64,000 bases of DNA, taken from assembly GCA_947503275.1 (NCBI GenBank), contig CANNCZ010000002.1:1459501-1523500 (forward strand), read 5' to 3'. Below are positions 1 through 64,000 of this stretch, piece by piece. The notes beneath the pieces were generated by a model. The model searched no databases. It saw only the letters and a list, made by a program, of their open reading frames with translations, and was not told where the DNA came from. Position numbers and translations under genes: made by a program. Position 1 is the first letter of the stretch. Each line of letters opens with the position of its first letter. This DNA comes from an uncultured Erythrobacter sp. (lineage in GTDB: Bacteria > Pseudomonadota > Alphaproteobacteria > Sphingomonadales > Sphingomonadaceae).

Positions 1-1
1 T

Positions 2-448
2 ATCTTGCTTGCGGTGGGCGCGGTCTTTTTCTACAACACCTATTTTGGCGCAGGAGCGACGCCTGGATCGCTGATCGCGGATAGCGATGAGGCGGGTGAA
101 GTGGTCGCCGATGCGGATGGGGCAGGTTCTGCTGAGGCCACCGTTCCAACCGGCGGGAATGTCGTGTTCACTGCTCTCGAAGACGGCATCTGGGTGCGGT
201 TTTACGAAGATGGTGGGGAACGCCTGTTCGAGGGAACTATGGCGAGCGGTGACAATTTTGAGCTCCCTGCAACCGCCTCTGTCCCGCGCATCAACACCGG
301 CCGTCCCGATGCGTTTTCGATCACGATTGGCGGGCGAAGCGTGCCCAAATTGGCAGAGGCGCCGGTGACGATGGGCGATACGCCTATCTCTGCTGATGCT
401 TTGTTGGCGCGCGCAGATGTGCCAGCCACAACTATGCCGGGCAATTGA
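2..448 (+). CDS. RodZ-like C-terminal domain (DUF4115), 5' truncated
   Basis: Only the last ~149 residues are present; the reading frame is open to the window edge, so the cytoplasmic HTH and most of the membrane segment lie outside. The visible part starts in a hydrophobic stretch, continues with an acidic Gly/Ala linker (to about residue 50) and ends in a beta-rich domain with the pattern FTALEDGIWVRFYEDG and INTGRPDAFSITIGG. This matches the periplasmic DUF4115 domain of RodZ-type proteins, which link MreB to the cell wall machinery in rod-shaped bacteria. The domain call is good; assignment as the true RodZ cannot be checked without the N-terminus. It is followed by ybgF after a 166-base gap in which I see nothing notable. 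Confidence 0.7.
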   Translation: MLLAVGAVFFYNTYFGAGATPGSLIADSDEAGEVVADADGAGSAEATVPTGGNVVFTALEDGIWVRFYEDGGERLFEGTMASGDNFELPATASVPRINTGRPDAFSITIGGRSVPKLAEAPVTMGDTPISADALLARADVPATTMPGN

Positions 449-614
449 TCCCTTAATCCGATAGGCTGGTTTAGAGCCTGAGCGTGCACATTGTGCGGCA
501 TAAGTCGTAATGCGGGGTCGACTTGCGCAGTCGGCTGAGCCACAGATTCCGGTGATATTCATGAGCGCTGCGCCAGATTGTTGCGCGCACTCACACTAGG
601 GAGCCTGAACCGCC

Positions 615-1625
615 ATGACTGCCCGCAATATGCCTGTTATTTTCCGCAAAGCCCCACCTGCATTGGGTGTGCTGGTCGCTGCCGCTGTGGTGGCGACAAC
701 CCCGCTTCCCGCGATTGCGCAGGACAATACAGAGGCGCGTTTGCGCCGCGCGGAGGCGGAGATTCGGGCACTGCAACGCACAGTGTTTCCGGGCGGCGAT
801 GGTCAGTTTTTTGAACCGCAAATAACCGCTGGCAGCACAAATACCGGCTCGACCGGATCGAACGCGCCATCAACCACGGCAGTGACTGATATCCTCGCGC
901 GGCTGGACGCGATGGAGGTGCAGTTGCAGCGCCTGACTGCGCTGACCGAGGAAAACACCAACGCACTGAGCCTGATGGAAACGCGCGTTGCGGCGTTGGA
1001 GAGCAGTGGCAGCAACAGCCCTACTTTCACCGCTTCACCAACGGGCACAACGCCGCAGACGTCCGATCCGATTGCCGCAACCAATTCCAATCTTGCTGAG
1101 ATGAACGGCACAGCCGAGCAAGCCACCGATCCTCTGCCCAGCGCGGCTACCAACACTGCGGTTGCGCAGGCTGCATCCGGCCCCAGCGCAGAGCGGATCG
1201 CCGCCGTCCAAGCCATCACCAAACCTGATACGGGTGATGCGGGCGATGATGAATATTCATACGGCTTCCGCCTGTGGAACGCTGGTTTCTACCCAGAGGC
1301 GCGCCAACAACTCGCCTCATTTGTAGAGAACCATCCCGATCACTTGCGCACCACCTATGGCCGTAATTTGCTGGGCCGCGCGTTTCTCGACGACAATATG
1401 CCAGAGGAAGCCGCGCGTTGGTTCCTGCGTAATTATCAGGCTGATCGCACTGCGCGCCGCGCCCCTGACAGCCTGCTCTATCTCGCGGAATCGATGATCG
1501 CGATGGAAGACACCCGCCGCGCATGTATTGCTCTGTCGGAATTTGGTGAGACCTATCCAGCGGTTGCGACCGGGCGATTGGCTGATCAGTATGAGAGCAA
1601 TCGCCGCCGCGTGACCTGCGAGTAG
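615..1625 (+). CDS. ybgF: YbgF/CpoB-like periplasmic coiled-coil and TPR protein
   Basis: The N-terminus is a Sec signal peptide (residues 1-36, likely cleavage after AIAQ). Short coiled-coil segments follow (about 38-55, and 95-127 with a leucine heptad pattern), then a low-complexity Ser/Thr/Ala linker and a C-terminal TPR domain (about 213-330) containing paired YPEARQQL and DNMPEEAARWF helices. This is the arrangement of YbgF/CpoB, which couples Tol-Pal envelope constriction to septal peptidoglycan synthesis in the periplasm. In many alphaproteobacteria ybgF lies directly before tilS, as here, which supports the call. Pal and TolB are not in the window. The two ATGs at 615 and 630 are both possible starts. 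Confidence 0.8.
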   Translation: MTARNMPVIFRKAPPALGVLVAAAVVATTPLPAIAQDNTEARLRRAEAEIRALQRTVFPGGDGQFFEPQITAGSTNTGSTGSNAPSTTAVTDILARLDAMEVQLQRLTALTEENTNALSLMETRVAALESSGSNSPTFTASPTGTTPQTSDPIAATNSNLAEMNGTAEQATDPLPSAATNTAVAQAASGPSAERIAAVQAITKPDTGDAGDDEYSYGFRLWNAGFYPEARQQLASFVENHPDHLRTTYGRNLLGRAFLDDNMPEEAARWFLRNYQADRTARRAPDSLLYLAESMIAMEDTRRACIALSEFGETYPAVATGRLADQYESNRRRVTCE

Positions 1626-1679
1626 TGGCCGATTGATACGTCGCATGATCCCCCAGGCCTGGATGCACTAGATCCTGCG

Positions 1680-2663
1680 TTGATCGCGCGGTTTACCGAG
1701 GCGGTTGATGAATTGTGGCCTGACGAGGATCGCGAAGGGCCGCTGGGCCTCGCCGTATCGGGCGGGCCGGACAGTTTGGCGCTTCTATTGCTAGCCGCGC
1801 GGGCATTGCCCGGCGACATCGCGGTGCTTAGCGTGGATCATGGATTACGGCCTGAGGCGGCGAGTGAAGTCGCTTTGGTGAAGGGAGTCTGTGACGCGCT
1901 CGATGTCCCATTCACGAGTGCACGCGTGACCGTTTCGGCGGGTAATCTGCAGGCAAAAGCACGCGATGCACGCTATGCTGCCTTGAGCCATTGGGCAGAT
2001 GAACACGGTATCGGAGCCGTCGCCACTGCGCATCACGCTGATGATCAGGCAGAGACACTACTGATGCGCCTTGCACGCGGCAGCGGGCTTGCTGGGCTTG
2101 CCGGAGTGCGCAGTTGGTCGCATCTGCCGGAGAGCGAGACGCCGCTGATCCGCCCGCTCTTGTGGGCGCGCAAGATGGAGCTGGAGGCGCTTGTGCAGAC
2201 CGCGGGGATCACCCCTGCGCTTGACCCGTCGAATGCGAACCCCGCCTTTGACCGGGTCCGGGTGCGTGAGCATTTGGCGGCGCATGATTGGCTCGATGCA
2301 GAGGCGCTTTCCGCCAGCGCAGGGCACTTGGCAGAGGGGTGGCGGGCGCTGGAATGGTATGCTGAGATCGATTGGGAGGAGATGGTGACGGCCGAGAAGG
2401 ACGGGGATGCCGGTCCAACTTACCAGTATTACGCCAATGTCCCGCGCATCATTCAAATTGAGACTTTGTGCCGAATTATCGACGCGCTTGGCGGACGGGT
2501 CAGCCGCAGCGAAGCGGGCCGCGCAGCCGACCGGTTATGGCGCGGTGAGAACGCGTCTATTGGCGGCGTTCTAGCAGTGCCAAGCATCGAAAAAGTCGCG
2601 AAAATTGGTGTAGAGATGCGCGTCTGGCGGTTCTCTCCCGAACCGCCCAGAACATCGCACTAG
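1680..2663 (+). CDS. tilS: tRNA(Ile)-lysidine synthetase TilS
   Basis: This cytoplasmic ATP-dependent enzyme attaches lysine to C34 of the CAU-anticodon tRNA-Ile, changing decoding from AUG to AUA. The PP-loop motif SGGPDS is at residues 27-32, followed by the VDHGLRPEA and AHHADDQAETLLMRLARGSGLAGL signatures split over residues 55-135. At about 327 residues it has the N-terminal catalytic domain and a shortened C-terminal part. No ATG is available in frame upstream before the stop at 1623, so TTG at 1680 is the most likely start; CTG at 1659 is an alternative. It follows ybgF by 54 bases and converges on the L,D-transpeptidase gene with only 8 bases between stops. Confidence 0.92.
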   Translation: MIARFTEAVDELWPDEDREGPLGLAVSGGPDSLALLLLAARALPGDIAVLSVDHGLRPEAASEVALVKGVCDALDVPFTSARVTVSAGNLQAKARDARYAALSHWADEHGIGAVATAHHADDQAETLLMRLARGSGLAGLAGVRSWSHLPESETPLIRPLLWARKMELEALVQTAGITPALDPSNANPAFDRVRVREHLAAHDWLDAEALSASAGHLAEGWRALEWYAEIDWEEMVTAEKDGDAGPTYQYYANVPRIIQIETLCRIIDALGGRVSRSEAGRAADRLWRGENASIGGVLAVPSIEKVAKIGVEMRVWRFSPEPPRTSH

Positions 2664-2671
2664 GTCTCAGA

Positions 2672-3517
2672 TCAGGAAAGCAGACGGTCGCCCACGACAG
2701 CCATCTGACCGCGTGTGATCACGACTCTATCGCCGCGCTTGGCGATAGCGAACAGCTTTTCCGCAAACGGATCAGGCACACCAATGCAGCCATGTGAGGC
2801 ATAGCCATTGGCGACCGGCGAACCGTGGATCGCGATCCCGTCCCATGTCAGACGCAGCGTCCATGGCATGGGCGCATTGTCATATTTCTCGGAAACGTTG
2901 TCGCGCTCCTTGGTCAGGATCGGGAAGCTACCGAGCGGGGTGGGGTGGTCTGTCGTGCCGAGCAAAGCGACCGCTGTGCCGATTTCGTGGCCATCGCGGA
3001 AAACGCTGATTACGCGCGCATCAAGATCGACGGTCATCACCAATTCGCCCGTCGCAGGCGCGCGCGATTCGTCCCAGAACCACTCGCCATAACGAATAGT
3101 GCCTTCTATCGGCAGGATGCTCTTGATCACAAAAGGATCGTCCGATTGCGCCGCTGGTGTAGGCGCTGGTGCTGGTGTCGGTTGAACGAGCGGGTTGGAG
3201 ATCATGCGCGCAGCCGGGCCGCGGGGCAGATCATCAATCGTCACCTCTTCGACGGTGCTAGCAGGCGGCAGCTCTGGAAGGGAAACTTCGTCATTATCAT
3301 CAATACCATACGGTTGCGGCAGGCTTGAATCTATGATCAGCGAATCTCCGCCGGTCGTGGGGTCGATTGCCCGGATCGCATCTTCCGCATCCGCTGCGAC
3401 TTCGACCGCTGCATCCGCTGCTTCATCGGCAGAGGTTTGCCCAATCGCAATTGTTGCACCACCGGTCAGCGCAGCTAAGCCGAACACTGTGGCAAGGCGG
3501 ATATTTTTAAAAACCAT
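2672..3517 (-). CDS. L,D-transpeptidase (YkuD domain), secreted
   Basis: The start at 3517 is chosen because AAGGA precedes the ATG by about 8 bases and opens a signal peptide (residues 1-27). An acidic and Pro/Ala-rich linker spans about 30-125, and the YkuD domain spans about 155-270. The catalytic region has HGSPV at 231 and SHGCIGV with Cys244. The enzyme should crosslink peptidoglycan 3-3, or anchor proteins, in the periplasm. Most relatives have Arg after the catalytic SHGC-I/L, whereas this one has Gly. It lies downstream of the PEPC-like gene on the same strand after 172 bases that contain two GC-rich hairpins, so it probably has its own promoter. Confidence 0.85.
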   Translation of the reverse strand: MVFKNIRLATVFGLAALTGGATIAIGQTSADEAADAAVEVAADAEDAIRAIDPTTGGDSLIIDSSLPQPYGIDDNDEVSLPELPPASTVEEVTIDDLPRGPAARMISNPLVQPTPAPAPTPAAQSDDPFVIKSILPIEGTIRYGEWFWDESRAPATGELVMTVDLDARVISVFRDGHEIGTAVALLGTTDHPTPLGSFPILTKERDNVSEKYDNAPMPWTLRLTWDGIAIHGSPVANGYASHGCIGVPDPFAEKLFAIAKRGDRVVITRGQMAVVGDRLLS

Positions 3518-3659
3518 GTCGGAATTTCCTTCAATCATGGCGGACCTTATGCGCTTTTTTCGCGTGAACTGCCAGTGGCTAACGGGCGGGCGTCCCTTGC
3601 GGGGACGGGGGCAAGGCAAAGGTTAAACTGTAAAAAATTGTGTGGTTTGAGAGTTGGAT

Positions 3660-3685
3660 GGCGCGGTCTGCGATCAGGCCGCGCC
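3660..3685 (-). terminator. GC-rich hairpin after the PEPC-like gene
   Basis: Arms GGCGCGG (3660-3666) and CCGCGCC (3679-3685) form a perfect 7-bp stem with a 12-base loop, 5 bases downstream of the PEPC-like stop codon on the minus strand. There is no adjacent T-run (the nearest is about 30 bases further), so this is a weak or Rho-assisted terminator, or an mRNA-stabilising end. A second inverted repeat, CCTTGC/GCAAGG (3595-3600, 3611-3616), lies in the leader of the L,D-transpeptidase gene. Confidence 0.35.
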
Positions 3686-3689
3686 CTGC

Positions 3690-6488
3690 TTACCCATGCG
3701 CGCCAAACTGGTTCGCGATCGCCACCGACAGCCGCAGCATCAATGCATAAGCCTTTTCAATTGGGTCGATGTAATCGCGCGCTATTTGGACATAGCCCTC
3801 ACTTTCGGCATCGGGATATTGCGCGGGCGCATCCATTGCGAAATCACCGGGCGACGGGAAATGCGTCGGGAAAGCGCGGCGCATTTGCGCAAGGGCATCG
3901 TCGATGCGGAGGCTGAACACCATCTCCAACACGTCTTCGCGGCTGATATCGTTGGCGCGGCTGAAGACCGGCACGCTGACCGCTTTCAGGAAAATGTGCT
4001 GCATCAATGCCAATCGCAGAGCTTGCGCTGCGCCGATCATGCGGCGGGTTTCTTGAGTGGCACCTTCTTCTTTGGCCGCTGGCAACAGGTCCAGAAGACG
4101 GTGGAATTTGATCGCGTCCACTCGCAAGCGCGAGGCCAAACGGCGGAAGACGCCGGTGCGGTCATCCTTGGTCAGATATTCGGCTAGAACTTCGCACGCC
4201 GCGCTCAAATGCGGTTCAGTCCCGCGATAGGGGCGCGTTGCCCAATAGGCGGAGTTGAAGAGTTCGCCATGCGCGGCGACGGTCTTGACGCTCGCCAAGG
4301 CGTTCGAAGTCCGCGCCAGACGCAGCAATTGCTGGCCGCGTTGGCTCTCTGTCAAAAGCGCGGCGATTTCCTCATAATTGCCATCTGCCGCTGAGCCAAT
4401 TCCGGCGATCACGTTAACTGGATAACCCAGCTGTTGGAGAATCGAGTTGTGCGGGATCGCGCGAATTTGTCGCAGGTTTATATCGCGATCCGCCGACAGG
4501 TCGGATTGGCGGCGCGACACTCGGCTACCGGTGGAATTGAGTAAGCCCAGCCCGAACGCAGTGACGCTGCGTGAATAGGTCTGGCTGCGCAGATGCGCGC
4601 GTTGATGCGCACGAATGGCGCGGTAGAAGTCGAGGCTGATATCGGTGCGGGTGTAGAGCGGATCGGCGCAAACCTCGGAGGGTTCGGGTCCTTCGGTGAT
4701 GATCCGCGTCAGTGTCGCGCGCGCCAATTCTGGTCCGGCAAAGTGCAAATAGCCATCACCACCTTGGAAGCTGACCTCCGGCTCCAATTCAATCCCTTTG
4801 CGGACAAATCGGCTGCGCGCCCATGGGCTTAAAGGCCATGTCAGCCGGTCGGCAAAGCCCGATGGATGTGCACCGCGACCCATGCTTTCGCCGTGCGTGT
4901 TGAAAATCAGTGCGGCGACACCTGTTAGGCCATTATTGCCCATTGCCTCCGCCATGCGCCCTTGCAGCCGCTCAATCGCGAGGCTGGCAGGGATTTGCCC
5001 GACAAAGCGGCCGGCGTCAGAAAAACCTGTTTGGATGCAGACCCGTCCGCGCTTTTTCGCATAGGATTGGAACTGTTCCTCTGCGCACAAGGCCTCGAGG
5101 AATCGTCCCCCATGTTCCAGCGCGCTTTCGGTTTCGAACAAAGGAGAGACGTCGACCTTGTCCTCGATCCCAAAGAGGCGCGCGAAATAGAGCGCTGCCA
5201 AAATGGTGGATGGCTGTTCACATTCCGCGATTAGCATGCGGATCGGCGTGTCTGCGTCGATATGGCCAAGTATCTGAGCCATTGCGAGGAACTGCCGTGT
5301 CGCGGTTGAGCTTTCGATGGCGAGGCTGGCGAAGTTGGTGGCTTTGGGCGTGACCTCCTCCAGCATCCGGCGCAAGGTTGCCATTGCGCCTTTGCTAGCG
5401 AGATCAAGTTCAGGTGCCTCGTGCAGATGCGCGCGGATGGCGTTGTGCAACTGTTTCGCGTTCACGCGGAAATGGACATGGGCCATGCCCAGTCCATCGG
5501 CGTGCATGGTCGCGACCAGTGTTTTGAGCGCAACGGCTTTCTCAGTATCCGCGCTCGCGGCTTCCTCTTCGAGTTGTGCGATGATTTTCTTGAGCGAGGT
5601 CAGCTTGGCCGGGTCATCGGTGGTCAACCGGTTGGCGGCCGCGGAAAGCGCCTGTGGTTCGGTCAGGTCTTCGGCGAAGTTCGCAGCGCTCTTCGCAGCG
5701 TGTGCTCCCGCAGCATGCAGACGCGCGACCAGCGGGTGATCGGCGGAAATGTCCCCTAAAGCTTCAGCATATCGCGCCAGCCGCTCTGCCTTTTCCGAAA
5801 GGCGGAAGCGGATGGAGGTGTACCATTTGATGTCGGTGCGCCCGTCCATGTCATAGCCGACCCAAGTCGCGAACCGGAATGGCAGCGGAGCAAGCTCGCG
5901 CCACTCATCGGGCCAAGTCTTCGCCGCATGAGTCAAAGCGCCGTGCACGATCTCTGCTCGCGCATCTTGTGCATTGGCAATCGCTGACATTGCCTGACCA
6001 TGCTCGTAATCCAGCGTTACAGCCGGTCGCTCTGCGCCGAACTTGCACGCCGCCTTATCAATTACCGCGCCTTTGCTCGCCGCCTCCGCAATCGCGCCGG
6101 TTTGAGCAGGGGTGAGCAGGAATGTTGGGTGCGCGGTGAAAACCGCATGCAACGATGGCGTCTCCCACCGTGAGCGGAATGCTGTGAAATCGCTATCTTG
6201 CGCATGCAGTTGAGCCAAAGCCCCCGCATTCGCCGGAGCCGCAATTGGAGCAGCAAGCCGCTCCAGGCGTTCGGCGCGTGCTTTCAAGCTGGAATATTCT
6301 AGCTCCTCCACCAAAGCCTCCAGCGCATCCAAATCCATCGCGGTCGTGCCCTGCGGTGCCTCCAATGCGCGCGATAGGTCCAGACCCAGCTGAAACACCG
6401 GATTGAACAGCGGTGTCTCGCGCGTGCGAGCGTGCAGTTCCTGCAGGCGTTCGCTGAGATCGGCGATGGAATTCAATGGGAGTGTCAT
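3690..6488 (-). CDS. Divergent phosphoenolpyruvate-carboxylase-family protein
   Basis: The 932-residue length and several landmarks identify the PEPC family: FTAHPT at 117-122 with His120, the region LGMAHVHFR at 333-341, PLFET at 449-453, GFSD at 488-491 and HGESMGRG at 532-539. PEPC carboxylates PEP to oxaloacetate. However, several residues that family knowledge marks as catalytic or highly conserved differ: AHPTE is AHPTF; the lysine of the GYSDSxKD motif is Arg494; the glycine-rich GRGGxxGRGG loop is shortened so the first Arg is absent; and the EQGExxR motif is FQGGDGYLHF. It may be an active divergent clade or a relative with a changed role. The ATG overlaps the glk stop by 4 bases (ATGA), so it is translationally coupled to the zwf-edd-glk operon. 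Confidence 0.7.
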   Translation of the reverse strand: MTLPLNSIADLSERLQELHARTRETPLFNPVFQLGLDLSRALEAPQGTTAMDLDALEALVEELEYSSLKARAERLERLAAPIAAPANAGALAQLHAQDSDFTAFRSRWETPSLHAVFTAHPTFLLTPAQTGAIAEAASKGAVIDKAACKFGAERPAVTLDYEHGQAMSAIANAQDARAEIVHGALTHAAKTWPDEWRELAPLPFRFATWVGYDMDGRTDIKWYTSIRFRLSEKAERLARYAEALGDISADHPLVARLHAAGAHAAKSAANFAEDLTEPQALSAAANRLTTDDPAKLTSLKKIIAQLEEEAASADTEKAVALKTLVATMHADGLGMAHVHFRVNAKQLHNAIRAHLHEAPELDLASKGAMATLRRMLEEVTPKATNFASLAIESSTATRQFLAMAQILGHIDADTPIRMLIAECEQPSTILAALYFARLFGIEDKVDVSPLFETESALEHGGRFLEALCAEEQFQSYAKKRGRVCIQTGFSDAGRFVGQIPASLAIERLQGRMAEAMGNNGLTGVAALIFNTHGESMGRGAHPSGFADRLTWPLSPWARSRFVRKGIELEPEVSFQGGDGYLHFAGPELARATLTRIITEGPEPSEVCADPLYTRTDISLDFYRAIRAHQRAHLRSQTYSRSVTAFGLGLLNSTGSRVSRRQSDLSADRDINLRQIRAIPHNSILQQLGYPVNVIAGIGSAADGNYEEIAALLTESQRGQQLLRLARTSNALASVKTVAAHGELFNSAYWATRPYRGTEPHLSAACEVLAEYLTKDDRTGVFRRLASRLRVDAIKFHRLLDLLPAAKEEGATQETRRMIGAAQALRLALMQHIFLKAVSVPVFSRANDISREDVLEMVFSLRIDDALAQMRRAFPTHFPSPGDFAMDAPAQYPDAESEGYVQIARDYIDPIEKAYALMLRLSVAIANQFGAHG

Positions 6489-7495
6489 GGGGAGGATGTG
6501 TCTTCCATATGGGTTTGCGCAAAGGCGGCAGCCGCGCCGAGGAGGCCGGGTTGTGGATGGGTGATGAGTTTGACGGGCAGAGTCGCCATCAGGCCAGCAA
6601 AGCGGCCCTTGGCACGGAAACGGTCAGCAAATCCTGAGGCCAGCAACGTCTCGCGAATGCGATAGCCAAGCCCGCCTGCGATTACGACGCCGCTTGCCCC
6701 TTGGACAAGCGCGATATCGCCTGCAACTGATCCAAGCGCGAGGCAGAACCGGTCGACTGCGGCGGCGGCGAGGCTGTCACCGCCGTCCGATCCTGCCGAG
6801 GTACCAGCAGTCCAGATCGCCACATCGTCTTGCGCGACAACGGCTCTCCCTTCCATCGCGGCGAGCGCTTCGTAAATGTCGACGATGGCTGGGCCAGAGA
6901 CCACACGCTCGGTTGAGACCCGAGTATGGCGCTTGCGAAGCCGGGCAAGGATGGCGTCTTCGATGGCGTCGAGCGGTGCGAAATCGCCATGGCCACCTTC
7001 GGTTGCTTGCACGCGGTAGTCGCCAGAGCCACTTCGCCAGAAATGGGCAACACCCAAACCGGTGCCGGGGCCAAGGACGCTGATCGTGCCTTTTGTGGGT
7101 AGCTCACCATCGGGGCCGGTGAGATGCAAAAATTGGTTCGCAGACGCTCGGGCAACTGCGTGTGCGACAGCTTCAAAATCATTGACGATCAGGTGCCGCG
7201 AACACCCCAACTTTTCCGCGATCAAAGGGGGGCGGATGATCCACGGATTGTTAGTGAAGCGGATAATGTCCTGCTTAATCTGACCCGCGACCGCCATCGC
7301 CACGTCATCCGGCAGCTGTCCGCCCATCCGGTCGCGATAATCCTCCCACGCGGTTTGAAAACTCGCATGGGTTTCAGTGTGAAGCGTAGTTGGTTCGCCT
7401 AGTTTTATTGTGCCGTCTGTTCGAATGCTGGCGATGGCAAAGCGCGCATGCGTCCCGCCAATATCAACTGCGACAATGTCCCTCCCTGCGCTCAT
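6485..7495 (-). CDS. glk: Glucokinase
   Basis: Glucokinase phosphorylates glucose to glucose-6-phosphate with ATP in the cytoplasm. The start MSAGRDIVAVDIGGTHARFA carries the phosphate-binding loop of the bacterial Glk/ROK-like fold; the second ATP-region motif VLGPGTGLGVA lies near residue 140, and GGLGYRIR near 285 is also typical. The length of 336 residues is normal for the family. The frame is open further upstream, but that extension lies inside edd and lacks homology, so ATG at 7495 is chosen. The gene begins 2 bases after the edd stop and overlaps the PEPC-like start by 4 bases, making it the third gene of the Entner-Doudoroff operon. Confidence 0.93.
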   Translation of the reverse strand: MSAGRDIVAVDIGGTHARFAIASIRTDGTIKLGEPTTLHTETHASFQTAWEDYRDRMGGQLPDDVAMAVAGQIKQDIIRFTNNPWIIRPPLIAEKLGCSRHLIVNDFEAVAHAVARASANQFLHLTGPDGELPTKGTISVLGPGTGLGVAHFWRSGSGDYRVQATEGGHGDFAPLDAIEDAILARLRKRHTRVSTERVVSGPAIVDIYEALAAMEGRAVVAQDDVAIWTAGTSAGSDGGDSLAAAAVDRFCLALGSVAGDIALVQGASGVVIAGGLGYRIRETLLASGFADRFRAKGRFAGLMATLPVKLITHPQPGLLGAAAAFAQTHMEDTSSP

Positions 7496-7497
7496 TG

Positions 7498-9303
7498 CTA
7501 TAGGCCAGCGCCGGCGAGCATTGCGCTGGCGCCTTGTTCCGCGCCATCGGCTTGGGCCTGCATCATGCGGAACAATTCGCGGCCCACGCCGTGTTCTTGC
7601 GCCGGGTCTGGGGCAGGTTTGCGGGTAGTTAGATCGGCGGCGGTCGAAAGCGCGCCTGTCTCTGCGCAAACGCGAACCACGTCGCCGTCTTGCAATAGGC
7701 TGAGCGGTCCGCCGCCCAGCGCCTCTGGCGTGCAATGGATTGCTGCTGGCACTTTGCCCGATGCGCCTGACATCCGGCCATCGGTCACCAATGCCACCCG
7801 ATGCCCACGATCCTGTAAGACGCCCAGCGATGGGGTGAGGCCGTGCAGCTCTGGCATGCCGTTGGCGCGCGGTCCCTGAAACCGGACAACGACGACGACA
7901 TCCTTGTCCAATTCGCCTGCCTTGAATGCGGCAATCACATCGGCCTGTGTTTGGAAGACGCGGCACGGTGCCTCAATTGTCCAGCGTTCCTGAGCAACGG
8001 CGGAGGATTTGAAACACGCGCGGCCCAGATTGCCGGTCAGCAGCTTCATCCCGCCATCAGGCTGAAAGGCATTGGCTGCCGGACGCAGCATCGTGTCATC
8101 ACGGCTTTCGGAAACGGCGCTCCATCGCAGCGCATCGTCCTGCCAGACCGGCTCGCGTGTATAAGCGTCAAAACCGTCCTCCCACACTGTGAGGATGTCG
8201 CGATGCGCAAGGCCCGCTTCCAGCAATTCACCGATCACATAGGCCATGCCGCCTGCATGGTGGAACTGGTTCACATCGCCTGATCCGTTGGGATAAACGC
8301 GGGCAAGCAGGGGAACTACGCTCGAAAGCTCCGCCATGTCGCTCCAATCGATGCGGATGCCCGCCGCGCGCGCCATGGCGGGGATGTGGATCGCGTGATT
8401 GGTGGAGCCGCCAGTTGCGAGCAAACCAATAGCTGCGTTGATGATCGCCTTTTCATCGACCACTTGGGCCAATGTGCGCGTGGTTGTGCCTGACAGCTCA
8501 ACCACGCGTTGTACGGCGGCGCGGTCCAGAGCCTGACGCAGTTTGGTGCCCGGTTGGACAAAGGCGCTGCCCGGGACATGCAAGCCCATCATCTCCATCA
8601 TCATCTGATTGGAATTGGCGGTCCCGAAAAAGGTGCACGTCCCAGGCGAATGATAGCTGCCCAGCTCGCTTTCCAGCAGTTCGTCGCGTCCCACCTCTCC
8701 GGATGCGAATTTTTGGCGGGTTTCCTGCTTTTGCTTGTTCGAAATGCCGCTCGGCATAGGGCCGGATGGCACAAAGATCGCGGGCAAGTGGCCGAACCGC
8801 AACGCGCCGATCATCAGCCCGGGCACGATCTTGTCACATATGCCCAGCAAGGCGGCGGCGTCATACATTTGGTGGGATAGCGCGACGCCTGTTGCCATAG
8901 CGATATTGTCGCGGCTGAAGAGGGACAGCTCCATCCCATCCTCACCCTGCGTCACGCCGTCGCACATCGCCGGGGTGCCGCCTGCGACCTGAGCCGTGGC
9001 GCCAAATTCGCGGGCATAGATCTTCATGCGGTCGGGATATCTGCCATAGGGCTGATGCGCGGAGAGCATGTCGTTGTAGGCTGAAACAATACCGATGTTT
9101 GGTCCGCGCGCCTCTTTCATCGCGTCTTGATCTTCGAGTGCACCGGCAAAGGCATGGGCCAGCACTGAGCAGCTGACCGCCTCGCGCTCTGGCCGTCGGT
9201 CGCCTTCGCGGCGCATCAATTCGAGATAGGCGGTGCGACCTGCGCGCGAGTTTTCGATCACACGCTGCGTGACGCGGTGGAGCGTGTCGTTCAGCTCACT
9301 CAT
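7498..9303 (-). CDS. edd: 6-phosphogluconate dehydratase
   Basis: Edd dehydrates 6-phosphogluconate to KDPG, the defining first step of the Entner-Doudoroff pathway, and is an IlvD/Edd-family Fe-S dehydratase. The 601-residue length is typical. Recognisable family segments include [16 protein letters not shown] near residues 75-90, [20 protein letters not shown] with its Cys, [10 protein letters not shown], and the late [18 protein letters not shown]. The ATG at 9303 sits inside the last codons of zwf (8-base overlap), and edd is followed by glk at 2 bases. Eda (KDPG aldolase) is not in the window. The longer open frame upstream runs through zwf and was not used. Confidence 0.95.
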
Positions 9304-10759
9304 GCCAACTGACCCCGTCGCGCTCTGTGAGCGCAATCGCAGCGGTTGGGCCCCAATTGCCGGCGCTGTAGGTTTTGGGCGTAACGCTGTGCTCCTCCCA
9401 CTCAGCGCGGATCGCATCAACCCATTCCCATTGCGCCTCAACCTCATCACGGCGCACGAACAGGGTCTGGTCGCCCTTGATCAAGTCGAGCAGCAGGCGC
9501 TCATAAGCTATCCGGCGGTGCTGTTCGACGAAGGCGTCGGGCATTTTGATCTGCAAAGGCACTTCGCGAAGGCGCACGCCGTCTTCATCGAGACCGGGGA
9601 CTTTGGCCATCAGAGACAGGGTGATGTCCTCGTCAGGCTGAATACCGATCAACAGGCTGTTGGGTTGTAGCCCCGCGCCGGACCCTGCGAAGATAGAGTG
9701 CGGGACGCAGCGGAATTGGATGAGGATTTCGGTCACACGTTCGGGCAGGCGCTTGCCGGTGCGCAGATAGAACGGCACACCTTTCCAGCGCCAATTGTCG
9801 ACATGCGCCTTAATCGCGGCAAAGGTTTCTGTGTTCGACTCTTTGCCCAATTCCTCGTCATAGCCCGGCACGCTTTCGCCCGTGATGGCCCCTGCGCGGT
9901 ATTGGCCGGTGACCGTCTCGCTCGCCATGGGGGGGCGTAAAGCGCGGAGAACTTTGACCTTTTCATCGCGCACGGCGGTTGCGTCAAAGCTGGTCGGCGG
10001 CTCCATCGCGACCAGAGCGAGCAATTGCAGCATATGGTTTTGCACCATGTCACGCAGCGCTCCCGCATCGTCATAGAACGCCACGCGCCCTTCGAGGCCG
10101 ACGGTTTCGGCGACGGTGATCTGGACATGTTCGATGATATTCGAATTCCAGATCGGCTCGAATAGGATATTCGCAAATCTAAGCGCGAGGAGGTTCTGCA
10201 CCGTCTCTTTGCCGAGATAGTGATCAATGCGGAAAATGCGGTCTTCTGAAAACGCAGCTGCCACTGCGTCATTGATCTCCGCCGATGAGGCGAGATCTGT
10301 GCCAAGCGGTTTTTCTAGGCACATCCGCACCCGCTCGCCCGTTAATCCGGCGTGATCCAGACCGGCAATTGTCGGGCCAAATAGGCTGGGTGCGGTGGAT
10401 AGGAATATCGCAAGGCCGCCGTCATCATCCGCTCCGCTTTGGCCTGACGCTTTGACCTTTTCCGCCAGCGCATCAAAACCGTCAATCGTGCTCGCATCGA
10501 GCTTTTGATAGGATAGCCGGTTGAGAAAAGTTGCCATTCCGCCGCGCCGCTGTGCAGGCAGGAATTCTTCCAATGCCGCGCGCGCCATGTCACGAAATCC
10601 GGCATCATCCATATCGCTGCGTGCTGTGCCGATTATCGCCAGTTTCTCTGGTAACAACCCATCTGCATCAAGCGCGCACAGACTTGGCAACAGCTTGCGT
10701 CGTGAAAGGTCGCCAGTGGCACCAAATAAGAGCAATCGATCGGCAGCGAATTCGGTCAT
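9296..10759 (-). CDS. zwf: Glucose-6-phosphate 1-dehydrogenase
   Basis: Zwf oxidises glucose-6-phosphate to 6-phosphogluconolactone with NAD(P)+. The N-terminal dinucleotide motif [15 protein letters not shown] is at about residues 9-23 and the substrate/active-site signature [21 protein letters not shown] is centred near residue 180. The length of 487 residues is standard. ATG at 10759 is preferred over the longer open frame because it is preceded by GGGAA and leaves the usual short N-terminus. It is the first gene of the zwf-edd-glk-PEPC-like operon. A pgl gene (6-phosphogluconolactonase) is not present here. Confidence 0.95.
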
Positions 10760-10844
10760 CAGTTTTCCCAATTTTGATAGGGCGTTACCGTTATGTCCTG
10801 TGACCTGCAATCATATAAATTTTACACATGCGAAAAGGTTAGAT

Positions 10845-11642
10845 TCATGCGCGAGACGCTACGTCTACCTTGCTATATTCAAACGTCATTGGGCCAAAGC
10901 TGGTAAGGAAGGACACGTCCGCAGCATCGCGCCCGACGCCGATTATTGCCGCTTTGGAAAGGTCGGCCATACCGGTTGCATCGACCATGTGCCATGCGCC
11001 TTTTCCGCTTGTCTGATCAGCCAGAAAAACTTGAGCGACAGCGTGGAAATCCTGAGGGGTCACACCGGCAGCGTAGCACGCGACATAGCGCGCCGGGATC
11101 GCCGACGCGCGGGCTAGCATTACCAGCACATGGGTATAATCGCGACACACACCGGCGCGTGCGATAAAGCTGGCGGTGGCATCGGTGCTCGCGTCAGAGA
11201 CGCCGGGTGAATAGGTGAAATTGCCGAAAATCCAGTCGCGGATTGCCGCAATTCGCGTGCCGCCAGTCGTCCCGTCAAAATCGGCATCGACCAGCCCCTG
11301 ATACTCATCGGAACGGCAATAGCGGGAATCGAACAGATACTGCACAGCCTCGCCCGGTAGATGATGGAGGGGAAGCGCGGTCATATTCTTTAGCGGATGC
11401 AGCGCGCGGGTTGCTTTGATCCGCGCCTCATATTGCACCTCAATTCGGCCCGAACCATGGAGCCAGACCCGCTCCCCGATACCGTCTTGCGCTGGGACGC
11501 GCTCTTCGTGATCGATGCCCGTAATTCGGCAAGCGGCATCGACAATCGCCTGATCCGGCAAGGTGGCAGCTTCGAATTGCAGCAGGGCAGAGCTCGGCTC
11601 TTCAAGGGTGAAGGCAAAGCGGGAAGAAATGTCGAGGGGCAT
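10845..11642 (-). CDS. Transglutaminase-like cysteine protease family protein
   Basis: The C-terminal half (about 130-230) is a transglutaminase-like domain with the catalytic triad visible: Cys166 in AGVCRDYTH, His200 in DFHAVAQV and Asp221 in MVDATG. The N-terminal ~100 residues resemble the beta-rich domain that commonly precedes this domain in bacterial proteins. No signal peptide is visible, so it is probably cytoplasmic. Bacterial members are mostly uncharacterised; peptidase or amide-transfer activity is likely. The start at 11642 begins the conserved domain; an in-frame extension to 11687 is possible. It is separated from zwf by 85 bases and from rimO by 138 bases, with no clear operon. 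Confidence 0.8.
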   Translation of the reverse strand: MPLDISSRFAFTLEEPSSALLQFEAATLPDQAIVDAACRITGIDHEERVPAQDGIGERVWLHGSGRIEVQYEARIKATRALHPLKNMTALPLHHLPGEAVQYLFDSRYCRSDEYQGLVDADFDGTTGGTRIAAIRDWIFGNFTYSPGVSDASTDATASFIARAGVCRDYTHVLVMLARASAIPARYVACYAAGVTPQDFHAVAQVFLADQTSGKGAWHMVDATGMADLSKAAIIGVGRDAADVSFLTSFGPMTFEYSKVDVASRA

Positions 11643-11780
11643 TGCAAACCAAACGTTTGAGCGGCGGGGAGTTCCTTGCGCAAGCAACGAAGGGGGCGAG
11701 AGTTTCCTACTTTAACGCAGCTCTTTGAGCTGAGCAGCACATTTCCATCCGCAATGGCCCTATGCGATTTTCAGCAGCGT

Positions 11781-13169
11781 TCAAGCGACTGGTACGCCAA
11801 ACAAGTCATGCGCATCGGCATCTTCGATCCGCACATCGAGGATCTGACCGGGCACAAGAGTGGCCGGAACGTTACGCAGATAGACCGCGCCGTCGATCTC
11901 TGGTGCGTCGGCCTGACTGCGGCCCGTGGCGCCAATATCGCCATCTTCATCAGGTTCACCCACCGCATCAATGATGACAGGCAGCGTGCGGCCAACCTTA
12001 GCGGTCAGCTTGGCAGCCGAAATCCGCTCCGTGACTTGCATCAACCGGGCGTAGCGCTCCTCCTTCACATCATCTGGAACAGGATCGGACAGCGCGTTAG
12101 CGGAGGCCCCTTCGACGGGTTCAAACCGGAATGCACCGACGCGGTCGAGCTGCGCTTCCTCCAGCCAGTCGACCAGGTATGCAAAGTCATCCTCAGTCTC
12201 ACCAGGAAAGCCGACGACGAAGCTCGAGCGGATCGCGATGTCGGGACAGATAGCGCGCCAGTCCTTAAGCCGGGCCAGCACTTTCGCCTCGTTCGCGGGA
12301 CGGCGCATGCGTTTGAGGACAGATGGCGCCGCGTGTTGGAAGGGGATGTCGAGATATGGGGTTAGCAGCCCCTCTGCCATCAACGGGATGACCTGATCAA
12401 CATGGGGGTAGGGATAGACGTAGTGGAGGCGCACCCATGGGGCATTGCCCTCTGGCGTGGTCAACTGACCGAGCTCGCGCGCAAGGTCAGTCATGTGCGC
12501 TCGCACTTCGCGACCCTTCCACTGGCGGGGATCATGGCGCGTATCGACGCCGTATGCTGAAGTGTCTTGGCTAATCACCAACAGCTCTCGCGTGCCAGCG
12601 GCGACCAGCTTCTCCGCCTCGCGCAGCACCGCATCGATCCGGCGGCTGGCCAGCTTACCGCGCAGGTCCGGGATGATGCAGAACGAGCAGGAGTGATTGC
12701 AGCCCTCGGAGATCTTGAGATAGCTATAATGGCGCGGGGTTAGCTTAATGTCCGGCTGCGGGATCAGGTCGACAAACGGCCCTTGGCTGGGCGGTGCATG
12801 TTCATGCACGGCCTCGACCACCTGCTCATATTGATGCGCTCCGGTCACTGCGAGCACTTGGGGATGCGCGGCGCGGATGGCGTCGGCCTCCTCGCCCATG
12901 CAGCCTGTGACGATGACACGGCCATTCTCGTTGATAGCCTCTCCGATGGCGGCGAGGCTTTCCTCCTTGGCGCTATCAAGGAAGCCGCACGTGTTGACCA
13001 GCACTACGTCTGCGCCCGCGTAATCAGGCGACATGGCATAGCCATCGGCGCGCAGACGGGTGAGAATGCGCTCGCTATCGACCAAAGCCTTGGGACAGCC
13101 GAGCGAAACCATGCCGACGCGCTTTGCATCGTCGATTGGGCGGGGAGCGGAGGTGGTTAGGGTGCTCAT
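11781..13169 (-). CDS. rimO: Ribosomal protein S12 methylthiotransferase RimO
   Basis: RimO is a radical-SAM enzyme that adds a methylthio group to the conserved Asp of ribosomal protein S12. The N-terminal UPF0004 domain supplies Cys25, Cys61 and Cys90 for the auxiliary cluster, and the radical-SAM motif CNHSCSFC places Cys156, Cys160 and Cys163. [12 protein letters not shown] and LRGKLASR are RimO-type rather than MiaB-type signatures. A C-terminal TRAM domain (about 390-455) completes the protein. At 462 residues it has normal length. It stands alone, convergent to nothing close, with a 104-base gap to the divergent DUF1761 gene. Confidence 0.94.
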
Positions 13170-13273
13170 TATGGGCGCGCCTCTACACCGGGTGATCGAT
13201 TAGGGCCAGTCCTGATGCGCTTCCCACCTTGCCTCACAAGCGCTATCCCGAACCAAATCAGGGAGAGAACACC

Positions 13274-13672
13274 ATGAGCGACTTTGCACTTTGGCCAGTC
13301 TTGGCCGGAACCGCGGCCTTCTTCGCAGTGGGCGCGCTTTGGTACGGCGTCTTGTTCGGTAAAGCATGGCAGCACGCTGCAGGTATGTCGGATGAGGATG
13401 TGCAGGGCGGCAATATGGCGCTGATCTTTGGCCTGACATTCGCGTTTGAGATGCTGATCGCGATGGTGCTGTGGCACTTGATTGCGCGCACTGGCGCTGC
13501 GCCCCATGTGATCATGATGATGTCGGTCGGCTTTGCGGTTGGGGTGATGATCCCGGCAGTGGGTATCAATTACCTTTATCAGCGCAAATCAGCCAAGCTT
13601 TTCGCGATCGATGCCGGGCACTTCATCCTCGGCATGGCTGCGATGGGCGGGGTGTTCTTACTGTTTGTGTAG
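13274..13672 (+). CDS. DUF1761 membrane protein
   Basis: A 132-residue integral membrane protein with four hydrophobic segments (about 7-24, 47-68, 77-95 and 112-132). The ALWYGVLFGKAW segment after the first helix and a conserved acidic/Gly loop are typical of DUF1761, a family with no established function. The start ATG at 13274 is preceded by GGGAGAG at a suitable distance, which excludes the earlier in-frame ATG at 13229. It converges with the potassium channel gene, 19 bases apart. No function can be proposed from context. Confidence 0.75.
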   Translation: MSDFALWPVLAGTAAFFAVGALWYGVLFGKAWQHAAGMSDEDVQGGNMALIFGLTFAFEMLIAMVLWHLIARTGAAPHVIMMMSVGFAVGVMIPAVGINYLYQRKSAKLFAIDAGHFILGMAAMGGVFLLFV

Positions 13673-13691
13673 TGGCTTTTGAGCTTTGGCC

Positions 13692-14756
13692 CTAGCCGCT
13701 GTTACCGTTGCCATTCTCAGCCGGGACGATCTCAACCAACACATCGCCGGCTTGCAAGTCTTGGCACTCATCCTCCCAATAGCCGAAAGCGCGGCCATTG
13801 CGGTAAATGCGCAGGCCCCGTCCGCCGCTGGTCAGATCGGTGATGGTGCAACCGCACTCTTCCTCAGTGACCACTCGTTCAACCAATTGGACGCGGCCAT
13901 TCACTGAAGCGAGGTCAGCGAGGTAGTCGGCAATATGCGCCCCCTTAGCCGAACCTGCGAGCAACAGCCCTGTAAAGCGGACCGGGTTGATGACGTTGTT
14001 GGCGCCTGCTTGGCGCGCAAGCAGCTCGTTATCATCGGCGCGCACGACGACGCTGATCGGAACCTTAGGAGCAAGATGGCGAACCGTAAGGACTATCAGG
14101 ATCGACGTGTCATCGCGGCCCGCAGAAACCAGCACGCTTTGCGCCGTCTGAATACGAACCGCTTTCAGCGTCTCATCACGGGTGGCGTCGGCGGCTAGCA
14201 CATTGACGCCGAGCTTCTCGGCCTCGACCAGCCGATCCTCGCTCGGGTCGACGACGACAATGTCGTTCGCCTCAGTTCCGCGTTCGATCAATTCTTCGAC
14301 ACTTTGAGAGCCAGAGACGCCATAGCCAAGGACGACGACATGGTTCGAAAGACTATCCTGGATACGGGCCATCCGCCACTTCTCCCAGCTGCGTTTGATG
14401 ATGAAGTTGTAGGCGGTGCCCACAAAGATAAAGAACACGGCAAACCGGATCGGGGTGACAATCACCGCTTCGATCAGGCGGGCCTTGTCACTGACAGGGG
14501 CAATATCACCAAAGCCGGTCGTGGTGATAGAGATCATGGTGAAATAGACGATATCGAGAAAGCTGACATCGCCATCGACATTGTCGACCAATCCCTCGCG
14601 GTCGAACCAATGGATCATCACCACGATCATGATCAGGAATAGCGCCGCGCCCAACCTGAGCGAGAGATCGCCCCATAGGGGAAGCTTCACCGCACGGCGC
14701 AGCGGCTTGAACTTGCGGCGCTTGACCTTGGGGTTATCGCTATCGCGCTTTGCCAA
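13692..14756 (-). CDS. Potassium channel with RCK domain
   Basis: Residues 30-50 and about 95-118 are two membrane helices that bracket a pore loop with the K+ selectivity filter TTTGFGD (78-84). The cytoplasmic part has an RCK/TrkA-N Rossmann domain beginning HVVVLGYGVSG (about residue 139) and a C-terminal TrkA-C-like domain (about 270-345) ending in an acidic/Asn-rich tail. It should therefore be a ligand-gated K+ channel of the two-TM MthK/Kch-like type in the inner membrane. Filter TGFGD rather than TGYGD is a common natural variant. It lies 11 bases after surE, perhaps in the serS-surE transcription unit. Confidence 0.88.
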   Translation of the reverse strand: MAKRDSDNPKVKRRKFKPLRRAVKLPLWGDLSLRLGAALFLIMIVVMIHWFDREGLVDNVDGDVSFLDIVYFTMISITTTGFGDIAPVSDKARLIEAVIVTPIRFAVFFIFVGTAYNFIIKRSWEKWRMARIQDSLSNHVVVLGYGVSGSQSVEELIERGTEANDIVVVDPSEDRLVEAEKLGVNVLAADATRDETLKAVRIQTAQSVLVSAGRDDTSILIVLTVRHLAPKVPISVVVRADDNELLARQAGANNVINPVRFTGLLLAGSAKGAHIADYLADLASVNGRVQLVERVVTEEECGCTITDLTSGGRGLRIYRNGRAFGYWEDECQDLQAGDVLVEIVPAENGNGNSG

Positions 14757-14767
14757 ACCGTGCCGCC

Positions 14768-15532
14768 TCAGTCTTCAAACCGAGCAGCAATCGCGTCGAT
14801 GCTGGCATAATGGGTAAGGTCGAGTTGCAAGGGTGTGACCGCGATATAGCCATCGTCGATGGCCTCAAGGTCAGTGCCGTGGTCGAGCGTGTGCTCAATC
14901 GCATGCAGGCCGAACCAAAAATAGCGATGCCCGCGCGGGTCTTTACCTTCGACGATGGAGCCGCGGGAGTAGTCGTGGAACCCTTGGCGCACGACACGGA
15001 TTCCTTCGACGGCATCGGGTGCGCGCGGAGGGAAGTTGATGTTGACGAGGGTGTGCGGGTCAAACGGTGCGTCGAGCAGCGGCCGGATGACCTTGGCGCC
15101 CCATTGGCGCGCGGTCGCAAACTCATCACCGCTTTCGCGGGTTGCGGCGCTATAGACTTGGCTCAACGCGATAGAGCGTATACCGGCAAGCGCCCCTTCG
15201 ATAGCCGCAGAAACGGTGCCCGAATAGGTAATGTCATCGCCAAGGTTGGCCCCGCGATTGACGCCCGACAAAATCAGGTCTGGCGGGCTATCCATCACTT
15301 CGCGCAACGCCATCATTACGCTGTCGGTTGGCGTACCTGTCACGGCAAAACGCCGCTCACCAAACTGTTGCAAACGCACCGGGTGATTGAGCGTCAGTGA
15401 GTGCCCCGCGCCCGATTGCTCCTCTGACGGAGCGCACACCCATACGTCGTCTGAGAACTCTGCCGCGATGGCTTCGAGCACTTCAAGGCCGGGCGCATGG
15501 TAGCCATCGTCATTGGTCACAAGGATGCGCAT
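14768..15532 (-). CDS. surE: 5'/3'-nucleotidase SurE
   Basis: SurE is a metal-dependent nucleoside monophosphate phosphatase linked to stationary-phase survival. The hallmark N-terminal MRILVTNDDG has the metal-binding Asp8-Asp9 pair, and further signatures are GTPTDSVMMAL and LSGVNRGANLGDDITYSGTV (about residues 76-112). The length is 254 residues. The start codon shares one base with the serS stop (TGATG), which indicates translational coupling. In many proteobacteria surE is next to pcm; here pcm is absent and the next gene is the K+ channel. Confidence 0.95.
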   Translation of the reverse strand: MRILVTNDDGYHAPGLEVLEAIAAEFSDDVWVCAPSEEQSGAGHSLTLNHPVRLQQFGERRFAVTGTPTDSVMMALREVMDSPPDLILSGVNRGANLGDDITYSGTVSAAIEGALAGIRSIALSQVYSAATRESGDEFATARQWGAKVIRPLLDAPFDPHTLVNINFPPRAPDAVEGIRVVRQGFHDYSRGSIVEGKDPRGHRYFWFGLHAIEHTLDHGTDLEAIDDGYIAVTPLQLDLTHYASIDAIAARFED

Positions 15533-16812
15533 CAGGCAGCAGGCTCCAGCTTCGTCACTCCGCCCATATAGGGGTGCAAAGCCTCAGGTACGAGGACTGA
15601 CCCGTCGGCTTGTTGATAGTTCTCTATCACTGCAACCAATGTGCGACCGACGGCGAGGCCGGAGCCATTGAGCAGGTGGAAGTATTCACTTTTCTTTGAG
15701 CCTTCGGGACGATAACGCGCATTCATTCGGCGCGGCTGATACGTGCCGCCATTGGAGCACGAGCTGATCTCGCGATAGGCGCCTTGTCCCGGCAACCAGA
15801 CCTCTAGATCGAAGGTCTTCATCATAGCGGACCCCATATCGCCCGAACATAGCGCCATCACCCGGTAATGCAGGCCGAGGCTTTGCAGCAGGCCCTCTGC
15901 TATGGCGGTAATACGGCTCAACTCTTCTTCCGCATCCTCAGGCAGGGATGCTACGATCATCTCAACCTTTTCGAACTGGTGCTGGCGAATGAAGCCGCGC
16001 GTGTCGCGGCCCGCTGCCCCGGCTTCGGACCGGAAACACGGAGTCAACGCGGTCAGACGCATCGGAAAATCGCTTTGCGCAAAAAGCTGTTCGCGGAACG
16101 AATTGCCTAACACCATCTCTGATGTGGAGATCAGCAGACGATTGTCGGTTGTACGGAAAAGGTCCTCACCAAATTTTGGCAATTGCCCGGTGCCGTATCC
16201 TGCCTCTTCATTGATGAGCAGTGGTGGATTGCATTCAATAAAGCCATGATCTCGAGTGTTACAATCGATCATATACTGACCAAGGGCGCGGTGCAGCCGG
16301 GCCATATCGCCGCGCAAAAAGGTGAAGCGCGCGCCCGAAATCTTCGCTCCGGTCTCAAAGTCCATCCCGAGAGCAGGCGCGATGTCAGCGTGTTCTTGGG
16401 GAGTGAAATCGAATTCGGGCTTCTCTCCCCAGTCGCGCAGATAGACGTTGTCATCCTCGCTCTCGCCGTCGGGAACGGACGGATCGAGGAGGTTTGGCAA
16501 AGCGAGCAATACGTCTTGCAATCTGCCGCTCAACTCACGTTCGCGCTCCTCCAGACCTGGCATGTCCGCTTTGATCTGCGCGACCTCGGCTTTCAGCGCT
16601 TCGGCTGCGTCCTCGTCGCCTTGGCCCATTGCCTTACCAATGGCTTTTGACGCTTCATTGCGGCGGCCTTGTACGACTTGCAGTTCGGTTGTGACTGCGC
16701 GGCGTTCTTCGTCGAGCTCCAGAATAGTAGCGGCAACAGGCTCTGCTCCGCGTCGTGCGAGGCCAGCGTCAAACCCATCAGGGTCGTCTCGTATCAATCG
16801 GATATCATGCAT
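15532..16812 (-). CDS. serS: Seryl-tRNA synthetase
   Basis: SerRS charges tRNA-Ser and tRNA-Sec. The N-terminal antiparallel coiled-coil arm (about 30-105) is followed by the class II core. The motif 2 loop reads PCFRSEAGAAGRDTRGFIRQHQF (about 265-287), with motif 3 near the C-terminus around GSGLAVGRTLVAVIENYQ. The length is 426 residues, as expected. It is the first gene of a likely serS-surE unit. Confidence 0.96.
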   Translation of the reverse strand: MHDIRLIRDDPDGFDAGLARRGAEPVAATILELDEERRAVTTELQVVQGRRNEASKAIGKAMGQGDEDAAEALKAEVAQIKADMPGLEERERELSGRLQDVLLALPNLLDPSVPDGESEDDNVYLRDWGEKPEFDFTPQEHADIAPALGMDFETGAKISGARFTFLRGDMARLHRALGQYMIDCNTRDHGFIECNPPLLINEEAGYGTGQLPKFGEDLFRTTDNRLLISTSEMVLGNSFREQLFAQSDFPMRLTALTPCFRSEAGAAGRDTRGFIRQHQFEKVEMIVASLPEDAEEELSRITAIAEGLLQSLGLHYRVMALCSGDMGSAMMKTFDLEVWLPGQGAYREISSCSNGGTYQPRRMNARYRPEGSKKSEYFHLLNGSGLAVGRTLVAVIENYQQADGSVLVPEALHPYMGGVTKLEPAA

Positions 16813-16854
16813 GGTTGCGGCCTATGCCCCCAACAATTGGCGAAGGAAAGAGCG

Positions 16855-17616
16855 CTATTGCGGCAAGTCCAATTGGACGCGGCTGGCCAAGGCGGAAAGC
16901 TGGCCGACGGGCGCGGGTTCAGCAGGTGGGATGGGCGCGGCCTCTGGCCATAAAGCCAGCATCTCATCCAGGGTCCCACGCACGCTGTCAGCGCCGTTCA
17001 TACCCTCTGCAATATTGCGTGCGACTTTTACAAAGCCCCATGCGTCCTGATATTCCGCAGGGTCAGTGACCGCTCCATCGGTGATCGCGACGCTGTATTC
17101 CGCAACCGCTGTTTCCATAAGAAAGCGGATCAGGGCCGCATCATCTGTGTCAGTGGCGTTGAGCATGGCTGCAAGATTGTCTCCAGCGGCGCTGAGCAAT
17201 GGCTCGATCTCCTCCGCGCTTTGCCCCGCTTCAAGCGCAGCCGAGACATTCTCAAAGGCAGCGGGGTCAAAACCTAGCGCTTCGAGGCCAGCGCGCTCAT
17301 CTGCGTGCGTTTCGGAGACTGGGTGCATCAAATGGGGCGCGGCGGCTTGCGCTTCGCCTGCGCGATAGAGAGCGAGGCCAGCTTCGACATGGCCAGCCAT
17401 AAATACGAGCCGTTGTTCTACCGGAAGCGCGCCGACCGCGCCAGCTTCGCCGCCTTCACCTTCACCAGCTTCTCCGGCTTCTCCAACTTGCGCGGCCTCA
17501 CCGCCCTCGCCGCTTGCGCCGCCTTCTCCAGCTTCGCCTGCACATCCAGCCAAACCCGCACCCGCAAGTGCCGTGGCCAATCCCAAAGCGCTCCAAGTTT
17601 TAAGCTCGACTTTCAT
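16855..17616 (-). CDS. Putative lipoprotein with Gly/Glu-rich linker
   Basis: The protein starts with a lipoprotein signal peptide whose lipobox LAGC places the lipidated Cys at residue 25. Start ATG 17616 is preceded by GGAGG with 7 bases spacing. Residues 26-60 are a low-complexity linker of GEAGEGG-type repeats, and the remaining ~190 residues form an all-helical domain with many short Ala/Glu helices. I do not recognise the family; marine alphaproteobacteria carry similar uncharacterised envelope lipoproteins. It lies 42 bases upstream of serS on the same strand and divergent from the PKHD hydroxylase gene. Confidence 0.6.
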   Translation of the reverse strand: MKVELKTWSALGLATALAGAGLAGCAGEAGEGGASGEGGEAAQVGEAGEAGEGEGGEAGAVGALPVEQRLVFMAGHVEAGLALYRAGEAQAAAPHLMHPVSETHADERAGLEALGFDPAAFENVSAALEAGQSAEEIEPLLSAAGDNLAAMLNATDTDDAALIRFLMETAVAEYSVAITDGAVTDPAEYQDAWGFVKVARNIAEGMNGADSVRGTLDEMLALWPEAAPIPPAEPAPVGQLSALASRVQLDLPQ

Positions 17617-17698
17617 TTCGTATCCTCCGGCGATATTGCTTTGCCAAACAGCCATAAAGGTGTGAGGACTTTATGCAATTCATCATAGCGAGCACTCC

Positions 17699-18376
17699 AT
17701 GATCCTAAGCATCAATGCGATCCAAGACCCGCAGAAGATCACCAATCTGCGCGAACAGTTGAAGTCGTTGAACTGGCAGGATGGACGCGCGACGGCCGGG
17801 TCTGTTGCGCGCGAAGTAAAGCGCAATGAGCAAGCCGTTATGAGCGATGATGCGGGCAAGGCCATGCGCGAGATATTGGTGCCGATCATTGCGGAAAATT
17901 CGGTGGTGAAAGCGGCCGCGAGGCCACGTCATATCTCTGTGCCCATGATCAGCCGCACCGCCGATGGTGGGCATTACGGCGCGCATGTCGACAATGCTTT
18001 GATGGGAACCGGTAGCGCCCGAATGCGCAGCGACCTCGCCTTCACATTGTTCCTCAATCAGCCGGATGAATATGAGGGCGGGGAGCTTGTGGTGCACGCC
18101 ACTGGCATGACGCAAACGATCAAAGGGAAAGCGGGCGAATTGGTGCTTTATCCCGCCACCAGCATCCACGAAGTGCGGCCTGTTACGTCAGGCGAGCGGA
18201 TTGTGTGCGTAGGGTGGATTGAAAGTCTGATCCGCGATCCTGTTCAACGCGAATTGCTGTTCGATATGCAGAATATGCGCGCCAATCTGCGCCAAAAACT
18301 GCCAAGCGATTCAAGCGAATTGCTGACCCTGGACAAGACGATAGCCAATCTGATGCGAATGTGGGCGCAGTCTTAG
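17699..18376 (+). CDS. PKHD-type Fe(II)/2-oxoglutarate hydroxylase
   Basis: This 225-residue protein matches the PKHD/PiuC (YbiX) family of Fe(II)- and 2-oxoglutarate-dependent oxygenases. The iron ligands are visible as the HxD pair in YGAHVDNAL (about 97-105) and the distal His in SIHEVRPV (about 160), with the 2-oxoglutarate-binding Arg in GERIVCVGW. Relatives often sit beside TonB-dependent iron receptors and respond to iron; no receptor or clear Fur box lies next to this copy. The substrate is unknown. It is divergent from the lipoprotein gene (82 bases) and convergent with the membrane protein gene (7 bases). Confidence 0.85.
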   Translation: MILSINAIQDPQKITNLREQLKSLNWQDGRATAGSVAREVKRNEQAVMSDDAGKAMREILVPIIAENSVVKAAARPRHISVPMISRTADGGHYGAHVDNALMGTGSARMRSDLAFTLFLNQPDEYEGGELVVHATGMTQTIKGKAGELVLYPATSIHEVRPVTSGERIVCVGWIESLIRDPVQRELLFDMQNMRANLRQKLPSDSSELLTLDKTIANLMRMWAQS

Positions 18377-18383
18377 GGTAGTC

Positions 18384-19100
18384 CTAAGTTGCTTGCTTAG
18401 CGTGGCGTTTGCGGTTCACCTGTAGGGTAAAACCGATGATCAGCGATACGCCCACAATGCTGGGTCCGGCCCAGATCAGCGGGTTGAACACTTCCTCTGG
18501 CACCCAACGGATCAGCCCTACTGACATGAAAGCGGTATAGGCCGAAATTCCCATGCCAATGAGCGCGCGAAAATGCTCTCCGACATAGGCACGCGGGGAG
18601 GGCGGCGAACTGCGCCAGATAAACAGTTGTTGGATAGCCATGGCCACCACGCCCAGCGATGCGACTGCGATCATCAGAGGTTCACCGATGCTCAGGCCGT
18701 AATATCCGCAATACAGTGCAGATGCGATCACAGCGACAATAACCAATTGATAGCGCGGGTGACGGAGCGCTGCCGGTTCGCGCGCATGCTTCACAACGCT
18801 TAGCCCGTAATCCGCGAATCCGATTGTTAGCAGTCCAAGATAGAGCATCATCCACCCGAACAAACCGTCGAACAATGCGCGGTCTGTGACGGAGGGGATG
18901 CGTTCTTCCGGCCCGTAAAGCGACAGCAGTGCCATCACCACCGCGAGTGCACCTGCGACCATAAAGCCATAGCACGCCGCGCGGCCCCATTTGCGATGAT
19001 TGCGCGCACCTTTGCGGGTCACAATTGGCCCCCAAAACGCGATTAACCCCGTCAAACCGGCGATCACATGCAGCACAATCAGAGTTTCAAACAGATGCAT
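18384..19100 (-). CDS. Multi-pass membrane protein, possibly DUF2306-like
   Basis: 238 residues with about seven hydrophobic segments (roughly 5-24, 44-62, 80-97, 116-135, 140-160, 172-192 and 205-225). The N-terminus has the pattern LHVIAGLTGLIAFWGP followed by a basic HRKWGR loop, which resembles DUF2306-type and related redox-associated membrane proteins, but this is tentative. Conserved His residues (His10, His35) near the membrane border could bind heme or metal. The gene follows the biosynthetic operon end (44-base gap to the Rieske gene stop), but on the same strand and downstream of it, so co-transcription cannot be excluded in that direction. Confidence 0.5.
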   Translation of the reverse strand: MHLFETLIVLHVIAGLTGLIAFWGPIVTRKGARNHRKWGRAACYGFMVAGALAVVMALLSLYGPEERIPSVTDRALFDGLFGWMMLYLGLLTIGFADYGLSVVKHAREPAALRHPRYQLVIVAVIASALYCGYYGLSIGEPLMIAVASLGVVAMAIQQLFIWRSSPPSPRAYVGEHFRALIGMGISAYTAFMSVGLIRWVPEEVFNPLIWAGPSIVGVSLIIGFTLQVNRKRHAKQAT

Positions 19101-19144
19101 TGGCGCGTGATATTATAGGTTTTTGCCGACCCGGCAACATGGCC

Positions 19145-20158
19145 TCACAACATCGCTTTAACGGGGACATCGCTGCCCGCTTCAATCCGCTCTCCGCGCC
19201 ACAATTGGTGCAGGCGCTTGCCCAGAATATCGCCGGGGCCAGAGGTGAATTGGGGGTGGCCGAAATGGGTCATCACGCCATGCTGCTTCTCCAGCGCTCG
19301 GCGATCCTGTCGAACAACGGGCGCAAGGAACAGGCGGATCGCAGCTTGCTTTAGCCATGCAGGCGCGAGGCCCTTTGGCGTCGAGAAACGGGCAAATGGC
19401 GTGAATGTGCCGTCGGTGGCAGGCGTAAAGATCGCGGTGACGCACAGGGTCAGTTTGGTTTCACCCTCCCACCGCGCCTGAACCGTAGCGGGAGTGTAAT
19501 AGCGCGAGATGCTGCGCTCTCGATCCTGTTCCAGAAAGCGCGACATAAGGCCCAGATCCGGCTCCGTCTGCTCAATCACCATGTCGATGCCGTCACCGTA
19601 GGAATTGACGATCAGGTTCACCGGCAGGCGCTTTTCACGGCGGCGGATAAAGCCGTTATGCAGGTGATTGGTGTGGAACGGGTCCATCACATTCTCAATC
19701 GCATCAAACGCGCGGCCCGACCATGTGCCCTGTTGCCACCAGAAATGGTCAAGCGCGGGGTTGGTGAAATCGGGTGGCAGGGGCGGCTGCGCAGGCGCAG
19801 TGTCTGACAGGCTGACAAAGATTGCTCCGTGCCCCTCCCACACGCGAAGAGCATCGGCGTTTAGCCGCTTGTCGCCCTGCGTTTCCACCATGCAACCGGG
19901 CACCGCAGCGCATGCGCCATCGGGTTTAAACCGCCACCCGTGATAAGGGCACTCGAGCGCGCCTTTGTGCACTCGGCCTTCGGAGAGCGGGTAATTGCGA
20001 TGCGGACAGCGATCAATCAACGCACCCAACCCAGCTTCGCTGCGGAAAAGGGCAATGGGAGTGTTGCAGAGCGTCACCTTACGCACCGCACCGCGTTTCA
20101 CATCGCGTGACAATGCGATCATGTGCCAGGCCGACGATACTGCTTCAGGAAAGCTCAT
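19145..20158 (-). CDS. Rieske non-heme iron oxygenase (last gene of the biosynthetic operon)
   Basis: The N-terminal Rieske domain binds a [2Fe-2S] cluster through CPHR (Cys51, His53) and CPYHGW (Cys70, His73). The catalytic domain has the bridging Asp159 and the iron ligands His162 and His167 in DPFHTNHLH; the third ligand should be a later Asp. It resembles the alpha subunits of Rieske monooxygenases that act on small or cyclic substrates (choline, sterol or phytanoyl-type oxygenases). Start ATG 20158 overlaps the ATP-grasp stop by 4 bases (ATGA), so it belongs to the six-gene operon. No reductase or ferredoxin gene is present nearby, so electrons must come from elsewhere. Confidence 0.85.
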   Translation of the reverse strand: MSFPEAVSSAWHMIALSRDVKRGAVRKVTLCNTPIALFRSEAGLGALIDRCPHRNYPLSEGRVHKGALECPYHGWRFKPDGACAAVPGCMVETQGDKRLNADALRVWEGHGAIFVSLSDTAPAQPPLPPDFTNPALDHFWWQQGTWSGRAFDAIENVMDPFHTNHLHNGFIRRREKRLPVNLIVNSYGDGIDMVIEQTEPDLGLMSRFLEQDRERSISRYYTPATVQARWEGETKLTLCVTAIFTPATDGTFTPFARFSTPKGLAPAWLKQAAIRLFLAPVVRQDRRALEKQHGVMTHFGHPQFTSGPGDILGKRLHQLWRGERIEAGSDVPVKAML

Positions 20159-21318
20159 GTTTCCAACTCCTCGCCATTCCATTCGATGTCATAGGTTGTT
20201 GCGTCGCTCGTTGAGATTGCATGTTTGAAGCCCTTGACCGTAAACGCAATGCTGTCGGCGATGGCACCTGCAAATGGCAGGCGGTCTCCGGGTTGAGAGA
20301 TCACGTCGCGGCCCTTTTCGATAGTTTCTCGCCATCGCGCCAATTCGCCGTTTGCAAGGGCGTGAGGTAGTCCAAGGCCGAGCATTGCAGGGCCAAGATA
20401 GCCGGGTTTTGCGCTCTGATCTGGCGCAGATATCCCTTCACCAATTGCGCAGGCGAGATGTCCGTCTCCGGCGAGCAAGTGCACGCCGCTCGTCGCGCGA
20501 GGATTGCATTCTATGAGATACGCATGGCCTCTATCATCAATCATCACATCGCAACCGAATTGGCCATGAATGCTGGCCGATTGGGCAAGACGCCGTGCGA
20601 TTGTGCGCAAGGGTTCTGCTTCTGCTTGGGGCAACGGCTCAAACGCATAGGCCGCACCGCCGGAAAGCCGCCACTTGGATCGATAGGCCGCAAAGCCAAC
20701 AAGATCGCCGTGATGTGCAACACCATGAAAGCAAACCTCTTCGCCGCGGATTAGCTTTTGTGCCATCCAACGGTTTTGTGCGTCCGGTGTGATTTGCGTG
20801 AGTCGGCTGGCATCCGGTCCGATCAGAGTGCTGCCTCCAAAGCGTCCAAACCGAGGCTTGAACACCCATTGCTCGCTGGTCTCCGAGAAACCCTGAAGCT
20901 CGCTTTTGTCAGCGATCGCATGGCTCTCTGGCAAAGTCAGACCCCACTGACCTGCCGCTTTGGCAAAGGCAAATTTGTCGTGAAGCACACGCAGCATCAC
21001 GAAGTCAGGTGAATACAGCCGTTCACCCAGAGTGCCGTGCAATCCGGGAGCGGCAAGGTGGAACACCTCCTCACATGTCGGCACAATCAGATCGATCCGA
21101 TACTCATCGACCAATTGCACAATCCGCGCGCGAAACTCTGCGCCGTCATGCCGGGGTGAGGGATAGGCGTGATGATGCGCGGCCAATGAAGACCAGCGCG
21201 CCAATCGTGAACGCACACTATCGACGCAATGCACAACCCATCCCGCAGCGGCAAAATCACGCGCTAAATCTAGTGCAGCAGCGGCTCGCGCGCCGGTGAT
21301 CAGAACGCTTCTAGCCAT
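20155..21318 (-). CDS. ATP-grasp ligase
   Basis: The N-terminal ~100 residues form a Rossmann-like pre-ATP-grasp domain (ARSVLITGARAAAALDLA). The ATP-binding core includes WVFKPRFGRFGGSTLI (about 155) and the late metal-binding segment YLIECNPRATSGVHLL (about 275-290), as in carbamoyl-phosphate-synthase-like and D-Ala-D-Ala-like ligases. ATP-grasp enzymes join a carboxylate to an amine, thiol or hydroxyl through an acyl phosphate. Start ATG 21318 lies 8 bases inside the previous gene's end, and its own stop overlaps the Rieske gene. Peptide or amide ligation of a pathway intermediate is the natural inference; the partner amine is unknown. Confidence 0.85.
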   Translation of the reverse strand: MARSVLITGARAAAALDLARDFAAAGWVVHCVDSVRSRLARWSSLAAHHHAYPSPRHDGAEFRARIVQLVDEYRIDLIVPTCEEVFHLAAPGLHGTLGERLYSPDFVMLRVLHDKFAFAKAAGQWGLTLPESHAIADKSELQGFSETSEQWVFKPRFGRFGGSTLIGPDASRLTQITPDAQNRWMAQKLIRGEEVCFHGVAHHGDLVGFAAYRSKWRLSGGAAYAFEPLPQAEAEPLRTIARRLAQSASIHGQFGCDVMIDDRGHAYLIECNPRATSGVHLLAGDGHLACAIGEGISAPDQSAKPGYLGPAMLGLGLPHALANGELARWRETIEKGRDVISQPGDRLPFAGAIADSIAFTVKGFKHAISTSDATTYDIEWNGEELET

Positions 21319-22540
21319 CGGCCCATACCACCTTGCGGCGCTTTGGCTGTGACCACGGGGGCAGGTCTTGAGCAAGGCGCACGGTTTGCCCAGTCAAATC
21401 GCTAAGCGCATCGACGGCTCGGCTCGCGAGGGTTTGCGAAATGAGTGATCCGGTTCGCAAAGTGACCGAGCTTGGCGAGGCGACAGCTTGCCAATGCGAA
21501 GGAGCGCTCAGCTGCGCCTCGACACATTCGACCACTTGCACAGGCGTTACCGTCCGATCGCCAAAGCGCCAGACATCAGTGATGCGCCCCTGCGGTGGAT
21601 GGATTACGCGACCGGCATTGCCGCACGGGCAAGGTTGCGGATCAATCTCAACATAATCATCCGCGCGCAGGCGCACGATAGGCTGACTGACGCGGTGCAA
21701 ATCGGTGATGATCAGGCGAAAGCCCTGAGTTCGGGGGACAGGCTCGAGCTCGAACTCAATGCTGTGCTCGTTGAGATGCAGCCTGCCGCGTTCACATTCT
21801 GCGCCCAAAAAACCCTCAGTCGCCTGAAAAATTGAGCGCGGATGCAAGCCAAAGGCATCCGTCACGAACGCGGTTTCCGCTGGGCTTATTGGCTCACTTC
21901 CGCAGAACAGATGGCGCAGGGAAGACAGGCGCAATCCGGCTTTTGCAAAGGCAATCAGCCGGTGCGGAGGCGCAATCACAATAGTGGGATCGAACTGAGC
22001 GAGCGCGTCCACCGTCTCTTGAGCAGAGCGTTCGAGCGGGAAATGCGCAAAGGTGAAACGACCCGTTTTAACATCGCTGTACAGCGCATTGCTCGCCCGC
22101 AAATGCAAGGCAAGCCGCTGCCGCTTTAACAATGCGCGAGCAGGCAAAAGCCGCGCGAGGCTTTGTCCGATATAATCCGCGCGCTCTTTGCCATTGGCGA
22201 CAAACAAGCCGCGCACAGCCCTGCTGCTACCGGTGGACCAACCTGCGCTCAGATCACCGCGTGCTGTGCCATTCTCCGCCGCATCGCCCAGCGTGCGCAG
22301 TGCGTCATCCGTCATATCCAAACTGTTCCACGCGCCGTAATCACTGCGCACCGTCCCAGGGTCGGTGATCGGATATTCAGTCAACGGCCTGCCATGATAC
22401 GCAGCCAATGCTGGCGTCCGGGCAAGAGCAGGTTGTAACCGCGTCCAAGCACGCGCGCGCCCTTGCCGCAATTGCTCGGCAGAGAAGCGCATAGCCCGCT
22501 TGGTCCGAAACCAAGACGCGATGGTGGCGGCCCGCTGCAT
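21311..22540 (-). CDS. PaaK-like adenylate-forming enzyme (F390-synthetase-related)
   Basis: A 409-residue single-domain-type ANL enzyme. The phosphate-binding loop is GWSTGSSRAVRG (about 100-111), the A5-like motif is FQATEGFLGAE (about 228), and a Cys-containing ADDYVEIDPQPCPCGNAG segment (about 284-303) matches the PaaK and coenzyme F390 synthetase group. A C-terminal Lys-rich PKRRKVVW could supply the catalytic lysine. Members adenylate a carboxylate, often for transfer to CoA or another nucleophile; the related uncharacterised family is sometimes named aden_form_hyp. The start ATG 22540 shares one base with the MBL gene stop (TGATG), while the longer open frame upstream lies in the MBL gene. 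Confidence 0.8.
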   Translation of the reverse strand: MQRAATIASWFRTKRAMRFSAEQLRQGRARAWTRLQPALARTPALAAYHGRPLTEYPITDPGTVRSDYGAWNSLDMTDDALRTLGDAAENGTARGDLSAGWSTGSSRAVRGLFVANGKERADYIGQSLARLLPARALLKRQRLALHLRASNALYSDVKTGRFTFAHFPLERSAQETVDALAQFDPTIVIAPPHRLIAFAKAGLRLSSLRHLFCGSEPISPAETAFVTDAFGLHPRSIFQATEGFLGAECERGRLHLNEHSIEFELEPVPRTQGFRLIITDLHRVSQPIVRLRADDYVEIDPQPCPCGNAGRVIHPPQGRITDVWRFGDRTVTPVQVVECVEAQLSAPSHWQAVASPSSVTLRTGSLISQTLASRAVDALSDLTGQTVRLAQDLPPWSQPKRRKVVWADG

Positions 22541-23379
22541 CAGTCCTGCACAAGCGTCTTTGCACTGGCGCGGCAATGCGATGGCAGGATCGCAAGGTCG
22601 CGATTATTGGCCGCAGCACTGCTGAGCAGATCGAGTGTCGCGCGGTATTTGCGGGTGTTGCCTAGCAAAGCGGTAGTGATGCGCGGGGGTGGGCGGCGTT
22701 CTGTGATTGATCGCCCCTGCCACACGGCATCGGCGGCTAGCAGCACGGATTGCCCCTGCTGCGTCGTAAAGGCGAGGCCCCAATGCCCCGCGCAATGGCC
22801 GGGAAGCTCAACCGCCAGCAAGCTGCCATCGCCAAGAATATCGCGCCCTTCGGTAAACGGCGCAAATTCTGTGGGGAGCGAGCACGCGCGCGCGTTTTCA
22901 AAAAACTGTGCATGGGCATCGACCTCGTCTGGAACCAGAGCGGACAACAGACCTTGCCGGACCCGGCCAAACCGTCCGGGCTTGCGCAATTCTTCAAGGC
23001 CAGCGCGTGCGCAGAATACCGGTTTGTTCGCCAGATTGCGCATCCCTGCGACATGGTCACCGTGGAAATGCGAGATGATCGTGCCCGCAATCGCCGCCTC
23101 TTCGATGCCATGCGCACCCAACCAGCTTTGCCAGTGCTGATCCGCTTCGATCTCAATCGGAGTGGTCCAGCGATAAAGGCGTTCAGGAAACGGCTCGGTC
23201 GCCTGATTGAAGGCGGGGTCATAGCCGGTGTCGAACAGGAATATGCCGCGCACGGGGTGCTCGATCACACCGACAAGCGCGGGAAAATCGACTGAGCACA
23301 GGCTACCGCCCTTGATCACCATCCCCTCTGGATGGCTGCACGATCCGCGCTCCAACCAGCGAAACCCAACACGAGTCAT
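22540..23379 (-). CDS. Metallo-beta-lactamase-fold hydrolase
   Basis: 279 residues with the MBL metal motif SHFHGDHVAG (His104, His106, Asp108, His109), a third-ligand segment LPGHCAGHWG (about 194-203) and the bridging Asp in LLAADAVW (about 217). It resembles quorum-quenching lactonases and related esterases or thioesterases of the fold; the gene lacks a signal peptide, so the enzyme is cytoplasmic. Its ATG (23379) overlaps the SDR stop by 4 bases, and its stop overlaps the next gene by one base. In the operon it could hydrolyse a thioester, lactone or ester intermediate. Confidence 0.85.
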   Translation of the reverse strand: MTRVGFRWLERGSCSHPEGMVIKGGSLCSVDFPALVGVIEHPVRGIFLFDTGYDPAFNQATEPFPERLYRWTTPIEIEADQHWQSWLGAHGIEEAAIAGTIISHFHGDHVAGMRNLANKPVFCARAGLEELRKPGRFGRVRQGLLSALVPDEVDAHAQFFENARACSLPTEFAPFTEGRDILGDGSLLAVELPGHCAGHWGLAFTTQQGQSVLLAADAVWQGRSITERRPPPRITTALLGNTRKYRATLDLLSSAAANNRDLAILPSHCRASAKTLVQD

Positions 23380-24383
23380 GCGGCATTTTCCTGTGCGGCA
23401 AGAGCGCGCGCCTGCTCTAACAGCGTAGCCAGCGCATCATATCGGGGCTCGTATCCGAGCAAACGTTGCGCGGGTTCTGGATCGAAAGTTTGCGAATAGC
23501 CAAGGGTCGCCAGCGTGTAGCGGGTGAGCACTGGCTCTTTGCTTGACCCGGTCAAACTTGCGATCCGCTCCATGACATTGGCGAGTATATGCGCCGCACC
23601 AAGGGGGATGTTCACCAGTTTTGGCGAAGTGCCCAACGCGTCCGCCAATTGCAGCGCGATGTCGCGCACTGTGTGGGGCTGGCCGCCTGATATGTTGATC
23701 GCGCGTCCGGCGATTTTCTCCGCGCGTTCCTCCGCCTCGCAAATCGCATCTGCCGCATCGCGTAGGTCTGTCAGCTCAATCAGCGCCTCCCCGCCGCGCG
23801 GCAATGGCATGCGTTTGCGGCGCGCCAGTTCAGCGAGTTTGGGCAAGATCACCCGGTCGCCATCTCCGACCAAAGCGCGCGGACGGATCGCGCAACAGGC
23901 GAGCGTCTTTGTGCTAGCGGCGAGAACGTCGCGTTCAGCGGCAAGCTTGGTCTGCGCATAGAAATTAAGCGGGGTAGAGTTAGGCGGGGCGTGTTTTCCG
24001 ATGCCGATGCGGTCTTTGAGGCTGGCAAAGATTGACGGTGATGACACGAATACGAACCGGGCAACACAATGCTCCTGGGATGCCTCGATCAAGCGGCGAG
24101 TTGCATCGACATTTGCGCTTTCAAAGGCGGCGCGCGGGCCCCAGCTGGCAGAGAGTGCGGCGGCGTGGATTACGCTGTCGGAGCCTTCGACGAGCGCTGA
24201 CATTGCGTCAGCACACTCAAGATCGAAGGGCACAAACTCAGCGCCCAGAGTACGCAATTCCTCGCCCGCCGCGACCGAGCGCCCGGTTGCGCGCACGGCG
24301 TGATCGCGCCCGATAGCTTCGCGGACCAAGGCTTTGCCAAGCCCGCCGGTTGCGCCGGTGATAAGGATGCGGCGCTGGCTCAC
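23376..24383 (-). CDS. NAD(P)-dependent epimerase/dehydratase family reductase (3-beta-HSD-like)
   Basis: 335 residues with the Rossmann motif ILITGATGGLGKALV (about 5-19), an active-site FYAQTKLAAERD (Tyr/Lys pair, about 140) and a C-terminal substrate-binding half. It resembles extended SDRs of the 3-beta-hydroxysteroid dehydrogenase type, the same group as OleD, which reduces a beta-keto acid formed by OleA. Coupling with the KAS III gene (ATG at 24383, stop-start overlap ATGA) makes reduction of the condensation product a reasonable inference, not a demonstrated one. Confidence 0.8.
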   Translation of the reverse strand: MSQRRILITGATGGLGKALVREAIGRDHAVRATGRSVAAGEELRTLGAEFVPFDLECADAMSALVEGSDSVIHAAALSASWGPRAAFESANVDATRRLIEASQEHCVARFVFVSSPSIFASLKDRIGIGKHAPPNSTPLNFYAQTKLAAERDVLAASTKTLACCAIRPRALVGDGDRVILPKLAELARRKRMPLPRGGEALIELTDLRDAADAICEAEERAEKIAGRAINISGGQPHTVRDIALQLADALGTSPKLVNIPLGAAHILANVMERIASLTGSSKEPVLTRYTLATLGYSQTFDPEPAQRLLGYEPRYDALATLLEQARALAAQENAA

Positions 24384-25375
24384 AGGCAGATCACCATGGC
24401 GCTGGCGCTGATCCCGGCAGCGGTGCCGAGCAACAGTATTGTATCGCCCGGTTTGGCGGCCTCTGTATCAAGCGCATGGGCCAGCACTGTCGGGATAGAT
24501 GCCGCGATCTGGTTGCCGGTCGTTGAAAAAATGTCGACAACCCGCTCTGGACGCGGCTCGAACAAGCGCCGCACATGTTCGACGCCGGGCGCGCTGGCCT
24601 GGTGGCAAATGATGCAATCGAGATCATCGCGAGTGATGTTCGCGTCGACGAGCGCGCGCTCAATTACCGGCGGAAGCGCTTTGGCAGCCGCTTTGAAAAT
24701 ACCGAATGCGTCCATTTCGAAGTAAGAGCCTGCGACCAGAGCCTCATGCCCTTCGCTAACGCGCAGCCGCGTGCCTCCGGATCGCAATTGCGCGAGTTCG
24801 TGGTGCGCGCCATGCGTAACGCTGGCGAAGGATAGCATGCCGCGTGTGCCATCATTCGTGGCTTCAATCGCCAGAGCAGCGGCGCCGTCGCCGAAAATTG
24901 ACCGGGTTTTCGCGAGAGCGGGATTGAGGCCCGCAGAGGCAATGTCGCTGGCAAAGACCAGAGCGCGCCTCCAACGACCAGTCGCAATCCCCATCGCCGC
25001 GATATCCAACGCTGTGACAAAGGAGAGGCAGGTTTGGTTCACGTCAAAACATGGCACGCCGGAGCCGCTAAGGCCCAGCCTGTCTTGCACCAAAGTGGCT
25101 GTTGAAGGGATCGGTTGTTCCATCACGCCGCACGCGCCGATGATTACATCTGGTGGCGTGTTGCCCCATCCGGCGCTGTCCAAAGCCTCACGCGCGGCCT
25201 CTGCTGCCATCATAGATGTCGTTTCTTGAGCATTCGCGACATGACGCGATGCGATGCCAAACTCGCTTTGAGTCCAGCCGTCTTCCAGCCCGTGTCGCGC
25301 GTCCAGCTCCGCTGAACTCAGCACAGTTTGTGGGCGATACGCGCCCCATCCCGACATTGTGAAATTGCTGATCAA
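24380..25375 (-). CDS. 3-oxoacyl-ACP synthase III family condensing enzyme
   Basis: 331 residues with the thiolase fold catalytic triad Cys116 (VNQTCLSFV), His258 (IICHQAS) and Asn288 (TTGNQIAASIP). The family includes FabH and OleA-type enzymes that join acyl thioesters by Claisen condensation. The gap-free neighbours and absence of fatty acid genes point to a specialised rather than primary role. The first codon is TTG at 25375, supported by GGAG eight bases upstream; the alternative ATG at 25357 lacks a ribosome-binding site. A TATAAG -10-like element (25398-25403, minus strand) and the operator pair lie just upstream. It is the first gene of the six-gene operon. Confidence 0.85.
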   Translation of the reverse strand: MISNFTMSGWGAYRPQTVLSSAELDARHGLEDGWTQSEFGIASRHVANAQETTSMMAAEAAREALDSAGWGNTPPDVIIGACGVMEQPIPSTATLVQDRLGLSGSGVPCFDVNQTCLSFVTALDIAAMGIATGRWRRALVFASDIASAGLNPALAKTRSIFGDGAAALAIEATNDGTRGMLSFASVTHGAHHELAQLRSGGTRLRVSEGHEALVAGSYFEMDAFGIFKAAAKALPPVIERALVDANITRDDLDCIICHQASAPGVEHVRRLFEPRPERVVDIFSTTGNQIAASIPTVLAHALDTEAAKPGDTILLLGTAAGISASAMVICL

Positions 25376-25414
25376 ACCATCATCTCCACTTGATTCGCTT
25401 ATACACTCTCATGG

Positions 25415-25455
25415 AATTAAACAGTGTTCAATTAAAAAATAGACAATGTTCAATT
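25415..25455. promoter_or_regulatory. Two tandem operator-like palindromes between operon and TetR gene
   Basis: Site 1 (25415-25433) reads AATTAAACAGTGTTCAATT, a nearly perfect 19-bp palindrome with half-site AATTGAACA. Site 2 (25437-25455) keeps the same right half TGTTCAATT with a weaker left half. Centres are 22 bp apart, two helical turns, so two dimers would bind the same face. The sites lie in the 101-base divergent gap, just upstream of the TATAAG of the biosynthetic operon and just before the TetR ATG. They are the natural target of the adjacent TetR regulator. Confidence 0.6.
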
Positions 25456-25476
25456 TATGCTTTATCCACCATCATC

Positions 25477-26088
25477 ATGGGAAGGCGCTCAGATCATAGT
25501 CCGGATGAATTGCGCGAATTGCTGGTATTGTCCGGCCATGCCCTGATGGGAGAGCGCGGCTTTGCGAAGTTTTCTGCTCGCGAAGCCGCTCGGCGAGCAG
25601 GCTATTCAGTTGGCACAATCTACAATGTGTTTGGTGGGCTCGACCAATATTTAATCGCCATCAACAGTCGCACATTCCACGAATGGAGCGCATGGCTAGA
25701 GGCTGCATTGATCGACGCACCAAGAGACCGGGCAGGGCGCATCGAAGCTTTGGTGCGCGCCTATTTTGGCTTTGCGCAGAACAATCAGAACATCTGGATG
25801 GCGATATATGACCACCGGATCGACCGCTCGATTGAAATCGCCTCAGAGGATGATGCGGCTCGCGAAGGCCTAACCAGCATTGTCGACCGCGAAGTCGCAA
25901 GCACGCTGGGCCTGAACGACAGTGACGCTCGGCGGCTCGTGCGTTCTTTGATCGCGACCGTGCATGGCCATTGCGCACTTTGGCTAACCGGCAGCTATGC
26001 CCTGTTGGAGGAGAAAGATCCGGCGGGCCAAGCGGTCGACCGCGTACTCGAAATCCTCACCCATCATTTGACGCCGTCTGAAAGCTGA
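25477..26088 (+). CDS. TetR-family transcriptional regulator
   Basis: About 203 residues from ATG 25477 (MGRRSDHSPDEL). The N-terminal helix-turn-helix has FSAREAARRAGYSVGTIYNVF (about 30-52), followed by a helical ligand-binding domain with FAQNNQNIWMAIYDHR resembling the WHG-type C-terminal domain of TetR proteins. The frame is open back to 25390, but that extension would place the operators inside coding DNA, so the internal ATG is chosen. It is divergent from the six-gene operon and probably represses it and itself until a small molecule or acyl-CoA releases it. Its last 25 bases overlap the convergent CoA-transferase gene. Confidence 0.88.
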   Translation: MGRRSDHSPDELRELLVLSGHALMGERGFAKFSAREAARRAGYSVGTIYNVFGGLDQYLIAINSRTFHEWSAWLEAALIDAPRDRAGRIEALVRAYFGFAQNNQNIWMAIYDHRIDRSIEIASEDDAAREGLTSIVDREVASTLGLNDSDARRLVRSLIATVHGHCALWLTGSYALLEEKDPAGQAVDRVLEILTHHLTPSES

Positions 26089-27254
26089 TCGCCGCGCAAT
26101 CGCCGCTTTTCCTCTTCAGTGTGTTGGCCAAGCAAGGGCGCGCCCTCTTGCGCCGGTGTTTGCCAATCGGAAAACCGGCTCGCATCACTCATTTCATAAA
26201 TCGAGCCTTCGGTCGGGTGTTCGCGGCGCTCGAAAAAGCCAGTGGCCGCGAGGTGCGGATCGTTCAGAATATCGTCGATATCGCGCGAGGGCATGCAGAT
26301 TACACCCGATTGGCGCAAGGTCGTGACCCAATGCTCGGTCGTTTGCGCAGGCGTGTGCTTGGCGATCTCCTTATACAACAACGGCACATTTGCTCTGCGC
26401 CCCTCCGGCGTATCCAAAGGCTCCTTGCTCAACAGTTCTGACGCACCGAAAGCATCGAACAAAGTGATCCAATCGCTGTCCATATAGGGCACCAAAGCGA
26501 TGTAGCCGTCCTTGGTCGGGAAAGGCTGGCGGTCGGGATCAACTTGACGTGAATAAAGCAACGGGCCGGATGGCGGATCGAAGGTTTTGCCGGCCAAGTG
26601 ATCTTTCAGCATGAAATGAGCGAAACTCTCAAACATGGGCACTTCGACAAATTGCCCGCGCCCGGTGCGCAATTTGTGGATCACAGCGGCCATGGTCGCA
26701 TAGACCGCGTTCAGCCCCGCAACCTTATCCGCGATCAACGATGGCATATAGCGCGGGCGCGGATCGCCATCGACGCGGCAAGCCAGGCTCGGCGCGCCAA
26801 CCGCCGCCTGGATCACGTCATCATAGGCTGGCAGGTTGGCATAAGGGCCATCGGAGCCAAACCCGACACAATGCACATAGATGATGCCCGGATTGAACGC
26901 TTTGACATCGCCATAACCAAGCCCGAGCCGCTGGATCGCTTCATCGCGGATGTTGTGAACGAAGATATCCGTTTCCCCGATCAGCTTTCGCATCACATCA
27001 GCATCATCTGGGTCCTTGAGATCGAGAGCGACCGACTTCTTGCCCCGGTTGAGCGTCATATGCATCGGGCTCATGCCAGCGGTCTTCGCAGACTTCGCCG
27101 TGTGCCGCGCCGCATCGCCGATTGTCGGTTCAACCTTGATCACCTCAGCCCCGTAATCGGCGAGCACCTGTGTCGCGTATGGGCCAAAGACCACGCTGCT
27201 TAGGTCAACGACTTTGACGCCGGTTAGCATGGGTGCGGGATTATCGAGCGGCAA
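26064..27254 (-). CDS. Class III (CaiB/BaiF) CoA transferase
   Basis: 396 residues with the CaiB/BaiF signatures VVDLSSVVFGPYATQVLADYGAEVIKVE near the N-terminus (residues 15-42) and the catalytic Asp in LPAYDDVIQA (about 165). These enzymes transfer CoA between carboxylic acids, typically in degradation of carnitine, oxalate, bile acids or aromatic acids. The TTG at 27254 is selected because AGGAG lies 8 bases upstream; the downstream ATG at 27230 has no ribosome-binding site. It is the last gene of a three-gene set with the SnoaL-like protein and a Rieske oxygenase, which suggests catabolism of an unidentified ring or acid compound. Confidence 0.88.
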   Translation of the reverse strand: MPLDNPAPMLTGVKVVDLSSVVFGPYATQVLADYGAEVIKVEPTIGDAARHTAKSAKTAGMSPMHMTLNRGKKSVALDLKDPDDADVMRKLIGETDIFVHNIRDEAIQRLGLGYGDVKAFNPGIIYVHCVGFGSDGPYANLPAYDDVIQAAVGAPSLACRVDGDPRPRYMPSLIADKVAGLNAVYATMAAVIHKLRTGRGQFVEVPMFESFAHFMLKDHLAGKTFDPPSGPLLYSRQVDPDRQPFPTKDGYIALVPYMDSDWITLFDAFGASELLSKEPLDTPEGRRANVPLLYKEIAKHTPAQTTEHWVTTLRQSGVICMPSRDIDDILNDPHLAATGFFERREHPTEGSIYEMSDASRFSDWQTPAQEGAPLLGQHTEEEKRRLRGDQLSDGVK

Positions 27255-27292
27255 TGGCTTTGCTCCTGAGAGGGTCAGCCATGACTATCGGA

Positions 27293-27811
27293 TCAGGCGT
27301 TGACGTTGGCAAGATGCGCATAGGACGCATCATCGCGCCCGCGTACGCCATAGACGCTGGGGTTACCTGGATCATCCCGGTCCCACCCATCGGTGCAAGG
27401 CTGGGTGCTGTTCCAGTCATAGATCGCGTGGCGGTGGCTGACTTTCCAATCCTCATCGCGCCTTTCAAAACTATCGAGATACCGTCCAGCTGCGATCATC
27501 AGCACATCGCCATCAGGCGTTTTGATGGTGTGATGCGCGACGAAGTAACTCTCCCCCGCTGCCCGGTCGCCATCCACTTCGATCAGCGATTGTCCGATCA
27601 CATGCTGAGTGCGCTCCATCGTCGCGAGCAACGGCATGACCCAAGTGATAAATTCCTCCGCAGTCCCTTTGAACAGGCCATGATCATCGGTTGCATCGGG
27701 ATGGAAACAGGCGCGCACCATATCCGCGTCGCAACGGTCGATCCCTTTCGCCATGCGGGCAACCAGTTCGGCACATTCAAGCTTGTCAGCCGTGATTTCG
27801 AGGCGGTTCAC
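27293..27811 (-). CDS. NTF2/SnoaL-like family protein
   Basis: A 172-residue single-domain protein of the NTF2-like alpha+beta cone fold. The pattern MAKGIDRCDADMVRACFHPDATDDHG (about 20-45) and the later AAGRYLDSFERRDEDWKVSHRHAIYDW are typical of the SnoaL-like group found as small beta subunits or isomerase-like partners. GTG at 27811 is preferred because AGGAG precedes it by 7 bases; the longer frame begins in the previous gene's stop region. With the adjacent Rieske alpha subunit it could be the small subunit of a ring-hydroxylating oxygenase, or a separate cyclase/dehydratase. Confidence 0.75.
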   Translation of the reverse strand: MNRLEITADKLECAELVARMAKGIDRCDADMVRACFHPDATDDHGLFKGTAEEFITWVMPLLATMERTQHVIGQSLIEVDGDRAAGESYFVAHHTIKTPDGDVLMIAAGRYLDSFERRDEDWKVSHRHAIYDWNSTQPCTDGWDRDDPGNPSVYGVRGRDDASYAHLANVNA

Positions 27812-27836
27812 TGCGCGTCTCCTCACTCTCAAGCGC

Positions 27837-29174
27837 TTAACGCGCCATCCAATCTTCAAGCGTCTCATGGAAATACCGCATCCGGCTTTCCTGCGATGCG
27901 AGATAGTCGCGTTTGTAACCGCGCGAATGGAGGCCGCGTTGTTGCTGAGGCCAGATCTCCAGATCCTCGTCGATAGCCGGGCCTGTTGTGACCTCGTGAT
28001 CTTTGCCCTGCATGTGCGGGACGACGGTTTCCGTCGAAATCGTGTCGCCCATCACATAGGAATAATATTCGGTCTGTCCTTTGGCGAACAACACCATGAA
28101 CCACATGTCGAACAGGCACTTTTCGGGGTCGCTAGGATGCGGACGCGCGCGCAGCCAGATATTGCTTTCCGGCTTCAGGCTGAACGAGAGGTTGGGAAAG
28201 ATCGTGTAGTGCCAATTATCGGTCAGCTGATCGTCGTGATAGGATGAAAAATCATACCCCTTTGCCTCGCCCAGCTTGCGTTTCGCCCGCTGTAGATCCT
28301 TGCGAATATTGCGGGTCTTGCCACCTTCGTAATCGGCCGGATCAAGCTCCCAAAACTCCAGCTCTTTCGCCATCCTTTCAAGCGTTTCTTTCTCGCCGCC
28401 TTTGACTGCCGCGGCAGGCCCACCGCCCGGCATCAGCATACGACAATGCCCTTCGGAGTAATGATCGAACTGGCAATCTTCGCGTCCGTATTCGAGCGTG
28501 AATTTCGCATCCGGATGGACAAATGGGACGTGATAGCTTTCGCTGAAATTGTCCTGCACCAGTTTCCAGTTGAAATCCCCTTCGACGGTCACCCAATGGG
28601 TGCGCCGGAATTCTTGCATTGGATAGGTGTCGATCTGATCCGCAATCGGGCCGAGATAGTCGCGCAAAGGGGCGCAATCATCGTCCATATTGTACCAGAC
28701 AAAGCCCGCCCAAACCTCTGACTTCATCTCAACCAGATTGAGTTTGCCGCACGGGCTGCCTTGCTCAAAATCTGCTTCGTCAGGCACGAATTTGAGGGTG
28801 CCTTTCAAGTCGTAAGTCCATGCGTGATAGGGGCAAGTCAGCCGCTTTTCATTGCCGCACTCATCTTTCATCAGCTCCAGTCCGCGGTGCTGGCAGACAT
28901 TGTAGAAAACGCGGATTTGGTCGTCATCGCCGCGCACACACAAGATGCGCTCCGTGCCGAGCGTTGTGGTGGTGTAATCGCCAATATTCGCCAACTCGCT
29001 TTCAAGACAGGCGATTTGCCAGGTTTTGGTCCAAACCGTGTCCCATTCGCGCTCCATCCATTCCTTTGAGAAATAGCGTTCCGGTGTGATCGGTTGATTG
29101 CGCAGATTGGGTTCGGGTTGCTTGGTCAAGTCGGCCAATTGCCGATTCACTTCGCCAGGATCGTAATCCGCCAT
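27837..29174 (-). CDS. Aromatic-ring-hydroxylating-type Rieske oxygenase alpha subunit
   Basis: 445 residues. The Rieske motif is CQHR (Cys94, His96) and CPYHAW (Cys114, His117); the mononuclear iron site is in DNFSESYHVPFVHP with Asp, Glu and two His. The large insert between the catalytic segments and the length fit alpha subunits of ring-hydroxylating dioxygenases or phytanoyl/carnitine-type oxygenases. With the SnoaL-like gene 25 bases on and the CoA transferase after it, it forms a catabolic-looking operon. The substrate cannot be inferred from sequence. Confidence 0.88.
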   Translation of the reverse strand: MADYDPGEVNRQLADLTKQPEPNLRNQPITPERYFSKEWMEREWDTVWTKTWQIACLESELANIGDYTTTTLGTERILCVRGDDDQIRVFYNVCQHRGLELMKDECGNEKRLTCPYHAWTYDLKGTLKFVPDEADFEQGSPCGKLNLVEMKSEVWAGFVWYNMDDDCAPLRDYLGPIADQIDTYPMQEFRRTHWVTVEGDFNWKLVQDNFSESYHVPFVHPDAKFTLEYGREDCQFDHYSEGHCRMLMPGGGPAAAVKGGEKETLERMAKELEFWELDPADYEGGKTRNIRKDLQRAKRKLGEAKGYDFSSYHDDQLTDNWHYTIFPNLSFSLKPESNIWLRARPHPSDPEKCLFDMWFMVLFAKGQTEYYSYVMGDTISTETVVPHMQGKDHEVTTGPAIDEDLEIWPQQQRGLHSRGYKRDYLASQESRMRYFHETLEDWMAR

Positions 29175-29312
29175 AGTGTCCTCGTTGCGATGGGTCTCGG
29201 TCTTGCGAAACGTGCGCTATCATCGGCGATCTTCGGCCGCAGGCACACTAGCATCTTTGTCGAGGGTGTGAGTGTCTAGTCGGGGCGGCGTTCGGTTGCG
29301 CTGCACCGCAGC

Positions 29313-29387
29313 TGGTGGGCGCGGCAAGGATTGAACTTGCGACCCCACCCGTGTGAAGGGTGTGCTCTACCACTGAGCTACGCGCCC
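29313..29387 (-). tRNA. tRNA-Val (CAC)
   Basis: On the minus strand the cloverleaf runs from GGGCGCG (acceptor) through TAGCTCAGTGGTAGAGC, anticodon loop TTCACAC with anticodon CAC, and the TPsiC arm to CGCGCCC, discriminator A and encoded CCA. Anticodon stem CACCC/GGGTG pairs perfectly. The tRNA has 75 nt with CCA and reads GTG valine codons. The surrounding 29175-29485 gap has no other gene. Confidence 0.93.
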
Positions 29388-29485
29388 GTCGCATGGTGGC
29401 GGGATAACGCCGATCCTTGGACAGGGGCGGGCATCTACTTGGGCCGCGCGGTCAATGCAACCCTGTTGCGGCGGGCGTTGAGACC

Positions 29486-31381
29486 CTAGCGCGCGAGCCA
29501 TGCTCCAAGGGTTTCGAACAGTCCACGCGCTTCGCTTGGTTGCAAAGGGCGTGGGGGTGTCGGGCATTCGAGACAATAGGCCTGCACGCCGCGCGATCCT
29601 GCCAAAAGCTGTGCATCGCGGGTGATTTGAGCCAGTGTTATCTCACGTTGCTGTGCGGCCATTGCGAACAGATCGCCTCCACGCGATTCTGGGGCAGGGG
29701 CCACTGCACTGGTCATCAATTGCCGGATCAGCGAATTGTAGTTGGGTGCCTGTGAACCAAGGAACCGCGTGCTCCAATCGCCTTCATCAAGGCTCGCTTC
29801 GCCCGCGACCCATTGCAGAGCCTCTGGTAAGCCGCCGAACTGGTCAACCAGCTCCAATTGCCGCGCTGTGCCGCCATCCCAGACGCGGCCCTGCGCGATG
29901 CTATCGACCCGCTCTGTCGTCATACCGCGAGCGGTCGCGACGATGCTGAGGAAGTCGGAATAGGTGTCGGTCACGCCCGCTTGCAGGATGGCGTCCACCT
30001 CGGGGCTAAGCCCGGCAATAAGGTCGGGCTGTCCTGATAGAGGCGTGGTGCGATAACCATCGGCGCTAACCCCGATATCGGCTGCTGCACCCTCAAAGGT
30101 GGGCAGAACCGCGAACACACCGATAGAGCCGGTGATTGTTTCGGGTTGAGCAAAGATGCGATCGCCAGCGGTGGCGACCCAATAGCCGCCGCTCGCCGCG
30201 ACATTGGCAAAGGAGATCGCAACAGGCACATCCTTGGCACGATATCGCTCGACTGCGCGACGTATCTCTTCAGATGCGAGCACTGATCCGCCCGGCGAAT
30301 CCACCCGTACAACCAAGCCTTTGATGCCGTCATCGGAAAGCGCTTCGTCCAACAAGTCCGCAATCCGCGTGCCGCCCGCTGTGCCCGGCCCAGCATCGCC
30401 ATCGACGATGGTACCAGCCACAGTAATCACCGCGATCTGGTTGCTGGACGAGCCTGTGCCTGGTCCGACATCTGCAAGGAACGGCGCCATTTCGCTTTTG
30501 GCATAGGCACCAGGCGTCTCATCCCAGCTGTCTTTGCCTGCAAGTTCGGCCACGCGATTGCCGAATTCGACGCTATCGCCCAGCTTGTCGACCAGTCCTG
30601 CTTCGAGTGCGGCCTTTGCCAAATCGCCCGAAGATGCTTCGACCCATGCGACCGGATCGCTGGTGACACGGTCCAGCTCTAGTGACGGGCGAGCTTTGGT
30701 GACATTAGCCTGCCACTCTTCCCACAATGCGCCGTACAATGCCGCGCGGTTCTCACGAGCGGCGTCCGACGGACCATCGAGGATGTAAGGCTCAACGGCT
30801 GATTTGAACTCACCAACGCGGTATACGCGGGTGTTGATGTTCAGCCGCTCAAGCAACTGCGCATAATAGAGATTGCTGCCACCCGGACCCGCGATCAAAG
30901 CGCCGCCCAGCGGGTCAGCCCAAATCTCGGTAGCATGCGCGGCCAGATGCATGTGATCATCGCCGTAGCCAATCGCATAGGTGAGCACTGGCTTTTCCGC
31001 CTGCCGCACCCGGTCCATCGCTTCGCCGATGGCTTGCAAGTGCACCTGTCCACCGCCGGTGAACGCGGTCATATCCATCACCACCGCTTTGATCCGATCG
31101 TCACCCGCTGCTGCATCCAAAACACGCACAAGGTCACGGGCCTGATGCTCAATCGGCGGGGCCTGCCCGCTTAACAGGGTGGACAGCGGATCGACCTCTG
31201 CGCGTTCCTCAACCACATATCCTGATAGGTCGATATACAGCGCCCCATCGCGCACTTGGCCCGGATTGGGAGTGGCGGACAGGATGCTGAACAACGCCAT
31301 GAAGAACAGCAGCATGAAGATCAGGACCAACACGTCCTTGATACCGACGACGACTTTCCATGCCTTGCCGAGGAAGCTCAT
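29486..31381 (-). CDS. sppA: Signal peptide peptidase SppA, 67-kDa type
   Basis: About 631 residues with an N-terminal membrane anchor (about 14-36) and two tandem SppA domains. The catalytic Lys is in GEFKSAVEPYILDG (first domain) and the Ser in ASGGYWVATAGD (second domain), a Ser-Lys dyad facing the periplasm. SppA degrades cleaved signal peptides in the inner membrane. ATG 31381 is preferred; the TTG at 31396 has AGGA directly adjacent, which is too close. The gene is divergent from pyrB and its 3' end lies 98 bases from tRNA-Val. Confidence 0.92.
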   Translation of the reverse strand: MSFLGKAWKVVVGIKDVLVLIFMLLFFMALFSILSATPNPGQVRDGALYIDLSGYVVEERAEVDPLSTLLSGQAPPIEHQARDLVRVLDAAAGDDRIKAVVMDMTAFTGGGQVHLQAIGEAMDRVRQAEKPVLTYAIGYGDDHMHLAAHATEIWADPLGGALIAGPGGSNLYYAQLLERLNINTRVYRVGEFKSAVEPYILDGPSDAARENRAALYGALWEEWQANVTKARPSLELDRVTSDPVAWVEASSGDLAKAALEAGLVDKLGDSVEFGNRVAELAGKDSWDETPGAYAKSEMAPFLADVGPGTGSSSNQIAVITVAGTIVDGDAGPGTAGGTRIADLLDEALSDDGIKGLVVRVDSPGGSVLASEEIRRAVERYRAKDVPVAISFANVAASGGYWVATAGDRIFAQPETITGSIGVFAVLPTFEGAAADIGVSADGYRTTPLSGQPDLIAGLSPEVDAILQAGVTDTYSDFLSIVATARGMTTERVDSIAQGRVWDGGTARQLELVDQFGGLPEALQWVAGEASLDEGDWSTRFLGSQAPNYNSLIRQLMTSAVAPAPESRGGDLFAMAAQQREITLAQITRDAQLLAGSRGVQAYCLECPTPPRPLQPSEARGLFETLGAWLAR

Positions 31382-31542
31382 TTTCGCTTTTTCCAATCCT
31401 GTTTGTACTCTTAACTAGGCCGGAACGGCCAAAGTTCCACCGAATTCGCTTCTTATCGAGGTTGAGCGTCCGATATTGATCGTTGAACAGCTTTCAGCGG
31501 AGGATGCGGGAATTGCTCTGGACGGTTGGTTTAATCCAACTT

Positions 31543-32745
31543 ATGGCGACGAGCATGCAAGAACTCCTGTTGGAAATCGAACAATTCTGCCGTCGGCATG
31601 ATATGTCGGAAACGCGCTTTGGTGAGCTGGCGTTGAACGACAAGCCGTTTGTCACACAGCTAAGGTCAGGGCGGGATTTGCGCGGTAGCACCGGCGCGAG
31701 GCTCAGGGAGTTTATGGCGGAGTATGAGCAAGGCCAGCCCGCCAAACCCGCAAGCTCGGATCGCTTTCCCGCCGGGCGTTTGGCATTCCCGCATCGCGAT
31801 CTCACTGGCATTGGCCAGCTGGAACGGCACGAGATCCTGTATTTGCTCGATCAGGCGGAACAATGGGTGACGTTGAACCGTCAAAGGACCAAACATGCCG
31901 GGCTATTGAGCGGCCTCACCATCATCAATGCGTTCTTTGAAAACTCCACCCGCACACTGCTCAGCTTTGAGATTGCAGGTAAGCGGTTGGGTGCGGATGT
32001 GGTCAACATGGCGGCGTCGACCAGCAGCGTTAAGAAGGGGGAGACGCTGATTGATACGGCGATCACGCTCAACGCTATGCGCGCCGATGCCATCGTGATC
32101 CGTCACGGGTCGAGTGGAGCGACGCAGTTGATCGCGGACAAGGTCGATTGCCCTGTGCTCAATGCAGGCGATGGGCAGCATGAACACCCGACTCAAGGTC
32201 TGCTCGATGCGCTCGCTTTGCGGCATGCTCTGGCGAAGCGGGGCGAGGCGTCTGAGGACTTTACTGGGCGCACCATCACGATTTGCGGCGACATCCTGCA
32301 CAGCCGTGTGGCGCGCTCTAATATCCTGTGCCTGCAAGCGCTGGGCGCGACCGTCCGGCTGTGTTCGCCGCCTGCCTTGATGCCTGCGGGCGTGGAAGCG
32401 ATGGGCGCACAACCCTTTTACGACTTCGACGCCGCCCTTGCTGGCAGCGATGTAGTGATGATGTTGCGCCTCCAGTCAGAACGCATGTCGGGGCAGTTCA
32501 TCCCCTCTGCGCGCGAATACCATCACCTGTATGGCCTCACGAAGGCCCGGCTTGAGCGGGCTGCGCCGAACGCGCTGGTCATGCATCCCGGACCCATGAA
32601 CAGGGGCGTTGAAATCGACAGCGAGGTTGCTGACATGCTCGACCGTTCGATCATCACACAACAGGTGGAGATGGGGGTCGCAATCCGCATGGCGTGCCTT
32701 GATGTGCTGACCCGGTCGGCGCGCGGCGTGGAGGGCTGGGCATGA
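31543..32745 (+). CDS. pyrB: Aspartate carbamoyltransferase with extra N-terminal domain
   Basis: The ATCase core starts near residue 75 and contains [13 protein letters not shown] (carbamoyl-phosphate site), [22 protein letters not shown] and [11 protein letters not shown]. It catalyses the first committed step of pyrimidine synthesis. Before it lie ~65 residues (about 5-63) resembling a small helix-turn-helix-like domain: [17 protein letters not shown], then [20 protein letters not shown]. No in-frame start codon lies between the two parts except an ATG inside the extra domain, so the two are translated as one. The exact start is uncertain: ATG 31543, 31555, or TTG 31513 downstream of GGAGG are all possible. 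The stop overlaps pyrC' (ATGA). Confidence 0.85.
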
Positions 32746-33971
32746 AGCAAGCACAACCTCTCACCATCACTGGCGGCCAGATCGTCACTCCCAGCGGCGT
32801 GGTTCACGGTTCGGTGCGGCTGGTCGATGGCCTAATCGCCGCCATCGGAGCAGATGTTTCGCCGCAAGATGGTGATGCTGTGATCGAGGCGCGCGGGATG
32901 CTGATCGCGCCGGGCATCGTCGACCTTGGCGTGTTCGCTATCGACAAACCCGCATTCCACTTTGGCGGGATCACCCGCGCGGCTTTGATGCCAGACCAAT
33001 CGCCGCCGCTCGATTACCCTAGCCGCGTCGCCTATGTCGCAAAGAGCGGTAAGCCTGACTTGTGGGTTCACCCGCTCGCCGCTGCCACGCGCTCGCTTGA
33101 GGGTGCTGAGCTCGCAGAGATCGCACTGATGCGCGATGCGGGCGCAAGAGGCGTTGCTACAGGGCGCAGCTGGATCGCCGATAGCGGCGTGATGCTGCGC
33201 CTGTGCCAATATGCCGCAATGCTCGACCTGACCGTGATCACTCACCCAGAGGACGCCGCGCTGACCACTGGCGCTGCCGCCACGGCAGGCGAGATCGCGA
33301 CCCGGCTGGGCCTGCCAAGCGCGCCTGCCGAAGCCGAAGAGCTCGCCTTGGCACGCGACATCGTGCTGGCTGAGATGACCGGGGCGAGGGTTCATTTTCG
33401 CCAGGTCACAACCGCGGCTGGCTTTGCCGCTATGCGCGCGGCCAAAGCGCGCGGTGTGCGCGTCACATGCGGGATTACGCCTGCGCACCTGCTGCTCTCC
33501 GATCTTGCAACCGCCGATTTCCGTACCTTCACGCGCCTGTCGCCGCCTTTGCGGTCAGAGGCTGACAGACAGGCCGCACGCGAAGCGGTCGCCGATGGCA
33601 CGATTGACGTGATCGGCAGCGGCCATGACCCACGCGGGCCAGAGGATAAGCGTTTGCCTTTCGCCGATGCAGAGCCGGGCATGGCGGGCGCAGAGACGCT
33701 GCTCGCTATGGTGCTGGGTCTGGTGCGTGATGAATTGATTGATGTGCCTCGCGCCTTTGACCTGCTCGCCGCAACGCCCGCTGCATTGCTGGGCGTGGAT
33801 GTCGGTGTGATCGAAGTGGGCCGGGAGGCGGACATCGCTTTGGTCGATGCCGATGCGCCGTGGGTCATCAACCGCGCCAAGATGGAGGCCACCGGCGACA
33901 ACACTCCATTCGACCGCCAAGGGGCACAAGGCCGGGTGCGGGCGCTGATCAAGGGCGGGGTTAAGGTGTAG
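32742..33971 (+). CDS. Dihydroorotase-like protein without HxH motif (PyrC'/PyrX type)
   Basis: 409 residues with amidohydrolase-family architecture: N-terminal beta-sandwich, catalytic-type barrel, and C-terminal [21 protein letters not shown]. The usual PGxVDxHVH metal motif reads [11 protein letters not shown], so the HxH pair at residues 62-64 is Leu-Gly-Val. Later metal His segments are also altered: VHFRQVTT (no second His) and GSGHDPRG for TDHAPH. This is the pattern of inactive dihydroorotase homologues such as PyrX/PyrC' of Pseudomonas, which form a complex with ATCase and are needed for its assembly. The ATGA overlap with pyrB and the shared operon support that. A functional dihydroorotase must lie elsewhere. 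Confidence 0.85.
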
Positions 33972-34159
33972 TTTTGTTGTGCGGGTTTTTTGCATCCTAG
34001 TGACGCCTGCGGAGTTGGACCTGTCCTAGGTAACGAGGTGTGCGTCTTCGTTGCGGACTTCGGGCGCGTAGCGACCGCAAGGCCGACTGGCCGCCCGCAG
34101 CGACGCGACCTTTACGTCGTGTTGGCGAGGATATTGCACCCCGGGCGGGGTGCGGAACG
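33972..34159. other. Non-coding gap after pyrBC with inverted repeats
   Basis: About 190 bases with no convincing gene on either strand. It contains GC-rich inverted repeats, the clearest being GCACCCC (34136-34142) and GGGGTGC (34147-34153) with a 4-base loop. There is no following T-run on the plus strand, so it is not a classic terminator for pyrBC. The base composition is more GC-skewed than nearby genes. It may be a degraded intergenic segment or a structured 3' end. Confidence 0.4.
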
Positions 34160-34234
34160 AAAAACGCCCCCGATAGCCTAAGCCATCGGGAGCAGTTTCG
34201 CTGAAGCTCTCAAAGCTTGAGAGGGGGGCGTTTT
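34160..34234 (-). terminator. Composite terminator after the TPR-SPOR gene
   Basis: The outer inverted repeat AAAACGCCCCC (34161-34171) and GGGGGCGTTTT (34224-34234) is 11 bp and perfect. Inside are CCCGAT/ATCGGG around 34169-34190 and CTCTCAA/TTGAGAG around 34207-34223. On the minus strand the CTCCCGATGG to CCATCGGGGG hairpin is followed by CGTTTTT, a Rho-independent terminator shape. The stop codon of the TPR-SPOR gene is in the first arm. On the plus strand the same DNA ends GGGGGGCGTTTT, so it may work in both directions. Confidence 0.65.
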
Positions 34235-35810
34235 ACCGTGTGCGAGCCGCGATGCGGACGCCGCGGTTGACTGCGCCGGCTGGTGGGCTGGCCGCGGCAT
34301 AGGCAAAGCAGCCTGCGCCGCGTGATTTAACCGAGTTGCACATCGATGCTGCGCTGCGGCGGCCAAAACCGGCGGCGGCGACGCGGAAGAATGTGCGGCC
34401 GTTTACGCGTGCTTCGGTGATCACAACGTCATGATTGGCGAGTTGTGGGAAGCGGCGTTTGAATTCAGACCACTTGCTCTCTGCGACTGCGCGGGTTGAG
34501 AAGCTGCCGAGTTGCACCAGATGCGTATCAGCCGACCCTGTGGCAACAGCCATGCGGCTTTGCTGGGTCGGGCGTGGCGCTGCTTGTGGTGCAGGACGCG
34601 CATCGCGGCGAGGCGTGCGTGTTTCAGCCGAAGCAGCAGGCACATCTTGAACAACCGCTCTAGAGACAAAGCGCGGTGCGCCGCCTGATGATGCCGCTGC
34701 AACAGCAGGCATTGCTACTGGAGCCGGAGCAGCCGCTGGTGCCGCCACAGGAGCGGGAGCCGAACTGGTCACAGTCGCGGTGGTGGTCGCAGGACGCGGA
34801 GCGCGTGTTGGCGCACCGGCAATACGTGGAGTGTTGCTGCGCGGTGCAACTGCTACGGGCGCAGGAGCAGGCGTATTTGCGGCAACGCGAACGGGGCTTG
34901 CAGCGGGGGTTGGATCAACTGTCTCAACAGACGGTTCTACAACCTCAACCGGCGCGCCTTCAGGTGCACCGAATGCCAAAGCTTCGCTTTCGCTAGGCGC
35001 AGTGGAAGCGGCTTCTGCTTCCGCAACCATCATTTGCTGGCTGGGATAGTTTGCTAGTGTCAGATGCTGGGGAAGACCCGCATCATTTACCGCAGACACA
35101 CCCAAAAGTGATGCAACGCGTACTTGGTAATCCTCTGGACGAGCGGTCGCTGCCCAATCGGATAGACGCGCGTCAAGCTGATCGGCTGGCACATCTTCGG
35201 CGGCCATTACGCGGGCTGCACGCCAATTGCCTGCCAAGGCATAGGCATAAGCAAGGTTCTGACGCGATTTGGCGCTGTTTTCGCCGTTGCGGACAGAGTT
35301 GATCAGGTGGTGGACGCCCTGTTGCGGCTGTCCAGCCAGCGCCAGCGCGAGACCATAATCTGCGGCAGGAATGCTGGCTTCATGCTGAGCCAGTTTCGAC
35401 AAAGCAGCGCCATTATCGCCGGTCGCGATTTTGGCCAGCGCGTAGCTGAGAATGGTGCGAGAATCGCTGTCGCCCAATTCGATCGCTTCACCGAATGCGG
35501 TAGCGGCAGACTGGAAACGGCCCTCTTCAAGATAAGCAGCGCCCAAAACGGCGCGATATCCGGCATTGCGCGGTTCAGCGAGAACAGCGGCCTCTGCATG
35601 GACAACTGCGCGATCACCGCGGCCATCTTCGAGCGCGGATTGAGCCTTAGCAAAGGAAGCTTCAGCCGCAGGCGCAGACGCGGCGCAGCTGGCAAGCACC
35701 ATGCTGGCGAGCGCGGTGCTGACAAACAGGCCGAATTTGGGCGCATGTGTTGCGCTGTCTTTCGATCCTGAAGCTTGGCTTTGAACTCGGCCTTGATTGC
35801 TGCGGGCCAT
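34233..35810 (-). CDS. TPR and SPOR-domain envelope lipoprotein
   Basis: 525 residues starting at ATG 35810, with AGGGG eight bases upstream. The N-terminus has a positively charged segment, a hydrophobic helix and the lipobox-like LASC at residue 42. TPR-like helical repeats span about 50-240, an Ala/Pro/Val-rich linker spans about 250-430, and the C-terminal SPOR domain (about 440-515) contains HLVQLGSFSTRAVAE. SPOR domains bind denuded septal peptidoglycan, so it probably acts at the division site. It is the third gene after ParA and the RHH-like gene on the same strand, and ends in a strong terminator. Confidence 0.8.
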   Translation of the reverse strand: MARSNQGRVQSQASGSKDSATHAPKFGLFVSTALASMVLASCAASAPAAEASFAKAQSALEDGRGDRAVVHAEAAVLAEPRNAGYRAVLGAAYLEEGRFQSAATAFGEAIELGDSDSRTILSYALAKIATGDNGAALSKLAQHEASIPAADYGLALALAGQPQQGVHHLINSVRNGENSAKSRQNLAYAYALAGNWRAARVMAAEDVPADQLDARLSDWAATARPEDYQVRVASLLGVSAVNDAGLPQHLTLANYPSQQMMVAEAEAASTAPSESEALAFGAPEGAPVEVVEPSVETVDPTPAASPVRVAANTPAPAPVAVAPRSNTPRIAGAPTRAPRPATTTATVTSSAPAPVAAPAAAPAPVAMPAVAAASSGGAPRFVSRAVVQDVPAASAETRTPRRDARPAPQAAPRPTQQSRMAVATGSADTHLVQLGSFSTRAVAESKWSEFKRRFPQLANHDVVITEARVNGRTFFRVAAAGFGRRSAASMCNSVKSRGAGCFAYAAASPPAGAVNRGVRIAARTR

Positions 35811-35880
35811 GTGCATTTCCCCTAAATTAACCATAATAATCTGCGTTTTGGTCGTGGTCGGTTGATCGGTAATTCGAAAT

Positions 35881-36504
35881 TCAGTTGTTCTTCACGCGTC
35901 CATCAAGTGAGGCGACGAGGCTATCGAGATCTTCGATTTCGCTCAGCATCGCGTCGAGTGCCTGCGTCACCAACGCTTGTGCGCTGATGCCTTGCATGGT
36001 CGATGCAAGGCGCAGTTTGAGGTGGCGATCGCGGTTAAGCCGCAGCGTGAAAGCCGCGCGGCGTCCCTTGGCGGAGCTGGATTTTGCCTGTTTGGGCTTG
36101 GTAACGGCTGATTTCTTGCGCGATTTGCGCTTGGGCTGCACCAGTTCAACTGGCTCGTCCGGGACCGCGTCACCCAGCAGGTTCGTCGTCAGATCGCGCG
36201 GTTGGCGAACAGCCAACGGGCTTTCGCCGATCAGCGCATCTTCTGGAGTGATATCTGCGATGTCTTCATTGGCCGCTTGATGCGTCGCGACAGGTTTGAT
36301 TGAGACGATGTCGGCGCTTTCCAAAGGCAATTCCGCCTCGTGTGCCTGATCCTCTGAACCCATATCGTTCCAGCCCAAATCTTCGAGCTGTTCTGCGGCC
36401 ACCACATCAGGCAGCGGAGCCAGTTGCGGACGCATAGCGGGCTTTGCGCCACCCTTGCGGGCGAGCAAAGTCGGGCCTAGCGATGCAAAACTGGCTTCGG
36501 ACAT
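35881..36504 (-). CDS. ParA-associated protein with C-terminal ribbon-helix-helix-like segment
   Basis: 207 residues. The N-terminus (1-30) is basic and Gly/Ala-rich, the centre is acidic and probably disordered, and the basic stretch KRKSRKKSAVTKPKQAKSSS (about 125-145) precedes a segment GRRAAFTLRLNRDRHLKLRL with following helices that resembles a ribbon-helix-helix DNA-binding domain (about 148-198). It lies 15 bases after parA and 70 bases before the TPR-SPOR gene. A DNA- or partner-binding role beside the ParA ATPase is likely; the family is not one I recognise by name. Confidence 0.6.
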   Translation of the reverse strand: MSEASFASLGPTLLARKGGAKPAMRPQLAPLPDVVAAEQLEDLGWNDMGSEDQAHEAELPLESADIVSIKPVATHQAANEDIADITPEDALIGESPLAVRQPRDLTTNLLGDAVPDEPVELVQPKRKSRKKSAVTKPKQAKSSSAKGRRAAFTLRLNRDRHLKLRLASTMQGISAQALVTQALDAMLSEIEDLDSLVASLDGRVKNN

Positions 36505-36519
36505 AGTCTTTCCCGCCTC

Positions 36520-37242
36520 TTAGCTCGCGACCCGGCGGCCAAAGCCACCTGCGGGACGCTGAACACCATTGGCCTGGGCCTGAGCGCCAGTGCCGGGAGC
36601 GGCGAACACGGTGCGGCGGAAATTCTTCTCCAACCGATCCGAAATGTATTTCCACAAAGCGGTCATCTCAGCAGCCGAGCGGCCATCGGGATCCACTTCC
36701 ATAACTGTGCGGCCATCGATCATCGATGCGGCAAAGTCTGTGCGGTGATGCAGAGTGATCGGAGCAACCGTGCCATGCTGCGATAGAGCAACGGCGGCTT
36801 CTGATGTGATCTTGGCCTTCGGCGTTGCCGCGTTGACAACGAACACCAATGGTTTGGCTGCACGCTCACAAAGGTCGACCGTGGCACCAACAGCGCGCAG
36901 ATCATGCGGGCTGGGGCGGGTTGGGACGACGATAAGCTCAGCCACACCAATCACAGACTGAATAGCCATGGTGATTGCAGGCGGCGTGTCGATGACAGCC
37001 AATTTGAAGCCCTGTTGACGCAGGACTGCCAAATCATTGGCAAGCCGCGACACGGTGGTTTGTGCAAAGGCGGGATATTCCGCCTCACGTTCATTCCACC
37101 AATCGGCTAACGAACCTTGCGGGTCGATATCGATCAGGACGACTGGCCCGGCGCCTGCGCGCTGAGCTTGAACGGCGAGATGGCCGGATAGGGTCGTTTT
37201 GCCCGATCCGCCTTTCTGCGATGCTAAAGCGAGTACACGCAA
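36520..37242 (-). CDS. ParA-family ATPase
   Basis: 240 residues beginning MRVLALASQKGGSGKTTL, a deviant Walker A motif (KGGxGKTT) at residues 10-17. Later motifs are VVLIDIDPQGS (Walker A' type, about 36) and LAVIDTPPAIT (Walker B, about 81). The C-terminal ~40 residues are Ala/Gly-rich. No ParB gene or parS site is recognisable here, and the gene pair downstream suggests a role in positioning envelope or other cargo (MipZ-, PpfA- or CpaE-like use of the fold). It is divergent from the Sel1-SPOR gene. Confidence 0.8.
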   Translation of the reverse strand: MRVLALASQKGGSGKTTLSGHLAVQAQRAGAGPVVLIDIDPQGSLADWWNEREAEYPAFAQTTVSRLANDLAVLRQQGFKLAVIDTPPAITMAIQSVIGVAELIVVPTRPSPHDLRAVGATVDLCERAAKPLVFVVNAATPKAKITSEAAVALSQHGTVAPITLHHRTDFAASMIDGRTVMEVDPDGRSAAEMTALWKYISDRLEKNFRRTVFAAPGTGAQAQANGVQRPAGGFGRRVAS

Positions 37243-37507
37243 CGCTAGGGTCCCCCTGGTATATAGACCTTGTGATGTCGCCGAAATGCGACTGGATGAA
37301 CCATGAGATCGCAGACTACCCCTAATTTTGGGTTAACGCGGATGCGATCTTTGGCTGACAGGTAAGGCCCTTACGCGCGCGACGAACAGGGATGCGTGAG
37401 GCAACGAAATGCTAACCATTCCTTCACTATGATTGTCCCGACATTTGAAAAAGCGCGCGCGAATGTGCGCTTTTGTGACGATACCTCGCGCAAGGGACAT
37501 CAATGAT

Positions 37508-38533
37508 ATGGCACACCGCACGAACACCGGTACGAACACCGCAGCGACCCTTTTCCGTCGCATTGCCCTGACCGCAGGCGCAGCGTCTTTGGCTATGATC
37601 GCTGCGCCTTTGGCCGCCGATGTGAAAGCGGGCGTTGATGCGTGGAGCGCAGGTGATTATTCCACCGCCGTATCTGAATGGCAGGGGCCGGCACGCAATG
37701 GCGATGCTGATGCGATCTTTAACCTCGCGCAGGCCTATCGTTTGGGCCGCGGGGTCGAAACCAATGTCAGCCGCGCGCGCGAACTGTATGCAGAAGCCGC
37801 CAATCTGGGCCATATCAAAGCCGCCGACAATTACGGCCTGCTGCTGTTCCAACAGGGTGAGCAGGCGACCGCAATGCCTTTGATCAGCGCGGCCGCTGAA
37901 CGCGGTGATCCGCGCGCCCAATACGTTTTGGGCCTTGCGCATTTCAACGCCGATTACGCCCAAAAGGATTGGGTGCGCGCTTACGCTTTGCTCACTTTGG
38001 CTAACGGTGCGGGCTTGCCACAAGCGGGCGCCGCTCTGTCACAAATGGACAATTACGTGCCGCTGACACAGCGTCAGCAGGCGCAATCTCTGGCGCGCCA
38101 ATTGGAAGCCGAGGCGGATCGTCGCCGTTCAGCAGAACTGGCCGCGATTGATCTTGGCACACAACAAGCACCGATTGCGCAACCCGCCGCTGCCGCTCCG
38201 GTTCGCACGGCTGCGATTGCGCAGCCTGCTCCGACTCGCGTCACACAGCCGCGCCGTCCGGTGCCGGTTCCTGCGGCTTCTGCTCCCGTGGCTCAGCAAC
38301 GTGGTGGCAATTGGGGTGTGCAGCTTGGTGCGTTTGGCGTGGTGAGTAATGCAGACCGCCTTTGGGGCCGTCTGCAATCGAACCCGGCTCTGTCTGGCAC
38401 TCGCAAAGCGTTGGTCCCAGCAGGCCGCGTTACCCGACTGCAAGCCATCGGTTTTGCCAATCGCGCCGAAGCACAACGCGCCTGCGATGCGCTTAAGCGT
38501 TCGGGTCAGGCCTGCATGGTGCAGCGCCCTTAA
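37508..38533 (+). CDS. Sel1-repeat and SPOR-domain envelope protein
   Basis: 341 residues from ATG 37508, preceded by AAGGGA at 10 bases. There is a signal-like hydrophobic segment (about 15-36), then three to four Sel1-type repeats (about 40-180) with the pattern ADAIFNLAQAYRLGRGVE and RAQYVLGLAHFN. An Ala/Pro/Gln-rich linker follows, and the SPOR domain (about 260-340) contains NWGVQLGAFGVVSNADRLW. It should bind septal peptidoglycan in the periplasm. It is divergent from the ParA gene across a 265-base gap, so both SPOR proteins of the window flank the ParA locus. Confidence 0.8.
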   Translation: MAHRTNTGTNTAATLFRRIALTAGAASLAMIAAPLAADVKAGVDAWSAGDYSTAVSEWQGPARNGDADAIFNLAQAYRLGRGVETNVSRARELYAEAANLGHIKAADNYGLLLFQQGEQATAMPLISAAAERGDPRAQYVLGLAHFNADYAQKDWVRAYALLTLANGAGLPQAGAALSQMDNYVPLTQRQQAQSLARQLEAEADRRRSAELAAIDLGTQQAPIAQPAAAAPVRTAAIAQPAPTRVTQPRRPVPVPAASAPVAQQRGGNWGVQLGAFGVVSNADRLWGRLQSNPALSGTRKALVPAGRVTRLQAIGFANRAEAQRACDALKRSGQACMVQRP

Positions 38534-38623
38534 TCCGCTTTCAAAGCGATCTATCGAATATTTCTTCCCCTGTTCCCTGCGCCTGCTACCAATACGGCGA
38601 TAGGGATCAGGGGATGAAACAGC

Positions 38624-39931
38624 ATGACCAGTGTAACGGGCGCCGCAGCCGAGGCTGAACAGGTATTCGGTGATAGCAGCGCTGAGGCTGCCGACATCGC
38701 GCCGGTTAAAACCGCAGACCGCATAGAAACGCTCGATTTCATTCGCGGCATCGCGGTGATGGGTATCCTGTTTGCGAACATCGTCGCCTTTGGTCAGCCC
38801 TTTAACGCCTACATTTTCCCAGAGGCATTTCTGGTCGACGCGGCTGATCCGGGCGGCTGGCAATGGATTGCGCAATTTGTGGTCATTGATGGCAAGATGC
38901 GCGGGCTGTTCACGCTCTTATTCGGGGCGGGCATGTATCTGTTTATGGAGCGGACATGGGCACGCGGCGGCACACGGTGGCTGCAAATGTGGCGTTTGTT
39001 CCTGCTGATGATCTTTGGCCTCATCCATTTCTTCTTCATCTGGATGGGCGACATTTTGGCGATGTATGGCCTGATTGGCTTTGCTGCGGTCGCCTGTATG
39101 CGCTGGACCGCAAAGGCGCAGATGACCGTCGGCCTGATCGGTTATGTCTTTGGCGCGCTGCTGTTCGCGGTCACAATGTCGTTTCCCTATTTGATCGCTG
39201 ACACGTCATTGGGCGATGCCGCTGAGATGTCAGAGGTGCGCGCAGAAATGATCGGGGGGATCGATGCGGCTTTGGCCGATGATGCGATCCGCACTGAGGC
39301 AAAGCAATCGGGCGATTACGCCGGTTTGGTCGCTTATCGTTTCCGTCAGGACGCGACGATGCCCTTTGTCAATTCACTGTTCTTTATGTTTGAGACGCTG
39401 CCGCTGATGCTGATCGGAATGGCGCTCTATCGCTTTGGCTTTTTTAGCGGATCGTTCAATCGGACAAAACTGGTCCGTTGGGGTTGGATCGGATTGATCG
39501 CAGGTGGGCTTTGCCATTTCGGCCTTGGCCTGATCGTAAAGGGAGCGGGATTCAGTTTCTACGCTGCCAATGCCGCGCTAATCGGTTGGAGCCCATTACC
39601 GCGCATTGCGATGGTGTTGGGGCTGGCTGCGTTGCTGGTCGCTTATTCGCCTGCATGGACCGGATGGCTCGCGGAACGCGTGCGCGCTGCCGGTCGAGCG
39701 GCTTTCACCAATTACCTTGGCACGTCGATCGTAATGCTGTTCGTGTTTCACGGCTGGGCGTTGGGATATTTCGGTGAGTTCAACCGGCCACAGCTTTATC
39801 TGGTCACTGCGCTGGCTTGCATCGGCATGCTCGCATGGTCAAAGCCATGGCTGGAACGCTATCGTTACGGTCCGCTGGAATGGCTGTGGCGATGCTTGAC
39901 CTATCGGCAGCTATTTCCGCTGAAGCGCTAA
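38624..39931 (+). CDS. DUF418 family membrane protein
   Basis: 435 residues with about eleven predicted membrane segments. It begins with an acidic/Ala-rich cytoplasmic stretch (1-32), then DRIETLDFIRGIAVMGILFANI (about 32-53), the signature of this family, and ends with RYRYGPLEWLWRCLTYRQL, the conserved DUF418 C-terminus. The family is related to acyltransferase-3-type membrane proteins, but its activity is unknown. It follows the Sel1-SPOR gene by 90 bases. Confidence 0.85.
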   Translation: MTSVTGAAAEAEQVFGDSSAEAADIAPVKTADRIETLDFIRGIAVMGILFANIVAFGQPFNAYIFPEAFLVDAADPGGWQWIAQFVVIDGKMRGLFTLLFGAGMYLFMERTWARGGTRWLQMWRLFLLMIFGLIHFFFIWMGDILAMYGLIGFAAVACMRWTAKAQMTVGLIGYVFGALLFAVTMSFPYLIADTSLGDAAEMSEVRAEMIGGIDAALADDAIRTEAKQSGDYAGLVAYRFRQDATMPFVNSLFFMFETLPLMLIGMALYRFGFFSGSFNRTKLVRWGWIGLIAGGLCHFGLGLIVKGAGFSFYAANAALIGWSPLPRIAMVLGLAALLVAYSPAWTGWLAERVRAAGRAAFTNYLGTSIVMLFVFHGWALGYFGEFNRPQLYLVTALACIGMLAWSKPWLERYRYGPLEWLWRCLTYRQLFPLKR

Positions 39932-39932
39932 A

Positions 39933-40670
39933 TCACTCAGGCGACAGCATATAGGCAGCGACGGTGGGCTCTACGTCGTCGGGCAAGTCGGTGATGCCCT
40001 GATAGAATGCGACGCCGATCTGGCATTGCTCCGGCGTCGGGAGGGCTTGCATATCGGGTAGGGAGCCGATCACCGCTTGCACTTGCGGGTCTATGCCGGT
40101 CGCAGCAATCGCTTCGCCCAGCTGATCCAGCTGTTCCTGGCTTGGCTCGCCATATTCTTGCGGGTCATCGCGTCCAGCAGCGGCTGAACGGACCATCGCG
40201 GTGTTGCGCCGCTGGATCGCGGCCTGAACCACAGCGTTGCCCTCTTCGACCATGACCCATCCGCCCATAGTCATGGTAGCGCATTCGCTTTGCGCGCCGC
40301 GTTGTAGTGTCTTATACAGCTCCGCCTCAGTCGCGCTCCACACCAGCAAGGCGTCTGCTGGAGCTTTGACCGCATCTGGGCCGATCCGGGTCATAAAATC
40401 TTGCAGCCACGCCGCGCCGATTTCCTTGCCGCGTGCCTCATTGCGATCGGCTGAGTCGACGTTTTGCAGTTGATCAAGCAGGACGCTGAGATCTTCGGGA
40501 TATTCCTCTTGGATAACGGCGAACAGTTCCGCTCCCTCACTTTCCTCAACCAGAGTGCGCTCAAGCTCGGCACGCTCTTGTTCTGGAGTTGCACCACATG
40601 CGGATAGAGCGAGCACCAGCGCAGTGAGCGCACTCGCTGTGCGAAGATTCGTGGTCCAAGTTGATCGCAT
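39933..40670 (-). CDS. Putative lipoprotein, helical
   Basis: 245 residues from ATG 40670. The lipobox LSAC gives Cys25 as the lipid anchor (residues 1-24 signal). The remainder is helical with acidic segments and two Cys residues that could form a disulfide, but no family is recognisable. Two adjacent ATGs (40673, 40670) follow GAGGG closely. The gene converges with the DUF418 gene (1 base apart) and is divergent from bfd, whose Fur-like boxes could also affect it. Confidence 0.5.
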   Translation of the reverse strand: MRSTWTTNLRTASALTALVLALSACGATPEQERAELERTLVEESEGAELFAVIQEEYPEDLSVLLDQLQNVDSADRNEARGKEIGAAWLQDFMTRIGPDAVKAPADALLVWSATEAELYKTLQRGAQSECATMTMGGWVMVEEGNAVVQAAIQRRNTAMVRSAAAGRDDPQEYGEPSQEQLDQLGEAIAATGIDPQVQAVIGSLPDMQALPTPEQCQIGVAFYQGITDLPDDVEPTVAAYMLSPE

Positions 40671-40789
40671 CATACCCTCGATATCCGTTTCAGCGGCGCA
40701 ATTTAGGGCACAGTGCGCGGCGGGCAATCGGTTTTTCTGGCGTTTTTGCCGGTTTTTGCGAGTTTTTGACCATCGAAAACACTTGCTAT

Positions 40790-40830
40790 TGCGATTAATT
40801 CGCATATCTAAGTGATGCAAACGATTCGCA
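40790..40830. promoter_or_regulatory. Two Fur-like boxes upstream of bfd
   Basis: Site 1 (40790-40804) reads TGCGATTAATTCGCA, with arms TGCGA and TCGCA separated by 5 bases. Site 2 (40816-40830) reads TGCAAACGATTCGCA with one arm mismatch. The arrangement fits the GCGAATNATTCGC-like Fur box seen in many proteobacteria. Site 2 ends on the first base of the bfd AGGAG ribosome-binding site, so binding would block expression. Confidence 0.6.
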
Positions 40831-40847
40831 GGAGTGATTTCAAGCCC

Positions 40848-41051
40848 ATGTATGTCTGCATCTGCAATGCAATTCGCGAAACGGACCTGCGCAAAGCTGC
40901 GCTGACGTCTGGCGGTGATGCAGAGGCGACCTATGCGACTTTGGGAAAACGCCCCAATTGCGGCCAATGCCTTGGTAAAGCGGGACAAATCATCGATGCC
41001 GAACGCGCGCAGGTCTCAGGCTTGTTCTCTTGCGAAAAAGTCGCATTATAA
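40848..41051 (+). CDS. bfd: Bacterioferritin-associated ferredoxin
   Basis: A 67-residue protein starting MYVCICNAIRETDLRKA. The [2Fe-2S] ligands are CIC (Cys4, Cys6) and CGQC (about residues 38-41), the C-x-C...C-x2-C spacing of Bfd. Bfd binds Bfr and delivers electrons to release stored iron. ATG 40848 is chosen over the in-frame ATGs at 40812 and 40815, since the operators and SD lie between. It precedes bfr, with a separate Fur-like box between them. Confidence 0.9.
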   Translation: MYVCICNAIRETDLRKAALTSGGDAEATYATLGKRPNCGQCLGKAGQIIDAERAQVSGLFSCEKVAL

Positions 41052-41067
41052 GTCCGCGCATCGCAAC

Positions 41068-41082
41068 TGCGAACGGATCGCA
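41068..41082. promoter_or_regulatory. Fur-like box upstream of bfr
   Basis: TGCGAACGGATCGCA carries the same perfect TGCGA-N5-TCGCA arms as site 1 upstream of bfd. It lies 16 bases after the bfd stop and about 140 bases before the bfr ATG. The shared element suggests joint iron control of both genes. Confidence 0.5.
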
Positions 41083-41223
41083 AATACCTGATTTTAAACG
41101 AAAAATATTTCCCGCCCTCTTGTAAAGTGGGGTGGTGAGGCGCTATTTAGGTTCCGACACGCGTCCGGTCATTGATCTGGCGCAAACTGCACTCACTGCT
41201 GAACATATAAGGGAACCGGACCC

Positions 41224-41703
41224 ATGAAGGGCGATCCAAAAACCATCGAATTCTTGAACAAGGCGCTCACCAATGAGCTGACTGCGATCAACCAATATTG
41301 GCTGCATTACCGTGTGCTCGACGATTGGGGCGTTACCAAGCTCGCCGAATATGAGCGCAAGGAATCCATTGAGGAAATGGAGCATGCCGATAAACTCGCG
41401 GCGCGTGTTCTGTTCCTAAACGGCCTCCCCAACTTCCAAGCGATCCACAATCTGCGCGTGGGCGAAACGGTCGAGGAAATCCTGAAGGCCGATATGGCGC
41501 TTGAAGAGGACGCGATTCCACTGCTGCGCGATGCGGTCGAACACTGTGAGAGCATCCGCGACTATGTCAGCCGCGATCTATTTGCGCATATCCTCGACAA
41601 TGAAGAAGAGCATGTCGACTTCCTCGAAACGCAATTCGACATGATCAAGAACATGGGCCTCAACAATTACGTCCAGCTGCAAAGCAAGGCTGCTGGCGAA
41701 TAA
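41224..41703 (+). CDS. bfr: Bacterioferritin
   Basis: 159 residues with the complete Bfr ligand set by E. coli numbering: Glu18, Glu51, His54, Glu94, Glu127 and His130 of the diiron ferroxidase centre, and Met52 as the axial heme ligand. It forms a 24-mer shell storing ferric iron in the cytoplasm. The preceding ~170 bases hold a Fur-like box. The gene ends before a strong intrinsic terminator at 41733. Confidence 0.97.
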   Translation: MKGDPKTIEFLNKALTNELTAINQYWLHYRVLDDWGVTKLAEYERKESIEEMEHADKLAARVLFLNGLPNFQAIHNLRVGETVEEILKADMALEEDAIPLLRDAVEHCESIRDYVSRDLFAHILDNEEEHVDFLETQFDMIKNMGLNNYVQLQSKAAGE

Positions 41704-41732
41704 TTGGGTAGGACCTACACAAGCAAAAGTGG

Positions 41733-41764
41733 AAAGGGCGGGGCAGCGATGTTCCGCCCTTTTT
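41733..41764 (+). terminator. Rho-independent terminator after bfr
   Basis: Arms AAAGGGCGG (41733-41741) and CCGCCCTTT (41754-41762) form a 9-bp stem with a 12-base loop and run directly into TTTTTG. The position 30 bases after the bfr stop and the T-run make this a good intrinsic terminator. Confidence 0.85.
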
Positions 41765-41783
41765 GTCGCGCCCTATGCCAGAC

Positions 41784-42257
41784 CTAAGGCTTCAATTTCC
41801 CCGAACCGTCCGCTGCTAGGAGAGTCTCGCGCAGGAAATAGATCAGCCCAGTGATAAGCAGCCCAATGGTCAACACCCATAACCCGGCGACCAACGTGCC
41901 AATCGGCGCGGTGATGTAGACCGACACAAAGAGCAGGGCGATCTCGAAACTGATGATTACCGCTGCGCCAGTTGAGAACTTGATCGCAATCCGCGCAAAT
42001 TGACGACGGCGGCGTAGCCATAGCAATTCTTGCGCATGGGACACTTCGCACGCGCCGTTCGCTGGGTCCGCCAAACGCTCAATCCGGCCAGCCAACCAGA
42101 TCAACCGCGTCATCATCACATTCATAATCCCGCCAATACCGACCAGCAGGAACACCGGCGCAAGGCTCAATTCCACCGCTTGTTGAACGCGCGGGGTTGA
42201 AGCGGTCCGCTCCAATAAATCGCCAGCTATCATCGCATTGAGCAGGTCGAACATCAT
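41784..42257 (-). CDS. DUF2721 membrane protein
   Basis: 157 residues with three membrane segments (about 30-52, 93-113 and 120-141). The VQQAVELSLAPVFLLVGIGG stretch followed by a basic RLIWLAGRIERL loop is the DUF2721 signature. Function is unknown. The ATG overlaps the der stop by 4 bases, so it is translationally coupled to Der. Confidence 0.75.
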   Translation of the reverse strand: MMFDLLNAMIAGDLLERTASTPRVQQAVELSLAPVFLLVGIGGIMNVMMTRLIWLAGRIERLADPANGACEVSHAQELLWLRRRRQFARIAIKFSTGAAVIISFEIALLFVSVYITAPIGTLVAGLWVLTIGLLITGLIYFLRETLLAADGSGKLKP

Positions 42258-43726
42258 GTCTTGTTCGATCCGCCGGAGTAGTTGCCTCCGCCGCCCTTAT
42301 TGGCGTTGTAAGGGTTCTTAGGCGATTTCAGCGTCACCCGCACAGGCACCGCGTCAAAGCCAAGTTTCGCCCGGATACCGTTCACCAGATAGCGCTCATA
42401 GCTCTTAGGCAGATCATCCAACCGCGTCCCAAACACAACAAAGCGCGGCGGGCGGGTGCCGACTTGGGTGATATAGCGCAGCTTAATCCGGCGGCCGCCG
42501 GGTGCAGGCGGCGGATTGGCATCGAGCGCATCGTCAAACCAGCGGTTCAATGCCGCGGTGGGCACTCGCTTCGACCAATTGGCGCGCAATTCAAACGCGG
42601 CGCCCAACATGGTGTCGAGCCCCTTGCCGGTCTTCGCTGATACAGCAAACAATGGCACGCCGCGCACCTGCGCGAGACCATCATGCAATGCGCCTTTGAT
42701 GCCGTTGAACAATCCGCTGGGCGTTTCGTTGCCGCCTTGCCCGGCAATGTCCCATTTGTTGATGGCAATCATCAATGCGCGCCCTTCTTCGAGCGCGAGA
42801 GCGGCGATTTTCAGATCTTGATGCTCCAGTCCCTGTGTCGCATCAAGCAACAGGACCACGACCTCAGCAAAGTCGACCGCTCGGCGCGCGTCGGCGACGG
42901 AGAGCTTTTCGAGCTTTTCGACCACATTGCGTTTCTTGCGCATACCGGCCGTGTCGATCAGGCGAATTTTGCGCGCGCTGTCTTCGTCTGGGCCTGCTTT
43001 TGGATCGTGCCAGATCCAATCAATCGCAATCGAATCTCGGGTGATCCCGGCCTCTGGTCCGGTCAGCAGGCGATCCTCGCCCAAGAGCCGATTGATGAGC
43101 GTTGACTTGCCTGCATTCGGGCGGCCCACAATGGCGAGTTTGAGCGGGCCCATCGGGGCATCCTCTTCCTCTTCGCCTTCTGCCAGTGGTTCAGGAGGCC
43201 GGTTCGCAGCTTCGGTTGCCGCATCGGCCTGTTCGCCGATAATTGGCCACAACCCGCCAAACAGGTCGGCAATCCCTTCGCCATGTTCGGCGGAAACCGC
43301 GACCGGTTCGCCAAAGCCCAGCGAGTATGCCTCCAAAACGCCGCTTTCGCCCGCTGCTCCTTCTGCTTTGTTGGCGACGAGGACGATCGGCACATTGTAT
43401 TCGCGCAAATAGCGCGCGATTTCGTTATCGAGCGGAGTCAGCCCAGCGCGCGCATCGACGACAAACATCGCGGCATCTGCGCCCTCAAGGCTGGCCTCTG
43501 TCTGTTTGCGCATCCGACCGGGTAAGGTGAGGTCATCTTCATCTTCCCACCCGGCGGTGTCGACGACAGTGAATTGCAGTCCCGCAATCTCCGCATCGCC
43601 CAAACGGCGGTCACGCGTAACGCCCGGCTGATCATCGACCAGCGCGAGTTTCTTGCCAACCAAACGGTTGAACAGAGTGGATTTGCCCACATTGGGGCGA
43701 CCGATGATGATGACCTGAGGTTTCAT
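42254..43726 (-). CDS. der: Ribosome-assembly GTPase Der (EngA)
   Basis: Two tandem GTPase domains: the first P-loop GRPNVGKST near residue 9 with G4 NKAE, the second GRPNAGKSTL near residue 190 with NKWD, followed by a KH-like domain (about 370-450) and a Gly/Asn/Lys-rich tail (GGGGNYSGGSNKT). Der binds 50S particles and is essential in most bacteria. ATG 43726 (MKPQVIIIG) is preferred; an upstream ATG at 43732 adds two residues. The DUF2721 gene is coupled downstream. Confidence 0.95.
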   Translation of the reverse strand: MKPQVIIIGRPNVGKSTLFNRLVGKKLALVDDQPGVTRDRRLGDAEIAGLQFTVVDTAGWEDEDDLTLPGRMRKQTEASLEGADAAMFVVDARAGLTPLDNEIARYLREYNVPIVLVANKAEGAAGESGVLEAYSLGFGEPVAVSAEHGEGIADLFGGLWPIIGEQADAATEAANRPPEPLAEGEEEEDAPMGPLKLAIVGRPNAGKSTLINRLLGEDRLLTGPEAGITRDSIAIDWIWHDPKAGPDEDSARKIRLIDTAGMRKKRNVVEKLEKLSVADARRAVDFAEVVVLLLDATQGLEHQDLKIAALALEEGRALMIAINKWDIAGQGGNETPSGLFNGIKGALHDGLAQVRGVPLFAVSAKTGKGLDTMLGAAFELRANWSKRVPTAALNRWFDDALDANPPPAPGGRRIKLRYITQVGTRPPRFVVFGTRLDDLPKSYERYLVNGIRAKLGFDAVPVRVTLKSPKNPYNANKGGGGNYSGGSNKT

Positions 43727-43910
43727 TTTCATGCGCCAAGTGGCGGTTGCGAGCGCGGATAGCAAGCCCAGCCAGCCACCGGCTTGCGCCCAGCATGCCC
43801 CAAGGCGCGCACGTATTGCCTCAAAGTGAGCCTCAAAGGGGTAGCGTGGAACGAACTATTAACCCTAATCAAAAGGCTCAATTCAACCTTACCAGATCAT
43901 TAGTCATGTT

Positions 43911-44471
43911 ATGAGCATTTCACGCATTCTGATCGCCGCTGCCGCATTGGCTTGCGCAATATCGCCCGCGGCGACCGCTCCTGTCGCCGCGCAATCGTCG
44001 AGCTATCTGCAGTGCGTCCCCTATGCGCGGCAATTGTCTGGCATTCAGATTTTTGGAAATGCGCGCACGTGGTGGGATCAATCGGATGGTCGCTATGCTC
44101 GCGGATCGACCCCGCGTCAGGGCGCCGTAATGGTGTTTAAGCCGCATCGCTCCATGCGGATGGGTCACGTTGCCTATGTCAGCGAAGTGATCGATTCGCG
44201 TACAGTGCGCCTGACTCACGCCAATTGGTCACGCATCAATGGCAGGCGCGGCCAGATAGAGCGCAATGTGCCCGCGATTGACGTGTCGCCCAATAATGAT
44301 TGGAGCGAAGTGCGCGTCTGGTATCACTCAATCCAAGCACCGGGCGGCACGCATTGGCCGCTACACGGCTTTATATATGGGGCAGGTGATACGGGGGCAC
44401 CATCGGCGACAGAACCTGCACGGTCAAAGCCATCGCCAGAATTCCTCGCTGCGTTTGGAGCAGGGTTCTAA
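43911..44471 (+). CDS. Secreted CHAP-domain amidase
   Basis: 186 residues with a signal peptide (1-28, likely after VAAQ) and a CHAP domain with catalytic Cys35 (QCVPYAR) and His86 (MGHVAYV). CHAP enzymes are cysteine amidases or endopeptidases of peptidoglycan. The C-terminal ~30 residues are Ser/Pro/Ala-rich. The gene is divergent from der and converges with the DUF3297 gene (16 bases). Confidence 0.8.
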   Translation: MSISRILIAAAALACAISPAATAPVAAQSSSYLQCVPYARQLSGIQIFGNARTWWDQSDGRYARGSTPRQGAVMVFKPHRSMRMGHVAYVSEVIDSRTVRLTHANWSRINGRRGQIERNVPAIDVSPNNDWSEVRVWYHSIQAPGGTHWPLHGFIYGAGDTGAPSATEPARSKPSPEFLAAFGAGF

Positions 44472-44487
44472 AACCGCAGGAGAGCGC

Positions 44488-44808
44488 TTAGCCCTTTTTC
44501 GCGACCGGCGGATTGTCGCCGAGGTCTTCGTACCAAGCTTCAACCGGGCCGGTCAGTTTGATAGTCAGCGGTTGGCCTTTGCGGTTCACCGTTTTGCCAG
44601 CCTGAACGCGGACCCAACCTTCGGATATTGAATATTCTTCAATATCGGTGCGCACGCGATCTTTAAACCGGATGCCGATGCCGCGCTGGAGCACTTCGGC
44701 GTCAAAGGCTGCATTGCGTGGATTGACGGAAAGGTGATCGGGCGGAGTGTCGCTCGCGTTGGAAGTCGGCGCTTGGCCGGTTTCTTCTGAAGTGTTGTTT
44801 TCGCTCAT
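44488..44808 (-). CDS. DUF3297 family protein
   Basis: 106 residues, acidic N-terminus (SENNTSEETG) and a conserved C-terminal core with PPDHLSVNPRNAAFD and RGIGIRFKDRVRTDIEEY. This small family is common in proteobacteria and lacks known function. ATG 44808 follows AAGGGCG at a good distance; the longer frame to 44871 has no conserved sequence. It is convergent with the CHAP gene and divergent from tRNA-Leu. Confidence 0.75.
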   Translation of the reverse strand: MSENNTSEETGQAPTSNASDTPPDHLSVNPRNAAFDAEVLQRGIGIRFKDRVRTDIEEYSISEGWVRVQAGKTVNRKGQPLTIKLTGPVEAWYEDLGDNPPVAKKG

Positions 44809-44941
44809 AACTCGCCCTTTAGTCGGGGAGATCGACCTAAACAAGCGCGTTCCGCTTGCCCTTTGCGACAAGCAGCTATAAGGGCGCTCAGCAACGCGCG
44901 CGGGGCCATTGCGGTTTCCCGCGCGGCTTCGTTCGGGCTAT

Positions 44942-45026
44942 GCGGGCGTGGCGGAATTGGTAGACGCGCTGGTTTTAGGTACCAGTATCGTAAGATGTGG
45001 GGGTTCGAGTCCCTTCGCCCGCACCA
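44942..45026 (+). tRNA. tRNA-Leu (TAG)
   Basis: Acceptor arm GCGGGCG pairs with CGCCCGC, and the gene ends in encoded ACCA. Anticodon loop TTTAGGT in a CTGGT/ACCAG stem gives anticodon TAG, reading CUA. The long variable arm (about 45-60) is typical of a class II tRNA. Length is 85 nt with CCA. It lies 59 bases before tig on the same strand. Confidence 0.94.
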
Positions 45027-45085
45027 ATCCCGCCCGGCGGCGATGGCCCATCGATCTCATGTAAGAAGGCTTTAGTTACATCCCC

Positions 45086-46723
45086 ATGCAAACCAAGCAG
45101 ACCACAAATGAAGGGCTCAAGCGCGCCTATTCGATCACGATCACCGCTGGTGAAATCAACGACAAGATCGAGGCTGAGATCAAGAAGGTCGCGCCGCAGG
45201 TAAAAATGCCGGGTTTCCGCCCGGGCAAAGTGCCTGCGAACCTCGTCAAGAAGATGCATGGCGAACAAATCCACGCTCAGACGTTGAACGACACGATCCG
45301 CGAATCGGTTGATGAAGTTCTGAAATCTGAAGAGCTGCGCCCCGCGATGCAGCCTGCGATTGCCCTTGATGAAGGGTATGAAGAAGGCAAAGACGCGGTC
45401 GTCACGGTTGAACTCGAAGTTCTGCCCGTTGTCGAAGCGCCTGCGACCGACGGATTGAAGCTCGAGAAGCTTTCTGTTCCGGTAACCGATGAACAGATCG
45501 AAGAAGCGATCATGGGCATTGCTGGCCAAAACAAGAGTTACAAAGACGCCGCCAAAACCAAGAAGGCTGCAGACGGCAACCAGCTGATCATCGACTTCCT
45601 GGGTAAGCTGGACGGCGAACCCTTCGAAGGCGGCGCGGCAGAAGATGCACCATTGGTGATTGGTTCGGGTTCATTCATTCCTGGCTTTGAAGAACAGCTC
45701 GTCGGCGCGAAGACCGGTGATGAGAAGACAATCAACGTCACATTCCCCGCAGATTATCAGGCAGAGCACCTCGCCGGTAAAGAAGCGACATTCGACGTCA
45801 CTGTGAAAGCGGTGAAGGTTGAGACTGACACTGTTGTCGATGATGAGTTTGCGAAAAACCTCGGCCTCGACAGCCTTGAAAAGCTACAAGAGATTATGAA
45901 GGGTCAGCTTGAACAGCAGACCGCTGGTCTTACCCGCACGCAGATGAAGCGTTCGCTGCTTGATCAGCTCGCCGCGGGTCATGATTTCGAAGTCCCATCG
46001 ACCATGGTTGATGCGGAATTCGAACAGATTTGGGCACAGCTTCAACAAGAAGCGACCAAGGAAGAAGATCCAGAAGCCGCTCTCAAACAGATCGAAGACG
46101 AAAAAGACGATTATCGCGGCATCGCCGAACGCCGCGTGCGTTTGGGCCTCTTGCTGTCGGAAATCGGTCAGGCAAACAATGTTGAGGTCACTCAGCAGGA
46201 AATGTCGATGCTGGTTCAGCAAGCGGCGCAGCAATATCGCGAAGAAGATCGTGAGCGGTTCATGCAGTACATTCAGCAAGAGCCGATGGCTGCCGCTCAA
46301 CTGCGCGCACCGCTCTATGAGGACAAGGTCGTCGACTTCCTGTTCGACAAGGCTGATGTGACCGAGCGTGAAGTGACCGTTGAGGAGCTTCAGGCCGCGA
46401 TCGAAGCGGATGAGGAAGCCGAAGTCGCGAAGGCGAAGTCAGCTCCTAAGAAGAAGCCCGCCGCCAAAAAGGCGCCTGCGAAAAAGGCACCGGCCAAGAA
46501 AGCACCGGCTAAGAAAGCGGATACGGCGGCTGAGGAAAAGCCAGCGGCTAAGAAAGCTCCAGCTAAAAAGCCTGCGGCCAAAAAGGCTCCTGCGAAAAAG
46601 GCACCGGCGAAGGCTCCGGCCAAAGCGGCAGCAAAACCTGCTGCGGCTAAGAAAGCCCCGGCGAAGAAGCCTGCTGCAAAGAAAGCACCTGCCAAAAAGC
46701 CAGCTGCGAAGAAGGCTGACTGA
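45086..46723 (+). CDS. tig: Trigger factor with long Lys/Ala/Pro tail
   Basis: Residues 1-450 are ordinary trigger factor: N-terminal ribosome-binding domain with GFRPGKVP near residue 44, a PPIase FKBP-like domain (about 155-240) and the C-terminal helical chaperone domain. It binds nascent chains at the ribosome exit tunnel. Residues 452-545 are an added tail of repeats built on APAKK, KAPAKKPAAKK and PAAKK, with about 37 lysines, resembling histone H1/AlgP tails. Normal trigger factors are 430-460 residues. The tail is in frame with no internal stop, so it is a real extension. Placement before clpP/clpX in the window, with two unrelated genes between, differs from the usual tig-clpP-clpX run. 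Confidence 0.95.
   Translation: MQTKQTTNEGLKRAYSITITAGEINDKIEAEIKKVAPQVKMPGFRPGKVPANLVKKMHGEQIHAQTLNDTIRESVDEVLKSEELRPAMQPAIALDEGYEEGKDAVVTVELEVLPVVEAPATDGLKLEKLSVPVTDEQIEEAIMGIAGQNKSYKDAAKTKKAADGNQLIIDFLGKLDGEPFEGGAAEDAPLVIGSGSFIPGFEEQLVGAKTGDEKTINVTFPADYQAEHLAGKEATFDVTVKAVKVETDTVVDDEFAKNLGLDSLEKLQEIMKGQLEQQTAGLTRTQMKRSLLDQLAAGHDFEVPSTMVDAEFEQIWAQLQQEATKEEDPEAALKQIEDEKDDYRGIAERRVRLGLLLSEIGQANNVEVTQQEMSMLVQQAAQQYREEDRERFMQYIQQEPMAAAQLRAPLYEDKVVDFLFDKADVTEREVTVEELQAAIEADEEAEVAKAKSAPKKKPAAKKAPAKKAPAKKAPAKKADTAAEEKPAAKKAPAKKPAAKKAPAKKAPAKAPAKAAAKPAAAKKAPAKKPAAKKAPAKKPAAKKAD
46439..46720 (+). repeat. Degenerate tandem repeat encoding the tig tail
   Basis: The last ~282 coding bases of tig are a degenerate tandem array of units coding for KAPAKK and KPAAKK, with silent changes between copies (AAA/AAG, GCA/GCG/GCC/GCT). 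The codon diversity argues for selection on the protein rather than recent slippage. Confidence 0.8.
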
Positions 46724-46752
46724 TCAGGTTCGATTATTGAGGGGGTCGGGCG

Positions 46753-48309
46753 TTACTCGCCGGATCTCCACCTGCGAAATGAGGGCGCGGGCAGTTCAGC
46801 TGTTCGCGCCCTTTCATATGCAGCGCCCACTTTCAGCACATCGTGATCGGCCCATTTTGCACCGAAAAAGCTGATCCCCACCGGTAACCGTTCAACCGCG
46901 CCCATGGGCACGGTCAAATGCGGATAGCCTGCGATGGCTGCGGGTGATCCGAAGCCAATTGAGCCGTTAAACTGGTCGCCCAGAACAAGATCGCTCATCC
47001 AAGCCGGGCCGCGGGTGGGGGCGACAAGAAAATCGACATTGTTGTCAGCGAGCAGCACGTCGAGTGTCTCTTCGCCTGCAATCCGCACAGCATTGGCGCG
47101 CGCCTCTTCGTAAACGACGCGGTCGGTGGTGCCTTCTGCGGTTTGGAATATCCCTTGGTCGAACCAACGCATTTCAGTGCCTGCGTTTGCTTCATTGAAG
47201 GCGATCAGGTCAGCGAGCGAACGCGGGGTCTCGCCCTCTTCGAATTCGGGGATTGAGCGCAAATACTTGCCCATCTCTTCGCGCAATTCATACAGCAGCA
47301 CCGTGAAACTATCAGAGTACATCTGCGGGTTTGGCTCAAATTCGATATCGACCAACACCGCGCCTGCACGCTCCAAATCCGCCAATGCGACATCGAACAC
47401 GCCGGTGACTTGATCATTGCTGCCAATCTGTTCGCGCATCACTCCAATCCGCACGCCTGAAAGCGAGAAGTCAGCGAGGCCAGCGGTGTAATCCGCCACA
47501 CGCTGCGCGCCCATAGTTGCGCCGTCAGCGGCATCCTCGCCTGCCATCGCAGACAGCAGCAAAGCGGCGTCCGCAACGGATTTCGCCATGGGACCAGCGG
47601 TGTCTTGGGTGGAGCTGATTGGGACGACATGGGTACGGCTGACGATGCCGACGCTGGGTTTGAAACCAACAACGCCATTGATCGATGCAGGACAAGAGAT
47701 CGAACCATTGGTTTCTGTGCCTATGGCGGCCCATGCGAACCCGGCGGCAATGGCTGCACCGCTGCCCGAAGACGATCCGCAAGTGTTGCGGTCGATTGCG
47801 TGTGGATTGCGGGTCAGCCCTTCGACCGCGCTCCACCCGCTGGTGGAATCGTTGGACCGGATGTTAGCCCACTCAGATAGATTGGTTTTGCCGAGGATGA
47901 CCCCGCCTGCCTCACGTATATTGGCGATCAGCGGCGCATCACGACCAGTGTTGTTATCCGCCAGCGCCAGCGATCCTGCGGTGGTGGGAAATTCGCGCGT
48001 GTCGATATTGTCCTTCACCAAGATGCTGCGCCCGCGCAAAATGCCGGTCGATGCCAGCCTGCGGGCCTCGACCGGGGCCTCCACATTGTAGTCGATCACC
48101 GCGTTGAGCATCGGGCCGTTATCGTCGAGCGCTTGGATGCGCAGAATATAGTCTGTGACGGCCATCGTTTCCGCAAAGGAGGTGTGCAGATGCGGCGGCT
48201 CGGCTGCCGTTTCGGTTTGCTCTTGTGATTGTGCAAAGGCCGGGGCGAGGCCTCCTGCAAGAGCGGTGGAGGCAAGAGTGGCGATTGCGATCAGCGGTTT
48301 TGTTTGCAT
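46753..48309 (-). CDS. Secreted amidase-signature-family hydrolase
   Basis: 518 residues with signal peptide (1-26, Ala-rich) from ATG 48309. The Ser-cisSer-Lys triad is recognisable: Lys in ILVKDNID (about 100), the cis-Ser in CGSSSGSGAAIA (about 178) and the nucleophile Ser in GTETNGSISCPAS (about 200). Family members hydrolyse amides from indoleacetamide to N-acyl compounds; substrate is not inferable. A periplasmic or exported location is likely from the signal peptide. It converges with tig and is divergent from the acyltransferase gene. Confidence 0.88.
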   Translation of the reverse strand: MQTKPLIAIATLASTALAGGLAPAFAQSQEQTETAAEPPHLHTSFAETMAVTDYILRIQALDDNGPMLNAVIDYNVEAPVEARRLASTGILRGRSILVKDNIDTREFPTTAGSLALADNNTGRDAPLIANIREAGGVILGKTNLSEWANIRSNDSTSGWSAVEGLTRNPHAIDRNTCGSSSGSGAAIAAGFAWAAIGTETNGSISCPASINGVVGFKPSVGIVSRTHVVPISSTQDTAGPMAKSVADAALLLSAMAGEDAADGATMGAQRVADYTAGLADFSLSGVRIGVMREQIGSNDQVTGVFDVALADLERAGAVLVDIEFEPNPQMYSDSFTVLLYELREEMGKYLRSIPEFEEGETPRSLADLIAFNEANAGTEMRWFDQGIFQTAEGTTDRVVYEEARANAVRIAGEETLDVLLADNNVDFLVAPTRGPAWMSDLVLGDQFNGSIGFGSPAAIAGYPHLTVPMGAVERLPVGISFFGAKWADHDVLKVGAAYERARTAELPAPSFRRWRSGE

Positions 48310-48483
48310 GGCACTACACTGCGCGAAGTCATGCCCGAATTGCAAGGGGAGGGCGCGTTAACCCATGCGCGCGCTCGCGTCTCACATCTGGACGCGGGCC
48401 GAGTGGCGATTGTGCACTGCCTTTTAACCCGTATCTGGCAGGTTCCCGACTAAGCCGACGAAGCTCGAGAAGTACTAGCGATC

Positions 48484-49758
48484 ATGACAACCGCAACGGA
48501 CACCAAATCAGCACCGCAAAAGCGCAAGCATTATCACGACATTGATGGTGCGCGCTCGGTGCTGATGTTCCTCTCCGTGGCGCTGCATGCCGGTACAGTT
48601 TATGCCCCGGCTCGCCCATGGATCACGGGCAACGCTGATCGCGCGGCCATTTTCGACTGGCTGATTTTCGGCCTGCACCTGTTTATCACGCCGACGTTCT
48701 TCTTTGTTGGTGGGTTCTTTGCAGTCTTACTGCTGACACGGCGCACACCGGCGGATTTCCTCTGGAACCGCTTTCTGCGAACGGCGATCCCGCTCATTTT
48801 CATCGCGCTAACGTTCAATATGCTGGAGCATTATTTGCGCTGGGGTGATGCCGGGGGCAGTGGCTCTATGCTCGATTGGATTGGCAGCGCGGCATTTGTC
48901 GAAGTGTGGGCAGGCGGAACATGGCAGCTGCATCTGTGGTTCCTTGTCAGCCTGATCCCGATGTTCCTGCTCGCCGCGGCGGTGCAAGTGGTGATCCCCA
49001 AATCCTCGCGCATTCGCAGCTTCAGCGTCACGATCTCGGACAAGTTTGGCGGTTTGATCGCGGGCACTGTGCCGTTTCTGTTTGGCCTGTTGTTTCTGGG
49101 GTTAGCGAACACAGCCAATTACGCCTCTGCCGCAGTGGTGCCAGGCAGCTATGACTTGATCGTGCCAGGCTTTCAGAGCTGGTATAAACTCACCGCCGAA
49201 TTTCCCTTCTTTGTGATTGGGGTCATGGCGGCGTTGTCACCACGCCTGCTGAGCGCGTTGGTTGAGTGGCGCTGGTGGATGCCGCTCGCCGCGATGGCAG
49301 CGTTCTATTTTCAGCCCTATGCCGATGCCGAAGACAGCTTTTTGACCGGTATGGTGATGCTGTTTGCAAACCAACTGGCGATTTGGACGCTGGTTCTGTT
49401 CATTCTGCAATTCTTCCACCGCTTCTTTAACGAAGGCGGTCCGCGCACCACTTGGCTCGCCGATTGTGCTCTGTCGATGTATCTGTTCCACCACTGCTTC
49501 ATCTACGTTTTTGGGCAGATGTTTGTGAACGTCGATTGGCCGATCGCGCTGGAGTTTGTTCTGGTGACGCTCCTCTCAGCAGGCACGGTTATCGCGATCC
49601 ATGAATTGATCATTCGGCGGTTTGCGCTGGCCCGGTTGCTCGCCAATGGTAAAACCGATGTCGATGCGGTTAAGAAACAGCCCGGTTTCTTCGCAGCTTT
49701 CGCCTCGGATCGCCCGATTAAAACTGCGTCATCGGCCAAGCTTTCCCCAAAGGCGTAA
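48484..49758 (+). CDS. Acyltransferase-3-family membrane protein (MdoC/OpgC-like)
   Basis: 424 residues with about ten membrane segments. The N-terminal HYHDIDGARSVLMFLSVALHAG (about 16-37) carries the conserved Asp and His region of the acyltransferase-3 family; the QLHLWFLVSLIPMF segment near 148 is typical of OpgC and related sugar or lipid acyltransferases. It should acylate a periplasmic or envelope glycan or lipid; no glucan synthesis gene is adjacent. Confidence 0.8.
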   Translation: MTTATDTKSAPQKRKHYHDIDGARSVLMFLSVALHAGTVYAPARPWITGNADRAAIFDWLIFGLHLFITPTFFFVGGFFAVLLLTRRTPADFLWNRFLRTAIPLIFIALTFNMLEHYLRWGDAGGSGSMLDWIGSAAFVEVWAGGTWQLHLWFLVSLIPMFLLAAAVQVVIPKSSRIRSFSVTISDKFGGLIAGTVPFLFGLLFLGLANTANYASAAVVPGSYDLIVPGFQSWYKLTAEFPFFVIGVMAALSPRLLSALVEWRWWMPLAAMAAFYFQPYADAEDSFLTGMVMLFANQLAIWTLVLFILQFFHRFFNEGGPRTTWLADCALSMYLFHHCFIYVFGQMFVNVDWPIALEFVLVTLLSAGTVIAIHELIIRRFALARLLANGKTDVDAVKKQPGFFAAFASDRPIKTASSAKLSPKA

Positions 49759-49767
49759 ATGTGCGCA

Positions 49768-49800
49768 CTTGAAAGTCGCACGCCTGCGTCCGACATGGAC
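49768..49800 (+). promoter_or_regulatory. Possible RpoH-type promoter of clpP
   Basis: CTTGAAA (49768-49774) is followed after 16 bases by CGACATGGAC (49791-49800), about 45 bases before the clpP ATG. The -35 matches the alphaproteobacterial RpoH consensus; the -10 is only partly similar. rpoH itself is in this window and clpP is a usual RpoH target. This needs a transcription-start map. Confidence 0.35.
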
Positions 49801-49843
49801 ACTTCAGAGATAAACACACAGATCCAATAAGGACCAAAGCCCC

Positions 49844-50548
49844 ATGATCAATCTGTTCGGCGATAATGGCGAAACTCACGGCTCTCAGGGGCAATTCACG
49901 ACCGACCCGCTGACCGGTGCGTTGGTGCCGATGGTGGTCGAACAGACCAGCCGGGGTGAACGCAGCTTCGACATTTTCAGCCGACTGCTGCGTGAGCGGA
50001 TTGTGTTTGTGACTGGCCAAGTTGAAGACGGCATGGCCTCGCTCATCACGGCTCAGCTGTTGTTCCTTGAAAGCGAAAACCCATCGAAGCCGATTTCGAT
50101 GTACATCAACTCGCCCGGCGGCGTTGTGACCGCTGGCATGGCGATCCACGACACGATGCAATACATCAAACCGCGCGTGTCGACCGTGTGCATGGGACAG
50201 GCCGCATCGATGGGAAGCTTCCTGCTTGCCGCAGGTGAGCCGGGCATGCGCGTTGCTCTGCCCAATGCCCGCATCATGATCCACCAGCCATCTGGCGGTG
50301 CGCGCGGTATGGCATCGGACATCGAAATTCAGGCACGCGAAATCCTGCGCATCAAATCGCGGATGAACGATCTGTATGTGAAATACACTGGCAAGACGCT
50401 GAAAGTGATCGAGGACGCGATGGATCGCGACACGTTCCTCGAAGCGGAAGAAGCCAAGAAATTCGGCCTGGTCGACAAGGTATTCGAAACCCGTCCAGAA
50501 GGCGAAGAATCCGACGATGAAAAGGGTTCAGGCGGCGCGCCCGAATAA
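49844..50548 (+). CDS. clpP: ATP-dependent Clp protease proteolytic subunit
   Basis: 234 residues with nucleophile Ser122 ([10 protein letters not shown]), His147 (MIHQPSG) and downstream Asp of the catalytic triad. The N-terminal axial region and C-terminal acidic tail are extended relative to E. coli ClpP. ClpP forms the tetradecameric proteolytic chamber served by ClpX. It precedes clpX by 226 bases. Confidence 0.96.
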
Positions 50549-50774
50549 AACTTCACCTTAGCCCACGTGACCGCTCCGATCTGGGACGCGGTGACATTGG
50601 CTGGGGGCGATCTTCATAAGTGGTGCACGAAAACCACTTAACCGGATGCAAAATCTGTTGGTGTGAGTTGATTCATCTGCCAGCGACTATAGGATCATGG
50701 AATCCATAGCCGGACCGAATCCCCCGGGGGGTATGTAACGCCCCCTTCCGGTTTGGGGTCGAGGACAATTAGGA
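50549..50774 (+). other. Structured leader between clpP and clpX
   Basis: This 226-base gap has no gene. AAGTGGT (50618-50624) and ACCACTT (50633-50639) form a 7-bp hairpin without T-run. Near the end CCCCCGGGGG (50721-50730) and GCCCCC (50740-50745) can form alternative GC-rich structures just before the clpX AGGACAATTAGGA ribosome-binding region. A separate clpX promoter and a structured 5' UTR are plausible. Confidence 0.4.
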
Positions 50775-52040
50775 ATGACGAAATTGAGCGGATCTGACAG
50801 CAAAAGCACCCTGTATTGCAGCTTCTGCGGGAAGTCTCAGCACGAAGTTCGCAAGCTGATCGCTGGCCCCACGGTCTTTATTTGCGATGAATGCGTCGAG
50901 CTGTGCAACGACATCATCCGCGAAGAGACCAAAGCAGGCATTGCTGGTAAGAAAGAGGGCGAGGTTCCGACCCCGTCAGAAATCTTTGCTCAGCTTAATG
51001 ACTATGTGATCGGCCAGAATTCGGCGAAACGGAACCTGTCGGTCGCGGTCCACAACCATTACAAGCGCCTCAAACATTCCGGCAAATCGGGCGAAGTTGA
51101 GCTCGCGAAATCGAACATTTTGCTGGTTGGTCCAACCGGCACGGGTAAGACGCTGCTCGCGCAAACACTCGCGCGCACATTCGATGTGCCGTTCACCATG
51201 GCCGATGCGACCACTCTGACAGAGGCGGGTTATGTCGGTGAGGATGTTGAGAACATCATCCTGAAACTGCTGCAGTCGTCCGACTACAATGTTGAGAAAG
51301 CGCAGCACGGCATCGTTTATATCGATGAGATCGACAAGATTACGCGTAAAGCCGAAAACCCCTCCATCACGCGCGACGTGTCGGGTGAGGGCGTGCAACA
51401 GGCTTTGCTGAAATTGATGGAAGGCACCACGGCTTCCGTCCCACCACAAGGCGGACGTAAGCATCCTCAGCAGGAGTTTCTGCAAGTGGACACGACCAAC
51501 ATCCTGTTCATCTGCGGCGGCGCGTTTGCGGGTCTGGATAAGATCATCGCAGACCGCCTCCAAAAACGCTCAATCGGCTTTGGCGCGCATGTCGCCGATC
51601 CGGACAAGCGCAAGGTTGGTGAGCTCCTTGAAAAGAGCGAACCCGAAGATTTGCTCAAGTTTGGGCTAATTCCTGAATTTGTCGGTCGTCTGCCAGTGAT
51701 TGCGACGCTGCACGACCTTGATGTCGATGCTTTGGTAACGATCCTGCAAGAGCCGAAAAACGCGCTGGTCAAGCAATATGGCAAGCTGTTCGAGCTTGAG
51801 GATGTCGTACTGACCTTCACTGATGAAGCTTTGAAAGAGATCGCGGAAAAGGCGATCTTGCGTAAAACCGGTGCCCGAGGATTGCGCTCTATTGTTGAGG
51901 CAATCCTGCTTGATACGATGTTTGACCTGCCAGATATGGAAGGCGTTACAGAGATCGTGATCGACGATGAAGTCGTCGCCGGCAACAAAGACCCGATCCG
52001 CGTCCATAGCGGCGAAGAGGCGAAGGAAGAGGCGGCTTAG
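50775..52040 (+). CDS. clpX: ATP-dependent Clp unfoldase ClpX
   Basis: 421 residues. N-terminal zinc-binding domain Cys15, Cys18, Cys37 and Cys40; Walker A GPTGTGKT at 119-126; the ENIILKLLQ and DEIDKITRK Walker B region; the pore loop GYVGEDVE. ClpX unfolds substrates for ClpP and, in alphaproteobacteria, degrades cell-cycle regulators such as CtrA. Confidence 0.97.
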
Positions 52041-52114
52041 GCTTCCTGCTAAGTCGAGTAACGCTTTCTTTAAATGAAGTGACTTAGTTATCTTCCTAAA
52101 TGGAGGGTAACGGT

Positions 52115-52843
52115 ATGTTTGATCGGTTCCAAAAAGCGAGTTGGCTCGCTCTTTTTGCCGCACCTTTTCTGATTTCGGCAAGCTCAGGAGAAGGAGGCGC
52201 GGCGCCCACTGTTCTCACTGTCAGTGGTCAGGGATACTCTTCGCAAGCCTCACAAGTCTTGACGGTCAACGCCAGCTCATCGAGCTGGTCGAAGTATGCA
52301 GGGCATGCCGTTCGCGATAACGCTTCTGTGTTAGACAGACTGAGGGACAGGCTGGCTAGAAACGACATTGATCCTCGGGACATTACGTCGGGCGGCTTTC
52401 GACTGTCTGAAGCGCGAGACCCCGATGACAATGACGGCGACCGCGATCGCGGTTACCAGGTCAGCCAACAACTTGTCATCTTCATCCGTGATCCAGACGC
52501 AGCGGGGCCAGTTATTGACGCTTTAGTCGAGGCGGGCGCCGATGGCATCAATGTCGGCAGATCGAATGGATACGGTCAAGTAACCACGCCAGAGACTCAA
52601 AAGGAGGCCCGTGAGGCTGCCGTTAACGACGCTCGCCAAAAGGCTGAAGACTATGCGGATGCCTTTGGCATGAAGATCGTTCGAGTGGCTACTGTAGGGG
52701 ACGGCGGTGTGCGCATGACAGGAAGCCCCGCACCAATTGCGCGCGCCACAGCTGTCGATATCGATATTCCTACGCAGATCGACAACGGCGAAAGCGCCGT
52801 CCTTGCTTCGGTCAGTGTCGAATTTGAACTCGCTCCACGTTAG
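52115..52843 (+). CDS. SIMPL (DUF541) domain protein, secreted
   Basis: 242 residues. ATG 52115 is preferred over 52100 because GGAGGG precedes it by 8 bases. A signal peptide (about 1-28) leads into a SIMPL domain with VLTVSGQGYSS and the central REAAVNDARQKAEDYADAFG (about 165-190). SIMPL proteins occur in the periplasm or associated with membranes and are often stress-related; the function is not settled. The gene is followed by a strong hairpin at 52856. Confidence 0.8.
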   Translation: MFDRFQKASWLALFAAPFLISASSGEGGAAPTVLTVSGQGYSSQASQVLTVNASSSSWSKYAGHAVRDNASVLDRLRDRLARNDIDPRDITSGGFRLSEARDPDDNDGDRDRGYQVSQQLVIFIRDPDAAGPVIDALVEAGADGINVGRSNGYGQVTTPETQKEAREAAVNDARQKAEDYADAFGMKIVRVATVGDGGVRMTGSPAPIARATAVDIDIPTQIDNGESAVLASVSVEFELAPR

Positions 52844-52855
52844 ACCAACGAAAAA

Positions 52856-52888
52856 CCCCGCCCGGCTTTTGGAGGAAGCCGGACGGGG
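52856..52888. terminator. Strong bidirectional hairpin between SIMPL and fasciclin genes
   Basis: Arms CCCCGCCCGGCTT (52856-52868) and AAGCCGGACGGGG (52876-52888) form a 13-bp stem with one mismatch and a 7-base loop. On the minus strand it is followed by TTTTT, giving a good intrinsic terminator for the fasciclin gene; on the plus strand TCTGTTT is a weaker U-run for the SIMPL gene. Confidence 0.8.
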
Positions 52889-52958
52889 TCTGTTTGCAGC
52901 GCCGCTCCGCGATTGGGAGGGAATTTGCGCAGCGGTGCTAACTGGAATGAGTTACGGT

Positions 52959-53522
52959 TCAGCCGGGCAGAAAGACGCCGTCTGTTACGTGAATAATTCC
53001 GTTTGATGTGCCGACATCGGCAGTTGTCACAGCGGTCGCTCGGCCCGCGCCATCAGTGATAACAATCGTCTCACCGGACAAACGTGCGGTTAGCGTGCCG
53101 CCCGAAACTGTCTCAATTGTCGCTTCGCCGCCGTGACGGTTGATCAGACCCATTAAATCGCTCGCTGTCACGCGTCCTGCTACCGCATGATAGGTCAAGA
53201 TACCGGTAAGCGTTTCCTTGTTCTCGGGCATCACCAGAGTTGCGACCGTACCATCGGGCAGCTTGGCAAACGCAGTGTCAGTTGGCGCAAAAATGGTGAA
53301 CGGGCCGGGGCTTGAAAGTGTCTCAACCAATCCAGCAGCTTGGACCGCAGCGACCAGAGTTGTGTGGACACCGGTGCTGACCGCGGTTTCAACGATGTTG
53401 GGGCTTTGTTGCTGGCTCGCGCTTGATGCGTGATGATCGGCCATTGCGGGGCTCGCGGCGAGGCCGGTTGCGGCAACAGCGGCGAAAAGAGCAGCTTTGA
53501 GAGTCTTAGTGGGAATAGGCAT
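52959..53522 (-). CDS. Fasciclin (FAS1) domain protein, secreted
   Basis: 187 residues with signal peptide (cleavage after AMA, residue 28) and one FAS1 domain with the two characteristic boxes FTIFAPTDTAFAKLP and a C-terminal NGIIHVTDGVFLPG. FAS1 domains mediate adhesion or bind extracellular ligands. The gene follows the anti-sigma gene (162-base gap) on the same strand, so it is a likely target of that sigma factor, as MPT70/MPT83 are of SigK in mycobacteria. Confidence 0.9.
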   Translation of the reverse strand: MPIPTKTLKAALFAAVAATGLAASPAMADHHASSASQQQSPNIVETAVSTGVHTTLVAAVQAAGLVETLSSPGPFTIFAPTDTAFAKLPDGTVATLVMPENKETLTGILTYHAVAGRVTASDLMGLINRHGGEATIETVSGGTLTARLSGETIVITDGAGRATAVTTADVGTSNGIIHVTDGVFLPG

Positions 53523-53557
53523 TGGGATCTCCTTTGGTAAGGCAAGCCCTCCCGATC

Positions 53558-53586
53558 TTGCGCAACAGCTACGCTTCGTTGCGCAA
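53558..53586. promoter_or_regulatory. Paired TTGCGCAA palindromes upstream of the fasciclin gene
   Basis: TTGCGCAA occurs at 53558-53565 and 53579-53586, centres 21 bp apart (two helical turns), 36-65 bases upstream of the fasciclin start on its strand. Each copy is self-complementary. It may be a repressor operator or an RNA hairpin in the leader. I cannot name a regulator. Confidence 0.4.
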
Positions 53587-53684
53587 CTCGGATGCGTGAA
53601 TGCGAAAATTTGTTTGATTATTGCAAAATAACGCTGTGAGGCGAGTTTTCGCTGCGGTGAGTTGAAGTGTGCAAAACCGCAGGA

Positions 53685-54449
53685 TTAGACCTGCGAAAAC
53701 GCCCCTTCGGCCACCACTGGTCCTGCGTCCTGCCCCTCAGGCTTACCGCCGATCGGCTCACGGGTGAGGACGAGATTCACTCCATTGCCGAGATTGCGCG
53801 CGACGTCCGCAGGCAGCTCCATCGCGGTCACTTCGCCGGGCGCGACCACGCCGAGTGATTGCAAGGCGCTGCCATCAGCGGGTACCAGCCACAGCTCATG
53901 ATCGTGCACACCATCGGCGGTAAGGCCAATCGCGCCGACCAACATGCGTTCGCTTTCGGGTATATAAGTCACATCCAGCCGCAAACCTGTCTCACCAATC
54001 GGAACCTGCGCGACTAATGGGTCAGCTGCGGCGATTTGTGGAGTGTCAGTCGGTGAGGGCGACGATAGCGGCCCACTACCGGGGGCAAACACCATCACGG
54101 CCAGCATGACTGCGGCGGCTGCAGAGGTGATTCCGGCGGTCCATTGCCAACGGCGCAGGCGCGATGTGAGGTCGATAACCTCCGCGCCCGAATTCTCGCC
54201 GCCAGTTGCCTCAGCCCCGTTCACCTCAGCCGCAATCCGCGACCAAAGCTCGGCGCTTGGCTCCATTCCGGCGACTTCGTCTGTCAAAGGCGCGAACCAG
54301 TTGTCCCACCATTCCTTGCGCCAAGCAAAGTCAGCGTCGGTCGCGACCTTGCCACGTGCGCCAAGCAGCTCTTCGCCTTCAAGCAGGCCAAGTGCATATT
54401 CGGCTGCAATCATCGGATCGTCGCGCTTGATATCCTTGTCTTCGCTCAT
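53685..54449 (-). CDS. Anti-sigma factor, RskA type
   Basis: 254 residues. The N-terminal sigma-binding part (about 1-85, DPMIAAEYALGLLEGEE) is followed by a membrane helix (about 101-123) and a C-terminal periplasmic RskA domain with PLVAQVPIGETGLRLDVTYI and HELWLVPADGSA. Such factors hold an ECF sigma at the membrane and release it after stimulus-dependent proteolysis. It overlaps the sigma gene stop by 4 bases. Confidence 0.85.
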   Translation of the reverse strand: MSEDKDIKRDDPMIAAEYALGLLEGEELLGARGKVATDADFAWRKEWWDNWFAPLTDEVAGMEPSAELWSRIAAEVNGAEATGGENSGAEVIDLTSRLRRWQWTAGITSAAAAVMLAVMVFAPGSGPLSSPSPTDTPQIAAADPLVAQVPIGETGLRLDVTYIPESERMLVGAIGLTADGVHDHELWLVPADGSALQSLGVVAPGEVTAMELPADVARNLGNGVNLVLTREPIGGKPEGQDAGPVVAEGAFSQV

Positions 54450-55039
54450 GATGCCTCACTCGCTTCCAGACAGGTACGTAGCTTTTGCAAGCCCCGGCGG
54501 ATCCAGCTTTTCATCGTGCCCAGCGGTACATCGGCTGCTTCGGCCAATTGCGCATAGGTGTAGCCTTCGAAAAAGGCCGACCGGATATGCGAACGGGTGT
54601 TCTCATCGAGCGTCGCGATACAGGTGTGAATTTGCGCGGCATTCTCCGCATCGACCAACAGACTGTCGGCCAAAGGTGCCTGATCCGGCAGCGGATTCGC
54701 CTCTTCAACCGGCACGGCTCCGCCCCGCACTTTGCCTGTGCGCAGACGGTCCACGGCGCGGTTGCGCGCAAAGGTTGCCAGCCACGAGATAGGGCTCGCC
54801 CGGGATGGGTCGTAACGGTCGGCGCGCTGCCACAAATTGATGTAGACGTCTTGCAAGGCGTCCTCGGCTTCCTTTTGGTCACCCAATATACGAAAGCAGA
54901 TGCCGAACAGTTTCACCCGGGTCGCATCATAAATTTCTTCAAGCGCCGCACTATCGCCATCGGCAAGGCGCACCATCGCGTCGCGCAGCCTTTCGCGCGC
55001 CATATCTGCGGCCGCTGTGCTTTGCCGGGCATCAGCCAT
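54446..55039 (-). CDS. ECF sigma factor, SigK-like
   Basis: 197 residues with region 2 (DALQDVYINLWQRADRYDP, then ISWLATFARNRAVDRLR; about 60-100) and region 4 (FEGYTYAQLAEAADVPLGTMKSWIRRGLQKLR; about 155-190). The partner RskA-type factor is the next gene with a 4-base overlap, and a fasciclin gene follows. This layout matches SigK-RskA-fasciclin groups. A palindrome TTGCATCCGATGCAA (55168-55182) lies upstream of the start. Confidence 0.9.
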   Translation of the reverse strand: MADARQSTAAADMARERLRDAMVRLADGDSAALEEIYDATRVKLFGICFRILGDQKEAEDALQDVYINLWQRADRYDPSRASPISWLATFARNRAVDRLRTGKVRGGAVPVEEANPLPDQAPLADSLLVDAENAAQIHTCIATLDENTRSHIRSAFFEGYTYAQLAEAADVPLGTMKSWIRRGLQKLRTCLEASEAS

Positions 55040-55167
55040 AATCAGGCGTCGCCTCGCACACGCAAAGCGGTCTGGTCCGTAACCCAGTCGCAGAATTGCA
55101 AGTGTAGCACAGCGTCGTTCCCCTCAGATGTTCGCCAAATGCGCTTGGTTTTGTTGTGGGTCAATCC

Positions 55168-55182
55168 TTGCATCCGATGCAA
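55168..55182. promoter_or_regulatory. Palindrome upstream of the ECF sigma gene
   Basis: TTGCATCCGATGCAA is a 15-bp perfect palindrome with a single central base, about 130 bases before the sigma start and just after mtgA. GCATCCGA is also found upstream of the fasciclin gene, near the TTGCGCAA pair, but one common octamer is weak evidence. It is too tight for an RNA hairpin, so it is more likely a protein site. Confidence 0.3.
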
Positions 55183-55212
55183 TCACTCACAAGGGCTCGC
55201 AAGCGCGAAGCG

Positions 55213-55905
55213 TCATTCATACACGCAATCATCAAGCCCATCGCGTTGAACAATGCCAATGCGCCGCTCAATCGAATTGCCATGCCTAGCAAGCCACCCG
55301 CCGGGGCTGACAACTGCGCGTTTTTTCGGGCTGGGCAGGGCGGCAGCCATGCGGCTTGCTTCATCAGGGGTTAGGCGCGCGGCGGATTTGTTGAAATATC
55401 GCTGCGACCCGGCCTCTGCGCCATAGGTGCCGATCCCCGTTTCCGCGACATTGAGATAGACCTCCATGATCCGCTCTTTGCCCCACACGTTCTCAATCCA
55501 GAATGTGAACCACGCCTCCAAAGCTTTGCGGAAATAGCCACCGCCTTGCCACAAAAACACGTTTTTGGCGGTTTGTTGGCTGATGGTGGAGCCGCCTCTT
55601 ATGCGGCCCCCTTCGGCATTGGAACGGGCTGCTTGCTCAATGGCTTGCGTATCAAAGCCCCAATGCTCGCAAAACTTGGAATCCTCAGCCGCGATGACGG
55701 CAGCGACCAGATTGGGATCAATATTGTCGAGGCTCTCCCAATCCTTGACCACCGAATTCTCATCCATCGCCATTGTCGCCGTAAATGGCACCGGTAGCCA
55801 TTTAAACGCGATGACGAGAAGCAGGCTGAGCCCGATAAACCACAAGATGATCTGAGCGACGATGCGCGCAATGCGAAGGGCCATGGTGGCAAAGTAGGCA
55901 AGCAT
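55213..55905 (-). CDS. mtgA: Monofunctional peptidoglycan glycosyltransferase
   Basis: 230 residues with a membrane anchor (about 12-34) and a GT51 domain with AAEDSKFCEHWGFD (catalytic Glu), RGGSTISQQTAKNVFLW and GKERIMEVYLNVAETG. MtgA polymerises lipid II in the periplasm without a transpeptidase domain. It follows the sortase gene by 33 bases on the same strand, with ATG 55905 or 55884 as possible starts. Confidence 0.94.
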   Translation of the reverse strand: MLAYFATMALRIARIVAQIILWFIGLSLLLVIAFKWLPVPFTATMAMDENSVVKDWESLDNIDPNLVAAVIAAEDSKFCEHWGFDTQAIEQAARSNAEGGRIRGGSTISQQTAKNVFLWQGGGYFRKALEAWFTFWIENVWGKERIMEVYLNVAETGIGTYGAEAGSQRYFNKSAARLTPDEASRMAAALPSPKKRAVVSPGGWLARHGNSIERRIGIVQRDGLDDCVYE

Positions 55906-55938
55906 AGATTGCCGTGCAATGACTTGTTTGCAGGTCGT

Positions 55939-56556
55939 TCAATCGGAGATCCGCTGCGCCCATGCGATCCGCCGTAGTGGGCCGGGTGTGTCCGTATCAA
56001 ACGGATAGCATGTGGTGAGTGCGAGTAGCCCTGTGCTGTGATCGGGAACGCCAAATTCATCCCAGCGCACCGTTTCAAACGCGCGCACTTCGTAATGTTC
56101 GCTGGTGCCGTCGATCCGCTCCAAGGTGACCTTATCTCCGGTTCGCAGGTTCTGGACGAACTCAAAATGCGTATCACGATGCGCCGCGAGCACGGTCACA
56201 TTGCGAGCCGTATCGTCGAGCACCGCAGTCGGCCCGAACGCCATCGCCTCGCCGGATCCTCCGGACAAGACCACCTCGTTAACGCCCAGACGCGCCACAC
56301 TGACGCGGGCCATCGGCGCAGTGTCGGCCCAGCTCCACGGCTTCACCGGGGTGCCTTGATCAACGCTGTCCTCGAATGCGCGAGCAAGCAATATCTGCGC
56401 GACCTCGGCCTTTACAGGGATATAGAGCGCCTTTGCGGTCAGCCCCAACCCTGCGACCATCACAGCGGCGAAGAGCATAAGGGGAAGGGCGCGCTGCAAC
56501 ACTCCTTTCATGTCAGCGCGCCCCTTGATGGCCTGATGTGCAAGAGCAGCTGGCAT
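55939..56556 (-). CDS. Class GN sortase
   Basis: 205 residues. An N-terminal anchor (about 24-46) precedes the sortase domain with catalytic His126 (LAAHRDTHF), Cys183 (LTTCYPFD) and Arg195/196. This is the Gram-negative sortase class that pairs with a single target protein. ATG 56556 shares one base with the target stop (TAATG); the internal ATG 56511 has AAGGGG nine bases upstream and is an alternative start. It is preceded by its substrate gene. Confidence 0.9.
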   Translation of the reverse strand: MPAALAHQAIKGRADMKGVLQRALPLMLFAAVMVAGLGLTAKALYIPVKAEVAQILLARAFEDSVDQGTPVKPWSWADTAPMARVSVARLGVNEVVLSGGSGEAMAFGPTAVLDDTARNVTVLAAHRDTHFEFVQNLRTGDKVTLERIDGTSEHYEVRAFETVRWDEFGVPDHSTGLLALTTCYPFDTDTPGPLRRIAWAQRISD

Positions 56557-58823
56557 TAGGCAGCCTGCCGCTGGAGGCTAAGCATGGCGTATCCCGCTCC
56601 ATGCTGCCCTTGCCACCCGGTCCGGCGCCGCCACCACACTGCGCCGGCTGTGCCTGAGACGAGGAGCATCAGGCCAAGGGTTAGGGTCAACCGATAACCG
56701 GTCGACGTGTTCGGAAGTTCAAGCCGCTGGCGCTGTTTGTCGCTTTCGCGCATCGGCAGATCGCGGCTCTCATTGGCGAACTGCGTGGCAAAAAGGTGGT
56801 CAAAGTCCCATCCTGCGGGCAGCAACAGTGGGAGTTCTTCCTTTGTGAGCCGGGCGCCTTCGGGACGGCTGGGCGTATCATCTACCGCGATCAAGCTGGT
56901 GCGGCTTGTGACGAGGTGGAATGCCATGCCGAGTTCCTCAATCGAGGCATCGACGCGCTCATGCGAGGTTTCGCCGGAATATCGCTCTGCCTCCACCTCT
57001 GCGATGCGGCGATGTGCCCAGAGCTTCGCAACGACATCGCTTTGCCGCGCTTCGCCCAGAGGGATGCGCTGTGACCAACGCTCGCCCTCGATCACGCCGC
57101 TGACGGTAAGTGTGCCAGCCAGATGGCGCGTGCGGCCCAGCAGAACCAGCGGTTCGCCCACATAAAGGTCTGGCAAGTCGCGCGGGGCAAAGTCGATATT
57201 GCCGCCCTCGACTGTAGCCGTCAGGTTCGTCGCCACAGGGCGCGCCAACCGATCGAGCAGGCGTTGCATTTGGTCCTCGGCTTCGTCGCCCATGCCGACA
57301 TGCGTGAATGTCCCTCGGCCAGCCTCTGCCATACGGCGCATCAGGAAGGTGTTGGGCGCAGAGCCGATGCCAACCATGAAGACACGGCTGTAACCGCGGT
57401 TCTGATTGATCTCAGCCATCATCTCCGCCTCATTTGAAAGCGACCCATCGGTGAGAAAGATTACCTGGCGCACGCCATATTCCAGCGATTCAGAGCCAAC
57501 AGGCGTCGGAGGTGCAGCGCTAAGCAAAGCTGAGCGCAGAGCTGGCAACATTTCAGTGCCGCCGTCTGCCTCCAGGCTATGCGTGAAGCTCTTCGCTTGA
57601 GCGATATTGTCAGAACTTGCGGGCACCGCGCCGGGGAACAGCTCTGTCATCGTGTCGTCGAAACGGATGATGTTGAACTGATCCTGCGGGCGTAGAGTTT
57701 CTAAAGCATAGAGCAAGCTGCGGCGTGCCGCTGGCATACTTTCGCCTGCCATCGAGCCGGAATTGTCGATTACGAAAATCATCTCGCGAGGAGGCACCTC
57801 GCCGATTCTTTCCGTCGAGGGTGGAGTGATGGTCGCCATGACATAGTCCATCTCGCCATGCTTCTGACGGAACAGGCCCAGACTCGGCGCATCGCCAGCC
57901 GCGCTCCACCGCAGCTCGAAATCACGGTTTGCAGGCACAGCTCCATCGGCGAGCGTGATGGTCCGCGTTGTTCCTTCGCCTGTGACGTCGACCGCGTGAT
58001 AGGGGCTGGAGATCGCCTCTGCATCAAAGCCCGGGTCCAAATTCACTGTGATCGAAACCGGGTTCAACCCGCTACCCGCCTGTGCGACCATATCGGGGTC
58101 AGCGGTCGGTGCTAGAATGTCTGCGGACCCGGCGAGCATGGCTGCGCGCGTCAGTGAACCGCCTGAATTGGCGCTGCCTGCAATATAACGCGGACCCACA
58201 ACCAGAGGCATACGCAGTGAATAATCTCCTGCGACCTGAGCGATAGGTGCCTGAAATTCGATTTGGATCAGAACCGTTTCACCCGGTCCCACATTGGCGA
58301 TGGAGTTGCGGAACATATTGGGGCGCGACTGCTCGACTAGACCAGCTTTCTGACCGTTGGCTTTGGCCTCTTCATAGATTTGCTGCGCTTCTTCGCGCGG
58401 TTTTATCTCGCCCTCGAATACGCGGTCACCGACGACCATTTTCAGCGTATCGACCGCGCCATCATCGGGCAGGGGGTAGAGATAGGTCGCTTCCATCCAC
58501 TCATCCGATGTGTTGCGAAACGCTTGAGTGACGGTCACCCGCGCGGTTTGCCCATCGACATCGGCGACAATATCTGTGCCCAGCCGAACGGCGGGGACTG
58601 TGGTCGCCACTTCTCCGCTCCCGCGCAGGATCAACCCGCCTTCGCTGCTGATCGGAGCGGTGCTGGCTGGCAATGGCTCAACGGGAGCTGCGGTGCGGTG
58701 TATCGGGTTTGCGGTGGCGCGCGCGGCGAAGGTTGAGGTTGTCAACGCACCCATGGCAACCAGCCCTAATATGAGCATCATCGCCATCGCGTCGCGGTCC
58801 AAAGATAGGGCAATTCGTCGCAT
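56556..58823 (-). CDS. Marine proteobacterial sortase target protein (VIT/vWFA)
   Basis: 755 residues with a signal peptide (about 1-35), a VIT domain (about 70-200), a vWFA domain with MIDAS motif DNSGSM (about 345) and the C-terminal LPNTS sorting signal (703-707) followed by a hydrophobic helix and WWRRR. ATG 58823 is supported by GGAGG five bases upstream. The protein is secreted, then cleaved and attached by the adjacent sortase GN. vWFA and VIT domains usually mediate protein contact or adhesion. Confidence 0.9.
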   Translation of the reverse strand: MRRIALSLDRDAMAMMLILGLVAMGALTTSTFAARATANPIHRTAAPVEPLPASTAPISSEGGLILRGSGEVATTVPAVRLGTDIVADVDGQTARVTVTQAFRNTSDEWMEATYLYPLPDDGAVDTLKMVVGDRVFEGEIKPREEAQQIYEEAKANGQKAGLVEQSRPNMFRNSIANVGPGETVLIQIEFQAPIAQVAGDYSLRMPLVVGPRYIAGSANSGGSLTRAAMLAGSADILAPTADPDMVAQAGSGLNPVSITVNLDPGFDAEAISSPYHAVDVTGEGTTRTITLADGAVPANRDFELRWSAAGDAPSLGLFRQKHGEMDYVMATITPPSTERIGEVPPREMIFVIDNSGSMAGESMPAARRSLLYALETLRPQDQFNIIRFDDTMTELFPGAVPASSDNIAQAKSFTHSLEADGGTEMLPALRSALLSAAPPTPVGSESLEYGVRQVIFLTDGSLSNEAEMMAEINQNRGYSRVFMVGIGSAPNTFLMRRMAEAGRGTFTHVGMGDEAEDQMQRLLDRLARPVATNLTATVEGGNIDFAPRDLPDLYVGEPLVLLGRTRHLAGTLTVSGVIEGERWSQRIPLGEARQSDVVAKLWAHRRIAEVEAERYSGETSHERVDASIEELGMAFHLVTSRTSLIAVDDTPSRPEGARLTKEELPLLLPAGWDFDHLFATQFANESRDLPMRESDKQRQRLELPNTSTGYRLTLTLGLMLLVSGTAGAVWWRRRTGWQGQHGAGYAMLSLQRQAA

Positions 58824-58986
58824 GTAAGCCTCCATTCATCGTTTTCGACTATCCCCCTATCGACCCGATGCCCGGACGCGCCAGCGCCAAGACTGGCCGT
58901 TTTCCGCCATTTGTGCGGACAGGGTGGAGGAGCGGTGAGCATATGTCCGGATTTGTGCGGATTGGTGCGGGACATAGGAGAGGTGA

Positions 58987-59733
58987 ATGGGGTATCAGGG
59001 GTTTATGAGCGATTTTGACAATGCGTCTGTGGCGTTTCGACTGCGTGAAGAGATCGCGCGGCAACGCCTGTCGCGCGCCGGTCTTGCGGATGCAGCGCGG
59101 CTGTCGATTTCCACCTTGGAGAAGGCGCTATCCGGGCGGCGACGTTTTACTTTGGCAACGATCGTGCGGTTGGAGGAGGCGTTGGGCGCGTCATTGCGCG
59201 ATGAGGTGGAGGCCGAGCCAACCGGTCCCACACTCGCGCCAGCTGAGATGGGCTCCTATGCCCGAGCGGCGGTGGATTGGATTGAGGGGGAATATCTGAC
59301 CTTGCGCGCCAGTTTTGGCGAAGAGAATGCTGTCTATGCCTATCGCACTGACATCCGATGGAGCGCGGCAAAGGGCCATTTGGTCTTTGCCGAAAGTGAC
59401 AGAGTCGATGCGACGTTTCAGCAGGCAGGCTTTGTCTCCATGCCGCACCTGTCCGGTCACACTTATTTGATGACGAGCGAAGGCGGCCAATACCGCATGA
59501 TTATGCTGGGGCGCGCGACGCGGGAGAAGCGGATGTTTGGACTGCTGTCCACGCTGCAAGTGGGGCAGGGATCGCAATTGGTGCCCGTGTCGTGCCCCGT
59601 TGCACTGGTGCCGATGGAGCAGATTGCCGATCCGGTATTCGGCTTGGTCAGCGCAGGCGATGCGCGCGCGACGGAGTACCGCGGAGTGCTGGAGACGGCA
59701 CTTGAGGGGGATTATTGTCGGTTGCGACAATAG
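58987..59733 (+). CDS. XRE-family helix-turn-helix regulator with C-terminal sensor domain
   Basis: 248 residues. ATG 58987 follows AGGAG at 6 bases. The N-terminal HTH (about 18-70) has ISTLEKALSGRRRFTLATIVRLEEA; the C-terminal ~165 residues (YARAAVDWIEGEYLTLRASF) form a beta-rich domain of unknown ligand. It is divergent from the sortase target gene (163 bases), so it may control that locus; this is inference. The next gene begins 10 bases after its stop. Confidence 0.75.
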   Translation: MGYQGFMSDFDNASVAFRLREEIARQRLSRAGLADAARLSISTLEKALSGRRRFTLATIVRLEEALGASLRDEVEAEPTGPTLAPAEMGSYARAAVDWIEGEYLTLRASFGEENAVYAYRTDIRWSAAKGHLVFAESDRVDATFQQAGFVSMPHLSGHTYLMTSEGGQYRMIMLGRATREKRMFGLLSTLQVGQGSQLVPVSCPVALVPMEQIADPVFGLVSAGDARATEYRGVLETALEGDYCRLRQ

Positions 59734-59743
59734 TAGCTGCTCT

Positions 59744-60370
59744 TTGGCTATCGTAGCAGAAGGCATCAGCGCCGCGGGCAAGACCACTTTCGCTAGCCAG
59801 TTTGGCGATGGCTTTTGGTTGCCTGAGATTGCGACTCAAGATGTTCGCCCAAGCGCTGAGGCGCCTTTAATCGGACATGCGCATTTTTGGGCCGATCATA
59901 ACGCCCGGCGCTTTGGACTTGCGTTGGAAATTGAGGCCAAACACGGGTTTGTTATCTGCGATACTGATCCAATGAAAATCCATTATTCATGGTGTATGGA
60001 GCGCGCTGGCTTTCATTGGCCAGATAAGTTTGACATCGCCGTGCCAGTCGTTCGAAAGGCTATAGAGGAAAACCGGCTTGGCTTTGCCGACCTTTATTTG
60101 GTCAAGAAAATCGAACCTGCGCTCGCACGCGGCCAAAAGGAAGCAGATGCCACCCGTCGGCGTGGCAATTTTGAGCAGCATTTGGCGCTGCAACCGCATC
60201 TTATCGGATGGTTCTCCGCACTGGCCGATGCCCTGCCAGATCGCGTGCGTTGGGAGTTTCCCGACACTGATGCGCTTCTTACAGAGATGAAACGTAAAGC
60301 GCCGGAGGAGGACCCCCGGCGCTTTGATGTTTCAGTGTTCGACGAACTTGTGCGCAAGTTGCCAGTGTGA
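59744..60370 (+). CDS. P-loop NTPase, possibly kinase-like
   Basis: About 208 residues from TTG 59744, the last start-like codon before the Walker A motif GISAAGKTT (7-15). The rest has DTDPMKIHYSW (about 69) and EPALARGQKEADATRRRGN, which resembles the deoxynucleoside kinase or AAA-type small kinase group, but I do not recognise the family. No ribosome-binding site is strong and the start is uncertain. It follows the XRE gene by 10 bases and converges with rpoH (3 bases). Confidence 0.55.
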   Translation: MAIVAEGISAAGKTTFASQFGDGFWLPEIATQDVRPSAEAPLIGHAHFWADHNARRFGLALEIEAKHGFVICDTDPMKIHYSWCMERAGFHWPDKFDIAVPVVRKAIEENRLGFADLYLVKKIEPALARGQKEADATRRRGNFEQHLALQPHLIGWFSALADALPDRVRWEFPDTDALLTEMKRKAPEEDPRRFDVSVFDELVRKLPV

Positions 60371-60373
60371 GCG

Positions 60374-61276
60374 TTACGCCATCCCAGGAACCAGCCGGTC
60401 ACCAGCAATCCGCTGCATTGCTTTTTGCAGCTTCTCAAACGCGCGAACTTCGATCTGGCGGATGCGTTCGCGGCTGACTTCGTAGACTTGTGACAGCTCT
60501 TCCAAAGTCTGCGGTTTTTCCGTCAGACGGCGCTCGGTCAGAATGTGTTGCTCACGCTCATTTAGCGAATCCATCGCCTCAACCAACATTTCGTGGCGGA
60601 CTTCGGATTCTTGCGCATCGGCAACCGTTTCATCCTGCAAAGGACGATCATCGGTCAGCCAATCCTGCCATTCACCCGCCCCCTCTTCACCGCCGCGCAT
60701 GGGGGTGTTGAGCGAACCATCGCCGCCCATCATCATCCGGCGGTTCATGTTCACGACTTCTTGTTCTGGCACGCCCAAATCAGTCGCGATCTTAGTCACG
60801 TCATCGGGATGCAGATCGGAATCTTCGTAGGCCTCAAGCTGCTTTTTCATCCGGCGAAGGTTGAAAAACAGCTTTTTCTGAGCCGCCGTGGTGCCCATTT
60901 TGACAAGGCTCCATGAGCGCAGGATATATTCCTGAATGCTCGCCTTAATCCACCACATTGCATACGTGGCGAGGCGGAAACCGCGATCGGGTTCAAATTT
61001 CTTAACGCCCTGCATCAAGCCTACGTTGCCCTCAGAAATGAGGTCGGACACGGGCAGACCATAGCCGCGGTAACCCATCGCGATCTTCGCAACGAGACGC
61101 AGGTGGCTCGACACAAGCTGCGATGCAGCTTGCGGGTCTTCGTGTTCAGCATAGGCTTTAGCGAGCATATATTCCTGCTCTGCTGTCAGCACGGGGTATT
61201 TTTTGATTTCCGACAGATACCGGTTGAGGCTCTGTTCACCGCTCAAAGCGGGGACGGATTTCGTCGATTTGGTCAC
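60374..61276 (-). CDS. rpoH: RNA polymerase sigma factor RpoH (sigma 32)
   Basis: 300 residues from GTG 61276 (GTCACGATG region on the plus strand), with AAAGG upstream. Region 2 includes NVGLMQGVKKFEPDRGFRLATYAMWWIKASIQEYILRS split over residues 85-130, and the RpoH box QKKLFFNLRRMK lies at about 138-149. Region 4 is LEELSQVYEVSRERIRQIEVRAFEKLQKA. RpoH controls heat-shock genes; clpP, clpX and tig are typical targets. It converges with the P-loop gene. Confidence 0.96.
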   Translation of the reverse strand: MTKSTKSVPALSGEQSLNRYLSEIKKYPVLTAEQEYMLAKAYAEHEDPQAASQLVSSHLRLVAKIAMGYRGYGLPVSDLISEGNVGLMQGVKKFEPDRGFRLATYAMWWIKASIQEYILRSWSLVKMGTTAAQKKLFFNLRRMKKQLEAYEDSDLHPDDVTKIATDLGVPEQEVVNMNRRMMMGGDGSLNTPMRGGEEGAGEWQDWLTDDRPLQDETVADAQESEVRHEMLVEAMDSLNEREQHILTERRLTEKPQTLEELSQVYEVSRERIRQIEVRAFEKLQKAMQRIAGDRLVPGMA

Positions 61277-61409
61277 GATGTTCCATACCTTTCTAGTGTC
61301 GACCACTGCTGCCGGACCCCTGATGGGCATCCGGTCTTTTGGGCCACATGGTTGCATATAAAGTGTCTTTCACACTTATACGAGGATCTTGCGCAAAATG
61401 TTGCACCCT

Positions 61410-62375
61410 TCATCGATTTAAACGCGCCAGTTCGTCGATTAGTTCCTGCATATCGCCGGGTAAATCCGCGTGAAACCTTAGTTCGGCGCTCGTAATCGGG
61501 TGTAAAAAGCCCAATTCGGCAGCGTGGAGTGCCTGACGGGCGAAATTGAGACCCGAAAGCAGTGGTTTTAGCGGTTTGGGCGTTTTTCCGTAAAGTTGAT
61601 CCCCTAATAGAGCATGGCCAATTGACGCACAGTGAACGCGCACTTGATGGGTGCGCCCGGTTTCAAGCCGGCATTCGATCAACGATGCGTCGTTGAGGTG
61701 TTGGAGGACCTTGTAATGGGTAATCGCATGTTTGCCGCGTGAGGAATTCTTTTCAAGCACAGCCATTTTCTTGCGGTTAACGTCGGATCGGCCCAATCGC
61801 TCGTCTATGGTGCCCTCGCCAGGGGAGGGATGACCCCCGCATACCGCGAGATAGCGACGATGGACGGAATGTGCGGCAAATTGCGCGGCGAGCCCTTCAT
61901 GCGCGGCGTCAGACTTGGCAGCCACCAACAGGCCCGACGTGTCTTTGTCGATCCGGTGCACAATGCCGGGCCGCGCGACCCCGCCAATGCCCGAAAGACC
62001 GCCGCCGCCATTGTTCGCGCAATGATGCAGCAGTGCATTGACCAAAGTGCCATCGGGATTGCCCGCCGCAGGGTGGACGACCATCCCCGCAGGCTTGTTG
62101 ACGACGATCAGGTGCTCATCCTCGAACGCTACGGTGAGCGGGATGTCTTGCGGTCGCGCTTCGGCTTCAATAGCGGCAGGGATGTTGATGCGGAACTGAG
62201 CGCCTTCTTTGACTTTGGCCGAAGGGGAGCTCGCCAGCGCGCCGTTAATCTCAATTTGCCCCTCTGCGATCAAGGCCTGCACCCGTGCGCGCGACAATTC
62301 GCTCGCATCGGCCAGCGCTTTGTCCAGCCGCGCTGAAGCAGGAACAGTCCCTGAGATGATTTTGTCGCCGGACAT
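61410..62375 (-). CDS. rluD: 23S rRNA pseudouridine synthase RluD
   Basis: 321 residues with an S4 RNA-binding domain (about 15-75) and the RluA-type catalytic core with the Asp in HRIDKDTSGLLVAAK (about 140-155) and RTHQVRVHCASIGHALLGD. The length and S4 domain fit RluD, which modifies positions 1911, 1915 and 1917 of 23S rRNA. It is divergent from the JAMM gene (16 bases) and 133 bases upstream of rpoH. Confidence 0.9.
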   Translation of the reverse strand: MSGDKIISGTVPASARLDKALADASELSRARVQALIAEGQIEINGALASSPSAKVKEGAQFRINIPAAIEAEARPQDIPLTVAFEDEHLIVVNKPAGMVVHPAAGNPDGTLVNALLHHCANNGGGGLSGIGGVARPGIVHRIDKDTSGLLVAAKSDAAHEGLAAQFAAHSVHRRYLAVCGGHPSPGEGTIDERLGRSDVNRKKMAVLEKNSSRGKHAITHYKVLQHLNDASLIECRLETGRTHQVRVHCASIGHALLGDQLYGKTPKPLKPLLSGLNFARQALHAAELGFLHPITSAELRFHADLPGDMQELIDELARLNR

Positions 62376-62391
62376 GTTAAACCCATGCGCG

Positions 62392-62799
62392 ATGGATATT
62401 CATGTGACAAGCGAGGTGATGGCCGCGATCAAAGCGGCAGCTGAGGCGTCTTACCCGAAAGAGGCGTGCGGCATATTGCTGGGGCAGGGTATTCGGATCA
62501 CTGGATTTTCCGAGGCTTGCAATGTTCATCCGGCACCCGAAACCCATTTCGAGATAGACCCTCAAACGCTCATCAACGTCCACCGCGCCGCGCGTGATGG
62601 CGGTCTGCAAGTGCTGGGATACTTTCATTCCCATCCCAAAGGCCCCGCTTCGCCCTCTGAAACCGACCGCGCAATGGCAGCGGCAGACGGCGCAATCTGG
62701 GCGATCCGTGGCGAAGGAGCGACAAAGTTCTACCGCGCCCCATCTGCATTGGGGGAAGGGGTATTTGCGGAGCTTTCCATGTCGCCAATCGAAAGCTAG
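62392..62799 (+). CDS. JAMM (Mov34/MPN) metallopeptidase
   Basis: 135 residues with the JAMM motif: Glu24 (PKEACGILLG), His79-Ser-His81 (YFHSHPKGPASPSETD) and Asp92. Zinc-dependent isopeptidases and related bacterial enzymes use this fold; bacterial stand-alone copies often process sulfur carrier or ubiquitin-like proteins. ATG 62392 gives the compact domain. It is 10 bases before chpT, so the two are likely co-transcribed. Confidence 0.85.
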   Translation: MDIHVTSEVMAAIKAAAEASYPKEACGILLGQGIRITGFSEACNVHPAPETHFEIDPQTLINVHRAARDGGLQVLGYFHSHPKGPASPSETDRAMAAADGAIWAIRGEGATKFYRAPSALGEGVFAELSMSPIES

Positions 62800-62809
62800 A
62801 ACCCCTTTC

Positions 62810-63478
62810 ATGACCTCTCAAACTGACCTCGCCGCGCTGATGTGTTCGCGGCTGTGCCATGACATGCTCTCCCCTGTAGGAGCACTGTCGAACGGACTCG
62901 AACTGCTGGCTGATGAAACCGACGCGGAAATGCGCGAGCGGTGCATCGAATTGCTCGAACAAAGCGCCAAGATCAGCACCGATAAGCTCAAATTCTTCCG
63001 CCTCGCTTTTGGCGCAGCGGGCGGTTTTGGAGAAGCGGTGCCGGTCGAAGAGGCGCAAGAAGTCGTCGCAGCGCTTGCCTCTGATGCAAAACGGGTGGAG
63101 CTGAACTGGGCGATTTCCGATGCGACTTTGCCGAAACCGGCGGTCAAGGTGCTGTTGAACCTCTCCCAAATCGCGCTTGATGCGTTGGTTCGCGGTGGCA
63201 AGCTGGATATTGGGGCTGAACGTCGGCCCAGCGATCAAGGCGGCTCAAACGTGGAGATCGTCGCACGCGCGACGGGCACCCGCATCGCCTTTGACGAAAC
63301 GATTGGCCATGCGCTTCAAGGCGATCTGGCGGATAGCGAGATTACCAGCCGAACGGCGGCTGCGCATATGATTTCGCTGCTGGCCAAGGAAATGGGCGGC
63401 GGCCTGCAATATGCAAAGTCGGATGATGCTTTGGTTTTGGGCGCGGTTCTGCCGGAGCCAGAGGGCATGATCGGGTGA
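62810..63478 (+). CDS. chpT: Histidine phosphotransferase ChpT
   Basis: 222 residues. His17 in MCSRLCHDMLSPVGALSNGLELL (positions 11-33) is the phosphorylated His of ChpT; the rest is the degenerate ATPase-like domain. ChpT passes phosphate from CckA to CtrA and CpdR, controlling the alphaproteobacterial cell cycle. Its stop overlaps the following amidase GTG (GTGA). Confidence 0.9.
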   Translation: MTSQTDLAALMCSRLCHDMLSPVGALSNGLELLADETDAEMRERCIELLEQSAKISTDKLKFFRLAFGAAGGFGEAVPVEEAQEVVAALASDAKRVELNWAISDATLPKPAVKVLLNLSQIALDALVRGGKLDIGAERRPSDQGGSNVEIVARATGTRIAFDETIGHALQGDLADSEITSRTAAAHMISLLAKEMGGGLQYAKSDDALVLGAVLPEPEGMIG

Positions 63479-64000
63479 TCGACACACCGACCGGTGATTG
63501 GCGCGACATGGAACGCAGCGAGCTGGTCCATGACGTGGTCGCGTCGCCCAATTTCAGTAACCGCACTTTGCCGATCACGATGCTGGTCATGCACTACACT
63601 GAAATGCAGCCGGTTGAGACTGCGTTAGCGAGGCTCACCGACCCCGAGGCCGGTGTCTCCGCGCATTACCTGATCAGCGAAGCGGGCGTGGTGACGCAGC
63701 TTGTCTCCGAAGAAAAGCGCGCTTGGCATGCGGGTGCGTCATATTGGCGTGGGATCAAGGATGTGAATTCAGCGAGCATCGGGATTGAGCTTGATCATCC
63801 TGGCCACGCAGGCGGCTATCGCGGATTTTCCGAGGAGCAACTTGCAGCGCTCGTCCCGTTGGCCGCCCGCATTGTGAAGCAATATGACATCCCGCGCGCC
63901 AATGTGGTGGGCCATTCTGACGTCGCACCCATTCGCAAGATTGATCCCGGTGAATTGTTCCCATGGGACCGGCTGGCGGATTACGGCCTTTGCCTACCAT
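63475..64000 (+). CDS. N-acetylmuramoyl-L-alanine amidase, AmpD type (3' truncated)
   Basis: 175 codons are visible, with the frame running off the end of the window. The zinc amidase motif is LVMHYTEM (His40), IELDHP (Glu105) and VGHSDVAPIRKIDPG (His147, Asp157), the amidase_2 pattern of AmpD/AmiD. It cleaves the lactyl-Ala bond of peptidoglycan fragments. GTG at 63475 overlaps the chpT stop by 4 bases; no signal peptide is visible, so it may be cytoplasmic. Confidence 0.85.
   Translation, partial: MIDTPTGDWRDMERSELVHDVVASPNFSNRTLPITMLVMHYTEMQPVETALARLTDPEAGVSAHYLISEAGVVTQLVSEEKRAWHAGASYWRGIKDVNSASIGIELDHPGHAGGYRGFSEEQLAALVPLAARIVKQYDIPRANVVGHSDVAPIRKIDPGELFPWDRLADYGLCLP

Follow-up and report, generated by a model that had tools for sequence, protein, structure and literature searches.

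Several described systems resemble parts of the operon studied here. The OleABCD olefin pathway has a KAS III-type condensing enzyme, the SDR OleD, an adenylating enzyme and OleB, an alpha/beta hydrolase. PqsE, the hydrolase of the alkylquinolone pathway PqsABCDE, has an MBL fold. Sections of PMC6204780 describe PqsA (a CoA ligase), PqsD (FabH type) and PqsE (a thioesterase) acting as a series that is followed by oxidation, and as described there the pathway works without SDR, ATP-grasp or Rieske enzymes. Sections of PMC4578411 report a glutamate that is catalytic in OleA (Glu117) and PpyS (Glu105), and a valine at the same position in MxnB and CorB. The latter two enzymes serve the modular PKS lines of myxopyronin and corallopyronin. 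The operon reported here lies in a stretch of 64,000 nucleotides (the window) from an uncultured Erythrobacter sp. It shares a CoA-ligase-like enzyme, a FabH-type KAS, a putative dedicated thioesterase and a later oxidation with PqsABCDE, although the order of action may differ. It shares the KAS III fold, an OleD-like SDR and an adenylating enzyme with OleABCD, but its KAS is without the glutamate base, its hydrolase has another fold, and an ATP-grasp ligase and a Rieske oxygenase are added. MxnB and CorB are the nearest solved KAS chains and are likewise without the glutamate, but the window operon has no PKS or ACP gene.

The operon is on the minus strand and encodes a KAS III-type condensing enzyme (24380..25375, TTG start), an extended, OleD-like SDR ketoreductase (23376..24383), an MBL-fold hydrolase with a full two-metal site (22540..23379), a PaaK-like adenylating enzyme labelled 'F390 synthetase-related' (21311..22540), a PRK06849-like ATP-grasp ligase (20155..21318) and a Rieske oxygenase (19145..20158). 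Start codons were chosen to fit homologues, with ATG at 22540 preferred for the PaaK-like enzyme (longer ORF to 22576), ATG at 21318 for the ATP-grasp ligase (longer ORF to 21375) and ATG at 20158 for the oxygenase (ORF open to 20182). Read in this way from the DNA, successive genes overlap by 4 (GTGA, KAS/SDR), 4 (ATGA, SDR/MBL), 1 (TGATG, MBL/PaaK-like), 8 (ATGGCTAG, PaaK-like/ATP-grasp) and 4 bases (ATGA, ATP-grasp/Rieske). A TetR-family regulator is divergent from the operon (25477..26088, plus strand, ATG at 25477, ORF open from 25390). An earlier note on this DNA had claimed six genes joined by overlaps of 1 to 8 bases beside a divergent TetR gene, and all ORFs were found in place. Its enzyme families were also borne out by profile matches, namely ACP_syn_III (KAS), Epimerase (SDR), Lactamase_B (MBL), TIGR02304 (PaaK-like), ATP-grasp_3/PRK06849 (ATP-grasp) and Rieske with VanA_C (oxygenase); Pfam AMP-binding matches the PaaK-like enzyme only below that model's cut-off. 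No fusion between core enzymes was found among the scanned ORFs. Two ACP-like small ORFs were seen in 86 related loci (L009, adjoining an NRPS, and L015, doubtful).

Related loci were selected by the adenylating enzyme only, and partners were counted within 7.5 kb. Among the best 80 of at least 589 candidates, the KAS was present in 74, the SDR and the MBL enzyme in 78 each, and the complete trio in 73. These 80 loci span Proteobacteria to Bacillota and Bacteroidota, with gene order mostly conserved. The possibility, raised in the earlier note, that the genes never co-occur was looked at, and they recur together in distant bacteria. They do so mostly in one arrangement, and the spread reaches far beyond the Sphingomonadales, in which the note had proposed to search. 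The idea of a single-pathway unit is supported in that the genes co-occur, but the conserved unit is a core of four genes (KAS, SDR, MBL and PaaK-like), with ATP-grasp and Rieske as one of two alternative sets. Among Proteobacteria genomes, strong TIGR02304 matches were flanked by SDR and MBL genes in 10 of 10 cases (own genome included), against 0 of 14 with adjoining partners for weak PaaK-like matches (59–94 bits), the flanks covering only about 1.5 kb in both groups. The core was present on all six plasmid records inspected out of 45 with a match. Distances between the genes were congruent (r 0.83–0.97, reached by 0 of 200 permutations), which is not taken as proof of function because shared descent alone produces it.

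The tailoring genes vary. In set A, an ATP-grasp gene (40/80 loci) is often accompanied by a FemX/MprF-fold protein and a Rieske oxygenase. The alternative set has a fatty-acid hydroxylase (17/80), mostly with PAP2. No locus of the 80 carries both ATP-grasp and hydroxylase, and 23 carry neither. The Rieske gene is absent from 51 of the 80 and a desaturase is found in 11 of them; a glycosyltransferase was seen in four loci and a sulfotransferase in two plasmid loci. An E. coli seven-gene cluster has the same core in the same order, but PAP2, a sterol-desaturase-type hydroxylase and a desaturase replace ATP-grasp and Rieske; it has been sequenced, and no description of it was found in the literature searched. 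Among complete E. coli genomes, 672 of the 5,426 searched have a match to this version, 671 of them with at least 80% of the query covered.

In each of the four core enzymes the predicted catalytic residues, whose roles we take from conserved motifs, are intact. The KAS residues Cys116, His258 and Asn288 (window numbering) are kept in 80/80 aligned relatives. At the OleA/PpyS glutamate position, aligned through the next invariant residue, Pro90, relatives have Ile (53/80) or Leu (27/80), and the window protein has Ile89. The nearest solved chains are 4v2p (E 1.4e-45), which we take to be MxnB, and 4yuc (CorB, E 2e-43); OleA entries score far lower. The nearest NCBIfam model is PRK07204, whose curated cut-off of 402 bits is passed by the Pontibacillus protein (445) but not by the window (313) or E. 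coli (333) protein. Because FabH proper is encoded elsewhere in the same genome, the KAS is a dedicated copy. The SDR keeps Tyr142 and Lys146 in 82/82 relatives, and its nearest NCBIfam model is that of OleD, a 3-keto-acid reductase (197 bits against a cut-off of 580). The MBL enzyme keeps H104, H106, D108, H109, H195, D217 and H268 in 84/84 relatives. Its nearest models are lactonases (4-pyridoxolactonase and AHL lactonases) and MBL enzymes catalyse many reactions, so that 'thioesterase' is a guess. The PaaK-like enzyme keeps E254, D307 and its Cys/His/Cys/Cys residues in 86/86 relatives and K412 in 83/83. At 155 bits it falls below the TIGR02304 cut-off of 251.9 that E. coli (755) and Bacillus (L080, 545) enzymes pass, and it is therefore a divergent relative. 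Its nearest solved relatives are PaaK-like enzymes, which often use aromatic acids.

The ATP-grasp ligase scores 273 bits and its Pontibacillus relative 339, both below the PRK06849 cut-off of 406. Its predicted model (pLDDT 96.0) has an ATP-grasp fold by structure comparison, with matches to GAR synthetase 2xcl (Z 26.0, rmsd 3.5, 318 aligned) and PurK 3v4s (Z 25.6, rmsd 3.7, 324 aligned). PylC 4ffr (Z 23.3, rmsd 3.4, 294 aligned) and the L-amino-acid ligase 3vot (Z 22.0, rmsd 4.3, 322 aligned) also match, with other ATP-grasp families as high or higher, and the fold matches point to no single substrate. The Rieske oxygenase keeps its 2Fe-2S ligands C59, H61, C78 and H81 in 30/30 relatives and its iron site H170, H175 and D293 in 31/31. 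Its nearest relatives are SxtT and dicamba demethylase, whose substrates are small ring compounds. The FemX/MprF-type protein of related loci, encoded outside the window, has a tandem-GNAT Fem fold and resembles FemX 4ii9 (Z 16.0, rmsd 3.9, 270 aligned), Sbb17 9wqw (Z 15.7, rmsd 3.5, 247 aligned) and MprF 7duw (Z 14.8, rmsd 3.8, 253 aligned); its modelled fold hints at aminoacylation in these set A relatives. A search for such a gene in the window's own genome gave no match, an empty result that by itself proves nothing.

The six genes almost certainly serve a single dedicated pathway, and this pathway is very likely biosynthetic. That the operon joins the four-gene core to set A as one version of a dedicated biosynthetic cassette, with the steps ordered as below, is a reading that we hold in even balance. 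The order itself is tentative, its chances being even at best, and we infer it together with the substrates and product class. The KAS would load an acyl thioester from fatty-acid metabolism onto Cys116 and, using a malonyl thioester as extender in a decarboxylative condensation, form a beta-ketoacyl thioester, the keto group of which the OleD-like SDR would reduce to a hydroxyl. The MBL enzyme would cleave the thioester to a free beta-hydroxy acid, which the PaaK-like enzyme could convert to acyl-AMP and transfer to a thiol, amine or alcohol. The ATP-grasp ligase may then attach an amino-acid-like partner, and the Rieske oxygenase may oxidise the product. The product is probably a modified fatty-acid-like compound, on our best reading a beta-hydroxyacyl, lipid-like one that is re-activated and decorated. 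Fatty-acid hydroxylase, desaturase and PAP2 genes accompany other versions, a sign of long acyl chains, and the recurring hydroxylase, desaturase, glycosyltransferase and sulfotransferase are enzymes with long acyl chains or hydroxyl groups as substrates. Against this reading count the absence of an ACP gene from the operon and the aromatic acids often used by PaaK-like ligases.

A possible but clearly less probable account starts with the ligase, as in PQS synthesis. The PaaK-like enzyme would load an unusual acid, aromatic or amino, as thioester, the KAS would extend it with malonyl, the SDR would carry out a reduction, the MBL enzyme would release the chain, and ATP-grasp and Rieske would finish a small signal or antibiotic, not a long-chain lipid. 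The ligase's PaaK-like solved relatives and the small-ring substrates of the oxygenase's relatives agree with this, as does the comparable series of PqsA, PqsD and PqsE described in sections of PMC6204780. The long acyl chains suggested by hydroxylase, desaturase and PAP2 partners elsewhere, and the OleD-like nature of the SDR, argue against it. Improbable is a catabolic or detoxifying operon in which a lactonase-like MBL enzyme, a CoA-ligase-like enzyme and the Rieske oxygenase degrade a compound to which TetR responds. Both Rieske oxygenases and CoA ligases are frequent in degradative pathways, the MBL enzyme is nearest to 4-pyridoxolactonase and AHL lactonases, and CoA-transferase and ring-hydroxylating dioxygenase genes are neighbours, but the KAS, a condensing enzyme, and the ATP-grasp ligase are enzymes of synthesis, and the core occurs without a Rieske gene in most loci. 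Still more improbable is an OleABCD-type olefin pathway, for which the OleD-like SDR speaks. The Ile or Leu in all 80 KAS relatives argues against an olefin-type head-to-head condensation, the nearest KAS chains are 4v2p and CorB, and the hydrolase beside the ligase is of the Lactamase_B family, not the alpha/beta type of OleB; membership was rejected on the glutamate position and the low OleD score. Chance neighbourhood of unrelated genes can practically be dismissed, as the core recurs in 73 of 80 loci chosen by one gene, in mostly conserved order across distant phyla, and no evidence favouring it was found.

The claim that the combination is undescribed fits the literature searches. No description of the cassette was found among the papers listed by searches of the main texts of non-subscription journal articles, often the top-ranked few of many, and neither the names of the nearest family models nor four of six descriptive terms appear in any paper of the full-text literature searched. 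The models themselves (PRK07204, TIGR02304 and PRK06849) assign no pathway function. An Acinetobacter transcriptome study mentions 'F390 synthetase' four times (PMC5501837). If the biosynthetic cassette is real, one short gene signature would mark an overlooked metabolite family across Erythrobacter-type bacteria, Xenorhabdus, Bacillus relatives and E. coli, strains labelled ST131 among them. The enterobacterial branch is present in about an eighth of complete E. coli genomes. The chances are equal, in our judgement, that there exists a phylum-crossing, hitherto undescribed class of small non-modular biosynthetic pathways in which the four core enzymes supply an acyl unit, reduced and activated anew, and interchangeable modules convert it into various lipids or signals; jointly with this, and at the same strength, one branch would be ligated or aminoacylated and Rieske-oxidised and the other hydroxylated and desaturated. 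Two mutually exclusive tailoring sets on one core would offer a natural experiment for resolving the chemistry, and at about 6.2 kb, its own regulator included, the window operon could be expressed and tested directly.

The best NCBIfam match of the regulator is FasR-like, and its gene is likewise divergent from a condensing-enzyme operon, but at 38.5 bits it lies far below the cut-off of 330. Two operator-like palindromes lie between the divergent genes, at 25417..25431 (one mismatch to TTGAACANTGTTCAA) and, 22 bases away, at 25439..25453 (three mismatches). TetR would bind these tandem sites and be released by a signal, perhaps acyl-CoA or the product. At least two such sites were found upstream of the KAS gene in 13 of 17 TetR-bearing loci examined, the consensus having been derived from the same loci in which its sites were counted. 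It has five matches in the whole window, a number reached by 4 of 100 shuffles and not striking alone. TetR is not universal, being near 15 of the 80 loci and 13 of 28 having ATP-grasp and Rieske.

The accessory location suggested earlier agrees with same-genus genomes without the operon, since from the membrane-protein gene (18384-19100) to tRNA-Val the distance is 10.2 kb here and 2.8–2.9 kb in G001, G003 and G011; for G004, another such genome, no right flank turned up in the stretch examined. The membrane protein was rejected as a seventh gene, as it adjoins the 17699-18376 gene in same-genus genomes without the operon. It has relatives in none of 86 related loci (L005–L090), with a counter-case in G038, where a distant relative lies about 1.5 kb from a distant ATP-grasp relative. 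A CoA-transferase gene and a ring-hydroxylating dioxygenase gene adjoin the operon. An anti-phage role was set aside, as PADLOC models matched none of the six proteins at E 0.001. Composition gave no sign of recent foreign DNA (GC 0.601 in the operon and 0.586 in the window), and the third-position GC of the ATP-grasp gene, 0.55, was the lowest among 14 genes compared.

Six minus-strand genes at 25375-19145 of the window, which spans C2:1459501-1523500 of its source genome, encode, in order, a KAS III, an SDR, an MBL hydrolase, a PaaK-like adenylating enzyme (the ligase), an ATP-grasp ligase and a Rieske oxygenase. Their junctions, in gene order, are GTGA, ATGA, TGATG, ATGGCTAG and ATGA, giving overlaps of 4, 4, 1, 8 and 4 bases with gene starts chosen to fit homologues, in agreement with the 1-8 bases claimed in an earlier note; the single divergent TetR regulator that it described is likewise found on the plus strand (ATG at 25477). 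None of the six proteins reaches the curated cut-off of its best-matching NCBIfam model: the KAS scores 313 bits to PRK07204 (cut-off 402), the SDR 197 to OleD (580), the MBL hydrolase 56 to 4-pyridoxolactonase (325), the ligase 155 to TIGR02304, 'F390 synthetase-related' (252), the ATP-grasp 273 to PRK06849, 'hypothetical protein' (406), and the Rieske oxygenase 64 to 4beta-methylsterol monooxygenase (600). Pfam gives the same families, with an AMP-binding score for the ligase below Pfam's own cut-off. The solved chains closest by sequence are 4v2p (titled just 'ketosynthase', which we take to be MxnB) and CorB for the KAS, AjiA1 and PaaK-like ligases for the adenylating enzyme, SxtT and dicamba demethylase for the Rieske oxygenase, and 4-pyridoxolactonase for the MBL hydrolase; the same search found none for the ATP-grasp. 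FabH proper (403 bits) is located elsewhere in the source genome (C1:466615-467577), which makes the operon KAS a dedicated copy. This genome has yet another KAS III-like gene, its third, at C1:1325049-1325876, scoring 141 bits with the fabH model.

Named genomes, scanned with an alignment of nine ligase rows, yielded at least 589 relatives, and partner genes were counted within 7.5 kb of the ligase in the best 80. Among these, SDR and MBL were each present in 78, KAS in 74 and all three in 73, so that the core genes do recur together in other genomes, a check that the earlier note had proposed for Sphingomonadales. Three of the six KAS-less loci (L046, L053, L065) end at a contig edge upstream. 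Other partners in the best 80 were ATP-grasp (40), Rieske (29), PAP2 (21), a FemX-like gene (18), fatty-acid hydroxylase (17), TetR (15) and desaturase (11), counts that describe nearer ligase relatives only, because the loci were picked by likeness to the window ligase. Among the hosts are Alpha-, Beta- and Gammaproteobacteria, Bacillota and Bacteroidota, along with MAGs that are labelled cyanobacterium and Eremiobacterota. In 398 Proteobacteria genomes drawn and viewed with short flanks, SDR and MBL adjoined 10 of 10 strong TIGR02304 matches (own genome included) and 0 of 14 weak PaaK-like matches; among 14 named control genomes, E. coli included, Deinobacterium alone had a TIGR02304 match. 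A tblastn search of plasmids with the ligase matched 45 records, and the core of KAS, SDR, MBL and ligase was present in all six opened, from Ketogulonicigenium, Pontibacillus, E. coli, Novosphingobium, Paracoccus and Roseateles. The Novosphingobium record has the identical six-gene set to the window.

Two alternative tailoring sets stand beside the core. ATP-grasp and fatty-acid hydroxylase, present singly in 40 and 17 of the best 80 loci, never share one; about 8.5 co-occurrences would be expected under independence, which is no formal test since the loci are kin to one another. Set A comprises ATP-grasp, with Rieske in 28/40 and the FemX-like gene in 17/40; set B comprises the hydroxylase, which bears a weak likeness to OlsE, an ornithine-lipid hydroxylase, and is joined by PAP2 in 16/17 and desaturase in 10/17. 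Neither marker occurs in 23 of these 80 loci, and L069 is the single one pairing ATP-grasp with PAP2. An EryCIII-like/Rgt-like glycosyltransferase (2/4 checked by family search) lies downstream of the core in L072, L073, L074 and L082, from Hyphomonadaceae and Rhodobacterales MAGs. On plasmids of Ketogulonicigenium (L005 3587-4600) and Paracoccus (L009 3456-4529), a gene next to the divergent TetR gene carries a sulfotransferase annotation. The E. coli KE48 plasmid record (L007 5206-12087) has seven genes, the core plus PAP2, hydroxylase and desaturase, between narI and purU. Of 5,426 complete E. coli genomes, 672 have a match to this version, 671 of them along 80% or more of its 6.9 kb, and strains labelled ST131 are among those listed; no paper on it was found in the literature searched. 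Nor did that search, which lay outside subscription papers, preprints and supplements, find one with 'F390 synthetase-related protein' or the model names or, among the titles and abstracts listed, one on the cassette. The enzyme families are all known; what appears to be undescribed is their combination, as the earlier note held, together with how widely it occurs and its two-set architecture.

Motif residues, whose roles we assume from their families, were scored on relatives from the 86 related loci L005-L090 in window-protein numbering. KAS C116, H258 and N288 are kept in 80/80, SDR Y142 and K146 in 82/82, MBL H104, H106, D108, H109, H195, D217 and H268 in 84/84, ligase E254, D307, C261, H267, C316 and C318 in 86/86 and K412 in 83/83, and Rieske cluster and iron ligands in 30/30 and 31/31; given this conservation, the enzymes look active. 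PMC4578411 equates Glu105 of PpyS with Glu117 of OleA and places Val there in MxnB/CorB. The operon KAS differs from the former pair and resembles the latter in lacking Glu, with Ile or Leu in 80/80 relatives, which speaks against a plain acyl chain being deprotonated and favours a malonyl or beta-keto nucleophile. The KAS would condense, the SDR reduce, the MBL enzyme hydrolyse, the PaaK-like ligase re-activate, the ATP-grasp ligate and the Rieske enzyme oxidise, an order for and against which we hold the case to be evenly balanced. The main rival, possible if rather doubtful, is the same cassette with the ligase acting first, by analogy with the PQS pathway, in which PqsA acts before PqsD and PqsE (PMC6204780); a PaaK-like ligase allows an aromatic starter, but the hydroxylase, desaturase and PAP2 partners in other loci favour a long-chain product.

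The extra gene of set A (L061 11438-12568, with relatives in a further 17 of the best 80 loci, 17 of the 18 also having ATP-grasp) has no Pfam or NCBIfam match. Its model, from 16 rows (mean pLDDT 90.4), resembles FemX (Z 16.0, rmsd 3.9, 270 aligned), the aminoacyl-tRNA-dependent peptide synthase Sbb17 (Z 15.7, rmsd 3.5, 247 aligned) and MprF (Z 14.8, rmsd 3.8, 253 aligned), and Foldseek concurs on the FemX/MprF tandem-GNAT fold. This hints that some set A products may carry an aminoacyl part, a shared fold alone being no proof of function. No match to this gene was found in the source genome, so ATP-grasp and Rieske seem to act without it there. The window ATP-grasp model (pLDDT 96.0) matches GAR synthetase (Z 26.0, rmsd 3.5, 318 aligned), PurK (Z 25.6, rmsd 3.7, 324 aligned), PylC (Z 23.3, rmsd 3.4, 294 aligned) and L-amino-acid ligase (Z 22.0, rmsd 4.3, 322 aligned); with Foldseek too, the modelled fold matches the superfamily broadly and singles out no substrate.

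Within the 101-base gap that separates the KAS start from the TetR start are two copies of the imperfect palindrome TTGAACANTGTTCAA, at 25417-25431 (one mismatch) and 25439-25453 (three mismatches). At the same tolerance the whole window has 5 matches against 1.67 expected from shuffles, a total attained in 4 of 100 shuffles and so weak when taken alone. A survey of 17 related loci that bear TetR and have a plus-strand KAS looked for sites with a score of 10 or more out of 14, either overlapping the longest KAS ORF or within 250 bases upstream of KAS. Two or more such sites are present in 13 (L005, L008, L009, L012, L013, L017-L023, L083) and one in the other four (L014, L015, L024, L025). This recurrence is more telling than the window-wide count, as description and not as blind test, since the consensus was built from those same loci. 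Site pairs are spaced 22-23 bases in sphingomonad loci and 53-55 in L005, L009 and L083. Most loci have no nearby TetR, which 15 of the best 80 possess.

Presence of the operon among relatives is patchy. An ATP-grasp search matched 4 of 61 relatives (own included; 3/37 within the genus), the fourth, at 32% identity, being in G038, which belongs to another family, and of 298 genomes sampled within the family a ligase search matched 6, own included; the same-genus G025 carries the operon. The accessory-looking region reported in the earlier note is supported by three same-genus genomes without the operon (G001, G003, G011), which keep the flanking genes and tRNA-Val(CAC) 2.8-2.9 kb apart, where the window has 10.2 kb; G004 retains the left flank alone. 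Of seven other operon-bearing stretches, G030 has the window's left flank and the remaining six have no window flanking gene, and a close copy (ligase identity 61%) occurs in a genome that bears the label Halomonas, a genus of Gammaproteobacteria. Given this patchiness, the differing flanks and the Halomonas-labelled copy, the operon looks like an accessory unit moving between sites; its base composition has no foreign signature. The variable region from the membrane-protein gene to tRNA-Val(CAC) (19101-29312) holds other DNA in G001, G003 and G011 and looks like an insertion hot spot. A ring-hydroxylating (Rieske) oxygenase and a family III CoA-transferase are encoded between TetR and tRNA-Val (26064-29174); 6 of 31 relatives, counting the source genome, have a match to the CoA-transferase. 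In G038 (C346:2084-5357, locus L130), the distant ATP-grasp relative lies about 1.5 kb from a distant relative of the window membrane protein (18384-19100).
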